A DNA stretch of 49,863 bases from Candidatus Bathyarchaeota archaeon JdFR-07 (GCA_002010975.1 MTLU01000001.1:1-49863); one strand, 5' to 3'. Counted from the stretch's first letter, positions 1 to 49,863 are shown. Numbers and translations: made by a program. The notes: generated from the sequence alone by a model not told the origin.

Positions 1-159
1 GACAGCACCTGGTTGTAGCCATATTTCTAAGTCTCCCACTTCCATTTCAAAATCTTCAAGTTCCACTTCCTGAAGTTGAGCTAGAAGTTCAAGTAGGCGA
101 GGGTTAAGCTTCAGCCCTAAAAGATCCCCTTTCTTCTCCTTTTCAGGCAAAAATTTCAC
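1..159 (-). CDS. cdhD: Partial N-terminus of acetyl-CoA decarbonylase/synthase delta subunit (CdhD-like), GTG start at 159, runs off left edge
   Basis: Reverse-strand translation VKFLPEKEKKGDLLGLKLNPRLLELLAQLQEVELEDFEMEVGDLEIWLQPGA; start overlaps cdhC stop; position downstream of cdhC. Confidence 0.6.
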   Translation of the reverse strand, partial: MKFLPEKEKKGDLLGLKLNPRLLELLAQLQEVELEDFEMEVGDLEIWLQPGAV

Positions 160-1565
160 CTTTTCTTTGATTTCTCGGTTTTTATCTGGCGAATTATGAC
201 TTTTTTGGCGTAGATTTTAGCATCTTTTAAAATTATTTTGAAGCCACCAGCGGTTATGGGCAAGGTTGGGGCTGTAATAATAGGTCCAGGTGCCATTTCT
301 TCAACTGCTTCAGCTGGAACTGCTTCTTCTACGGCAACTACTTCTTCTTTCCACTGCTCTACAATTGGATGGTTACGTTCTTTTAGGAAAGCTTTTAGTT
401 CGTCTATAGTTTTTGCGTCCTCCTCTGTGGCAATTTTGCCGACAAGTTCAGTAGGAATAAAATCCTTAACTCTTTCTTTAACTTCTTTGGGAATCCAGAC
501 TACTCGTTTCCATCCCCCGTCAGCTTGCAAGAATTTTGGAGATCGCATGTATTCAATGGATATTCCATGAAATCCGTCTACTTGACGTCCGCCTGCGGTG
601 GAGTCTGCTAAGGTAGAGAAAGGTAAACCGTTAACTGCTATGTCTTTGTATCCTCTGTGGATTATTCCAAAACCGTCTACTTCCGGAATGTAGAAGGCAA
701 CGCCTTCAAAACAACCGCAGGATGTATGAGGATAGCCAAAAGCTGTATAAAGCCATACTTTCGTTATTTCGCCTAAGGTTCTCTTTTTTGCGGTCTCGTT
801 TACTCCTGAAAATTCTCCTTTAACAGGGTCGAGGAGTTCTCCTTTTTCTATGGGGAAAACGGGTCCTTTAGGATCTATGCTAGCTGCAGCTCTTCCATCA
901 AACCAGCTTATAGCTCCACAGTTTGAATATCTTTGTGGTGTTATTACACACACATGGGTTGGGGCAAAGGACTGACATAGAACACAGCCATAGAACTTGT
1001 CCACTTCTTCATCTTTAAGTCCCCTTGCTCTAGCATCTCGCGCCTCGTAAATCTGTAATGCCTCGTTGTAAAGTTCCTTCACTTTTTCTGGGTCTGTAAT
1101 AAAGGTGACTTGCATTTTTTCGATTATAGGCAGTTCGCTTTTGAATAGTGTGTGCAGAACTTTGCCGATGTATTGAAAGGAGTTTAAACCTTTTTGGAAT
1201 GATTTCTTGCTTAGTCTAAGCCAAATGTCATAGCGTTGGTTAAGATGCATGAATCCTTCAATGAAGTTGCAGTATTCATGGATGCGTCTTTCTATTACTC
1301 CTTCAAGTTCTGGTTCAAGCTTTGGTCCAGCAACTTCGATAAGTATTCCTAGAGGATAGCTTTTTCCTTCTTCCATGTCTTTTATGTCTGACCCGATGAT
1401 GGATACTTTTCCGTCTTCAACTTCTTCTGGTTTTTTTACTCTTGTGAGTTCAAATTTTTCTTTTATGTTTGGTCCGCCAAGTTCCACATACATATCTTTT
1501 CTACGGATTCTTTCTCCTTCATAGATAACGCCTACATCAACCGGTATACCTTCAAACATGGACAT
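156..1565 (-). CDS. cdhC: Acetyl-CoA decarbonylase/synthase beta subunit (acetyl-CoA synthase)
   Basis: 469 aa; A-cluster-type cysteines FYGCVLCQSFAPTHVC and PHTSCGCFEG; family-typical GFHGISIEYMRSPKFLQADGGWKRVVW. Confidence 0.95.
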   Translation of the reverse strand: MSMFEGIPVDVGVIYEGERIRRKDMYVELGGPNIKEKFELTRVKKPEEVEDGKVSIIGSDIKDMEEGKSYPLGILIEVAGPKLEPELEGVIERRIHEYCNFIEGFMHLNQRYDIWLRLSKKSFQKGLNSFQYIGKVLHTLFKSELPIIEKMQVTFITDPEKVKELYNEALQIYEARDARARGLKDEEVDKFYGCVLCQSFAPTHVCVITPQRYSNCGAISWFDGRAAASIDPKGPVFPIEKGELLDPVKGEFSGVNETAKKRTLGEITKVWLYTAFGYPHTSCGCFEGVAFYIPEVDGFGIIHRGYKDIAVNGLPFSTLADSTAGGRQVDGFHGISIEYMRSPKFLQADGGWKRVVWIPKEVKERVKDFIPTELVGKIATEEDAKTIDELKAFLKERNHPIVEQWKEEVVAVEEAVPAEAVEEMAPGPIITAPTLPITAGGFKIILKDAKIYAKKVIIRQIKTEKSKKR

Positions 1566-1566
1566 T

Positions 1567-2109
1567 TCATGCGCCTCCTTCTATTTTTTCAATTATTACT
1601 TTAAGATTTTCTATCCAATCTTTTATAGAAATGTTTGGGAAAGACCAGCTTGCGTTAGGATGATAAACGTTGTCTAATGTTATGGTTTTAAGATTTTGGG
1701 CAAAATGTTTTAAACCTGAAAGTATGGTCCACTCCATGTAGTAGGGTAATCCAACGAACAAAGCCATGTCGTAAGGGCCTTTTCCGTCAAGGCCGTTCCA
1801 TTCTGGATCAGTGAGCCTGTTGCCGATGTCTACTGCAGGCATGAATCCTGCTGGCTTGTAATTTCTTTTTAAAAACTCGTTGATCATATGAGCAGTAGCT
1901 ACGATTGGAATTTTAGCTTTTTCAGCGAGTTCAATCATATAATCTACTACTTTTTTGTTTCCAAGCTCGATTTCTACAGCTTTATGGCCTACTATGAGAA
2001 CTGGTCGTTGGGCTCTTTTCATCATCGCTACTACTACTTCGGGTTTAGTTATGACTAAAGCTTTTTTTGGCCCTGGGATTTCTGCGGTTTGCCAAGGTTC
2101 TACAGCCAT
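1567..2109 (-). CDS. cdhB: CODH/ACS epsilon subunit
   Basis: 180 aa; position between cdhA and cdhC; RPVLIVGHKAVEIELG... KIPIVATAHMINEFLKR typical of the family. Confidence 0.9.
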   Translation of the reverse strand: MAVEPWQTAEIPGPKKALVITKPEVVVAMMKRAQRPVLIVGHKAVEIELGNKKVVDYMIELAEKAKIPIVATAHMINEFLKRNYKPAGFMPAVDIGNRLTDPEWNGLDGKGPYDMALFVGLPYYMEWTILSGLKHFAQNLKTITLDNVYHPNASWSFPNISIKDWIENLKVIIEKIEGGA

Positions 2110-2116
2110 TTTTCTT

Positions 2117-4465
2117 TCACTCCTTCTTTTTTCTTATTAGTCGAGGCAAAAGTGTTGGATCCGGAATTACTGTTTCTTTCCAATCCTTCTTTTCTAGAAT
2201 CTTTATTATTTCATCTTTCATAGTTACCGGGACATCAGCAATTGTTCTCACAAACAAGTGAATGTCTTCAGGCATAATGCCATATAATCGTTTATGTAAG
2301 TCTATATAATGCGTAAGTTTTATAGCTCTTCCCTTTGTTGTGTCATTAGGTCTCATACAAAGCTTAGCTATCATAACCATGGCTTCCTCCTTTGTTTCAG
2401 CCGCATAGAACAAATGTTCTGGCGTAGGTCCTACATACACTTTTTCACCTGTTCTAGCATCATACACATACCAATCTTCCTGCTTGTCTGCTCTTCCGAG
2501 AAGCATCCGCCGATATTTTATTCCATGCGGCCCGACAATTACAGGTACGCCCAAACGCCAGAAACCGCTTGCGATTGATGCAGCCTTTTGTGACATTGCA
2601 CCCCAAGCTACACCTACCGCACCTACACGATTAAGCACATAGTCGGCAATTTCCTCATAATTGGCGCGTAATTTACGTTTTGCAAATATGCTTGCGATTT
2701 TTATGGCTGCTCCTGCTATGTGCGGGTTTGAAACGCAAGAACCCACGTTTAGAATACCACCAGCGTCGAAATCGCCGGAATAAATTTCGTAAGGCGTCTT
2801 TCCTTCTTCGTTCTTGTACATGCCAGCTGACATAGCAGCACAACCCGAAGTCACGACAATGAACCTTCTCTTTGCAAATTCCATGACCATTTCAGCTATC
2901 TCCTTTCCTCCCTTTGGATAGTTGGCACATCCAACAAAGGCTACTACGCCTGGAATTTCACCTAAAACTATTGGACCACCCACATTTCTTATTTCAACAT
3001 CCTGAATCGGGCCTCTTCCAGCTCTAACTTTAAAAGTTTCTGCTTTCATCTTTTTCTCAGCAGCTTTCACTATAAAATTGTGGACGGGTATGTTTTCTGG
3101 GCAAGCATGCTCACATCTTGCACAACCTATACACGCATCGTATAACTCGTTAAGTTTCTCTAGGTTTCCTTCAACCGCTGCTTTCATTGCCTCTGGAATC
3201 GGCAGGTCATTGGGGCATGCTCTTCTACACTTATCGCATTGTCTGCAACGTTTTGCTTCTTCAATTACATTTTCAACGTTAGGAATAACCTTGAATTTTC
3301 CTCTTCTGGGCATAACTTCTATGGCAACTCTAACAGCTACTTCACCTGCTTTCTCTGGATCTAAGATAAGAACGCCTGGAACTTTTCCAGTGACTAGATC
3401 TTCCACTATCTTGTCTGGGGAGTCATGGGTTCTGTCTTCAAGGCCTTGACAGTTCTTTTCGCTTGTTGCAATAAAGGGGGCTTTAACTTTTTGAGCCTCT
3501 ATAAGTATATCTGTACGTATACATTGCTCATCAACAATTACAACGTCCGGAACTCCGCTTCTAACGAAACGGAGCTGCCAGGAAATGGGTCCTACAATTT
3601 TTGCTTTTGGATTGTATCTTGTTATGTCGTGTGCCGTGCAGCACAAACCGCAAACTTCAACTTCGCCTTGTAGACCGTTTTCAGTTAGGTAGTCTACTAT
3701 TCCTATGGCTGGAGGCACGTTGTGGCCTATGCATAGAATAACTGGTTTTTGTATGTCTATTGCTCCGAAGCCAAGCTCTACTAAAGGAGCTTCAGGGTTA
3801 GCTTTTGGAAATCCGTAAGCAGAAATCTGAGCTAGGTCGGCTATTTCCATTCCAACCTGGTCAATCATTCCTGCATGGAAAACTTTTGACTCAAAGTCAA
3901 GATTGCTTCCTTCTTGACCCGTGTGAGTTATGGAAAGCAAGTGTGTAAGCTGGTTTTCACAGTAGTCAAGTGCAGCTTCCAAGTCGCCGAGTGTTTCAGG
4001 TTTTATACCACAAACTAAACGAGTAACCGGAGCCTCTACTTCGACATTTACTCCACCTACATCAACAGGGTGTCTGCGACCGAATTCTTCTATTAGATGT
4101 TCAACCAAGTGGCGGGCATGTCCAATATGGGTTGCTGCTCCGATGCAGCAAGCTAAGAGCACTATTCGTGATTGTTGAGCTGACATGTTTAGTCCGCATG
4201 CCCCACGTTTGTTTCCAGTTAGATCGCATTTTCCAAAAGTGCACAAGCAGCAAACATCGCAGAAAGGTAAATAAAATGGTTTGAAACGTTGAAGAAGTTT
4301 AAAGTCCCAGTCTCTAAGCGTTGTCAAAGATGGAAAGGGCGTTGGTCCCATGGGTTCTTCCCATTTTTCTTCGATGATTTTGCCGATGGAAATTTCAAGG
4401 TTTTTTATGAGTCCGATGTTCCCTTTGAATTCGTCAACTTTTAAATGAACGTTTTTTCTGCTCAA
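2117..4465 (-). CDS. cdhA: CODH/ACS alpha subunit (Ni-Fe carbon monoxide dehydrogenase)
   Basis: 782 aa; CDVCCLCTFGKCDL, CRQCDKCRRACPNDLP and CIGCARCEHACPENIP Fe-S motifs. Confidence 0.96.
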   Translation of the reverse strand: MSRKNVHLKVDEFKGNIGLIKNLEISIGKIIEEKWEEPMGPTPFPSLTTLRDWDFKLLQRFKPFYLPFCDVCCLCTFGKCDLTGNKRGACGLNMSAQQSRIVLLACCIGAATHIGHARHLVEHLIEEFGRRHPVDVGGVNVEVEAPVTRLVCGIKPETLGDLEAALDYCENQLTHLLSITHTGQEGSNLDFESKVFHAGMIDQVGMEIADLAQISAYGFPKANPEAPLVELGFGAIDIQKPVILCIGHNVPPAIGIVDYLTENGLQGEVEVCGLCCTAHDITRYNPKAKIVGPISWQLRFVRSGVPDVVIVDEQCIRTDILIEAQKVKAPFIATSEKNCQGLEDRTHDSPDKIVEDLVTGKVPGVLILDPEKAGEVAVRVAIEVMPRRGKFKVIPNVENVIEEAKRCRQCDKCRRACPNDLPIPEAMKAAVEGNLEKLNELYDACIGCARCEHACPENIPVHNFIVKAAEKKMKAETFKVRAGRGPIQDVEIRNVGGPIVLGEIPGVVAFVGCANYPKGGKEIAEMVMEFAKRRFIVVTSGCAAMSAGMYKNEEGKTPYEIYSGDFDAGGILNVGSCVSNPHIAGAAIKIASIFAKRKLRANYEEIADYVLNRVGAVGVAWGAMSQKAASIASGFWRLGVPVIVGPHGIKYRRMLLGRADKQEDWYVYDARTGEKVYVGPTPEHLFYAAETKEEAMVMIAKLCMRPNDTTKGRAIKLTHYIDLHKRLYGIMPEDIHLFVRTIADVPVTMKDEIIKILEKKDWKETVIPDPTLLPRLIRKKKE

Positions 4466-4581
4466 CTATAACACCGAAAGGTTTTGAAGATTTAACATAA
4501 TCACTGAATTATTTTAAGTTTTTCTAGAAACTTTTTCTATTTTACAAGAAGAGAGTTTAGCATGATTAAGAACAAATTATG

Positions 4582-5346
4582 TTACGTGTAACCAGCATTT
4601 TTCAGTACGTTCTTCACGGAAACATAAGCTGGAGAATTCGAAGGAAGATCTAGTAAGGACTTACCAGCAAGAACATACTCTTCTACCTTCTCATCCCGTG
4701 ATATCTTTCCTAAATATTGCAGTTCTAAATTTTTTCCGGCCTTTTCCTTTAATTCTTCTGGAAATCTAAAACCACCTACAATGTAAAAGTTTTTGAAATC
4801 CATTTTCACTTCTTTCGCTATGCGATAGGCTCTTTCAATATGACTAAAGGATTTTTTTGAAGGATCTATAATGTCAAATATGTCATCTACCTTTGACGTT
4901 ATCCGCCTGTTTAGGTGTTCTAAACCTGCTGGCGAATCTATAAGCACATACTTGTAGTTTTTTGTCAGTGACTCTAATGCTCCTTTTAAAGCGGCGTTTG
5001 GTAGGCAATAACACCCTTCCACCCATTTTGTGCCGAGGGCAATAAAATCAAAATGATCACTTTCGTACATGCCGTAAGTCCAGATCCTACTTTCAATACG
5101 TTCGGTGGGCGGAACGCCTACAGTTGTACCTCCCTCTTCCAAGAAAGTTTGAACAAGCAGTTCTGAAACTGTCATTTTTCCTTTTTCTTTTAGGTCTACA
5201 CCCACCATTTCTCCTAGATTTTGGTCTGGATCCGCATCTACTAAAAGTAGTGGCGTTATGCCTTTTTCGATGAAGTATTTTGTCATAAGGGATACAAAGC
5301 TTGTTTTTCCAGTTCCTCCTCTTCCAATAGTGACCAAGATCTTCAT
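4582..5346 (-). CDS. CooC/AcsF-family nickel-insertion ATPase
   Basis: 254 aa; P-loop GRGGTGKTS; VDADPDQNLGEMVG; adjacent to cdhA. Confidence 0.8.
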   Translation of the reverse strand: MKILVTIGRGGTGKTSFVSLMTKYFIEKGITPLLLVDADPDQNLGEMVGVDLKEKGKMTVSELLVQTFLEEGGTTVGVPPTERIESRIWTYGMYESDHFDFIALGTKWVEGCYCLPNAALKGALESLTKNYKYVLIDSPAGLEHLNRRITSKVDDIFDIIDPSKKSFSHIERAYRIAKEVKMDFKNFYIVGGFRFPEELKEKAGKNLELQYLGKISRDEKVEEYVLAGKSLLDLPSNSPAYVSVKNVLKNAGYT

Positions 5347-5386
5347 ATTTTTCGCCTTTGTGCATAGGTAAAGCTTTTCAAACTTA

Positions 5387-6172
5387 TTAGTTGTTCTTTG
5401 CCATAGCCACTAGTTTATCGCATATTCTTTCTATAGCACATATGGCTACTGAATTTTTATGTCTTAACGGTGTTTCCCCTTGCATTTCTGCATCTAAAAT
5501 GGTTTGATCATATGGTACGAAATCTAAAACTTTTATGCTGTTTTTGTCGGCGAAAGATTCAATTGTTTTTTCTTCAAGGCTCTTTCTAATCTTGTTTCCT
5601 ACTAGAAAAATCTGTCTGATTCCAGCTTGGTTCGCTAATTTGTAAATTGAATGGGCTGTTTCAAGGGACTTCATGTTTGCATCGGCCACTATAAGCATGA
5701 GATCGACATGTTGAGCTGTTCCTCGGCCAATATGTTCTATGCCTGCTTCCATGTCCATAATTATTGCTTCGTTTCGTTCAACTATAAGATGACGAAGTAA
5801 GGCACGAATAACTGCATTAGCTGGACAAGTACATCCAGATCCCATGGACTGTACGGTTCCCATTACAATTAAATTAACACCGAAAGGTGTTATTACAGAA
5901 AAATCGCGGACTATATCATCTACTGTAAATGATAAACGGAAAACACCAGCGTATCCTGTGCCAGTTTTGGATTCAATAAGTTCTTTATTTTCTGATATAG
6001 GCAATATTTGTCTTGCTTCTTCTATAGGTAAGCCTAATGTAAGAGCGAGATTGGGTGAGGGATCAGCGTCAATAGCCACCGTTTTTATTCCCCTAGAGAC
6101 AAGAGAATAGGCCAAACCTCCTGCAATGAGCGTTTTACCCACGCCACCCTTACCAGATACTGCGATTTTCAA
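5387..6172 (-). CDS. cooC: CooC-family CODH maturation ATPase
   Basis: 261 aa; deviant Walker A SGKGGVGKT; IDADPSPNLALTLG; GSGCTCPANAVIRALL; MDMEAGIEHIGRGT. Confidence 0.88.
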   Translation of the reverse strand: MKIAVSGKGGVGKTLIAGGLAYSLVSRGIKTVAIDADPSPNLALTLGLPIEEARQILPISENKELIESKTGTGYAGVFRLSFTVDDIVRDFSVITPFGVNLIVMGTVQSMGSGCTCPANAVIRALLRHLIVERNEAIIMDMEAGIEHIGRGTAQHVDLMLIVADANMKSLETAHSIYKLANQAGIRQIFLVGNKIRKSLEEKTIESFADKNSIKVLDFVPYDQTILDAEMQGETPLRHKNSVAICAIERICDKLVAMAKNN

Positions 6173-6232
6173 GTTTCATGTTCCCCAATTTTAGCATTCA
6201 AGAATGTGCAGAGGATCGTGTTTTCACAAGGC

Positions 6233-6991
6233 TTATCGAAATAAATCCTTTTCCTTCGGTCTTATAAGCTCTGTTGCTTTAGCATCTTCAGATTTTGGAT
6301 AGTTGTAGCCTCTAATTATCGCAACTGGGATGCCTTCATCTGCCTGTCCTATCACAAGCTCAGCAGCAGAAGCCAGCTCATCGGCAATTGCCGTTTGTTT
6401 CACTCGCAAAACATAACCAAACAAATCCTTTTCGTTTCTTCTATCTCTTATGGGTTTTAAGCCAGCTACACCTATGGCGATATTTATTTCGCCCTCTCTT
6501 AGAGGGCGTCCGTGCGTGTCAGAAATTATAACCGCGACATCGCAGCCGGTAAGATTTTTTATTTCTTCCCTAATTTTTTGAGCTGAAATGTCAGGATTTG
6601 CAGGTAACAATGCAACAACTCTCTCACCAGGTACATTAGATTTATCCACACCAGAATTAGCACAAACAAAACCTTGTTTGGTTTCTGTAATTAATTTACC
6701 ATCACCCATACGCACAATATTTACAGCCTCGCGGAGGACAATTTCTACTAAAGCTGGATCTTTTTCATAAGGCTCAGCTATCTTCTTGGCAAATTCTGAT
6801 GGCTTAATCTTATCAAGGTTCAAGATTCTTCCTTCTGCCCGTGAAACAATGACATGAGTAATTACAATTATGTCTCCATCTTGGATAGGGGTGCCTTGTT
6901 TTTCAGCTGCTTTACATAAAAGTTCAGCTAAATTGTTTCCTTCTTTCACAATTGGCAATCCTTTAATTCCAATTATTTTTATACTGTTCAA
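6233..6991 (-). CDS. cofE: Coenzyme F420-0:L-glutamate ligase
   Basis: 252 aa; IIVITHVIVSRAEGR, ISDTHGRPLREGEINIAIGVAGLKPI. Confidence 0.93.
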   Translation of the reverse strand: MNSIKIIGIKGLPIVKEGNNLAELLCKAAEKQGTPIQDGDIIVITHVIVSRAEGRILNLDKIKPSEFAKKIAEPYEKDPALVEIVLREAVNIVRMGDGKLITETKQGFVCANSGVDKSNVPGERVVALLPANPDISAQKIREEIKNLTGCDVAVIISDTHGRPLREGEINIAIGVAGLKPIRDRRNEKDLFGYVLRVKQTAIADELASAAELVIGQADEGIPVAIIRGYNYPKSEDAKATELIRPKEKDLFR

Positions 6992-7021
6992 AATTTTCCC
7001 TTCTTTGAAGCAATAGACTGC

Positions 7022-7261
7022 TTATCTCTTGCGGAAAGTGATCATCGTTGTGGTAGCGGTGAGTCCAGATATTTTCCTTAATTCGTTGTAAATGAAAAAG
7101 TTGAGTTCTTCTATTGAGTTTGTTTCTGTTTTTATTACAATGTCATATTCGCCGTATACTGGGGTAACCTCCTCTACAAAGCGCAGTTTACTGATTTTGC
7201 TGATTAGTTTTCCAAGTTTTGAACGATCTGTTCGAACAAGAGTATACGCAGTAACGACCAT
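7022..7261 (-). CDS. Stand-alone Lrp/AsnC ligand-binding (RAM) domain protein
   Basis: 79 aa; VEEVTPVYGEYDIVIKTETNSIEELNFFIYNELRKISGLTATTTMI; no HTH. Confidence 0.85.
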   Translation of the reverse strand: MVVTAYTLVRTDRSKLGKLISKISKLRFVEEVTPVYGEYDIVIKTETNSIEELNFFIYNELRKISGLTATTTMITFRKR

Positions 7262-7280
7262 GAGAAATTCTTCCTTGATT

Positions 7281-7715
7281 TTAGAGGAGGGGCCTGAAAG
7301 AAATTATAACATGAAAGGCTAAGGCACGTAATAGGTCTCTTTGAGTTACTATTCCAACAAGCTTTCCATCGTCTATTATTGGAAGATGTCTTACCTTTTT
7401 CTTTTCCATAACTCTTATGGCATTAATTATTGGCATGTTTTCTTTTATTGTTACTAAAGGTTTGCTCATAATCTCTTTCATTTTGATTTTAGAAGCATCC
7501 ATCCCTTTGGCTACAACTCTTTGAAGCAGGTCTCTTTCGGTAGCAATTCCCACGGGTGTGCCTTTGTCTGTCACCACGATGCAACCAATATTCTTTTTAC
7601 CCATAATTTTAGCAGCTTCATAGACAGAGCATTCTTTATCTACAGTTACTACAGGCCTCGCCATCACATTTTTCACAAGGGAAGGCGGTTCTTTATCTTC
7701 TCTCACTTTTTTCAC
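7281..7715 (-). CDS. CBS-domain pair protein
   Basis: 144 aa; two CBS repeats (GKKNIGCIVVTDKGTPVGIATERDLLQR; KKKVRHLPIIDDGKLVGIVTQRDLLRAL). Confidence 0.92.
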   Translation of the reverse strand: MKKVREDKEPPSLVKNVMARPVVTVDKECSVYEAAKIMGKKNIGCIVVTDKGTPVGIATERDLLQRVVAKGMDASKIKMKEIMSKPLVTIKENMPIINAIRVMEKKKVRHLPIIDDGKLVGIVTQRDLLRALAFHVIISFRPLL

Positions 7716-7950
7716 CAGGAACCTTTATGATAATGAGAGTAGTGGATCCTTCCACTCCTTTGATTGTTCGCACAGTATCAAAAATGAAGGAATCTAGGTC
7801 GTCTAGGGTTTCCATTTCAACTTTGAGAAGTAGATCATATTCTCCATAAAGGGTTTCTGCTACTTTCACTTGAGGAAATTTTTCTACCGTGTGCAATACT
7901 TTTCTGTCCATTCCAGGCTTAATTCTCAGCAAAACGTAAGCACCAATCAT
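7693..7950 (-). CDS. Stand-alone Lrp/AsnC RAM domain protein
   Basis: 85 aa; VKVAETLYGEYDLLLKVEMETLDDLDSFIFDTVRTIKGVEGSTTLIII; overlaps both neighbours. Confidence 0.85.
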   Translation of the reverse strand: MIGAYVLLRIKPGMDRKVLHTVEKFPQVKVAETLYGEYDLLLKVEMETLDDLDSFIFDTVRTIKGVEGSTTLIIIKVPGEKSERR

Positions 7951-8963
7951 TTCTTTATTTTCTCCGTTGATTCTTTAAAATGTGGGAATACTTGTGTAGC
8001 TATCATGTTAATAGATTTTCGCATATTCGGACCTATAGGTGAACCAGCAACTACTTGGTTAACACCTACTTTAACAAGTTTATTGATTTTCTCTACGCAT
8101 TTTTCTGGGTTTCCACAAATAGAAAACGTTTCTACCATATGTTCGTCAACTAGAGAGAATGCTTCTTTCCATTTGCCATGGACTATAGATTCGCGAATTC
8201 TATAAGCCTGTTCCATAGAAATTCTATGTTTTTCTAATATTATGCTTGGTGAACCAGCAACTATGTATGCTACAACGGGGAGCACAGCTTTTAATGCTTT
8301 TTCATAAGTAGAGGCTATAGAAAAAGAGGTGTAAGCACTAATCTCTAAATCGCTGGTTTTTTTACTCGCCCTTTCTGCCCCTTCTCGAATGAATTTTACA
8401 GCATTTTCTACGTCTTGTGGGTGTGAAGCATTTATTAGTACACCGTCCCCGATTTCTGCCGCCAGAGCTAACATCTTTGGACCTTGAGCTCCAATGAAAA
8501 TTGGAACCTGATTAGCCACTTTAAAGTTCAGTTTAGCTCCTGAAACTTTGAAAATTTTCCCTTCCATTTCCACAGTTTTCCCAGAAACAAATTCGCGGAT
8601 AATTCTTACAGATTCTCTTATAGTGCCTAAGGGTTTTTTAGGTTCTACATTGACTATCTGTAGCGTTGTTTTATCTCCAACACCAAGGCCGCATACAACT
8701 CTTCCTGGGGCTATTTCGTTAAGAGTAGCCACAGCTTGAGCCGTAACCACGGGATGCGACAGATATGGATTGGTAACTCCTGGGCCGAATTTTATTCTTT
8801 CAGTATAGGCTGATATTATGGCGAGGGAGACGTACACATTTCTATTATTAAAATGGTCCGTAATCCAAAGGTAATCGAATCCGATTTTTTCGGCTTGTAT
8901 TGCATAAAAGGTGGTTTTCCAGTAAAGGTCTCTCGGGACAAATTCTATTCCAAATTCGATCAT
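7947..8963 (-). CDS. mer: 5,10-methylenetetrahydromethanopterin reductase (F420-dependent, LLM family)
   Basis: 338 aa; FGIEFVPRD, DYLWITDHFNNRNVYV, IKFGPGVTNPYLSHPVVTAQAVATLNE; in the CODH/ACS block. Confidence 0.88.
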   Translation of the reverse strand: MIEFGIEFVPRDLYWKTTFYAIQAEKIGFDYLWITDHFNNRNVYVSLAIISAYTERIKFGPGVTNPYLSHPVVTAQAVATLNEIAPGRVVCGLGVGDKTTLQIVNVEPKKPLGTIRESVRIIREFVSGKTVEMEGKIFKVSGAKLNFKVANQVPIFIGAQGPKMLALAAEIGDGVLINASHPQDVENAVKFIREGAERASKKTSDLEISAYTSFSIASTYEKALKAVLPVVAYIVAGSPSIILEKHRISMEQAYRIRESIVHGKWKEAFSLVDEHMVETFSICGNPEKCVEKINKLVKVGVNQVVAGSPIGPNMRKSINMIATQVFPHFKESTEKIKK

Positions 8964-9051
8964 GGAAGTCGTTTCTCCAATCCCTTTAGGAATAGTTTTA
9001 TTTTGTTTTAAAATGTTTTATAAAAAAGGGAAAATAGAGAATTGTTTAACC

Positions 9052-9342
9052 TTATTTCATTGTTTCTTTCAGCATTACTGCGATTTCATGAACACCTAAT
9101 TCTTCCATAAGATTGATGGTTTTCTCATGTTCCAAAATCATGGCAGCTTCAAGAAGGCGTTGTAGCCCAATTTCAGTGGCGAGCTGATCTCTTTGCCAAT
9201 AATAAAGAATTGTTTTTGCAAGATCACTGGGCATGTTACTGGCGTTGGGAGAGTTTAAAATAATATCTATCAACTTTTCAGAGGCTTCGTTCCATAGGGA
9301 AGTAGGAATTTTCCGTGCTATTTTTTCCATGGCCATTAACAT
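9052..9342 (-). CDS. Conserved-looking helical hypothetical protein
   Basis: 96 aa ORF in the gap upstream of mer; no family recognised. Confidence 0.5.
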   Translation of the reverse strand: MLMAMEKIARKIPTSLWNEASEKLIDIILNSPNASNMPSDLAKTILYYWQRDQLATEIGLQRLLEAAMILEHEKTINLMEELGVHEIAVMLKETMK

Positions 9343-9438
9343 AACACTCCAATTGCATATCTACTTTTAATATATACTATAGTTAAAAAATAAGGTTTAT
9401 TGTAATGGAAAACGTCACTGTAATGTTCGAGATAATGC

Positions 9439-9510
9439 ATAAACAATCTAAATTACTTTGTTTATTGTTTGTAAATTATAAACGATTTGATTGTTTATCG
9501 TTGTTTATGC
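9439..9510. promoter_or_regulatory. Cluster of TTGTTTAT-like operator candidates between divergent genes
   Basis: TTGTTTAT exact on + at 9458, 9491, 9501; reverse complement ATAAACAA at 9439; near copies at 9465 (TTGTTTGT) and 9478 (ATAAACGA); outer arms GCATAAACAA/TTGTTTATGC are a perfect inverted repeat. Confidence 0.6.
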
Positions 9511-9604
9511 TATATGTTTTTGCATATTAAAAGTCATTAGACGTACGAAAAATGTATAAAGATTAACATATAATTAATTATTTTCAGAATCTGGTGAACA
9601 AAAA

Positions 9605-10054
9605 ATGGCGTTTATCGACATGCTTGATATGAAGATACTTAAGGCGCTTCAAGTGGATGCTAGAAAACCTGTAATCCAAATAGCTAGGGAAGTAGGAGCC
9701 AATGAAGCTACCGTTAGGAGACGCATAAATAAACTCATAGAACAGGGTATCATTGAGAGATTTACTGTGGTTTTGGATTATCACAAACTTGGACGTATTA
9801 TAAAAGCTTTCATTGGACTTAAAGTACAGCCAGCTAAACTTAAAGAAATTGTTGATCACCTTTCGAGACATCCTGACATCCAAGTACTATATCGGACAAG
9901 CGGAGATACAGATATATTTGCTGAAGTTATCTTTGAAAAAATGGAGGATCTGAAAGAATTTCTTGAAAAAGAATTAGGAATAGATGGAATTTTAGGAACA
10001 ATAGTCACTATTGTTATTGGACCCTATAAAAAGTGCCCATGGACAGGACTTTAA
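9605..10054 (+). CDS. Lrp/AsnC-family transcriptional regulator (HTH + RAM)
   Basis: 149 aa; LDMKILKALQVDARKPVIQIAREVGANEATVRRRINKLIEQGIIERFTVVLDYHKLG. Confidence 0.95.
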   Translation: MAFIDMLDMKILKALQVDARKPVIQIAREVGANEATVRRRINKLIEQGIIERFTVVLDYHKLGRIIKAFIGLKVQPAKLKEIVDHLSRHPDIQVLYRTSGDTDIFAEVIFEKMEDLKEFLEKELGIDGILGTIVTIVIGPYKKCPWTGL

Positions 10055-12153
10055 AGTCTCTGAAGTTGACCCGCATCTATTTCTTTCAGATGAGACGCAA
10101 AATTTGCAGCGATTCTGATGATCGCGTCCTTTTCCGCAGCGGATGCTTTTCCCATATGTAGTTTTTCAGGATTTATTCCAACGGCTTTAAGCCAAATTTT
10201 CGTTTCTTTTATTCTTTTGGCAGTGGTTAGAGCTCCAAAACCGTAATGGCAGTCATTTTCTGAACAGCCTATAATTAGTACACCGTCAGCTCCAGTTTGG
10301 AATGCTTGAAGTATGTGATAAGGGTCAACTCTGCCAGTGCACTTAACTGGAATTATCTGAAAGCCTGCTTTTTCTTTAAGCTGGTTTATATCTTCACGGT
10401 GAGACCAGTTGCATATAAAGGCAACAATACGGGGTTCATTGTCTCTCCAGATTTTTTTTGCTTCCATTACTAAATTGGAGAGTTTCTCATTTGTGAAGTT
10501 AGTCATAGAAATTGCTAAAGCCGGGCATTCAACCGCACAGGTTCCACATCCCTTGCACAAATTTTGATTGACTTTAGCCACGAATTTTTCAACTTTTATG
10601 GCTCCAAACTCGCATATTTTTTCGCAGTTGGCGCAGGCAATGCATTTATCTTCATCCACTATAACATCATCAGGTTCACATAACTCTTCCATTTCTAAGC
10701 ATTGCACACATGGGGCACAGAAGAAACATCTATATGCTTCCCTTATACCCGTCTCTACATCATAACCAAGTTCTACTTCTTGAAAGTTAGTAGAACGTTC
10801 AGAAGCTGCTAGAACTGGCATTAACTGTCTGGGTCTTTTTTCAAAAACTTCTTCGCTTGGAACCCAAGTAGTTTCTGGTATTTCCTTTTCTCTTCCAGCT
10901 TTTAGGTCCATTCCTCTTAGGTAACGATTTATGGAAACTGCTGCCTTTTTACCAGCCGCAATGGCATCTATAACTGATGCGGGTCCTGTGACAACATCTC
11001 CGCCAGCAAAAACTCCCGGCATTTTTGTCTCTAGCGTGAGGGGATCAACGATTATTGTGTTCCTTTTAGAAATTTCAATTGTTTTTGGTAAGAAGGAAAC
11101 ATCTGGTTTTTCTCCTATTGCCAATATGGCTGTATTAACCTGAACCAAGAACTCAGAACCTTCGATGGGAATTGGCCGTCTTCTGCCACTTTCATCTGGT
11201 GGACCCAATCTCATTTTAAGACATTCTACTGCGACTAATTTTCCATTGTCGCCAATGAACCTTTTCGGTGAAGCTAGAAAAAGGAACTTTACTCCTTCGG
11301 CCTTCGCTTCTTCAACTTCTTTATGATGCGCTGGCATCTCCATTTCTGATCGTCTATAGATTATTGTTACTTCATCCACTCCTAGGCGTTTTGCTGTTCT
11401 GGCTGAGTCGATGGCAACGTTCCCTCCTCCTATAACAGCTACTTTTTCTCCCAGTTCAATCTTTTCTCCAGCATTAACTTTTTTTAGAAATTCGATAGAG
11501 TGAAGCACTCCGTGAAGGTTTTCTCCTTCGCAATTAAGATTTAGGCTTTTTGGGGCGCCTGTAGCTATAAAAATAGCTTTATAACCTGCATCAGATAGAC
11601 TTTCTATAGTGAAATCTTTACCAAGGGCAGAGTTCGTTTTTATTTCTACACCTAAATCCATAATATACTGTAACTCTGCGTCAAGCACATCTTTGGGCAA
11701 ACGATACGAAGGAATACATTCTCGAAGCATACCTCCAGCTTTAGAAGATTTTTCAAAAATGGTTACTGGATAGCCTATTCTAACGAGCTCGTAAGCTGCG
11801 GCAATTCCTGCTGGACCAGAACCAATTATCGCTATTTTTTCTTTATATTTTCTTGGTGCTGGTTTTGGCTTTTCATATTTTCCGTCTTTAAGCTCATAGT
11901 CTGCTACAAGTCTTTTTAATGCTCGGATGCTTAGAGCCTCGTCAATGTCTTTTCTTGTGCAAACATCTTCACAGGGGCTGAAGCATACTCTTCCACAAAC
12001 GGCTGGAAGGGGAATATCTTTTCTTATAATTTCTAAGGCTTCTTTCAGTTTTCCTTGACTTATTAAAGCTATATAGGCTTGGATGTTGATGTGGGCGGGG
12101 CAAGCTTTACGACAAGGAGGATAGCATTCTTCAGCATTTTTAACGGATGTCAT
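10051..12153 (-). CDS. GltD-like FAD oxidoreductase fused to 2x[4Fe-4S] ferredoxin and MvhD-like domain (likely start at 12153; ORF open to 12258)
   Basis: CYPPCRKACPAHINIQAYI; GSGPAGIAAAYELVRIGY; CIACANCEKICEFGAIKV; CKGCGTCAVECPALAI; C-terminal IVAFICNWSHREDI...VKCTGRVDPYHILQAFQTGADGVLIIGCSENDCHYGFGALTTAKR. Confidence 0.9.
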   Translation of the reverse strand: MTSVKNAEECYPPCRKACPAHINIQAYIALISQGKLKEALEIIRKDIPLPAVCGRVCFSPCEDVCTRKDIDEALSIRALKRLVADYELKDGKYEKPKPAPRKYKEKIAIIGSGPAGIAAAYELVRIGYPVTIFEKSSKAGGMLRECIPSYRLPKDVLDAELQYIMDLGVEIKTNSALGKDFTIESLSDAGYKAIFIATGAPKSLNLNCEGENLHGVLHSIEFLKKVNAGEKIELGEKVAVIGGGNVAIDSARTAKRLGVDEVTIIYRRSEMEMPAHHKEVEEAKAEGVKFLFLASPKRFIGDNGKLVAVECLKMRLGPPDESGRRRPIPIEGSEFLVQVNTAILAIGEKPDVSFLPKTIEISKRNTIIVDPLTLETKMPGVFAGGDVVTGPASVIDAIAAGKKAAVSINRYLRGMDLKAGREKEIPETTWVPSEEVFEKRPRQLMPVLAASERSTNFQEVELGYDVETGIREAYRCFFCAPCVQCLEMEELCEPDDVIVDEDKCIACANCEKICEFGAIKVEKFVAKVNQNLCKGCGTCAVECPALAISMTNFTNEKLSNLVMEAKKIWRDNEPRIVAFICNWSHREDINQLKEKAGFQIIPVKCTGRVDPYHILQAFQTGADGVLIIGCSENDCHYGFGALTTAKRIKETKIWLKAVGINPEKLHMGKASAAEKDAIIRIAANFASHLKEIDAGQLQRL

Positions 12154-12275
12154 TCTTGAGCCTCTAATTTTTATGCTCAACTGGGTGAAGAGGGTAAAAG
12201 GAATACATAGCGAGAATATTAAACTTACGTTATAAACAACCGCCATCTTATAGAGCAATTCTTATATTTTCCGTT

Positions 12276-13937
12276 TTGGCTCATATGTGCTTCTTCAAGG
12301 AGGCAAGTTCATACTTGATAATAGTACAACAGAAACCGTTAGAAGAAATTTTTGAAATGACTAAAGATTTTCAAAAGATTCTGGTAGCTGGTTGTGATGG
12401 ATGTGCTGCTATAATCCAAGTTGGAGGAGAAAAACAAGCTGAAATACTGAAGATGCTACTGGAAATGAATAGAAAACTAAAAGGCAATGATGGGTTAAAG
12501 GTCAAAGCGTTTTCGGTTTTAAGGCAATGTGATAGACAAATAGTCGCCAGTTCCCTTCGTGCCTTAGTAGAGGATTATGATGCGGTTGTCAGTTTGGCTT
12601 GTGGTGTAGGTGTGCAAACAATTGCCGAGTTATACCCAAATATGCCTGTTATACCAGCCAATAATACTGAATTTATCGGAATGCATGACTTAAAGGAGGA
12701 CAAGTTTTATGAAATGTGTAGAGCATGTGGAGATTGTATTCTTTTTGAAACTGGTGGAGTATGCCCAATAACGAGATGCGCTAAAGGCCTTCTTAATGGT
12801 CCTTGCGGAGGCCAAGCCAAAGGAAAGTGTGAGGTTGGTGGCTGGAAGAAGGATTGTGCTTGGGTACTTATTTACAATCGTTTAAAAGAAAGGAATAGAT
12901 TAGATCTTTTCAAAAAATTCAGAATTCCAAGAGATTATAGGATTTCGGAACATCCAAGAGAGATTGGCGGCGAATATGTTTTAGAAAAAAAAGTGGAGAT
13001 CGAAGAGGTAATCACTCAGTGGAAGGGTGAAGCTTATAGTGAGCTTATGAAGCAGATAAAAGAAGGCAAATTTGTTTTTACAGGAGAACTTGAACCTGTA
13101 AAAACAACAAGTCTTCACGAAGTTATCGAAGGCGCTAAAACGTTAAAGGGGCATGTTGTAGCAATCAACATAACTGATAACCCTACAGCTTTCGGATATA
13201 TGAACGCACTTGTCCCCTCATATCTAATTCAAAAAGAGGCTGGGGTTGAAGCTGTTTACCAGATGACTGCTAGGGATAGAAACCGTCTGGCTCTTCTTTC
13301 CGATGTTCTGGCAGCAGGCACTTTAGGAATAAAGAACATTTTAGTTTTGACTGGCGATTATACAACTGTGGGTGATACGCCTCAATCAAAACCTGTATTT
13401 GATCTTGATTCTGCAACTTTTACGTATATGCTTAGGAAAGTAATAGATGAGGGTGTGGATCTGTCTGGAAATAAAATAGAGAATCCTCCAAAGATGAACA
13501 TAGGGATTGCTGCAGCGCCTAATGCGGATCCTTTAGAACCGGAAATCCTTAAGATTGAGAGAAAAGTGAAGCTTGGAGTCGATTTCATCCAAACACAATG
13601 TGTTTACAGCGTAGAGCAGGCTAAACGTTTTCTAGAAGCAGCATCCTACCTTAAAACTCCGATTCTGATTGGTATTGCACCTTTTAAATCTCGAGCTATG
13701 ATGGACTGGATGATAAAATTTGTTCCAGGGATAAAGGTTCCTGAGGAAGTTGAGCAGCGTCTTCGGAGAGCTAGAGAGAAAGGCAAGGAGGCTTTTCAGG
13801 AAGAGAACATCGAAATTTTTGGTGAGATAATTAGGGAGATTCGAAAGACAACTAATGCTGCGGGGATTCACATGATGGCTATAGGTTTTGAATGGATTGT
13901 ACCGAAAATAATTGAAAGAAGTGGCATAATATCTTAA
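12276..13937 (+). CDS. MetV-like Fe-S/zinc domain fused to methylenetetrahydrofolate reductase (MetF)
   Basis: 553 aa; N-terminal MetV-type CRACGDCILFETGGVCPITRCAKGLLNGPCGG; C-terminal MetF TIM barrel FTGELEPVKTTSLHEVIEGA...ILVLTGDYT; start uncertain (TTG at 12276 or a later TTG). Confidence 0.9.
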   Translation: MAHMCFFKEASSYLIIVQQKPLEEIFEMTKDFQKILVAGCDGCAAIIQVGGEKQAEILKMLLEMNRKLKGNDGLKVKAFSVLRQCDRQIVASSLRALVEDYDAVVSLACGVGVQTIAELYPNMPVIPANNTEFIGMHDLKEDKFYEMCRACGDCILFETGGVCPITRCAKGLLNGPCGGQAKGKCEVGGWKKDCAWVLIYNRLKERNRLDLFKKFRIPRDYRISEHPREIGGEYVLEKKVEIEEVITQWKGEAYSELMKQIKEGKFVFTGELEPVKTTSLHEVIEGAKTLKGHVVAINITDNPTAFGYMNALVPSYLIQKEAGVEAVYQMTARDRNRLALLSDVLAAGTLGIKNILVLTGDYTTVGDTPQSKPVFDLDSATFTYMLRKVIDEGVDLSGNKIENPPKMNIGIAAAPNADPLEPEILKIERKVKLGVDFIQTQCVYSVEQAKRFLEAASYLKTPILIGIAPFKSRAMMDWMIKFVPGIKVPEEVEQRLRRAREKGKEAFQEENIEIFGEIIREIRKTTNAAGIHMMAIGFEWIVPKIIERSGIIS

Positions 13938-13940
13938 TTC

Positions 13941-14474
13941 TTAAAATTCCATGCTTTCTTTTTTGGTTGCTATAAAAACATTTACACCTTTAATTTTTGA
14001 CGGATGTTTTTCAAATTTGAAGCCAAACATCCCTTCAAAATAACCTCTTAAATACGGTGTAGGGAGAGGACAAGATTCTATTTTTATTTCGTTTTTTACA
14101 CGAGAAAATCTACCCCATCCCATAATTTCTAACTCTCTAAGCACTATAGACCAGTTCTGCGGGTCAGAAAAATCTACATCTTTGAAAAAGGGATTTGTAA
14201 GTTTTCTTTTGAAGGCTGTAGCTTTTGCGGCGTTGAGTATTTTCTGGTTTGATAATCCATGAAACAGATCGGATATCATGGTCGTATCCATTAAGATGAC
14301 TCTGCCTCCTCCCATGCGGTATGTATATGGAAGCCAATCATGCATGGCGAGTCTCCTATAAAACTCTAAGGCTGTGGTTAGAGCTTCTTCTTTACTTTTA
14401 ATAAATTTAGATTTTTCAAGAAAAGTAAGATAGTTATACAGATTGTCTGGAATTGTTAAGACGATTTCTTTCAA
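13941..14474 (-). CDS. Hypothetical protein with N-terminal RHH-like segment
   Basis: 177 aa; KEIVLTIPDNLYNYLTFLEKSKFIKSKEEALTTALEFYRRLA resembles ribbon-helix-helix. Confidence 0.6.
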   Translation of the reverse strand: MKEIVLTIPDNLYNYLTFLEKSKFIKSKEEALTTALEFYRRLAMHDWLPYTYRMGGGRVILMDTTMISDLFHGLSNQKILNAAKATAFKRKLTNPFFKDVDFSDPQNWSIVLRELEIMGWGRFSRVKNEIKIESCPLPTPYLRGYFEGMFGFKFEKHPSKIKGVNVFIATKKESMEF

Positions 14475-14562
14475 AGGATTCTTCCTCTTTAAAGCTTTAA
14501 CTTTATTCCAAAACTTTAAAACTTAAACTTATACGTTATTCTTTAAAGGGCGTGTTGAATTC

Positions 14563-15603
14563 ATGGGCTTTGCAAAAATAAGCTATGAGGAATCTCTAGA
14601 AAAGAGTGTTATAGCAACAGGAAAATGTGTGGGTTGTGGCACTTGTGTTGTTGTCTGCCCCTTTGCTTGTTTAGAATATGTTGATGGTAACCCTAAACTG
14701 GTGAAAGAATGCAAAGTTTGCGGCATTTGTGCAGGTGCTTGTCCAAGATATGAATGGTCATGGTCTAAGGCTGAAAATTTTGTTTTTGGTCGAGAGAAAA
14801 AGAATGATGAAAATTTTGGTATATATCGGAAAATGGTGGTTGCTAAGGCGACAGATGATGAGATATTGAAGATCTGTCAAGATGGGGGCGTTGCAACTGC
14901 TTTAGTAGCCTTTGCTTTGGAAGAAGGGTTGATTGATGGTGCAATTCTTTCTGGAAAAAACCGAGAGAAACCCTTCTCTCCGATTCCGAAACTGGCAAAA
15001 AGTAGAGAAGATGTTTTAGAATGTGCTGGAACTAAATACTCTTATTCTCCCAATATTCTTGCAATTACAGATGCTTTAAAGGAGAAAAAGACAAATCTAG
15101 CTTTCGTTGGAACTCCTTGCCAAATCCACGCCATAAGAAAAATGCAAATGGCTGGATTGAAGAAGTATGTTGCCCCGTTAAAGTTTTTGATCGGGCTTAT
15201 GTGTTCTGAAAGCTTCACTTATAAAGGTCTGATGGAGACTCATCTGCAACAAACTTTGGGCATCAACTTACATAAAATAAGGAAAATGAACATTAAAGGT
15301 AAAATGTTGGTAACATTACCTTCAGAGGTTAAGGCTGTCCCCTTAAAGGAAATAAAGAAGTATGTACGAAACAGTTGCAAATTGTGCGATGACTTTAGCT
15401 CTGAGTTGGCTGATATCTCCTTAGGTGGTTTGGGCTTAAATGAGTGGACGTTTGTGATTCTACGTACAGAGACAGGCGAAAAACTTTTTGAATCTGCTCA
15501 AAAAGCTGGGGCTCTAAAAACTAGACCATTAGAGAAGGATGAGTTTGCCTTAAATTTGCTTGTTAAGCTTTCAGCTAAAAAAAGAAAGCAAAAGGTTGAG
15601 TAG
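14563..15603 (+). CDS. frhB: Coenzyme F420 hydrogenase/dehydrogenase beta-subunit family protein
   Basis: 346 aa; CVGCGTCVVVCPFACLEY, CKVCGICAGACP; QDGGVATALVAFALEEGLIDGAI; VGTPCQIHAIRKMQ. Confidence 0.9.
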   Translation: MGFAKISYEESLEKSVIATGKCVGCGTCVVVCPFACLEYVDGNPKLVKECKVCGICAGACPRYEWSWSKAENFVFGREKKNDENFGIYRKMVVAKATDDEILKICQDGGVATALVAFALEEGLIDGAILSGKNREKPFSPIPKLAKSREDVLECAGTKYSYSPNILAITDALKEKKTNLAFVGTPCQIHAIRKMQMAGLKKYVAPLKFLIGLMCSESFTYKGLMETHLQQTLGINLHKIRKMNIKGKMLVTLPSEVKAVPLKEIKKYVRNSCKLCDDFSSELADISLGGLGLNEWTFVILRTETGEKLFESAQKAGALKTRPLEKDEFALNLLVKLSAKKRKQKVE

Positions 15604-15637
15604 TTTCAAGCGAATATGTTGTTTTCGAGATGTCTTT

Positions 15638-16564
15638 ATGAGCCTTGTCACAGCCTTAGCCGGAGGAGTAGGAGCAGCTCGCCTATTAAAAGGCTTGGTC
15701 CATGTTATTCCTCCAGAAAGACTGGTTATTATAGGCAATACAGGAGATGATGTTGAATTTTACGGCCTTCACATATCCCCTGACCTAGACATTCTGATGT
15801 ATACTTTAGCTGGCATTGTAGATGAAACCAAAGGTTGGGGAGTTTCTGGCGATACTTTTAACTGTCTTGAAATGCTCGGCAAGTTAGGTTTTGAAATATG
15901 GTTTAAGCTTGGTGACAGAGATCTTGCAATTCACATTGCTAGAACAAAATTTCTAAATGAAGGTATAACTCTTTCCGAAGTTACATGTAAACTTTGTCAG
16001 AGGTTAGGAGTTAAAGCTAAACTTGTGCCCATGACTAATGACCGCGTTAGTACCAAAATTATTTCAGGTAATCTTTGGTTGGATTTTCAAGAATATTTTG
16101 TGAAGAGGAAAACCGAGGACACAGTAACAGAAGTGGTGTTTGAAGGAGCGGATAAGGCTCAGCCGGCCCCTATGGTTGTTGAAGCATTGGAGGAAGCTGA
16201 AAAAGTAATAATTTGTCCGAGTAACCCGATTTTGAGTGTATCACCCATGCTTTCGATTCCCAAGATAAATGCTGCTTTAAAAAAAACTGACGCGTATATT
16301 GTAGCTGTCAGCCCCATTGTAGGTGGAAAAGCCCTGAAAGGGCCTGCTGACAGAATAATGGCCAGTATGGGCTTAGAAGTTTCAGCTTATGGAGTTGCTG
16401 AATTCTACAAGGATTTTCTTGACCATATAATCATCGATGAAGTTGACAAACACCAGAAGAAACGCATAGAAGCTATAGGTATAAAAGTTACAGTAGCCGA
16501 TACCATTATGAAAAGTCTCGAGGATTCTATTCACTTGGCAAAAATCGTTATGAACGCACAATAA
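15638..16564 (+). CDS. cofD: 2-phospho-L-lactate transferase (F420 biosynthesis), preferred start at 15638
   Basis: TALAGGVGAARLLKGL, GNTGDDVEFYGLHISPDLDILMYTLAG, CPSNPILSVSPML. Confidence 0.93.
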   Translation: MSLVTALAGGVGAARLLKGLVHVIPPERLVIIGNTGDDVEFYGLHISPDLDILMYTLAGIVDETKGWGVSGDTFNCLEMLGKLGFEIWFKLGDRDLAIHIARTKFLNEGITLSEVTCKLCQRLGVKAKLVPMTNDRVSTKIISGNLWLDFQEYFVKRKTEDTVTEVVFEGADKAQPAPMVVEALEEAEKVIICPSNPILSVSPMLSIPKINAALKKTDAYIVAVSPIVGGKALKGPADRIMASMGLEVSAYGVAEFYKDFLDHIIIDEVDKHQKKRIEAIGIKVTVADTIMKSLEDSIHLAKIVMNAQ

Positions 16565-16567
16565 ATT

Positions 16568-16762
16568 TTAGATTTCGCGAATTTCACATTGAAGCTTTTT
16601 GATAACCTCTTCAGCTTTTACAGGTTCTACCTTCAGAGTGTAAAGTCGTCTGGGTGTACGCAATTTCAGCTTTACTACACCTCTAGTTCGTTTTACGTCA
16701 CAATACTCTGCTCGTTCACTTATGGCAATAAATTCTTCCACATCATGGATTTCCGATGGCAT
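16568..16762 (-). CDS. rpl38e: Ribosomal protein L38e
   Basis: 64 aa MPSEIHDVEEFIAISERAEYCDVKRTRGVVKLKLRTPRRLYTLKVEPVKAEEVIKKL; matches eukaryotic L38e layout (MP.KIEEIKDFL...VK..RYLYTL...KAEKL). Confidence 0.85.
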   Translation of the reverse strand: MPSEIHDVEEFIAISERAEYCDVKRTRGVVKLKLRTPRRLYTLKVEPVKAEEVIKKLQCEIREI

Positions 16763-16943
16763 TTTTTAAATCACTTTGGATAACTTTTTGATCAGAAGCA
16801 TGCTTTTATCTGTTTTGGTAGCGACAATATGCGTATAGGTTTAGTAAACTTAGATGACTGTGAAGGTTTGAAAGTAAGTTTATATAGAAAGAAGTTAAAA
16901 GCATTTTCATTTCTTCTGGTGAAAAGTGTTAACCGTCTTTAGA

Positions 16944-17021
16944 TGGTGGGCCGGGCCGGATTTGAACCGACGACCTTCCGCACGTCAAGCGGATGTCCTA
17001 ACCGAGCTAGACTACCGGCCC
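16944..17021 (-). tRNA. tRNA-Val(GAC), CCA encoded
   Basis: GGGCCGG acceptor, TCCGC-TTGACGT-GCGGA anticodon arm, GTCGG-TTCAAAT-CCGGC T-arm, discriminator A + CCA. Confidence 0.95.
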
Positions 17022-17160
17022 TTCTATTTCTGTTATTACAGCTTAAATTATTAAGATTTAGGTCAATGGTATTTTACAAAAATGTTAGGATCGTTTATTT
17101 CTGTTGATATTTTTAAAAGATGATTTCAGTTTTGCTTCGGCTTAGTATTTTGTTTCTTAA

Positions 17161-17667
17161 CTATTGTTTAGCTAGGTATTCTTTTAAAGTTCTAAAGGTA
17201 AAATATCTGTATTGTATAGGGTCTTTTAAGCTGGCTACAAAACTTCCTACCACTTCGGTGTTAGCGGTTTCCAGTTTGAGGTTTCTGCTGAATTGGATGA
17301 ATTCAGCATAGTCTTTATGGAAAGAGATCATCAAGTAGTCGCATCCGAACCCTTCCCCTCTCACAGCAGTAACAACGTTTGGATTTCTCTTAAGGAAAGA
17401 TTCCGCGTTTCTCTGAATTTGGGCAATACTATTCTTAGTAGTTTCAGGACGAAGCTTAATTAAAGTAAAAGCTATAATTTCCAAACCTATTTTTGAAAAT
17501 TCTGGTATTACCGTATATTCTCTTATAAAACCGTTTTTCTCCAACCAACCCCGAGCACGAGTAATAGTAGGCTGCGAAACACCTAAAGCCTTAGCAAGCT
17601 CCCTATCGCTTCGCTTACAGTTGGCAACCATCTCAATAAGCAATCTCTTATAAATATCCTTCAACAC
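17161..17667 (-). CDS. Lrp/AsnC-family transcriptional regulator
   Basis: 168 aa; ELAKALGVSQPTITRARGWLEKNGFIREYTVIPEFSKIGLEIIAFTLIKL. Confidence 0.88.
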   Translation of the reverse strand: MLKDIYKRLLIEMVANCKRSDRELAKALGVSQPTITRARGWLEKNGFIREYTVIPEFSKIGLEIIAFTLIKLRPETTKNSIAQIQRNAESFLKRNPNVVTAVRGEGFGCDYLMISFHKDYAEFIQFSRNLKLETANTEVVGSFVASLKDPIQYRYFTFRTLKEYLAKQ

Positions 17668-17770
17668 ACTAACCTCTTCAAATGAGAAGTAAACTTTTAC
17701 TTCCTAAATTTAATTAAGCCTTTTGCAAAAAGGAAAAGTTTTAGAAACTGCAAACATCTTCTAAAAAAGC

Positions 17771-17858
17771 GCCGGGATGGCGGAGTGGATAACGCGCAGG
17801 CCTTGAGAGCCTGTGGCCTTTCGGGGCCGCGTGGGTTCAAATCCCACTCCCGGCGCCA
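17771..17858 (+). tRNA. tRNA-Ser(TGA), CCA encoded
   Basis: GCCGGGA/TCCCGGC acceptor, CAGGC-CTTGAGA-GCCTG anticodon arm, long variable arm, discriminator G + CCA. Confidence 0.95.
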
Positions 17859-18000
17859 AATTTGCACAAGTTTGTTTGTATCCTGCGATAGGTTCAAATA
17901 TCGGTTTAATTATGGTTTGTTGGTTTACTTAATATTTCAATAAGACTTTAACTTTTATTATAGAAATTGGTGTCAGATCTGATTTGGAGGATAATATTCA

Positions 18001-18801
18001 ATGAAAGTTGCTGTTAGCTCTCGTAATTGTTGCTATTGGCCGCTTCCATTTAAAAAGAGAATTCAAGCCTTTTGTGATTTGGAAATGAGGAAAATAGAAT
18101 ATCACTTATTCTTCGAGTCTGATGTGACCGAACCAAATATCAAGTTTCTCCAAGAAAAGGTGGATAAAGGCGAGGTGGAAATTGTCGGGGTGCACGGAAA
18201 TCTTACGGACAATAGATTAGAGCATATAGCAGATAAATTAGGATGCTCAACAATTTCAGTTCACGTAAATAGAATTGACCTTCAACGAATTTCCGAACTC
18301 TCAGGAAGGTATAAACTTCTCATAGAGTATCCCGAAGACAATGCAGAGAACAAGCAATATCTTATGCACCTTCTAGATAAAGTAGGAGAAAGTGTTGGTG
18401 TTCTTGTCGATTTGCCTGAGGTCTATCACTACGGATTAGTCAAGGGAACCATAAGGAAGCACTTATTGAGTTTCTGGGATAGAATAAGAGCTTTCCACAT
18501 CTCAGACATCACAGGTTACCTTTACAATATGGCTGTTGGGATGGGTTTAGGCAAAGTTGATTTCACAGTCATCAGGGAATTTGATGCGCCTGCAATAATA
18601 GAAATTCACCCAAACTATGGAATCTTTGACTTGATCGCCTCAAAATATAATCTTGAGAAAATAGTTTATGGAAAAGCACAGCTTCCAAATACCAGAATGT
18701 TAGAGAAATATTCTAAGGAATTTGATTTGAAAAATTATGAGTTCAAATCGAAATTTCATGAAATATCTGAGAAAGACCGACTAGCTGAGAAACTCGGTTA
18801 G
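18001..18801 (+). CDS. Sugar-phosphate isomerase/epimerase-like TIM-barrel protein
   Basis: 266 aa; VGVHGNLTDNRLEHIADKLG...VGVLVDLPEVYHYG...FHISDITGYLYN...IIEIHPNYG. Confidence 0.55.
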   Translation: MKVAVSSRNCCYWPLPFKKRIQAFCDLEMRKIEYHLFFESDVTEPNIKFLQEKVDKGEVEIVGVHGNLTDNRLEHIADKLGCSTISVHVNRIDLQRISELSGRYKLLIEYPEDNAENKQYLMHLLDKVGESVGVLVDLPEVYHYGLVKGTIRKHLLSFWDRIRAFHISDITGYLYNMAVGMGLGKVDFTVIREFDAPAIIEIHPNYGIFDLIASKYNLEKIVYGKAQLPNTRMLEKYSKEFDLKNYEFKSKFHEISEKDRLAEKLG

Positions 18802-19058
18802 TTCAAAAAAGGTCAGCGTCAAGGTGCCAAATTTTGTAGCCTTGGGAGAGTGTTCCAATGCTTTATTAAATTGGCAATTTTAACTGCCTTTGTGTTGAGG
18901 GAAAACAAGGATTTAAACCAAGGTTTGGATCTAACTTGGCGTCATTAAATCTATGATCAGTGTGTTGTTTAATCTAGATGAACTTAATGAAAATACTGGT
19001 AGTTTTAGTTTTAAAATCACAAAGTATTTAGAAAACTTTTGTTACATATCTTTTTTAC

Positions 19059-19615
19059 ATGAAGTACTTTGAACTTTTAGAAGGCGAAAAGATAATTGAA
19101 GATATTAAACCGTTAATAGGCCTAAGAAAGTATTTTGCCTTCATCAATTATGCACTCATTACTTTTGCCATTGCACTTCTGATTTTCCGTTCCTGTTAAT
19201 CGATGTGACTATTAGCCATTCCCCATTTCAAAGGGGCCCATTCATTCCGTTGTGGATTTACACTTCTATATTCTTCCTGTATATCCTGCTTCTAATGTTG
19301 GGTAGGTGGGTCGCTGTTAGGCGATACGATCACCGACATTATTGGATTACCGATAAAAGAATTATTTCTAAGAGCGGAATCAATGGTTACAAAGTTAAAT
19401 CCATTCCTCTTGAAAGAATTTCAGACGTTACAATATCAAGAAGTTTCCTTGAAAGATACTTTGGTTTTGGAAGTATTCTAATTCAGAGCTTAGCCGGACA
19501 ACTGTCGTATGGCAGAATGGGGGCAGAATGCCATCTCGCAGCAATCCCTGATCCAGAAAAAATTCAAAAGAAAATATTTGAACTTATAAAAGAAAAGAGA
19601 AAAAAGAAAAATTGA
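19059..19615 (+). pseudogene. Bacterial-type PH-domain (bPH2-like) membrane protein, frameshifted near 19181-19199
   Basis: Frame 1 MKYFELLEGEKIIEDIKPLIGLRKYFAFINYALITFAIALLIFRSC*; alternate frame continues FPFLLIDVTISHSPF...YWITDKRIISKSGINGYKVKSIPLERISDVTISRSFLERYFGFGSILIQ. Confidence 0.7.
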
Positions 19616-19786
19616 CTATGTAGTTTCTGTTTCACAGTATCACGTTGGCAATTGCTTTTAGAAGCATAAAGCCGCTATCTACCCACTAACAAAAACACCT
19701 GCACTTAAGGTTTCATTTTTTCTAAATTTCAGCTTTCGTTTTATATATCTGTTTAAGAAATATAGGAACGATTTGGGGTTATTCAG

Positions 19787-21355
19787 ATGGCAACGCGTAA
19801 AGAACCTACTGTTAAGGATAAGATTAAACGGTTAAGTGAATTGCGGGAGCAGGCAAAACTCGGTGGCGGTCCAAAACGTATTGAAGCACAACATGCAAAA
19901 GGCAAGTTAACAGCCAGAGAGCGTATTGAACTTTTGCTTGATCCTGGAAGTTTCAACGAATTAGACATGTTTGTTGTTCATCAATGTACTGAGTTCGGTA
20001 TGCAAGAGCGCAAGATTTTAGGCGACGGTGTAGTGACTGGCTATGGGACGATTGACGGTAGATTGGTCTACGTTTTCAGCCAAGACTTTACAGTTTTCGG
20101 AGGTTCTCTTGGTGAGATGTTTGCCAAAAAAGTTTGTAAGCTTATGGATCTAGCCTTAAAAACAGGGGCACCGGTTATAGGTCTTAACGATAGTGGGGGG
20201 GCACGCATCCAAGAGGGTGTTGCGAGTCTTGCAGGTTATGGTGACATATTTTTCCGCAATGTTATAAGCTCTGGTGTGATTCCTCAGATAAGCGCTATTA
20301 TGGGGCCTTGTGCAGGTGGAGCTGTTTATTCTCCTGCTTTGACGGACTTTATAGTAATGGTGGATAAAACGGCCCACATGTTTATTACTGGTCCAGATGT
20401 TGTGAAGGCTGCCTTGGGACAGGAGGTTACTTTTGAAGAGCTTGGTGGCGCTATGGTGCACAGTTCAACCAGTGGCGTTGCCCATTTTATTGCTAAGGAT
20501 GAAGAGCACTGCATCCAGATTATCAAGAAGTTGTTGAGCTATTTGCCCAGCAACTATTTGGAAGATCCGCCTGTAATAGAGCCTACAGACGACCCGAATA
20601 GGGCTGATGAATCTCTTGCGGAAATTCTTCCTGACGATCCAGATAAGCCTTACAATGTCAAGGAAATCATAAGTTGTGTGGTTGATAACGAAGATTTCTT
20701 TGAAGTTCAATCGTTATGGGCTCCAAATATCGTGGTGGGTTTTGCACGTTTAAATGGCAAACCTGTTGGCATAGTAGCTAACCAGCCAGCCCACTATGCT
20801 GGTACATTAGATATAAACAGCAGTATGAAAGCAGGGAGATTCATAAGATTCTGTGATTGCTTCAATATACCTATAATTACTTTTGTTGATGTTCCAGGGT
20901 TTCTTCCAGGCTTAGATCAGGAGCATGGTGGAATAATTCGTCATGGCTCTAAGCTTTTGTATGCTTATTGTGAGGCTACGGTGCCTAAAGTAACTGTTAT
21001 TTTGCGTAAAGCCTATGGAGGAGCTTACGATGTTATGGGGAGCAAACATTCAGGGGCGGATATAAACTATGCTTGGCCGACGGCTGAAATCGCTGTTATG
21101 GGGCCTCATGGAGCTATAAACATAATTTTCCGGAAGGAAATTGCTCAGTCTGGAGATCCTGAACAGAAGCGTTTGGAGCTTGTTAGTGAGTACCGTGAGA
21201 AATTTGCGAATCCTTATGTGGCTGCTCAAAAAGGCTACATAGACGAGGTGATACAACCAGCGGAAACCAGACCCAAACTTATAAGTGCCTTAGAAAGTTT
21301 GAGCACAAAGCGGGAGCCGAGGCCTTCTAGAAAGCATGGGAACATACCGCTATAG
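19787..21355 (+). CDS. Acyl-CoA carboxylase/methylmalonyl-CoA carboxyltransferase subunit (PccB/MmdA/12S-like)
   Basis: 522 aa; [99 protein letters not shown]. Confidence 0.95.
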
Positions 21356-21385
21356 AGACAGTAAGCTTCGAGCTGAGCAGCTAGT

Positions 21386-22209
21386 ATGGAAAAAAGAATA
21401 AGTGCTCCCATAACAAAGAATCGCTTGATTACAGATCTAAAGAAGCTTGGAGTTGCTTTTGGCGACACTTTAATGCTTCATGCTTCTGTAAAAGCCCTTG
21501 GATGGGTTGTAGGGGGTCCAGACGTTGTTCTTCAAGCTTTGTTAGATGTATTGGGCGAAGAAGGAACTTTGATGATGTATGTGGGCTGGGAAGATTCTCC
21601 ATGGGAAGCTCCTAACAATTTTGCTGGATGGCCAAAGGATTGGCAGAAAGCATACTTGAAAGAGTTTCCTCCTTTTAATCCTGCTACTTCAAGGGCAAAT
21701 AGGAAATGGGGCATACTAACTGAATATTTGCGTACCTATCCTGGAGCCTACAGAAGTGCTAATCCTGAAGTTCATGTGCCGCTGTCGGTGCTAAAGCTCG
21801 GTGGCTAACCGAAAACCATCCTCTCCAATATGGATATGGTCCCCGTTCTCCCTTAGCAAAGTTGTGTGAGGTTAAGGGCAAGGTTTTGCTTCTTGGAGCG
21901 CCTTTCAGCTCTATAACCCTATTGCATTATGCTGAGCACTTGGCGAGAATACCTAACAAGCGTATAGTGCGTTACAAAGTTCCGATTTTACGGGAAGATG
22001 AAAAAGTATGGATAGAGATTGAGGAATTTGACACGTGTGGGAATGTTCTTCCAGAGGTTGAAGAGTATTTTGAAGCTATTCCTAGCGAATTTCTGGCTTC
22101 TGGTAAAATGCGATGTGGAAAAGTTGGAATGGCGGAATCCTATCTCTTTGACGCTGCAGAATTTGTCAAATTTGCGGTTAAGTGGCTTGAAGAGAAATAC
22201 CGAAATTGA
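21386..22209 (+). pseudogene. Aminoglycoside N3-acetyltransferase/YokD-family protein, frameshifted near 21788
   Basis: ORF1 ends ...NPEVHVPLSVLKLGG*; alternate frame reads GAKARWLTENHPLQYGYGPRSPLAKLCEVKGKVLLLGAPFSSITLLHYAEHLA and joins the second ORF. Confidence 0.8.
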
Positions 22210-22312
22210 AGGGTTAAAAGAACGTAAAATAACCATATAAATTAATAAGAGCGTTTCCTTTTTTCAAGCAAAGCGGCAATAAGAATTGTAACCTCTTGAG
22301 GATAGTCAATTC

Positions 22313-23848
22313 ATGGCTTCCAAATCGGTTAAAATTACAGATACTACATTCAGGGATGCGCATCAAAGCCTTATGGCAACTAGGATGCGCACAGAAGCTA
22401 TGTTGCCAATAGCTGAAAAAATAGATCAAGTAGGCTTTTTCTCCATTGAAATGTGGGGCGGAGCCACCTTTGACGTATGTATACGCTATCTCACAGAAGA
22501 TCCTTGGGAACGCATCCGCACTTTAAAACGACACATAAAAAATACTGCTTTTCAGATGTTGCTTCGTGGACAAAACGTGGTAGGATATCGCAACTATCCG
22601 GATGATGTTGTCATAAAATTTGTGGAGAAGGCAGCTGAAAACGGTATAGACATTTTCCGAGTTTTCGATGCTTTAAACGATGTACGCAACATGGAAGTAG
22701 CCATAAAAACCATCAAGAAATGTGGCAAACATGCACAAGGCACTATTTGTTACACTATAAGTCCAGTTCACACAATTGAGTATTATTTGGATGTTGCCAA
22801 AAAACTGGCTGAACTGGAATGTGACTCTATATGCATAAAAGATATGGCGGGTATGCTTGCTCCTCAGCCTGCTTACGAGCTAATTGTTGCTCTTAAGAAG
22901 GAGATAGGTTTGCCAGTGCATTTGCACTGTCACAGTACTAGTGGTATGGTGATGATGACTTATCTTCGTGCATGCGACGCGGGTGTAGATATACTTGACA
23001 CGGCCTTTTCCCCCCTTGCATGGGGGACCTCCCAGCCGCCTGTGGAATCTGTTGTGGCTGCTCTAAGAGGAACACCATACGACACAGGTTTAGACTTGGA
23101 GCTTCTTCATGAAATCGCAGAATATTTCCAAGAATTACGTGAGAAATATTATGATTCGCTTAAGCTTATCAATAGAAAATCTGAACGGGTTGACGCTTCA
23201 ATCCTTCTTCATCAAATTCCTGGCGGAATGTTCTCTAATCTCTTGGAACAACTTAAAGAGCAAAACGCTATCCACAGATTAAAGGAAGTACTGGAAGAAG
23301 TTCCCAAAGTGAGAAAAGAACTTGGTTATCCACCCCTCGTGACGCCGACAAGCCAGCTTGTGGGAATCCAAGCGGTTTTTAATGTGCTTTCTGAGAAACG
23401 CTACAGCATAGTTCCAAAAGAAGTGAAGGATTATGTGAAAGGCTTTTATGGTAAACCTCCGGCACCTATAGATGAGAAAGTGAAAAAGCTAATTATTGGC
23501 GATGAAGAACCTATAACGTGTCGTCCAGCAGATCTTTTGGAACCAACATTAGATAAAATCCCTGAGGAAGTGAAACCATATATCGAAAATGAAGAAGATA
23601 AGCTAACATACGCACTTTTTCCACAGGTAGCATTAGAATTTTTCAAGAAAAGACAAGCAAAAAAGAAAGAAGCAAAAACTGGAATTCCTCCAGAAAAAAT
23701 CGGGGAACTAGAAGAAGCTGCCGCTATTTCAGTTGCCATCGCAGCTTATCTAACAAGTTCACGTGGGATCAAGGCTTTGATACCTGCAAGGGTAAAAGGT
23801 GTGCTCTCTCCCTGGGTTTTGGCTGGCAGACAAGGTCTGATTGAATAG
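22313..23848 (+). CDS. Pyruvate/oxaloacetate carboxyltransferase (PycB/OadA/transcarboxylase 5S-like), without BCCP domain
   Basis: 511 aa; TDTTFRDAHQSLMATRMRTEAMLPIAEKIDQVGFFSIEMWGGATFDVCIRYL; HLHCHSTSGM; CIKDMAGML. Confidence 0.95.
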   Translation: MASKSVKITDTTFRDAHQSLMATRMRTEAMLPIAEKIDQVGFFSIEMWGGATFDVCIRYLTEDPWERIRTLKRHIKNTAFQMLLRGQNVVGYRNYPDDVVIKFVEKAAENGIDIFRVFDALNDVRNMEVAIKTIKKCGKHAQGTICYTISPVHTIEYYLDVAKKLAELECDSICIKDMAGMLAPQPAYELIVALKKEIGLPVHLHCHSTSGMVMMTYLRACDAGVDILDTAFSPLAWGTSQPPVESVVAALRGTPYDTGLDLELLHEIAEYFQELREKYYDSLKLINRKSERVDASILLHQIPGGMFSNLLEQLKEQNAIHRLKEVLEEVPKVRKELGYPPLVTPTSQLVGIQAVFNVLSEKRYSIVPKEVKDYVKGFYGKPPAPIDEKVKKLIIGDEEPITCRPADLLEPTLDKIPEEVKPYIENEEDKLTYALFPQVALEFFKKRQAKKKEAKTGIPPEKIGELEEAAAISVAIAAYLTSSRGIKALIPARVKGVLSPWVLAGRQGLIE

Positions 23849-24425
23849 AAAATGGTGCGAAAAATTGGCTTTTTTCGAGATTTTCATTGATGGAAAGCCT
23901 CATAGAATAGAGTTAACAAAAACTGGAGAGAATACTTTTGCTGTTAAATTAGATGGAAGAACTGTTAAAGCAAAGCTTCCACCAGATAAGCCTGACGTAG
24001 AGGGAGATACTTTTTATATAAATATCAATGGAAAAAAATACTCAGTGTCCCTTCCGAAAATTGAAAAGGGAAAAATCTTGTTTGTAAAGGTTGAAGAAGC
24101 AACGTTTAAGGCAGAAATAAAGCCGCTGGCAAGAAAGGCTGCCGCAGCAACTTATACACCAGTTGTTACTTTGCCTATAAGAAAAGCCCAAGGCACTAAA
24201 CAGCAAGTTGCAGAGGGCATTATTACAGCGCCTATGACGGGGAAAATTCTCTCTGTTAAAGTTAAAAAGGGAGAGACTGTAAAATCTGGACAAATTTTGT
24301 GTATCTTGGAAGCAATGAAAATGGAGAACGAAATTGCAGCTGTGAAAGCTGGGATGGTTCGTGAAGTTTATGTTTCTGAGGGTTCCTCGGTAAGTGAAGG
24401 GGAACCGCTTTTTCTGGTAGATTAG
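23841..24425 (+). CDS. Biotin carboxyl carrier protein
   Basis: 194 aa; C-terminal biotinyl domain [38 protein letters not shown]; overlaps pycB-like gene by 8 nt. Confidence 0.95.
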
Positions 24426-26101
24426 AAAATGGATGGTGGCTTATACTCGCCGAAAACTTCTCGTAGGGTGTTGCATATCTCTCCTAATGTAGCGTATTCT
24501 TTTACTGCCTCTATTACGAAGGGCATGAGGTTTACATTTTCCTTTTCTGCAGCATCTTGCAATTTATTTATGGCTTCTTTGACTCTGGTTTGATTTCTTT
24601 GTTTTCTTATATGATTTATGCGTTTAACAAGCATCTTTTCTATTTCTGGATTTATCCGTAGAATTTTTATTGGAACTTTTTCTCCAGAAACAAATTCATT
24701 TACACCCACTATTATTTGTTTTTTTGCTTCCATAGCTTTTTGGAAGCGGTAAGCGCTTTCTGTGATTTCTTTTTGCATGAAGCCTTTTTCGATGGCTGCT
24801 ACAGCTCCTCCTAGGTCATCAATTTTTTCTATGTATTTCAAAGCTTTTTCTTCGATTTCCTTTGTCAGATACTCGATGTAGTAGGAACCTCCGAGGGGGT
24901 CTACAGTGTCTGCTACTCCGCTTTCATATGCGATTATTTGTTGAGTTCTAAGGGCTACGGTGACGGCGTCTTTACTTGGCAAGGCGTAGGCTTCATCAAA
25001 AGAGTTTGTATGTAGGGATTGGGTTCCTCCTAGAACCGCTGCTAGTGCTTGGAGGGCTACACGTACGATGTTGTTGTAGGGCTGTTGAGCTGTGAGGGAG
25101 ACTCCTGAAGTTTGAGTATGAAACCTTAATGTCCAAGATGTAGGTTTTTTGGCCCCGAAGCGTTCTCGCATGATCTTTGCCCATAATCTTCGGGCTGCTC
25201 TGAATTTGGCTATTTCTTCAAAAAAGTTATTATGGGAAGCGAAAAAAAATGAGAGTCTTCCTGCAAATCTGTCTAAATCTAAACCTCTTTCTATGGCAGC
25301 TTGTACATAGGCAATGGCGTTTGCAAGGGTGAAGGCGATTTCCTGAACAGCTGTGGCACCGGCTTCGCGAATGTGGTAGCCGCTTATGCTTATAGTGTTC
25401 CATTTAGGCATTTTTTTAGAGCAATATTCGAAAATGTCGGTGACAAGTCTCATGGAGGGTTTAGGTGGAAAGATGTACATGCCTCGTGCTACGTATTCTT
25501 TTAGGACGTCGTTTTGAACAGTTCCTCTTAGATTAAGCTGTTCGACTCCCTGTCTGTTTCCCACCGCGATATACATGGCAAGTAGGACCATGGCGGGAGC
25601 ATTGATGGTCATGGATGTTGTAACTTTGTCTAGCGGTATCCCGTTAAAGAGGATTTCCATGTCTTGTAAGGTGCTTGCGCTTACACCCACTTTGCCTACT
25701 TCGCCTTTTGCCATGGGGTGGTCGCAATCGTAGCCTACTTGTGTTGGAAAATCGAATGCTACGCTTAAGCCCATCTGGCCTTGTTCCAGCAGGTACTTGA
25801 AACGTTGATTTGTTTGTTCTGCTGTTCCGAAACCAGCATATTGTCTCATGGTCCAAAATCTTGCTCTATACATGGTGGGATAAACGCCTCGGGTGAAGGG
25901 ATATTCTCCTGGAAAGTTCAAATCTTGCAAATAGTCAAAGTTACGAATATCAAGAGGTGTGTAGACACGGGAAACGGGAATGCCGGAGCTAGTGGAAAAT
26001 TCGTTTCTTTCAGGGATTCTTTCAAGACTTTTAGATACAGTTTCCCTCTCCCATTTTTTCTTAGAGCTCCGGATTTCTTCAATTTTTTTTGTTTCAAACA
26101 C
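24422..26101 (-). CDS. Methylmalonyl-CoA mutase large subunit (alpha, catalytic domain only)
   Basis: 559 aa; [13 protein letters not shown]-like [62 protein letters not shown]; no C-terminal B12 domain. Confidence 0.95.
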
Positions 26102-26232
26102 CTTGGAGCCACCTAAAAACTAAACTGTTCGAGGAAGATAAAGAATTATCGGAAGATTAAAACGAACAAAATAAATAACGAAGCTAAATCTAAACTATAT
26201 TGGATGCTTAAGTCTTAGGAGGCTACCCCATT

Positions 26233-26523
26233 TTGAGGGTTAAAGTGGAATATCTTGGGCATATAAAAAACATAATTGGGAGTCAAAGAGAAGAGGAAAT
26301 CGAGTTAAAAGAGGAAGCCTCCATAGCTGATTTGTTAAATACTCTTTCTCAAAGATATGGGGAGCCTTTTCAAAAGGCTGTTTATGAGCCGAGAGAAACG
26401 GATGTAAAGTCAAATTATATAATTACTGTTAATGGTTATCTGCTTAATCAGTTGAAAGGAATCAAGACTAAGCTAAAACATGGGGATCATGTAACTTTAT
26501 TACCTATTGTGAGCGGTGGATAA
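26233..26523 (+). CDS. MoaD/ThiS-family ubiquitin-like sulfur carrier
   Basis: 96 aa; beta-grasp pattern, LKHGDHVTLLPIVSGG terminal GG. Confidence 0.9.
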   Translation: MRVKVEYLGHIKNIIGSQREEEIELKEEASIADLLNTLSQRYGEPFQKAVYEPRETDVKSNYIITVNGYLLNQLKGIKTKLKHGDHVTLLPIVSGG

Positions 26524-26567
26524 GGCAAAAGTTTTAGGGCGAGAAAGATAGAAACTTCTTCTTCTCG

Positions 26568-27650
26568 GTGAAAATCTTGAGTAAAGTTGAGAAATTAAAA
26601 CAGTTGGCTTTCAAAGAGAAAGGTTTTGATGCATTCTTAATTACTGACCAGATTAATATGTTATATCTATCTGGTTTTCCAGGAGCTGCATGTTTACTCC
26701 TTCATAGAAATGGCGATGATATGCTCTATGTTTACAATGTTAATTATGAGCGAGCAAAAGAAGAAGTGAAGGATTTTCATGTTGTGTTGGTGAAAAGAAG
26801 CGAGGATTTGATGAAAGAAGTGGCATCATGCATCACCAATTTAAGAATTGGGAAAGTAGCTGTGGATGTTCTTAGCTATGAGAACTATCGAAGTTTGGCA
26901 GATTCCCTTAGAAGTAGGGCAATGTTAAAAATGCAAGGTAAACTTTTGTGGGAGCTTCGAAAGGTTAAGGATAAAGCAGAAATCGAGCTTATGCGAAAAG
27001 CTGGGGAACTCACTAGCAAAGGAATAAAGACGGCTTATGAGACAATAAGGCCTGGTGTGAGGGAATATGAGGTGGCGGCTGAAATCGAGTATGCAATGCG
27101 TAAATGTGGTTCTTGTGGGACAGCTTTTGATACCATAGTAGCTTCTGGTTCACGTTCTGCTTTCCCCCATGGAGGATGTACAGATAGGGAAATTCAAGAA
27201 GGCGATCTTGTGGTTGTCGACGTGGGAGCGGTATATCGTTACTATCGTTCTGATATGACTCGAACTGTTGTTGCTGGAAGGCCATCGGAGAAACAGCAGA
27301 AAATCTTTGAGATTGTTAGGGAGGCGCAGGCAAGGGCTTATGAGGCTGTAATGGCAGAGGTGACAGCCAAATACTTGGATGGAATAGCGAGAAAAATTAT
27401 AGAGGATGCTGGGTATGGCAAATTTTATGTTCATGGTTTAGGTCATGGAGTAGGTTTAGAAGTTCATGAACCGCCAACATTAAATCAAGAAAGCAACGAT
27501 AAATTGGTTGTCGGGAATGTAGTAACAATTGAGCCTGGTATATATTTGCCAGGTTTCGGAGGTGTTCGCATAGAAGACACGGTGCTAGTGCAAAAAGGCA
27601 AAGCTGAAAAACTAACAAAAGGACCATATGTGTTACACACTCAATTGTAA
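26568..27650 (+). CDS. M24-family Xaa-Pro peptidase
   Basis: 360 aa; [66 protein letters not shown]. Confidence 0.93.
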
Positions 27651-27700
27651 ACCAGTTTAAATATAGTTTGTAACATAAATAATTCTGGAGGGGTGCTATT

Positions 27701-28270
27701 TTGAAAAATGCAGCTGTTGTAATTATCGACATGCTTAACGACTTTGTTACTGGCGATTTAAAATGTGAAAGGGCTCAACACATAATTCCTAATCTCAAAA
27801 AGCTAATTGAAGCTGCCCGCAAACATAGCATTCCAGTAATCTACAGTAACGATGCCCATTACCCACAGGACATTGAAGTTGTTCGTAAATGGGGAAAACA
27901 CGCCATAAAAGGAACAAAAGGAGCAGAAGTAATCCCAGAACTAAAACCCACAGAAAAAGATTTCATCGTTGAAAAACGGACATACAGCGGCTTCTACGAT
28001 ACTGGACTAGACTCTTTACTAAGAAGCCTATACAAGGGCGAAGGCGTAAAAACCGTGATTTTAGGCGGACTACATACTCATATATGTGTCAGACATACTG
28101 CTGCAGACGCCTTTTTCCGAGGATACAGAATAATAATCGCAAAAGACGGTGTTGAAACCTTCAGACAAGAAGATCACGAGCAGGGATTGAAATATTTAGA
28201 AAATGTTTACGACGCAAAATTAATGACTGTAGACGAAATCATAGAAGAAATGGGCACAAAACCGCGTTAG
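27701..28270 (+). CDS. Isochorismatase/nicotinamidase-like cysteine hydrolase
   Basis: 189 aa; VIIDMLNDF, GGLHTHICVRHTAADAFFRGY. Confidence 0.9.
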   Translation: MKNAAVVIIDMLNDFVTGDLKCERAQHIIPNLKKLIEAARKHSIPVIYSNDAHYPQDIEVVRKWGKHAIKGTKGAEVIPELKPTEKDFIVEKRTYSGFYDTGLDSLLRSLYKGEGVKTVILGGLHTHICVRHTAADAFFRGYRIIIAKDGVETFRQEDHEQGLKYLENVYDAKLMTVDEIIEEMGTKPR

Positions 28271-29076
28271 TGCCTAAAATGCAGCAGAAAGTAAGAATCG
28301 AAAATCTCTCAAACTCAAACATAGAAGACTTAATCTACGTCTGCTCTTCAAAAAGGCTAGATGACCCAATCCATCAACAAGGAATCAAATTGAAAAAACA
28401 ATGGCTTTGTACTATGCTCGAAAAATATGGACCGTGCGCTAAAATCGCATTTTTCAATGAGAAACCTGTCGCCCAAATCCTTTACTATCCGGAAGAAGCA
28501 GACATAACCAAACCATACACACGAAAAAACGTTCTCATAATAAGCTGCATATACAATCCAACGATTGAGGCTCAGAAAAAAGGAATAGGCACCAAACTCT
28601 TGCATAGCCTAATCCAAGACGCGAAACACAGAAAAACATGTCTGGGCAATAAACCATGCAATTTCCTTGTCGCAAGGGCCTTTAACACCGGCGAATTTTT
28701 CCCAATGCCAGAGTTTTACAAGAAAAATGGTTTTATTCCTACACCCGAGGGAGACATGCTTTACCTACCCATAGAAGGAAACTACGAGTCTCTACCTTCG
28801 ATAGGAAGTTATGAGCCTTTACCCGAAGATAAAAACAAAGCAATAATTTTTTATGGGTCTTCCTGCCAATTCGGTTATCCTTTCGCAAAAAAGATAGAGA
28901 AACTAATAAAAGAAGTAGCACCCCACATCAAAATCGAAATAATAAACGAGTGGGAAAAACCACAAGAATCCATAAAACGCAAAAAATCATGGCTAATAGT
29001 AAACGCCAAACCCATACATACTTTCTTTATGCAAACAGAGAAATTCAAGGAAGAAATAAGACAGGCAATAGGCTAA
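28270..29076 (+). CDS. GNAT acetyltransferase with C-terminal YoaP-like domain
   Basis: 268 aa; IISCIYNPTIEAQKKGIGTKLLHSLIQDAK plus C-terminal FYGSSCQFGYPFAKKIEKLIKEVAP. Confidence 0.75.
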   Translation: MPKMQQKVRIENLSNSNIEDLIYVCSSKRLDDPIHQQGIKLKKQWLCTMLEKYGPCAKIAFFNEKPVAQILYYPEEADITKPYTRKNVLIISCIYNPTIEAQKKGIGTKLLHSLIQDAKHRKTCLGNKPCNFLVARAFNTGEFFPMPEFYKKNGFIPTPEGDMLYLPIEGNYESLPSIGSYEPLPEDKNKAIIFYGSSCQFGYPFAKKIEKLIKEVAPHIKIEIINEWEKPQESIKRKKSWLIVNAKPIHTFFMQTEKFKEEIRQAIG

Positions 29077-29170
29077 AACCGCTAAAAAACTCCTATTTTC
29101 ACATTTTTTCAGAGGTTAAATTTAAACTTAAAGGAAAAGTTTAAAAGCAACATGTTATCCATTAGTGAAG

Positions 29171-29258
29171 AATGTGTGAGGAGAATGGTGGGTTAAATTT
29201 TCTCCCTTCTCTCCTTTCTCCCCTCGTAAACGTATCCGCCATTCTCCTCACGAACATT
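29171..29258. ncRNA. Candidate structured RNA/hairpin in intergenic region
   Basis: AATGT+GTGAGGAGAATGGTGG (29171-29191) pairs with CCGCCATTCTCCTCAC+ga+ACATT (29236-29258): 21 bp, one G-U, 2-nt bulge; TATA-like GTTTAAAAG about 25-30 nt upstream; T-runs downstream. Confidence 0.45.
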
Positions 29259-29428
29259 TTTGCTTTTTTACTACTTATAGCTTATGGAAAAATCTTCTAT
29301 GTTTCTTGTTAAGGAAATTCTAACATTTTATCTCTCAAATGCCGAATTCTCAATGGTGTATTAAGCTATTTAATGTTGAAAAAGATTTACAAAAAATAGC
29401 TGTAAAAAGCAATTAAATAATACGGTAA

Positions 29429-29503
29429 TGGGCCCGGCCGGATTTGAACCGGCGACCAACAGGTTATGAGCCTGTCGCTCTAACCTAGCTGAGCTACGGG
29501 CCC
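29429..29503 (-). tRNA. tRNA with CAT anticodon (elongator Met or Ile2)
   Basis: GGGCCCG/CGGGCCC acceptor, ACAGG-CTCATAA-CCTGT anticodon arm, GCCGG-TTCAAAT-CCGGC T-arm; CCA not encoded. Confidence 0.92.
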
Positions 29504-29622
29504 CTTTCAGATACGTTCAATTAATATGCTATTCAAAGTTTTAATTTAAACGTTTTCTGCTCTATTTATGGAAAATTTTAAAGGCCATTCTCGGTCTAAT
29601 AACTGGTTTTGAGGAGAAATCT

Positions 29623-29910
29623 ATGGAATTGAAGGTTTTTACGCTTCCAACATGTCCCACATGCCCTATAGCCAAAAAATTGACTTCTCAGATTGCCGAG
29701 AAGTTTGGCGTCGCCTTTAAAGAGGTAAATATGGCTACTAAAGAAGGTTTAAAGGAAGGTTTAAGCCATGGCATTCAGAGTACCCCCAGCATAGTTATAG
29801 ACGACGAAGTTATAGTCATGGGCAGACTTATTTCTCTGGAAAGATTAGAAGAAGAGGTTAAAAAAAGACTAGAAAAATGGAAAAAGAGAGCTTCAAGTGC
29901 ACAATTTTAA
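29623..29910 (+). CDS. Thioredoxin/glutaredoxin-like protein
   Basis: 95 aa; FTLPTCPTCPIAKKL, STPSIVIDDEVIVMGR. Confidence 0.85.
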   Translation: MELKVFTLPTCPTCPIAKKLTSQIAEKFGVAFKEVNMATKEGLKEGLSHGIQSTPSIVIDDEVIVMGRLISLERLEEEVKKRLEKWKKRASSAQF

Positions 29911-30326
29911 AGAGGAAGCATAAGACTTATTCGACCTTAAACTTATGTGTCTTTGAGAGAAAACCTTTGCAGGAAATCAAAAAAGCCATTTTAATTTTTC
30001 ATTATGCTGAGAAAATAAAATCCAATCTTATAATTGCCATAAGCATGCTAGAAGTCTTAGAAACGCTTGACAACGCTGAAATTTCCGGCGGAGAAAGACT
30101 TATGGAAGCATACTTTAATGCCCTAATCCGTGAAGTTAACATTGCAATTAATGCTTCTAAGGCTCAGAACTTTAGCAAAGTAAGAGATAAACTTGAAGAA
30201 GCTTCAGAACAGATAAAACAGCACAACTATAGCAATGCGATTAAACTTGTTTCTGATGCAATCTCATTGACAACAACAAACGGAAGCCAAGCAGCAGAAA
30301 TACTGAAAGATAAAGACTTAATTTAA
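29877..30326 (+). CDS. Hypothetical helical protein
   Basis: 149 aa ORF; start uncertain; no family recognised. Confidence 0.5.
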   Translation: MEKESFKCTILKRKHKTYSTLNLCVFERKPLQEIKKAILIFHYAEKIKSNLIIAISMLEVLETLDNAEISGGERLMEAYFNALIREVNIAINASKAQNFSKVRDKLEEASEQIKQHNYSNAIKLVSDAISLTTTNGSQAAEILKDKDLI

Positions 30327-31196
30327 ACTGCGTTTTCGTTCGTAATGGTAAAGATATTCTTGCGCGTATCCAGCATATTTGCCAAAATAGTTTCGTCCAA
30401 AAGAATTTATCATTTCATATTCTTGTCTTGTAATACCTTTTTTAAACGAAACTCTATTTACAAAATCGGGAGGAAAACTTTCTGCATAATGTCTCAGGAT
30501 AGCCCGTTTTATCCAAACGTCAACAGGAAAAGCGTCCAGTTTCTCAAGAGAAAAAAGCAAGACACAATCTGCAACTTTCAAACCTACCCCAGGAAAAGCC
30601 AATAGCTTTTTTCTCGCTTCTTTATAGGGCAACTTCCTCAAACTTTCAACGTTAAAACCAGCGTCATATACTTCCCTAGCTGTTTTAGATACATATTTGG
30701 CTCGGTAACCAAGACCGCACTTTGCCAATTCCTTTGTAGATGTACTGGCTAATTTTTCTGGTGGTGGGAAAGTATAAAACAAGTAACCATCAAATTCTAG
30801 TTTGTCACCAAATTTTCTGCAAAGATTGTATAGCATGTGTTTAATAGCACCAATGTTTTTGTAGGTTGCACAAATGTAGGAGATTAAACATTCCCATGGA
30901 TCTTGCCGTAGAATTCTTAAACCTCTAGATTCTTCAATAGCTTGCTCAATAATTTTATCCTTTTTAATCTGCTTTAGAATTTCTCCTAAATCTTCTTTTA
31001 ACCCAAAATAATTTTCTATAAAAGCCTTACTTACATTTTCAAATTCAAGTTTATCGCTCAATTGCCGTATTTTCACAATTTTATCCGAAACAACACCATA
31101 CCACCATTCTTCCAGTTTATCCCATCTGAAAGCCTGACCGCAACAAAGGGTAACATCCAAATTAAAAGGGTTAGAAGAGTCTAGACGAATCTTCAT
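30318..31196 (-). CDS. 8-oxoguanine DNA glycosylase (OGG1-type, HhH-GPD)
   Basis: 292 aa; LCCGQAFRWDK, RQDPWECLISYICATYKNI, FPGVGLKVADCVLLFSLEKLDAFPVDVWIKR. Confidence 0.92.
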   Translation of the reverse strand: MKIRLDSSNPFNLDVTLCCGQAFRWDKLEEWWYGVVSDKIVKIRQLSDKLEFENVSKAFIENYFGLKEDLGEILKQIKKDKIIEQAIEESRGLRILRQDPWECLISYICATYKNIGAIKHMLYNLCRKFGDKLEFDGYLFYTFPPPEKLASTSTKELAKCGLGYRAKYVSKTAREVYDAGFNVESLRKLPYKEARKKLLAFPGVGLKVADCVLLFSLEKLDAFPVDVWIKRAILRHYAESFPPDFVNRVSFKKGITRQEYEMINSFGRNYFGKYAGYAQEYLYHYERKRSLN

Positions 31197-31209
31197 GTGA
31201 TTTTCTCAG

Positions 31210-33417
31210 CTATGCTTCATCGATGAACCGGCTTGGCTTTGGAATTTCAGGCGGCAAACCTCTTCTTTCCCGAATCTGCTTTATAACTTCAGCGGCCACG
31301 TTTTCAGGTGTCTTTTCCCAGTGGTCAAAGGTGCATTGCCAGAAAGCATGGCCTGATGTTGCAGAACGCATTTCAGCGGATAAACCGAAGGTTTCCGCTA
31401 CTGGAATGTATCCAGTAATCATTGTTAAGGCACCTTTTTGTCCTGAACTGAGTATTCGTCCGCGTTTCCGTGTTATTATGCTGGAACATTCGCCTACCCA
31501 TTGTGCTGGAACAGATATGCCGATTTTATAAATCGGTTCCAAGAGTACAGGTTTTGCCATTAAGAAAGAGCCTAGTATGGCACGTCTTATGGCTGGCATT
31601 ATTTGAGCTGGTCCCCGGTGTACAGGGTCTTCGTGAAGCTGAGCGTCCATTAACTTCACTTTCAAACCTCTTATTGGTTCTTCGCATAATGGTCCTGCTT
31701 GGCAAGCCCAACGGAAACCTGCAATAATCATTTCTCTGGCTTCGCGAAGATACTGAATGCCCTTTGTTAAATCTATCATTATGTTTCTATGTTCATCTAA
31801 AGCCCAGATGTTCCTTGCCTCTTCTGTTGGCCATTTCGCCTGCTCGTAAAGCACATTACCCATTCTCTTGCGTCCCATTTCCTCAGCCAAATCGCCCTTT
31901 TCAATCATCTCTATAACTTTCTCTTCTAAGGGTTCCACCTGAACCCAGAATCTGTTGTGCTTGTTTGGGCTTTTGGCCATAGCTATGATGCCTTGGCTTG
32001 AAACGCTTTCTCTATACATCACTATTGGACGAGACGTAATTATTTCTATGCCGCCGCCATAGTCTCGTAGAAATTTTACTGCAATCTCTAGATGAAGCTC
32101 GCCCATGCCGCTTAACAGGTATTCCCCTGTCTCCTTGTTTATGGTAGTCACTAGGTTTGGATCTTCAATGGAAAGTCTATTCATGGCATCCACTAACCGC
32201 GGCAGATCCTTGGGGTGTTTCGGTTCAATTGCTAATGTTACCACAGGCTCTGAAACATATTTTATACGTTCAAAAGGAATCATATCCTTATGGGCAATGT
32301 CTACAAGAGTTTCCCCTGCTCTAGCCAAATCTAACCCTAATAACGCGGCTATGTTCCCAGCGGTTATTTGGTCAACAACTTCACGAAATGCGCCCATATA
32401 CATAGAAACCTGTTGTATTCGATGATCCTTCCTTGCACCAACAAGATAGACCTGATCGCCTGCTTTAACTGAACCAGAAAAAAGTCTACCAGTGGCCACC
32501 AAACCAGCCTGCGGATCCATTTGAGCAAGGGTTATCCCCATTACTGTTGGTCCATCATCTTCACAGTTTAGCATCGCTTGACCTATTTCCGAATCAATGT
32601 CTCCCTTCCAAATTTTTGGTAATCTATACTTCTGCGCCTCTATGGGATTTGGCATATTCTTAACTACCATATCCAATATGGCCGTATGCAATGGAAGTAG
32701 CTGAGGTAAAGCTTGATACTCCTCTTTTTTGTAGGCATCTACTATATCCTTAAACTTAATTCCTTTTTGTTGCGCTATTCCTAAAGTGAATCCCCACTTA
32801 TGAAGTGCAGAACCAAAAGCAACTGTTTCTTTTGCCGGATCAACTCTCCACTTATTCTTAAACTCTGGTTCTCCATAAATGTCGATTAAATTGTTAAAAT
32901 CCCGGATTATACGGAGAAGTTTCTTTTGAATCTCGTCTGGATTAAGCTTCAACTCTCTAATAAGCCTATCAACCTTATTTATAAAAAGAACCGGGCGCAC
33001 TCTTTCCTCAAGAGCTTGACGTGTAACAGTCTCTGTTTGAACCATAACTTCTTCTACCGCGTCTACTACTACCACTGCTCCGTCTATCGCACGGAGGGCC
33101 CTAGTAACCTTTCCTGTAAAATCTACGTGTCCTGGCGTGTCGATGAGGTTAATTACATGTGGTGTTCCTTCCATCTCATGAAGCAGTGAAATGTTGGCTG
33201 TCTTTATTGTAATGCCTCTTTTTTGTTCCTCTTCTAAATAGTCAAGGGCCCTGGCTTCGCCAGCTATGCGAGGAGACAGTAGTCCAGCTTCAGCTAGCAG
33301 AGAATCTGTCATTGTAGTTTTTCCATGATCTATGTGAGCTATTATTCCAATGTTACGTATGTTTTCTTTTTTCCCCATGAGTTTGAGTATTTCAGTAGTC
33401 TGTTTGAACTTCGGCAT
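31210..33417 (-). CDS. fusA: Translation elongation factor aEF-2
   Basis: 735 aa; GIIAHIDHGKTTMTDSLL, NLIDTPGHVDF, FINKVDR; SGHAFWQCTFDHWE. Confidence 0.98.
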   Translation of the reverse strand: MPKFKQTTEILKLMGKKENIRNIGIIAHIDHGKTTMTDSLLAEAGLLSPRIAGEARALDYLEEEQKRGITIKTANISLLHEMEGTPHVINLIDTPGHVDFTGKVTRALRAIDGAVVVVDAVEEVMVQTETVTRQALEERVRPVLFINKVDRLIRELKLNPDEIQKKLLRIIRDFNNLIDIYGEPEFKNKWRVDPAKETVAFGSALHKWGFTLGIAQQKGIKFKDIVDAYKKEEYQALPQLLPLHTAILDMVVKNMPNPIEAQKYRLPKIWKGDIDSEIGQAMLNCEDDGPTVMGITLAQMDPQAGLVATGRLFSGSVKAGDQVYLVGARKDHRIQQVSMYMGAFREVVDQITAGNIAALLGLDLARAGETLVDIAHKDMIPFERIKYVSEPVVTLAIEPKHPKDLPRLVDAMNRLSIEDPNLVTTINKETGEYLLSGMGELHLEIAVKFLRDYGGGIEIITSRPIVMYRESVSSQGIIAMAKSPNKHNRFWVQVEPLEEKVIEMIEKGDLAEEMGRKRMGNVLYEQAKWPTEEARNIWALDEHRNIMIDLTKGIQYLREAREMIIAGFRWACQAGPLCEEPIRGLKVKLMDAQLHEDPVHRGPAQIMPAIRRAILGSFLMAKPVLLEPIYKIGISVPAQWVGECSSIITRKRGRILSSGQKGALTMITGYIPVAETFGLSAEMRSATSGHAFWQCTFDHWEKTPENVAAEVIKQIRERRGLPPEIPKPSRFIDEA

Positions 33418-33526
33418 TTTCTAACTCCACCCACTCAAGAAAGTTGCCTCTCCTATTAATCTTACGATACTTCAGCTTTTATTTTATAGATTAAAGCTAC
33501 TACTTGTTTAGAGAAGGCTATGTGAA

Positions 33527-34285
33527 TTGAAGATGGGACAAAAAATAAGTTTCGATAATTTAGCTGAAGAACCCTATGCCTCGATAATATGCTATCCCAA
33601 GCCTAATAATGTAGAACTTAGAAAGCGTTTAAAAGAACTGCAAAGACTGAAGGTTCGGCTAATTGAGTTCTCTGGGGACAAGGAAGTCTTCAATATTTCA
33701 ATTTTGGGCAAAGGATGTGTTGGCATAGTTACTATAGCCTATGTTAATGGAGAAAAGGTAGCGTTAAAAATTCGTAGAGTTGATGCTGACCGTGCTAAAA
33801 TGGAGATGGAAGCAGAAATGCTTAAAAAAGCAAACTCTGTGGGTGTAGGACCTAAGCTTTTAGATTTTAGCAAGAACTTTCTATTAATGCAATATGTAGA
33901 GGGAGATTTGCTTCCTCTATGGCTCGAAAAAACCCCAGAAACTACACGTATAAAAACTGTATTGCATAGAATTTTAGAACAATGTTGGCGCTTAGACAAG
34001 GTTGGATTAGATCATGGAGAGCTAAGTCATGCACCAAAACATGTAATCATCGATTGTAAAGATAACCCCTTCATATTAGATTTCGAAACTGCAAGCATAA
34101 ACCGCAGGCCCTCTAATGTAACTTCCATATGTCAATTTCTTTTTATAAGCGGACAGGTGGCTGAAAAAGTGAATGAAAAACTTGGACTAAAAGATAAAAA
34201 AATGATTATTGAATCTTTACGGACTTATAAGGCATTTAGGACACGAGAAAATTTTGAAAAAGTGTTGCAGGCCTGCAACGTTTAA
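33527..34285 (+). CDS. Protein-kinase-like fold (RIO/Bud32-like) protein
   Basis: 252 aa; GKGCVGIVTIAYVNGEKVALKIRR; LDHGELSHAPKHVIIDCKDNPFILDFETAS. Confidence 0.75.
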   Translation: MKMGQKISFDNLAEEPYASIICYPKPNNVELRKRLKELQRLKVRLIEFSGDKEVFNISILGKGCVGIVTIAYVNGEKVALKIRRVDADRAKMEMEAEMLKKANSVGVGPKLLDFSKNFLLMQYVEGDLLPLWLEKTPETTRIKTVLHRILEQCWRLDKVGLDHGELSHAPKHVIIDCKDNPFILDFETASINRRPSNVTSICQFLFISGQVAEKVNEKLGLKDKKMIIESLRTYKAFRTRENFEKVLQACNV

Positions 34286-34546
34286 ACAATGTATCCTGGT
34301 TTTCGATTTTCTTTATCTTTATTTATATGCTTCTCGATTTTCAATGTCTTAACGAGCTGCCAAAGGTTCAGCCAAGTTTCAATTTGGAGCTGTTTTGCAA
34401 CTCTTTTTTCTTCATAAAGTAAAGGAACAAAATTAACAAACAACCATCCGTAAGTCTCTGCCAACTCCCTTCTCCCTGTATGAAATCTAAACTTTGCAGT
34501 TTATAATAGTATATGTAAAAACACGATAGAAGAAAACTCTATAAGA

Positions 34547-35632
34547 TTATGTAATAATCTCGTTAACTCTCTTTTGTTTTATAGCATTTTTCACCTCTAA
34601 ACTTATCCTTCTTCCCATATACATATTCTCGCCATACTTCAAATACGCATAAGGAGAAGTTCCTAAACCCACATTTGTGCCAGCCACTATCCTCGCTGAA
34701 ATTTCAAAAGTATATATTTCCAAATTATCGGTTACTACAGTTTCCAAACAGAAAGGGCCTATAATTCCAGGAGGAGCTATTTCCCTTGAGGCTTTTACCA
34801 CGTTGTCCCCCATTCGTATAAGTTCCGGAAGAAGAGATTCTCGAAGGGTAATGGGCATGTTGCCTACTATAGTATAGGTTGGGCTGATTCCTATTTCTAA
34901 CTGCTCCTCTGCCGGTATTCTTCCAATAGCATCCACTGCAGATTCGTATCGTTTATCCACTCCCAGAAATTCCACGTCATCGTCTATTATGGAAGAAAAA
35001 TAATGAGGATAAACGTTCACACCTAGGATGTATTCTTGCAAATGAATATGGGCTACATCCTTTTCGCTTAGAAGGCCCCGCTTAATTATTTCTTTAACTT
35101 TTTTATGGAAAGATTCTCGAGAATTTGCCAAGAAATATCCTTTCCCACCTTTTGCTCCTGGAAGTTTAGCGATTATAAGCCTGTTTATTTCTTCAGGTTT
35201 TTCAAATGTTCTCGGAAGTTTTAGACCCGCTTTAGATAGCCATTTTTTCTGTTTTTTGCGATCTGCTTCCCAATGGAGAAGCTGTCTGTTCCCCAGCATA
35301 GGCACATAGAGTTTATTCGTTATTTCTTCTGTGCTTAAATAGGCAGTGAAGGAACCATGGGGAACCAATACGACATTTAATTCTCGCAGTTTTTCTTGAA
35401 CATTATCATTTAACAGTTCGCTGAAATCTTCAACAAATACTATTTCATCAGCTAGAGGAAATTTTTTGTATATTATAGCATCGCTTTTCTTGCAAATACT
35501 TACCGTCTTGAAGCCTTCTTCTTTTGCACCCTTGAAAATGTTTAATGCAGAGTGGGAGCCTAACGTTCCTATAGCTAATTTTCCTAAATCATAGGTTTTC
35601 AGGATTTCTGCTATCTCTTCTCTGGTTATCAT
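34547..35632 (-). CDS. purP: PurP-family formate-dependent phosphoribosylaminoimidazolecarboxamide ligase
   Basis: 361 aa; IGTLGSHSALNIFKGAKEEGFKTV; KLPGAKGGKGYFLA; PPGIIGPFCLETVVTDNLEIYTFEISARIVAGTN. Confidence 0.92.
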   Translation of the reverse strand: MITREEIAEILKTYDLGKLAIGTLGSHSALNIFKGAKEEGFKTVSICKKSDAIIYKKFPLADEIVFVEDFSELLNDNVQEKLRELNVVLVPHGSFTAYLSTEEITNKLYVPMLGNRQLLHWEADRKKQKKWLSKAGLKLPRTFEKPEEINRLIIAKLPGAKGGKGYFLANSRESFHKKVKEIIKRGLLSEKDVAHIHLQEYILGVNVYPHYFSSIIDDDVEFLGVDKRYESAVDAIGRIPAEEQLEIGISPTYTIVGNMPITLRESLLPELIRMGDNVVKASREIAPPGIIGPFCLETVVTDNLEIYTFEISARIVAGTNVGLGTSPYAYLKYGENMYMGRRISLEVKNAIKQKRVNEIIT

Positions 35633-36726
35633 GTCACAATTTCTCCAAGCCTATCCTCCTTAACCGCTCTCCTTATCTCCATAGCAACTCTTCTTCCAGG
35701 ACCCACTTCCTTTCCATACTTATATTTCATATAGGGTGAAGTAGGCTCAACGCAAGGACAACCAGGAACGCGAGGACTCACATCAAATACATAAAACTTT
35801 AAATCCTTTGTCATGGCCCCTTGAAGGGCAAACAACCCTATTATTCCAGGCGGATATTCTTTTTTACAAACTTCTACAAAACGTTCTCCAGCTGCAAATA
35901 TTTTCTCTATTTGGCTTTCTCTCATTGTCACCCCTAAATGGCCTATCTCAATGTTTTGGGTTGCAATTCTAAACTCCAGCTGTTCAGCTGCTGGCAAATC
36001 TAAAACTCCGTCCAAGTCTGTTTGTATTCTCTTGTCGAATCCCAAAAGATCTATTTCGTCGGTCAAGGGAGACCAGAAAAAGTTTGCGTTAAACTTTGCC
36101 CCTATAATATATTCTTCTATAACAGCTCTTTCCAGATCTTCTCGACTGACTATTCCTTTCCTAACCCGTTCTTCAGCTTTTTTCTCAAACTCTTCAGGAG
36201 AAGAAGCGTAAAAAAAGGCCCTCTCTATTTTTCTTTCCCTTTCTGGAACTTTTACTATTGCTAAGCGGTCTATTTCTCTGTAAGAATTAAATGTTTTAGG
36301 TGTCGATATTTCTGCTTTTCTTAGAAGATAATACTGATTTTTTGGCATGTTTCGTTCCTCAATTTTGAGCATATACCGATTCCCCATGATTGGTACGCCA
36401 AATTTTTCTTCAATGTTTTCATATCCCACGTATACTGAGAACGAGCGATTTGGCACAAATATCGTGTTAAGTTCAACTAGCTTTTTCAAGTTATCTTCCT
36501 TTATTACATGAGAGAACTTGTCAAGAAGTAAAAAGTGGTCAAACAAGTTTCGGTAATAAATCGTGTAGGTATTTTCGCGTCCTTTCTGGCAAACTACAAC
36601 TGTTTCAAAACCTTCTTGTTTGGCTCCGTAAGCGATTTCAAGAGCCGAATGGGAACCTAGTACGCCTATTCTAATGTTTCGTGGATCATATTCTAAGAGT
36701 ACGTTTTTAATTTTATTTTTAATCAT
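35629..36726 (-). CDS. PurP paralogue
   Basis: 365 aa; IGVLGSHSALEIAYGAKQEGFETVVVCQKG; PPGIIGLFALQGAMTKDLKFYVFDVSPRVPG. Confidence 0.9.
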   Translation of the reverse strand: MIKNKIKNVLLEYDPRNIRIGVLGSHSALEIAYGAKQEGFETVVVCQKGRENTYTIYYRNLFDHFLLLDKFSHVIKEDNLKKLVELNTIFVPNRSFSVYVGYENIEEKFGVPIMGNRYMLKIEERNMPKNQYYLLRKAEISTPKTFNSYREIDRLAIVKVPERERKIERAFFYASSPEEFEKKAEERVRKGIVSREDLERAVIEEYIIGAKFNANFFWSPLTDEIDLLGFDKRIQTDLDGVLDLPAAEQLEFRIATQNIEIGHLGVTMRESQIEKIFAAGERFVEVCKKEYPPGIIGLFALQGAMTKDLKFYVFDVSPRVPGCPCVEPTSPYMKYKYGKEVGPGRRVAMEIRRAVKEDRLGEIVT

Positions 36727-37780
36727 AAGTTTTCACCAAATACTTGCGATAATTTTCTATAACCTTTGAGAGAGATGGCACTTCAAACAGATTGCGATTT
36801 GTCATTTCATTTGCAGCAGCCATATACATATCACTAATTATTTTTTTAAGACGTGAATCCAGTGGCGGTGGTTTTGACCTACAAAGCTTTCTCCAGTCGC
36901 TTATGCCTTGAGCTTCTGCCTTTTTCTTTGCTTCCTCCACATCCCTATACCATCCTGTTTTTCGATAAAACTCTCTTGCAATCTCTTTGCTTACATGCAA
37001 TCCATCATACATAAATCTACATTCATCCAGGGTTCCGACAACATCAACTACCATAAGCCTCCTTGCAGGATCGAAGGCCAACTCTATTTTTCCATCCTCG
37101 TTTTTTAGTCCTGCCTTAGAAGCTATGTCACTAATGATATTATTTACTTTTGAAAGAACCATTTTCATTTCTTCGACTTCTCTATCTGTTAACCCTGCTA
37201 TTTCTTTAGCTTCCTTCCATGTAACATATCTGTCCCTTTCCTCCAGTTTTGTGCTAACGTCAAAGATAGGCTTTGAAAGTTTTTCACCTGGTTTTGGGTA
37301 ATGGTCTAAACCTAAATCCTTAAAGGTTATTTTGCCTTGTGCAAGTCTCTTGAAAATTGATGAACCTTCTGGCAGTCCATTTCTATAGATTATTTCAAGG
37401 GGGATCAGATAGTTTTTAAGTTTAGGATTGAAAAAGCTGTAATCATATCTAAGCTTCTCGTTTTCCCTGCAAATTTTAGGTTTAATAACATTGACAAGGT
37501 TAAACTCCATAATGCCTGTAGGTTCTTTCAATTCATCAAAACTTACAATTTTTCCGTCCTTAGAAACTAATCCTCTATAGTGAGTTTTTATGTTATTTTT
37601 TTCAAGTTTTTCAAAACAGTAGGCTCCCATAAGGCATAAGGCTGCTCCCTTACCTAGAATGTGGTCTGGCATTTCTCCCCAGTCAAAAACAGAGTATCTG
37701 TCAGAAAAGTGGAATCGTCCGATACCCATCTTGTCCTTTGTTGGTTTTGTAATTACTTCTAAATCTTTTACACTGCCCAC
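36719..37780 (-). CDS. purC: Phosphoribosylaminoimidazole-succinocarboxamide (SAICAR) synthase
   Basis: 353 aa; FHFSDRYSVFDWGEMPDHILGKGAALCLMGAY; LIPLEIIYRNGLPEGSS; VVDVVGTLDECRF. Confidence 0.9.
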   Translation of the reverse strand: MGSVKDLEVITKPTKDKMGIGRFHFSDRYSVFDWGEMPDHILGKGAALCLMGAYCFEKLEKNNIKTHYRGLVSKDGKIVSFDELKEPTGIMEFNLVNVIKPKICRENEKLRYDYSFFNPKLKNYLIPLEIIYRNGLPEGSSIFKRLAQGKITFKDLGLDHYPKPGEKLSKPIFDVSTKLEERDRYVTWKEAKEIAGLTDREVEEMKMVLSKVNNIISDIASKAGLKNEDGKIELAFDPARRLMVVDVVGTLDECRFMYDGLHVSKEIAREFYRKTGWYRDVEEAKKKAEAQGISDWRKLCRSKPPPLDSRLKKIISDMYMAAANEMTNRNLFEVPSLSKVIENYRKYLVKTYD

Positions 37781-37791
37781 AGCATTTTCCT

Positions 37792-38313
37792 CTACTTAAG
37801 ATTTTTAACAGATTCATCAGCCTTTTCAACTTCTTTTTTCTTCTCTAACTGATACTCTCTCACCCGTTTCGCTAACTCTTCATCTTCTAAAGCGAAAATT
37901 TTTGCCGCAGCAATAGCTGCACCTTCTGGTTCAATTGTCGTTAAGGATCCTATTCCACTGGGAACTCGAAGGGAAGAATATATGTCTGCTCCAGCAAACT
38001 TCTCAGAATATGGCGGGCAAGCAATCACAGGTTTTAAGGTATTTGCATCTACAAAACCGCTTAAAGCGTTAGATCTCCCTGCAACAGTAATGTAAACAAC
38101 TTTTTCATTTTCATATTCCTTAAGGATCTCTAAAGCTTTCCTTGGAGTTTTGTGGGCTGAGGCAACACGAAATTCATAGCTTATCTCCAAAGCCTTTAAG
38201 TAACTGGCTATTTTTTGGCAGAACTCCATGTCCTTTCCTGAACCCATAAGCAATACAACTTTTCTATCCATTTTTTCACCAAACTTGTTATATTTCTTAA
38301 AGTCTGAGCCCAC
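37792..38313 (-). CDS. purE: N5-carboxyaminoimidazole ribonucleotide mutase
   Basis: VVLLMGSGKDMEFCQKIASYLKALEISYEFRVASAHKTPRKALEIL; VAGRSNALSGFVDANTLKPVIACPP. Confidence 0.93.
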   Translation of the reverse strand: MGSDFKKYNKFGEKMDRKVVLLMGSGKDMEFCQKIASYLKALEISYEFRVASAHKTPRKALEILKEYENEKVVYITVAGRSNALSGFVDANTLKPVIACPPYSEKFAGADIYSSLRVPSGIGSLTTIEPEGAAIAAAKIFALEDEELAKRVREYQLEKKKEVEKADESVKNLK

Positions 38314-38366
38314 TAATTAAATTTTTAAGCACGAATTTTTCCTCAAAATAAATTGGGGATAGACCT

Positions 38367-38681
38367 ATGTCTTCCGATAGGAAACGCAGAAAAAGCATAT
38401 TCGACGAAATTTTCGGGGGCTCTCTATTTAGCGATATAACTGGATTTTTTGATGAGCTTCCTGAAGAGGGATATTCTATAAGTGTGGTGCAAACTCCAGA
38501 AGGAACAAGGGTTCGAGCGAAAGTTGGAAAAGACGTGGATGTAGATATCCTTAAGAAACAACTTCAGGAGCAATATCCTAACGCTGAAATAGAGATAAAT
38601 GGTGGTAGAAAGCAGCCCTTAATTAAAGAAATATCTACAAAACCCTTGAAAGAAGAAGATAGTAAAAAAGAAAACGATTAA
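38367..38681 (+). CDS. Hypothetical protein
   Basis: 104 aa; short charged protein with central beta pattern. Confidence 0.6.
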   Translation: MSSDRKRRKSIFDEIFGGSLFSDITGFFDELPEEGYSISVVQTPEGTRVRAKVGKDVDVDILKKQLQEQYPNAEIEINGGRKQPLIKEISTKPLKEEDSKKEND

Positions 38682-38760
38682 CAAAGCTCTAAGAAAAATG
38701 ATTAATTAATATCCCCATCATTTAGGTGCAATCAATATCAGTTTTTCATATAGTTTTTGA

Positions 38761-39246
38761 ATGGAAACATCCAAAGTATGGTTCATAATCAGAAACAATG
38801 ATTCGGAAGCATTTATCATGGACGAAGAACAAATTGCCAGCGAATTAAAAGGAAATACCCTGCGTGTATATTGGTATCTATTACATGATCCCAAGAATTC
38901 TGTTGGTCCTAGACAGATTCAAAGAAAGCTTGGTTTTTCAAGTCCAGCTTTAGCTGTCTACCACCTAGACAAACTAGTTGAACTAGGACTAGCAAAAAAA
39001 GTTACTGGCGAATACCACATATCAAAGATGATTAACGTTGGGGTTCTTAAGGAATTTGTTCGGCTTAGAGGTTTTTTCATTCCTAGATATGTGCTATATG
39101 CAACCTTGTTTGTCACTCTCTTCTTGTTTTATCTTTCTCAGTTTAGAGAAGTCAATTTCTATAGTGTTTTTGCCTTGATTTTCGGTTTTTTGGGGACTCT
39201 GATTTTGTGGTATGAGACAATAAGGGTTTGGCGAAGCACACCTTAG
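38761..39246 (+). CDS. Winged-HTH regulator with C-terminal transmembrane segments
   Basis: 161 aa; LRVYWYLLHDPKNSVGPRQIQRKLGFSSPALAVYHLDKLVELGLAKK then two hydrophobic segments. Confidence 0.8.
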   Translation: METSKVWFIIRNNDSEAFIMDEEQIASELKGNTLRVYWYLLHDPKNSVGPRQIQRKLGFSSPALAVYHLDKLVELGLAKKVTGEYHISKMINVGVLKEFVRLRGFFIPRYVLYATLFVTLFLFYLSQFREVNFYSVFALIFGFLGTLILWYETIRVWRSTP

Positions 39247-39277
39247 CAATGCGAGTCGCCAGTATCTAGATAGAACC

Positions 39278-39577
39278 TTACACTATTGGCTTTTTATGTA
39301 AATGCTTGTATCCGCATTCACATTTAAACCCTACTATTCTATCTTTATGACATATTTTCCTCCATTTTCTGGCTCTGCACTGAGCATCTTTTTTATGTAT
39401 TTTCCATAACAGCTTAACTTCTTGAAGAGTTAATGGTGCATAGTGTTTTGCTGATGTGAAGTACCATATTGCATAGATTGCAAATAGCCCGCAGAATAAT
39501 GGTGTCAATATTTCTAGATGGCTTGTAAATATTTCAAACATTCTTATCATTGTCTCTATCATTTTCATAACCACCAT
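39278..39577 (-). CDS. Small membrane-anchored protein with cysteine-rich C-terminus
   Basis: 99 aa; one TM segment, C-terminal CHKDRIVGFKCECGYKHLH. Confidence 0.5.
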   Translation of the reverse strand: MVVMKMIETMIRMFEIFTSHLEILTPLFCGLFAIYAIWYFTSAKHYAPLTLQEVKLLWKIHKKDAQCRARKWRKICHKDRIVGFKCECGYKHLHKKPIV

Positions 39578-39581
39578 GGGG

Positions 39582-40160
39582 TCATGGTTGATGTATTACA
39601 TTAGCTTCGAATTGCGGATTAAGATTGAGTGAGTGGCTTATTTTTACCAAATCCGCTTCTATGTCGATTAAAAGAACAGTTGTGTTATTAGACTTGATTT
39701 CGAAATGGATTTTGATATCTATATGTCCTGGTGGAACTGTTAGGTCAGCTGTATCCCCGTCTGAGAAAGTGGCGTTTGCAGTTTTTACTTCCATGCGTAT
39801 TTTTGTATAGTTTCCAGTAGGTATATCAGCAATAGAAAGGGGCATAGTCACATTTTCTAGTGTAAGAAGATCAAAATAGACCTCTTCTGTCCCGTTAGCG
39901 AAAGGTATGTCTATCCATGTTTCATTTTCAACGTTGTGAACTGCTAGGTTGTCGATTGTTAAGTTTAGATGTCTTAAATCTACTGGCGCGTCTTTTAGCA
40001 AGACAATTAACGTACCTATGTGAACTTCTGCTGTAGGAAAGATATCCATAGAAAAGCTTGGAAATTGTATACCTGAGACGAATATGCCTCCTATAATTAG
40101 GGAGGCCATCAATATACCTGAGAGTGCATATATGCCAATTTTTCTTTCTTCGTTGTTCAT
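39582..40160 (-). CDS. DUF4382-like secreted/lipoprotein-type domain protein
   Basis: 192 aa; N-terminal TM then GTLIVLLKDAPVDLRHLNLTIDNLAVHNVENETWIDI... Confidence 0.7.
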   Translation of the reverse strand: MNNEERKIGIYALSGILMASLIIGGIFVSGIQFPSFSMDIFPTAEVHIGTLIVLLKDAPVDLRHLNLTIDNLAVHNVENETWIDIPFANGTEEVYFDLLTLENVTMPLSIADIPTGNYTKIRMEVKTANATFSDGDTADLTVPPGHIDIKIHFEIKSNNTTVLLIDIEADLVKISHSLNLNPQFEANVIHQP

Positions 40161-40294
40161 ATTAATTACCTAAGTAAATAAAGGAAATCGTAGGATTTAA
40201 GACAATTTTTTTGAACACTTTGTTCAAATAATTGAACAGCCTAATAGATTAGAAAATTGTTGGCGATCTACGCAGTTCTTTCTTTAATTTAAAT

Positions 40295-42772
40295 TTAATT
40301 TTCAATGTAGGAAGGGCGAATTCTTGCTTTTCTAAGCAAGTTGGCGTTTGATACAACTGATACCGAGCTTGTTGCCATGCAAAGTTCCGCGATGACTGGG
40401 TGAAGAAAACCAAAGATTGCAATGGGCATGGCGAGTGTATTGTATATAAATGCCCAAAAAAGGTTTTGCTTAATTTTTCTGAAAGTAGCTCTTGAAAGTT
40501 TTATTGCTGTGACCAAACTGGAAAGGTCTCCTCTTACTAATATTATGTCTCCTGATTCAATGGCTATGTCTGTGCCCGATCCAATAGCTATTCCCACATT
40601 TGCCTGTGTTAAGGCTGGGGCATCGTTTATGCCGTCGCCTACCATGGCAACTATTCCATATTTTTGTTGGGCTTGCTTCACAATTTCCACCTTCTTGTCA
40701 GGCAGCACTTCTGCATAGATTTCGTTTATTCCTATTTGCCTCGCAATAGCCTCCGCGGTTTGACGGTTGTCACCGGTAAGCATAACGGTTTTAAAGTTCA
40801 TGTTTTCCAGTTCCCTTATTGCGTTAACAGTATCCTCCTTTAAAGTGTCTGCAACTGCAATTAGTCCTATAGCTTTACTATTTATTGCAACCACCATCAC
40901 AGTTTTCGCTTGTTTTTGAAGGGTCTCAAGTTTCTCTTCTAGCTGTAACTTTGTTTTCTTATCTTTTGGGTCCAATAACGAAAGTTTTCCTACGAGAACT
41001 TTTGTGCCATTTATAATGCCTGTAACTCCCTTGCCTTTTATAGCCTTGAATGACTTAGGCGTATCCAGTTTTATTCCTTCTTCTTGCGCTTTATTTACGA
41101 TTGCTTTGCCTATGGGGTGTTCGGAGCCTTGTTCAACGCTGGCGGCATAATGAAGGACGACTTTCTCGTCTTTCGGATTGTTGAGCGGAATAACATCTGT
41201 TACCTCCGGTTTTCCCTTGGTCAAAGTACCTGTCTTATCGAGTATTATTGCCTTTACTTCTTTCATGGTCTGTATAGCTTCTCCTTTTCGTATTAGAATA
41301 CCTCTTTCCGCTCCCATTCCTGTTCCCACCATAAGCGCAGTAGGTGTGGCCAATCCTAACGCGCAAGGACACGCAATAACTAAAGTTGCGACGGCAGCGG
41401 AGATGGCCAGCATTATTGGCGGTTGATTTAGGTTAACCCATGGCAGCAAGGATTCTGTCCATCTAGCTACTACCATCATACTTTCAGGGATGGTAATCCA
41501 CAGAATAAATGTTGATAGAGCTATTAGCAAGACTGCCGGAACAAAATATCGCGTGACCTTGTCTGCAAATTCTTGAATTGGTACTTTTGTTCCTTGGCAT
41601 TCTTCAACCATTTTTATGACTTGTGCGAGAAACGTGTCTTTCCCGATTCTCGTGGCCTTAATTTTCAGTAAACCCTCTTGGTTTACCGTACCTCCGATAA
41701 CTTCATCACCTGTTTTCTTTTCTACAGGCATGGATTCGCCGGTTGCCATAGATTCGTCAACAGCGCTTTCTCCTTCGACGACTATTCCGTCGGTGGGTAT
41801 CTTCTCTCCTGGACGAACAACTATTATGTCGCCAACTTTAACTTCATGGATGGGAACCTCTTTCTCTTTTCCGTTAACCAAGATTTTGGCGGATTTAGCC
41901 TCCAGTTTCAGTAATCGCCTAATGGCTTGTGAGGCCCTTCCTTTAGCTTTTGCTTCAAAAAACCTGCCGGTAAGGTGGAAGGCCATGATCATAGCGGATA
42001 CGCCTGCATAATTTAGAATTGATGTGTAGAAGGAGGCGGGTCCCGTAATGAAGGCTATGCCAGTTCCCATCATGATGAGAACGTCCATGTTAGCGGTTTT
42101 ATGTAATATCGCCTTTACAGCTGACTTAAAAGTTGGTAATCCTGCCCAGAAAAGAACGGGGGTCGCTAGCAAAATGAGGCCCATATTATAGGTTGTTGTA
42201 TTTGGCCACACTATGTTAAACATCATTTCTGGAACCATCCAGGCAATTATCGGAATTGTACATATCCAAGCAACAGACATTCTTAAACGGGCTTTTCCCA
42301 TCCCCTCAGCAGATCTATCAACCTCTTCCTCCTCTTCAATCATGTAACCTAAATCTTGGATTGTTTTTCTTAAATCCAAAATTGATATTAAATCAGGAGA
42401 ATATTCGACCGTTGCTTTTTCAGTAGCAAAATTTACATTAGCTGACTTTACCCCTTTCATTTTTCTAAGGGCTTTTTCTATATTGGCTGCACATGAGGCA
42501 CAACTCATACCCGCGATTTGGATGCGAATTTCACGCGTTTTTTCCTCTTCTTTGGGAACTCCAATAGGTTCGTAGCCTGCTTCTCTGATTAATTGGGCTA
42601 TTCTTTCAAGAGTTATTTCTTCAGCATTGTATTCTATTACAGCTTTTTCTGTGGCGAAATTAACGTTAGCTTCAATTATCCCTTTTTGTTTTTTCAGAAT
42701 ATCTTCTGTTGTCTGGGCGCAGGAAACGCAGTGCATTCCACTGATTCTAATGATGAGTTTTTCCTTTCTCAT
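40295..42772 (-). CDS. copA: Cu(I)-exporting P1B-1 ATPase with two N-terminal HMA domains
   Basis: 825 aa; [60 protein letters not shown]. Confidence 0.95.
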
Positions 42773-42809
42773 GGTTAATGTTCAACTCTTAAGATTTATC
42801 TGGTGAAGG

Positions 42810-42843
42810 AAGATATAAATATATCTTTTAAAGATATATCTTT
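42810..42843. promoter_or_regulatory. Two adjacent palindromic operator candidates between copA and padR-TRASH
   Basis: AAGATATA-AA-TATATCTT (42810-42827) and AAAGATATATCTTT (42830-42843). Confidence 0.6.
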
Positions 42844-42865
42844 TAATGATACAACGTGATAACCC

Positions 42866-43315
42866 ATGAGTTCCGAAATAGAAGAATTTGTCTCCGATTT
42901 CCTACGTTTTTACGTACTTGTTATTCTTTATGAGGGGCCAAGCCATGGCTATAATATAATTAGCAAATTCAAGAAAAGACTAGGAAAAGAAATAAGTCCA
43001 AGCTTAGTTTACCCCTTTCTTCAGCATCTCGAGAAAAAAGGATTTGTAAAACATACCATTGACCAAGTTGGTGCTAAGAAGAGGAAAGTATTTGAGCTAA
43101 CTGAGAAAGGAAGAGAATTCTGCAAACGACTGTTCAAACGATTTTCAACTCTTGTTTCTATAGCAATAGAACCAAGTTTAGAAATTTGTGCTAATTGTGG
43201 ATGTAAAGTCTATGAAGGTGGTCACCAAGAAACCATCAATGGACAGAATATGACCTTCTGTTGTGTACACTGTGCACAATCGTACAAAAAAGAAGGGGAA
43301 AAACTTAATTCTTAA
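42866..43315 (+). CDS. PadR-family regulator fused to C-terminal TRASH metal-sensing domain
   Basis: 149 aa; YEGPSHGYNIISKFKKRLGKEISPSLVYPFLQHLEKKGFVKH; C-terminal CANCGCKVYEGGHQETINGQNMTFCCVHCAQSY. Confidence 0.9.
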   Translation: MSSEIEEFVSDFLRFYVLVILYEGPSHGYNIISKFKKRLGKEISPSLVYPFLQHLEKKGFVKHTIDQVGAKKRKVFELTEKGREFCKRLFKRFSTLVSIAIEPSLEICANCGCKVYEGGHQETINGQNMTFCCVHCAQSYKKEGEKLNS

Positions 43316-43725
43316 GTATTTTCGTCCAGTAACGGTACCATTGTGTATTTGACTTGTTGAATTCCCCTCATTGCACGAATTTTGCTTATAAAACCCAGCA
43401 CTTTCTCCGCTTCTCCTCTTGTGATAAATACTTCTAGACAATATTCTCTTCCAAGATGTATATGCATATCAGCAGAAACTATTTCATCATGTTCATGTCT
43501 TAAACGCATAAGCCTCTGGTCTACATCATGTCTTTCATGTGCTGAAATTACAGTTATAGTTGCTGTTACTTTCCCTTTTTCAAGTTTGCTTAACTCAAAT
43601 TCAGCTAATAAATCCCTTATTCCATCTCTAATTGCTTCTGAACGGCTGGAATACCCCTTATCGCGCATAAACATGTCTAATTTTCTTAATAATTTGCTTG
43701 ATAGGGAAATGCTTATTACAGGCAA
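43312..43725 (-). CDS. nikR: NikR-family nickel-responsive regulator (likely TTG start near 43725; ORF open to 43854)
   Basis: VISISLSSKLLRKLDMFMRDKGYSSRSEAIRDGIRDLL; metal-binding H/C pattern HERHDVDQRLMRLRHEHDEIVSADMHIHLGREYCLEVFI. Confidence 0.9.
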   Translation of the reverse strand: MPVISISLSSKLLRKLDMFMRDKGYSSRSEAIRDGIRDLLAEFELSKLEKGKVTATITVISAHERHDVDQRLMRLRHEHDEIVSADMHIHLGREYCLEVFITRGEAEKVLGFISKIRAMRGIQQVKYTMVPLLDENT

Positions 43726-43809
43726 GGGATCGCCATAATAATAAATTCTGAAGTAATTAATAAAATTTATTAAAATGCGCCGCTTTATTAGCACTACTTT
43801 AATAAAAAG

Positions 43810-45777
43810 ATGTTCATAATACTTTCTCGTGAGAAACTCGTAATGACTAACCAAGAAGAAGAATGTAATACATGCACGGTAGAATTTTCAGAGGAAGAGC
43901 TAGCTTCTTCTTCATGGAAGAGCAAAAATGTAATAATCATATCCATTTCAGCCGTGCTTTTTTCTATAGGACTAATGTTAGAATTTATCCTTAAGTTGTG
44001 GATTCTCGCTGAAGTTTTTTTCTCAATTACTGTTATTATTTCAGGATATAGTATAGCTAAAGAAGGTTTTTTCTCTCTACTTTTTCGAAGAAGATTAAGC
44101 ATAGATCTCCTTATTATCATGGCTGCTCTTGGTAGTTTTTTCATTGGTCATGGAAAAGAAGGGGCAGCTGTAGTTTTCCTATTTAATATCGCTGAATTTC
44201 TTGAAGTTTATGCTGGTGAAAGAGCCAAAAGATCGATAGCTTCACTAATGAAAATTGCCCCCGAAGTCGCAACTGTAAAGAAAGATAGTAAAGAAGTTAA
44301 AGTTCCAGTAGGTGAAGTAGCGATTAATGAGATAATAGTGATTAGGCCTGGAGAAAAAATTCCATTAGACGGTGTGGTGATAAACGGCATCTCGAGTGTG
44401 GATCAGTCTCCTATTACTGGAGAATCAATGCCTGTTACAAAACAGATCGGAGATGAAGTTTATTCAGGAACAATAAACAATGAGGGGTTTCTGGAGATAA
44501 AAGTTACCAAAAGATCAAATGAAACTTTGCTTTCTAAAATCGTAAAATTCGTAGCGGAGGCGCAGAAAAAGAAGTCTCCTACTGAACGGTTCATAGATAA
44601 GTTTTCCAAGTATTATACGCCTTCCGTTATGTTATTAGCCTTAATTGTAGCTACAATTCCAACATTTGTATTCGGCTTTCCTTTTAATGAATGGTTTTAC
44701 AAAGCGTTAGTTCTGCTTGTAGTGTCTTGCCCATGTGCATTGGCGATATCAACTCCTGTGGCCATGGTTTCAGCAATAACAAGCGCCGCAAGAAACGGAG
44801 TCCTAATAAAGGGTAGCAGTTATGTCGAAGAAGTAAGTAAGATTAAAACCTTTGCTTTTGACAAAACAGGAACCTTAACTGAAGGTAAACTCGAAGTAAC
44901 AGACATAATTTCGCTTGGGGAATCCAAAGAAAGTGTTCTGGAAGTGGCAGCTTCTCTGGAAGTTTTCTCTGAGCATCCGATTGCAAAGGCAATAATTGAA
45001 AAAGCTAAAAATGAGAAAGTTAAGCTGAGATCGACTCACAATTTTAAAGCTATTGCGGGAAAAGGCGTAACCGGGAAAATTAAGGGAAATACCCATTATG
45101 TTGGTAATAGACGACTGTTTAAAGAGCTTAAAATTGATCTCCCAGAAGAGCATTTTTCAAAACTCGAAAATGAAGGAAAAATAGTGATCATGGTCGGAAC
45201 AGCGAGGAAGATTATGGGACTAATCGCGGTGATGGATAAAATTAGAGATGCAACGATTGAAACTGTACATAAACTTAAAGAAATGGGAATAAAAACCGTT
45301 ATGATAACTGGAGATAACGAGAGAACCGCTCAAGCAATAGCAAAGAGAATAAGCATTTCAGAGTATCGTGCCGAACTGCTACCTGAAGACAAAGTTAAAA
45401 TGGTTCGGAAGCTCGCGAACAATCATGGGCATATAGCAATGGTAGGTGATGGTGTAAATGATGCTCCAGCGCTTGCGAGTGCTAATGTGGGAATAGCTAT
45501 GGGTGCAATAGGAAGTGATGTTTCATTAGAAACAGCCGATATAGCCCTAATGCAAGATGACCTTTCAAAATTACCATACCTAATTAGATTGAGTGAAAAA
45601 ACTCTCAAAATAGTGAAAGAAAACGTTTTTGCATCAATTTTGATTAAAGGAAGTTTTTCATTTTTGGTTTTTCCTGGGCTTGTAACCTTATGGCTTGCAG
45701 TAGCAATCGGAGACATGGGTCTGTCATTGGCAGTAATTCTTAATGCCATGCGTCTGTCAAGATTGAAGGAAATATGA
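43810..45777 (+). CDS. P1B-type heavy-metal ATPase (Zn/Cd, P1B-2-like); start could be 43843
   Basis: VVSCPCALAISTPVAM, DKTGTLTEG, GDGVNDAPALA, C-terminal GDMGLSLAVILNAMRL. Confidence 0.93.
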   Translation: MFIILSREKLVMTNQEEECNTCTVEFSEEELASSSWKSKNVIIISISAVLFSIGLMLEFILKLWILAEVFFSITVIISGYSIAKEGFFSLLFRRRLSIDLLIIMAALGSFFIGHGKEGAAVVFLFNIAEFLEVYAGERAKRSIASLMKIAPEVATVKKDSKEVKVPVGEVAINEIIVIRPGEKIPLDGVVINGISSVDQSPITGESMPVTKQIGDEVYSGTINNEGFLEIKVTKRSNETLLSKIVKFVAEAQKKKSPTERFIDKFSKYYTPSVMLLALIVATIPTFVFGFPFNEWFYKALVLLVVSCPCALAISTPVAMVSAITSAARNGVLIKGSSYVEEVSKIKTFAFDKTGTLTEGKLEVTDIISLGESKESVLEVAASLEVFSEHPIAKAIIEKAKNEKVKLRSTHNFKAIAGKGVTGKIKGNTHYVGNRRLFKELKIDLPEEHFSKLENEGKIVIMVGTARKIMGLIAVMDKIRDATIETVHKLKEMGIKTVMITGDNERTAQAIAKRISISEYRAELLPEDKVKMVRKLANNHGHIAMVGDGVNDAPALASANVGIAMGAIGSDVSLETADIALMQDDLSKLPYLIRLSEKTLKIVKENVFASILIKGSFSFLVFPGLVTLWLAVAIGDMGLSLAVILNAMRLSRLKEI

Positions 45778-45877
45778 AAGTCTGTAGTCATGCAGCGAAT
45801 AAACTAATTTTGGATATAGGAGAAAGTTAAGAAAGCTGATTTCCAACATCTACCAGTGAGCTGTAAAAAAGGAAGTT

Positions 45878-46132
45878 TTAAGGACCTATTATCTCTTTGA
45901 ATTGTTGGATCGAAGGCTTGCCTTCTATGATGTTCTTTCTATCTATTATGATTGTGGGAACCGCCTTAATGCCATATTCTCTTGCTTTCTTTAAACAAAC
46001 TCTAGTTTTACATTTTTCTCTAATATTATACTCAATTACAGTGCATTTTCTGCATACGTTTTCTCTCACTAACTTCAAAGCCTCTTTGCAAAGTGGACAT
46101 CCACTAGTGAATACTTCAATTTTGTTTTTCAT
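45878..46132 (-). CDS. Thioredoxin-like small protein
   Basis: 84 aa; VFTSGCPLCKEALKLV, YGIKAVPTIIIDRKNIIEG. Confidence 0.85.
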   Translation of the reverse strand: MKNKIEVFTSGCPLCKEALKLVRENVCRKCTVIEYNIREKCKTRVCLKKAREYGIKAVPTIIIDRKNIIEGKPSIQQFKEIIGP

Positions 46133-46229
46133 CTTTTATCGCCTTTACTTTAAATCATCAAGTAAATATAAAATCTTAAGTATTTATAATATGTAGTAGC
46201 ACTGCTCTTACTAAGTAGGGAAAATTACA

Positions 46230-46613
46230 ATGAGTTTACTTTCAGAAACTAATAGAATTAGCTGTCCTCTTGACGAAATTATCAACCTGATTAGCAAAAA
46301 ATGGACACTTCTTATTATTAGCGTGCTTGGCAATAATCAAAAAGTTCGGTATAGCGATATTCTTCGACAGTTGAAGGGGATAAACTCGAAAACTCTCTCA
46401 GACAGACTCAAGGAACTTGAAATACATGGGTTAATTAAAAGGAAAGCTTATGCGGAAATTCCTCCTAGAGTAGAATATTCTCTTACAAAAAAGGGAATGA
46501 CTCTAAGGAAAGCTGTATTACCGTTGATGAAATGGGCATATACTTACAATAAAACAAGAGAAGGAAAAACGCCCTGCGATGCTGCATTCGCTGAAGAAAT
46601 AGGAAAAATTTAG
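46230..46613 (+). CDS. HxlR-family transcriptional regulator
   Basis: 127 aa; CPLDEIINLISKKWTLLIISVLG...RYSDILRQLKGINSKTLSDRLKELEIHGLIKRKAYAEIPPRVEYSLTKKG. Confidence 0.95.
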   Translation: MSLLSETNRISCPLDEIINLISKKWTLLIISVLGNNQKVRYSDILRQLKGINSKTLSDRLKELEIHGLIKRKAYAEIPPRVEYSLTKKGMTLRKAVLPLMKWAYTYNKTREGKTPCDAAFAEEIGKI

Positions 46614-46845
46614 ATGAATTCTGCGGTGAAGAAGAAACATGAAAATTCGCTATATTAACACAAAAACCATCTTAGGATAATGCTTAATTGGAAATTCAAT
46701 TTCGAAATAGAAAATGCCAAAAATGGATGTTAAGGCTTTGAATATGTTACTGACAAATACGAGGACAACAGCAAATTTTTCAGAAAGAGAAGCTATTATA
46801 TCTAAATGCTACATCCAAAATAAAAGAGTAGTCGTCCAAGTCTGT

Positions 46846-46924
46846 GGGGTCGTCGTCTAGCTTGGTCAAGGATACCAGCCTGGGGCGCTGGCGGTCCTGG
46901 GTTCAAATCCCAGCGACCCCACCA
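46846..46924 (+). tRNA. tRNA-Pro(GGG), CCA encoded
   Basis: GGGGTCG/CGACCCC acceptor, CCAGC-CTGGGGC-GCTGG anticodon arm, CTGGG-TTCAAAT-CCCAG T-arm, A + CCA. Confidence 0.95.
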
Positions 46925-46948
46925 TTGTTTGGATAAAACCCCAGCACT

Positions 46949-48199
46949 TCACTTGCGTTTTCTAAAAAGCCTAACGCCGCTGATTTCACAAACGTAGTCG
47001 AAGCCAGCCTCTATCAGTTCAGCTGCCTGCTCAACTGTCTTGGCAACTTTGCAAATATATTCTTCATCTCCTTCAGCCTTAACCAGCTGTGTGTAGATCA
47101 ACGTGTTTTTTATGTTTCGGTGACCAAGCACTTCCATAACATGGAGGATATCCTTAGTGCGGTGATACTCCATGGTTGCCTTCCAATGCCTAAATGTTCT
47201 GAAAGATATCCGTAGCAGGCGAGGGTTTCCCAGTCTAAAGGCTGCTTTCCTACGCTGCCTTTGAAAGGAAACTGTCAGAGACTTCAATGTGGAGTACACT
47301 GCGAACACTCTTTCGTCTCCTTTTCGCAGGCCGCTAAGCATGTTTACAAGCTTTGATGAAATTTTGAAGATGCGTGGGTTGCTGCGCTTTTCAGGGGTTA
47401 TTATTAGTGTTTTTCCTTCAAGATCCACGTCGATCCATTTAAGGATGAAAACTTCTCCAGGCCTAGCTCCTGTTTCTTTTAAGATTTGCAGGAAACATGT
47501 AATGCGCTTGTTGCATGAGGCTATGAGATCGTTGATTTCTTGTTCATGGGGAATGAATGGAAGCTTTCTGACGGCCTTGTATCTTGGTCTTTCCCATTTT
47601 AATCCTAGCCATTTTACAAAGGAATCATAGGCGTAAACGGTTGTCTCTTTCCCTGAATCGTTCCAGTTTTGCGATGCTATAACTTCTTTAACGCTTTCTG
47701 GATCCAGCAGGTTAGCTCCAAGCCTTATAAGGCGTTTTAGCCTCTTCACCTTTCCGGTTATTGTTATTTCTTTATAGCCCTCTTTCTTCATCCACCATGC
47801 AAACTCTACAAGTTTACTCTTGATGTGGGGTTGGATCGTTTGGCTTATCGGTGTGGCTCCCGCAGCCCGTTTTTCAGTTCGGGTTTCCACTTCGGCCAAG
47901 GTTTGCACCGCTTTTGGGGCGGAGGGCGCTCTGCGTGGGGCTTCACGGCTCCCTTGGCAATTATAAAAGAAGGCGGATGACGGATTTAAAATAAGCGTTT
48001 GAATTTTTGAGGCGTGTTGAAACATGTCTAGACGGTTGAGTTTTTGTTTTCTGGTTTTGTTTGGATCTGAGAAACGGTATCCGCAATCTCTACATAAGTA
48101 GCGTTGTATGGCTTCACCGTTTTTTAGATAGCGCATTCCGTCTTTATACAGTTGTTCTGAACTGCATTTGGGGCATTTGAGCGGATTTGCGGGGGTCAT
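46949..48199 (-). CDS. Tyrosine recombinase/integrase with N-terminal InsA-like zinc ribbon
   Basis: 416 aa; N-terminal CPKCSSEQLYKDGMRYLKNGEAIQRYLCRDCGYRFSD; catalytic GARPGEVFILKW, FRTFRHWKATMEY, MEVLGHRNIKNTLIYTQL. Confidence 0.9.
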   Translation of the reverse strand: MTPANPLKCPKCSSEQLYKDGMRYLKNGEAIQRYLCRDCGYRFSDPNKTRKQKLNRLDMFQHASKIQTLILNPSSAFFYNCQGSREAPRRAPSAPKAVQTLAEVETRTEKRAAGATPISQTIQPHIKSKLVEFAWWMKKEGYKEITITGKVKRLKRLIRLGANLLDPESVKEVIASQNWNDSGKETTVYAYDSFVKWLGLKWERPRYKAVRKLPFIPHEQEINDLIASCNKRITCFLQILKETGARPGEVFILKWIDVDLEGKTLIITPEKRSNPRIFKISSKLVNMLSGLRKGDERVFAVYSTLKSLTVSFQRQRRKAAFRLGNPRLLRISFRTFRHWKATMEYHRTKDILHVMEVLGHRNIKNTLIYTQLVKAEGDEEYICKVAKTVEQAAELIEAGFDYVCEISGVRLFRKRK

Positions 48200-48215
48200 T
48201 ATGGTTCGTGCCTGG

Positions 48216-49863
48216 CTATCTGTTCAAAACGGTTAGGTCTGGAATTCGCTTCTTATGTTTGGGCTGTATTTCATTTTCTTCCGATTTGTTCTTTGTTATG
48301 GAAGCAACCTGTCCAACAATAAGCTGGATGCCATCATTTTTCGAGTGATTTGTTCTAACGTGATGTTCTAAGTCGGCTTGGGTGGCGAAATAAACTGGTT
48401 TAGTACATAGATCACATTTGAAGAGTTTAGCATCAGAAAATCTGGAATTGCTGATATTTGAGCGAGATATCAGTTTTAGATTTTTCTTTTTCAAATCTGA
48501 TGTATTTTCCTGCCTTATCTCAAGGCTTCTCCCCTTCTCAGTAGGATGTAGGAGTCTGGCTTGTTCCACGGCAACGTTAACATGACCATTGTTAACTGTT
48601 ATATGTATAATTTCTCCTGAAAGGGGGTCCACTATATTGTAGCCTTCTATGCCTTGGATGGAACTGGAGAAGTCGTTGAAAAGGCTTAAAATGAAGCCCA
48701 TTAGATGTTTGGAGTTGCTAGCGTTGATATCTGCGATGGATATCAGAGATTTAGGTTCTTTTTCTTGAAGTGTTGAGTAGACGTTTCTACCTTGTTTTTT
48801 GTCTCTAACTAGATAACCTTTCAGTACTAGTTTTTCAAGGTAGGCATAACAAGTTTTATACGGAATTCCGGTTGTGTTGGCAACATATTTAACAGTGGCA
48901 TCATCTGTAGTAATAGCGTTTTTAATAGTCCTATAAATTGCCTGTTCTCGGCTGTTTAGTTCGCTTATTGTTTCGGTTATAGCATCCCATCCAAGTTGCA
49001 ATGCATAGTATAGATCAATTAAGTCGGCTTTTCCGTGTTTTTCTGGAGGTTTCTGGAACCGTCTAACCCAAGCTATTAGACTGATTAAATCGCAGAGCTT
49101 GTCCGGGTCTCTTCGTGATTCACTTCTCGGGCTTTCAAGTAGCTTGATTAATTGTTCAGCGTATGGAATTTTTGGCAGTTCTTCTAATGGTTCTTGGGTC
49201 AGTAGAATGTGGAAAGCGCATTTCCAAAGTTTTAGCTTTTCTTCTGAAAGCAACAGGCGTTTTCCAGCTCTAAACTTAAGCTTTTCAAGCTTAACTTGCT
49301 TTGTTAATTCCTCGCTGCTGTTTGTTGTAAGGATCCACATACCGCTTTCAAGCGCTGTGTCGCCGGTAATAGCGTTGCTTGTTGTTGCCACAGCTTTAAC
49401 TGGTAAACGCACTGTTTTTGTTGTCATCTCTCCTGAAGTTGAGTCACGCATGGCATACTCGCTGATTAATCCACCGTCATCAGACCGCATAAAGCGTAGT
49501 TGGCGGCCCATTTCTCCGCTTAAGGCGGGGCTGTCTGGAATGTACAGTAAGTCTGCATCTTTCATTTCCTTGCTATAGCGTATACTTGCAGCAGTCAAAT
49601 AGCTACGCTCAACGCTTTTAATTGATGGATTTAGAAGGTCAAGCCACATCCGCATCAATGTGTCTTTTGCCGTTCCAGGATCACCTAACAGTTTTATGAT
49701 GCTTGTCATGCCAAGTTTTGAGGCTCCTATCAAAAGTAGTCCGAGTAAACGCTTGTTTCGTTCCTCGCCCACAACAAATCTTGGCTTGTTAATTTTTGAA
49801 ATTACAAAGCCTTGGTCAAACACTTCGCCAAGCTTGTAAAGGAATGCTGGATTTAACAGTAGA
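48216..49863 (-). CDS. MCM-like AAA+ ATPase with wHTH and C2H2 zinc finger; 5' end beyond window
   Basis: KLLGDPGTAKDTLMRMW; VKAVATTSNAI sensor-1-like; C-terminal CDLCTKPVYFATQADLEHHVRTNH; frame stays open upstream of the 49823 GTG to the edge (LLNPAFLYKLGEVFDQGF). Confidence 0.65.
   Translation of the reverse strand, partial: LLLNPAFLYKLGEVFDQGFVISKINKPRFVVGEERNKRLLGLLLIGASKLGMTSIIKLLGDPGTAKDTLMRMWLDLLNPSIKSVERSYLTAASIRYSKEMKDADLLYIPDSPALSGEMGRQLRFMRSDDGGLISEYAMRDSTSGEMTTKTVRLPVKAVATTSNAITGDTALESGMWILTTNSSEELTKQVKLEKLKFRAGKRLLLSEEKLKLWKCAFHILLTQEPLEELPKIPYAEQLIKLLESPRSESRRDPDKLCDLISLIAWVRRFQKPPEKHGKADLIDLYYALQLGWDAITETISELNSREQAIYRTIKNAITTDDATVKYVANTTGIPYKTCYAYLEKLVLKGYLVRDKKQGRNVYSTLQEKEPKSLISIADINASNSKHLMGFILSLFNDFSSSIQGIEGYNIVDPLSGEIIHITVNNGHVNVAVEQARLLHPTEKGRSLEIRQENTSDLKKKNLKLISRSNISNSRFSDAKLFKCDLCTKPVYFATQADLEHHVRTNHSKNDGIQLIVGQVASITKNKSEENEIQPKHKKRIPDLTVLNR

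Follow-up and report, generated by a model that had tools for sequence, protein, structure and literature searches.

How is a MetV-MetF reductase supplied with electrons, and what is left for it to do, in an archaeal genome that also encodes the F420-dependent reductase Mer? This question is raised by a contig of Candidatus Bathyarchaeota archaeon JdFR-07, a MAG of 0.91 Mb that is 65% complete. The window, that is, the whole stretch of 49,863 nucleotides analyzed here, is one entire contig of this MAG; every close relative of its source belongs to Ca. Bathyarchaeota, and the organism is an uncultured sediment archaeon of the Bathyarchaeia. A first-pass annotation of the window had described a MetV-MetF fusion (MetVF) facing a GltD-ferredoxin-MvhD fusion (GltD-MvhD) and had proposed that the two proteins form a possibly bifurcating reductase, linked to F420 through FrhB. 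The relevant features are as follows; the names cdhB, CooC, cofD and cofE, the last being a further gene near the pair, were assigned from sequence and position.

156..6172, minus strand: CODH/ACS genes cdhC-cdhB-cdhA (TIGR00314, TIGR00316) and two CooC-type ATPases, the consumer of the methyl group
7947..8963, minus strand: mer, F420-dependent methylene-H4MPT reductase, the step shared with MetVF
9052..9342, minus strand: orf96, small conserved protein adjoining mer, without a Pfam match
9605..10054, plus strand: Lrp/AsnC-family regulator (PF13404/PF01037), syntenic with the cluster
10051..12153, minus strand: fusion of a GltD/NfnB-like FAD-NAD(P)H domain, two 4Fe-4S motifs and MvhD, 700 aa; ATG at 12153, ORF open to 12258
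12154..12314: divergent intergenic region of 161 bp between both likely starts, with comparable spacing in relatives
12315..13937, plus strand: MetV-MetF fusion (PF12225 and PF02219); likely TTG start, ORF open from 12276
13941..14474, minus strand: orf177, conserved, without a Pfam match
14563..15603, plus strand: FrhB-type F420 reductase with an N-terminal ferredoxin domain (PF04422/PF04432), 346 aa; a candidate, non-exclusive partner
15560..16564, plus strand: cofD-like ORF (F420 biosynthesis) overlapping the end of frhB, recognized by sequence and position, without a library match

The nearby Mer was correctly recognized as a canonical F420-dependent enzyme (423 bits against a TIGR03555 cut-off of 348.7). 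Synteny with mer and MetVF extends, in many genera, to orf96, orf177 and the Lrp-type regulator.

MetVF is a single ORF with matches to PF12225 (E 7e-32) and PF02219 (E 2e-29). MetV and MetF therefore do share one polypeptide, as first annotated; the length given at that time, 553 aa, has to be revised to 540 aa, as translation most likely starts at TTG 12315, 11 nt past a Shine-Dalgarno sequence, AAGGAGG (12297-12303). Twelve Cys columns are conserved in MetV, each retained in at least 51 of 53 sequences, including that of the window. The catalytic residues of MetF were located with a reference that we take to be the E. coli MetF sequence, and all three are retained in the alignment (E271, 52/52; D361, 52/52; Q441, 49/52), the Asp and Gln being seen additionally against human MTHFR. 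The AF2 model of the single chain reached a pLDDT of 89.9 and a pTM of 0.90, and the MetF fold matched Thermus MetF (TM 0.83). A Mer-type luciferase-like match (TIGR03555) was absent from MetVF, and was obtained only for the separate gene at 7947-8963. By eye, the N-terminal domain of MetV seemed to resemble MvhD; this was discarded, as the best 50 fold matches were MetF structures only.

The opposing gene encodes PF14691, PF07992 (Pyr_redox_2), two Fer4 motifs and FlpD/MvhD (E 4e-30), the FlpD domain occupying 611-727 of the protein that adjoins MetVF. Its most likely start (ATG 12153) was chosen from ribosome-binding sites and homologue alignment, and the head-to-head arrangement with a protein of about 700 aa is thus confirmed. 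The two [4Fe-4S] clusters first assigned to it are both represented by Fer4 motifs; that count was nevertheless too low, since the GltD cluster domain and conserved MvhD cysteines come in addition. The GltD part is nearest to the large subunits of NfnABC and StnABC, and the N-terminal segment of its cluster domain (FxEVxLGY...RCxxC) is relocated past the Rossmann domains, as in NfnABC/StnC. At the proximal-cluster ligand position next to FAD, the NfnB-type Glu is absent and Lys80 is found instead, equivalent to StnC K170, with Lys in all rows that cover the site; the FAD-side Arg is kept (R151, equivalent to StnC R239). In StnC, Lys170 holds the proximal cluster and the FAD is reported to be non-bifurcating, whereas the residue is Glu in NfnB (PMC10482914). 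By the rule applied in PMC12054007, GGGNVA as the second Rossmann motif agrees with NADP(H). No Pfam match to a NuoG/FdhF-like domain was obtained in GltD-MvhD, and MvhD occupies that place.

Several observations on related genes were made in passing. In six f6 genomes from five genera (L033, L034, L035, L038, L039 and L040), gltD-mvhD has no ATG, GTG or TTG at the homologous start; a conserved ACG lies about 8 nt after AGGAGG instead, where the relative L037 has GTG, and from the sequences this ACG looks like a genuine start codon. Internal 'stops' in 832-aa GltD-MvhD matches reflect two adjacent genes rather than pseudogenes. In L053-L059, GltD is followed by a separate MvhD protein inside HdrA-HdrC-HdrB-NiFe clusters, several of which have a GcvH-like gene upstream, and the MvhD protein of L056 also matches an HTH model; these separate proteins are a possible source of the fused form. 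L060, L061 and other matches of 1.1-1.3 kaa are long proteins that contain GltD and have HdrC/HdrB as neighbours; they may be type III HdrA, and they seem commoner in Bathyarchaeia than the nine sequences of PMC12054007.

We searched the proteins of 257 Bathyarchaeia genomes and detected MetVF in 68 and full GltD-MvhD in 15, all 15 of which also carried MetVF. The two genes were adjacent and divergent in 14 of 14 testable pairs, 13 of them on one contig and that of G143 adjacent up to the contig end; G154, where both genes lie at contig ends, was left out of this count. The pair spans about 12 genera in the families f1, where MetVF is fused, and f6, where MetV and MetF are separate. The class-wide association of GltD-MvhD with MetVF gave a Fisher P of 6e-10, uncorrected for relatedness. 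Two near-complete f6 genomes (G183 and G185) carry neither GltD-MvhD nor MetVF, and the test within f6 (10 versus 2) gave a P of about 0.015, likewise uncorrected for relatedness. G192 was rejected as a third co-loss because its frhB reaches the contig end exactly where both genes would follow; a previous f6 result that counted it (10 versus 3, P = 0.0035) was too strong. The neighbourhood is thus conserved as expected for a joint system, and pairing this far above chance (15/15 and 14/14) supports the view that the two genes are a functional unit, probably a reductase together with its electron donor.

What this unit may do is suggested by the residues of its donor and by the potentials involved, which lie near –320 mV for methylene-H4MPT, –360 mV for F420 and –320 mV for NADP. 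With these values, linear transfer would run near equilibrium, and bifurcation to ferredoxin would be unattractive. Lys80 together with GGGNVA also favours linear, reversible transfer from NADP(H) through FAD, [4Fe-4S] clusters and MvhD to MetV and MetF; the Lys80 argument draws on one characterized relative. With moderate confidence, we therefore read the pair as a two-protein, linear, NADP(H)-linked, reversible methylene-H4MPT reductase, which would act beside Mer here and replace Mer in relatives. The GltD domain would exchange hydride between NADP(H) and FAD, and single electrons would pass along the [4Fe-4S] clusters of GltD-MvhD to the [2Fe-2S] plug of MvhD, then to the Fe-S clusters of MetV and the MetF flavin, linearly and without bifurcation. 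At this flavin, methylene-H4MPT would be reduced to methyl-H4MPT for CODH/ACS, or the reverse. We infer a physical complex of the two proteins, in which electrons could run in either direction. In favour of MvhD as the partner, Sporomusa MvhD pulled down MetF (PMC9430772). Against our proposal, purified MetVF of acetogens accepted ferredoxin electrons and Hdr/MvhD was absent from the copurification (PMC9430772); the presence of Mer in the same genome also counts against it, since a second reductase is then not obviously required.

The place of FrhB in this scheme is less secure. The gene first reported downstream of the pair is indeed present, just beyond the end that had been assigned to the cluster, and its product matches FrhB_N (E 2e-24) and FrhB_C (E 7e-42). 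In most f6 genomes, frhB is the next gene downstream of GltD-MvhD and shares its strand, and in the window and in f4 (order frhB-ECF-metV-metF) it lies near MetVF, which is consistent with the suggested F420 link; a dedicated role is weakened by orthologues in genomes without MetVF and by its nearest structures, which include, besides FrhB 3zfs, the F420-reductase subunits CODH zeta 8riu and Fwd 8rja. FrhB as an exclusive subunit of MetVF was rejected on the basis of these orthologues and of the FrhB tree, which largely tracks families. It is in fact quite possible that FrhB stands outside the system, as an F420-reductase subunit of CODH/ACS or of formylmethanofuran dehydrogenase as in Ca. Ethanoperedens, and lies nearby since all of these are C1 genes, a reading compatible with our proposal for the main pair. 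Its combination of ferredoxin and F420-reductase domains is that of the 8riu and 8rja subunits, and Fwd-type genes, Mtd, Mer or cdh genes are found in the vicinity of orthologues: mer is a few genes away in G142/G143, and mtd is the neighbour in G154, G156, G067 and G069. The gene orders in f6 and f4 argue against this reading. FrhB is accordingly a possible, non-specific F420 port of the MetVF complex, which may feed or drain the chain with F420(H2) and would probably serve other C1 enzymes too. In L030-L032, L098 and L099, a gene for an ECF-transporter substrate-binding component adjoins frhB or sits between frhB and metV, and this arrangement is conserved. In G181 (L040 10753-12621; G181:C1:87258), frhB is split: an acyl-transferase (AAT) domain is joined to the first half, and the second half lies elsewhere; Mtd is likewise found at two places in this genome, through rearrangement or assembly error.

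A different division of labour would make GltD-MvhD and FrhB an NADPH:F420 oxidoreductase that replaces a missing Fno and delivers F420H2 to Mtd/Mer, with MetVF as a mere neighbour running on ferredoxin, the donor used by the purified acetogen enzyme. In 23 genomes, no Fno exceeded the cut-off; NADP and F420 must then be linked in some other way, for which GltD-MvhD with FrhB is a candidate, and the f6 gene order fits this role. As a replacement for our reading, it is unlikely: it is MetVF that GltD-MvhD tracks (15/15), FrhB, Mer and Mtd persist without GltD-MvhD, and metVF, not frhB, adjoins GltD-MvhD in the window, G142 and G155.

Bifurcation, as first suggested for this locus, was not borne out. 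Such an enzyme would pass electrons from NADPH or F420H2 both to methylene-H4MPT/H4F, at high potential, and to ferredoxin, at low potential, a mechanism proposed for MetFV-HdrABC-MvhD of Moorella. It could appeal to the nearest solved GltD relatives, which are the electron-bifurcating NfnABC and StnABC complexes, to the likeness of the MvhD and ferredoxin domains to HdrA-MvhD, and to the HdrA present at other MetVF loci. With Lys80 in place of the NfnB Glu, as in StnC with its non-bifurcating FAD, bifurcation by GltD is unsupported; no second bifurcating module was identified within the pair, and an H4MPT couple near –320 mV is generally known to offer scant driving force. We therefore regard bifurcation as distinctly unlikely and retain linear transfer as the preferred mechanism.

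The gene content around the pair bears on its substrate. No GltD-type genome, not even the 100% complete G142 and G188, gave a FolD or Fhs match in searches whose controls responded; Mtd was found in 30 of 36 MetVF genomes, frequently close to MetVF; and L048 (G212) has a same-strand run of Fwd-type genes, Mch, polyferredoxin-MvhD, MetV and MetF, in a genome in which no Mer, FolD or Fhs was found. To judge from this gene content, the substrate of MetVF is probably methylene-H4MPT. That MetVF instead reduces methylene-H4F for methionine synthesis, as MetF/MetV does in Methanosarcina, is very improbable: H4F does give the protein family its name, and MetF of Methanosarcinaceae works in H4F anabolism (PMC9012536), but FolD and Fhs are absent and MetVF loci adjoin CODH/ACS, Mtd, Mer, Fwd and Mch. 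In L089 and L098, a protein of about 575 aa follows Mtd, the L089 copy matching Mpt_N (methylene-H4MPT dehydrogenase N-terminal).

Counted at an identity of at least 46%, Mer was present in 54 of the 257 genomes, 24 of which also carried MetVF and 30 of which did not, and 44 genomes had MetVF only. Those with MetVF and no Mer include the near-complete G188, G066, G069, G170, G171, G174 and G212, so MetVF can probably stand in for Mer; G189, congeneric with G188, has both. The original wording, that the pair works 'beside or instead of Mer', is therefore supported in both parts. Missing Mer has been read as loss of the Wood-Ljungdahl methyl branch in the TB1 lineage from termite guts (PMC7886697); with 44/257 genomes carrying MetVF without Mer, missing Mer alone should not be taken to mean such a loss in Bathyarchaeia.

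Contexts were also compared for 54 groups of MetV/MetF genes, whose loci had all been retrieved through a MetV/MetF match. A protein with an MvhD domain was the immediate neighbour in 25 of them, against about 0.8% expected from FlpD counts (about 3-14 FlpD genes per genome tested). The carriers are GltD-Fer4-MvhD, HdrA-MvhD of 1.1-1.2 kaa (L014, L043, L063) and polyferredoxin-MvhD, the last in some cases at loci with NiFe hydrogenase subunits (L020-L022, L070). About half of the bathyarchaeal MetVF loci have no MvhD neighbour, so MetVF may also work without MvhD. Five context labels changed 16 times on the MetF tree (minimum 4; shuffled mean 31.7); partner contexts are thus clustered yet repeatedly exchanged. 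In genus g32, for example, closely related MetVF are accompanied by GltD-MvhD in G155 and by HdrA-MvhD in G156. The first 20 kb of the window hold no HdrA/B/C cluster members, with GltD instead. Outside Bathyarchaeia, L080 and L081 carry an HdrA/MvhD/NiFe set divergent from MetV-MetF, and family f30 has MetVF without such a set. In L020 (G206), a single polyferredoxin-MvhD gene lies between a fused and a split copy of MetVF. Tentatively, archaeal MetVF might be a modular methylene-H4MPT reductase, whose common MvhD plug takes NADPH (GltD-MvhD), H2 (NiFe hydrogenase with polyferredoxin-MvhD) or HdrA-MvhD input; it would thereby replace Mer across Bathyarchaeia, and this step of the methyl branch would no longer depend on F420H2.

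Acetogens are known to combine MetF/MetV with HdrA and MvhD, the same combination has been remarked on in Ca. Syntrophoarchaeum, MetF has been proposed in place of Mer in ANME-1 (PMC9430772, PMC10322722, PMC9012536), and the MetF tree of PMC9012536 (Chadwick 2022) already groups Bathyarchaeota sequences. In the open-licence papers found, we saw no description of the GltD-MvhD/MetVF pair, of a GltD-ferredoxin-MvhD partner that goes strictly with MetVF, or of an exchange of input modules. PMC9012536 leaves open how the archaeal MetF-type reductases of ANME-1 exchange their electrons. A likely electron partner encoded beside the reductase makes this question testable, and the pairing offers an answer to how such archaea run this methyl step without the usual F420 enzyme.

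Among known systems, HdrCBA-MvhD-MetVF of Moorella thermoacetica and Sporomusa ovata likewise encodes MetV and MetF together with an MvhD-bearing electron-transfer partner; here, in contrast, GltD stands for HdrABC, ferredoxin and MvhD are fused to GltD, MetV is fused to MetF, the two genes diverge and the pathway uses H4MPT. MetF and MetV of ANME-1, Ca. Syntrophoarchaeum and uncultured archaea are similar in that they are thought to replace Mer and in that Fno is missing, whereas the sections of PMC9012536 that treat them describe no GltD-ferredoxin-MvhD partner, which is encoded beside MetVF here. The F420-reductase subunits of Ca. Ethanoperedens share the architecture of the window FrhB, a candidate partner of MetVF, and serve CODH or Fwd (PMC11493965). 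Type III HdrA with inserted GltD also combines GltD with Hdr-type parts, also in Bathyarchaeota (PMC12054007), but its core is much longer and has HdrB/C neighbours, and GltD-MvhD lacks the HdrA core. NfnB (NfnL) shares the GltD fold (aligned by Foldseek, the identity to 5jca_L is 44%) and differs by its proximal-cluster Glu and by lacking MvhD. The large subunit StnC/NfnABC (8oh5, 9bov, 9n5u) has the GltD-type FAD/NADPH domain, the permuted cluster segment and the proximal-cluster Lys in common with GltD-MvhD, which carries two Fer4 motifs and MvhD in place of the NuoG/FdhF-like region.
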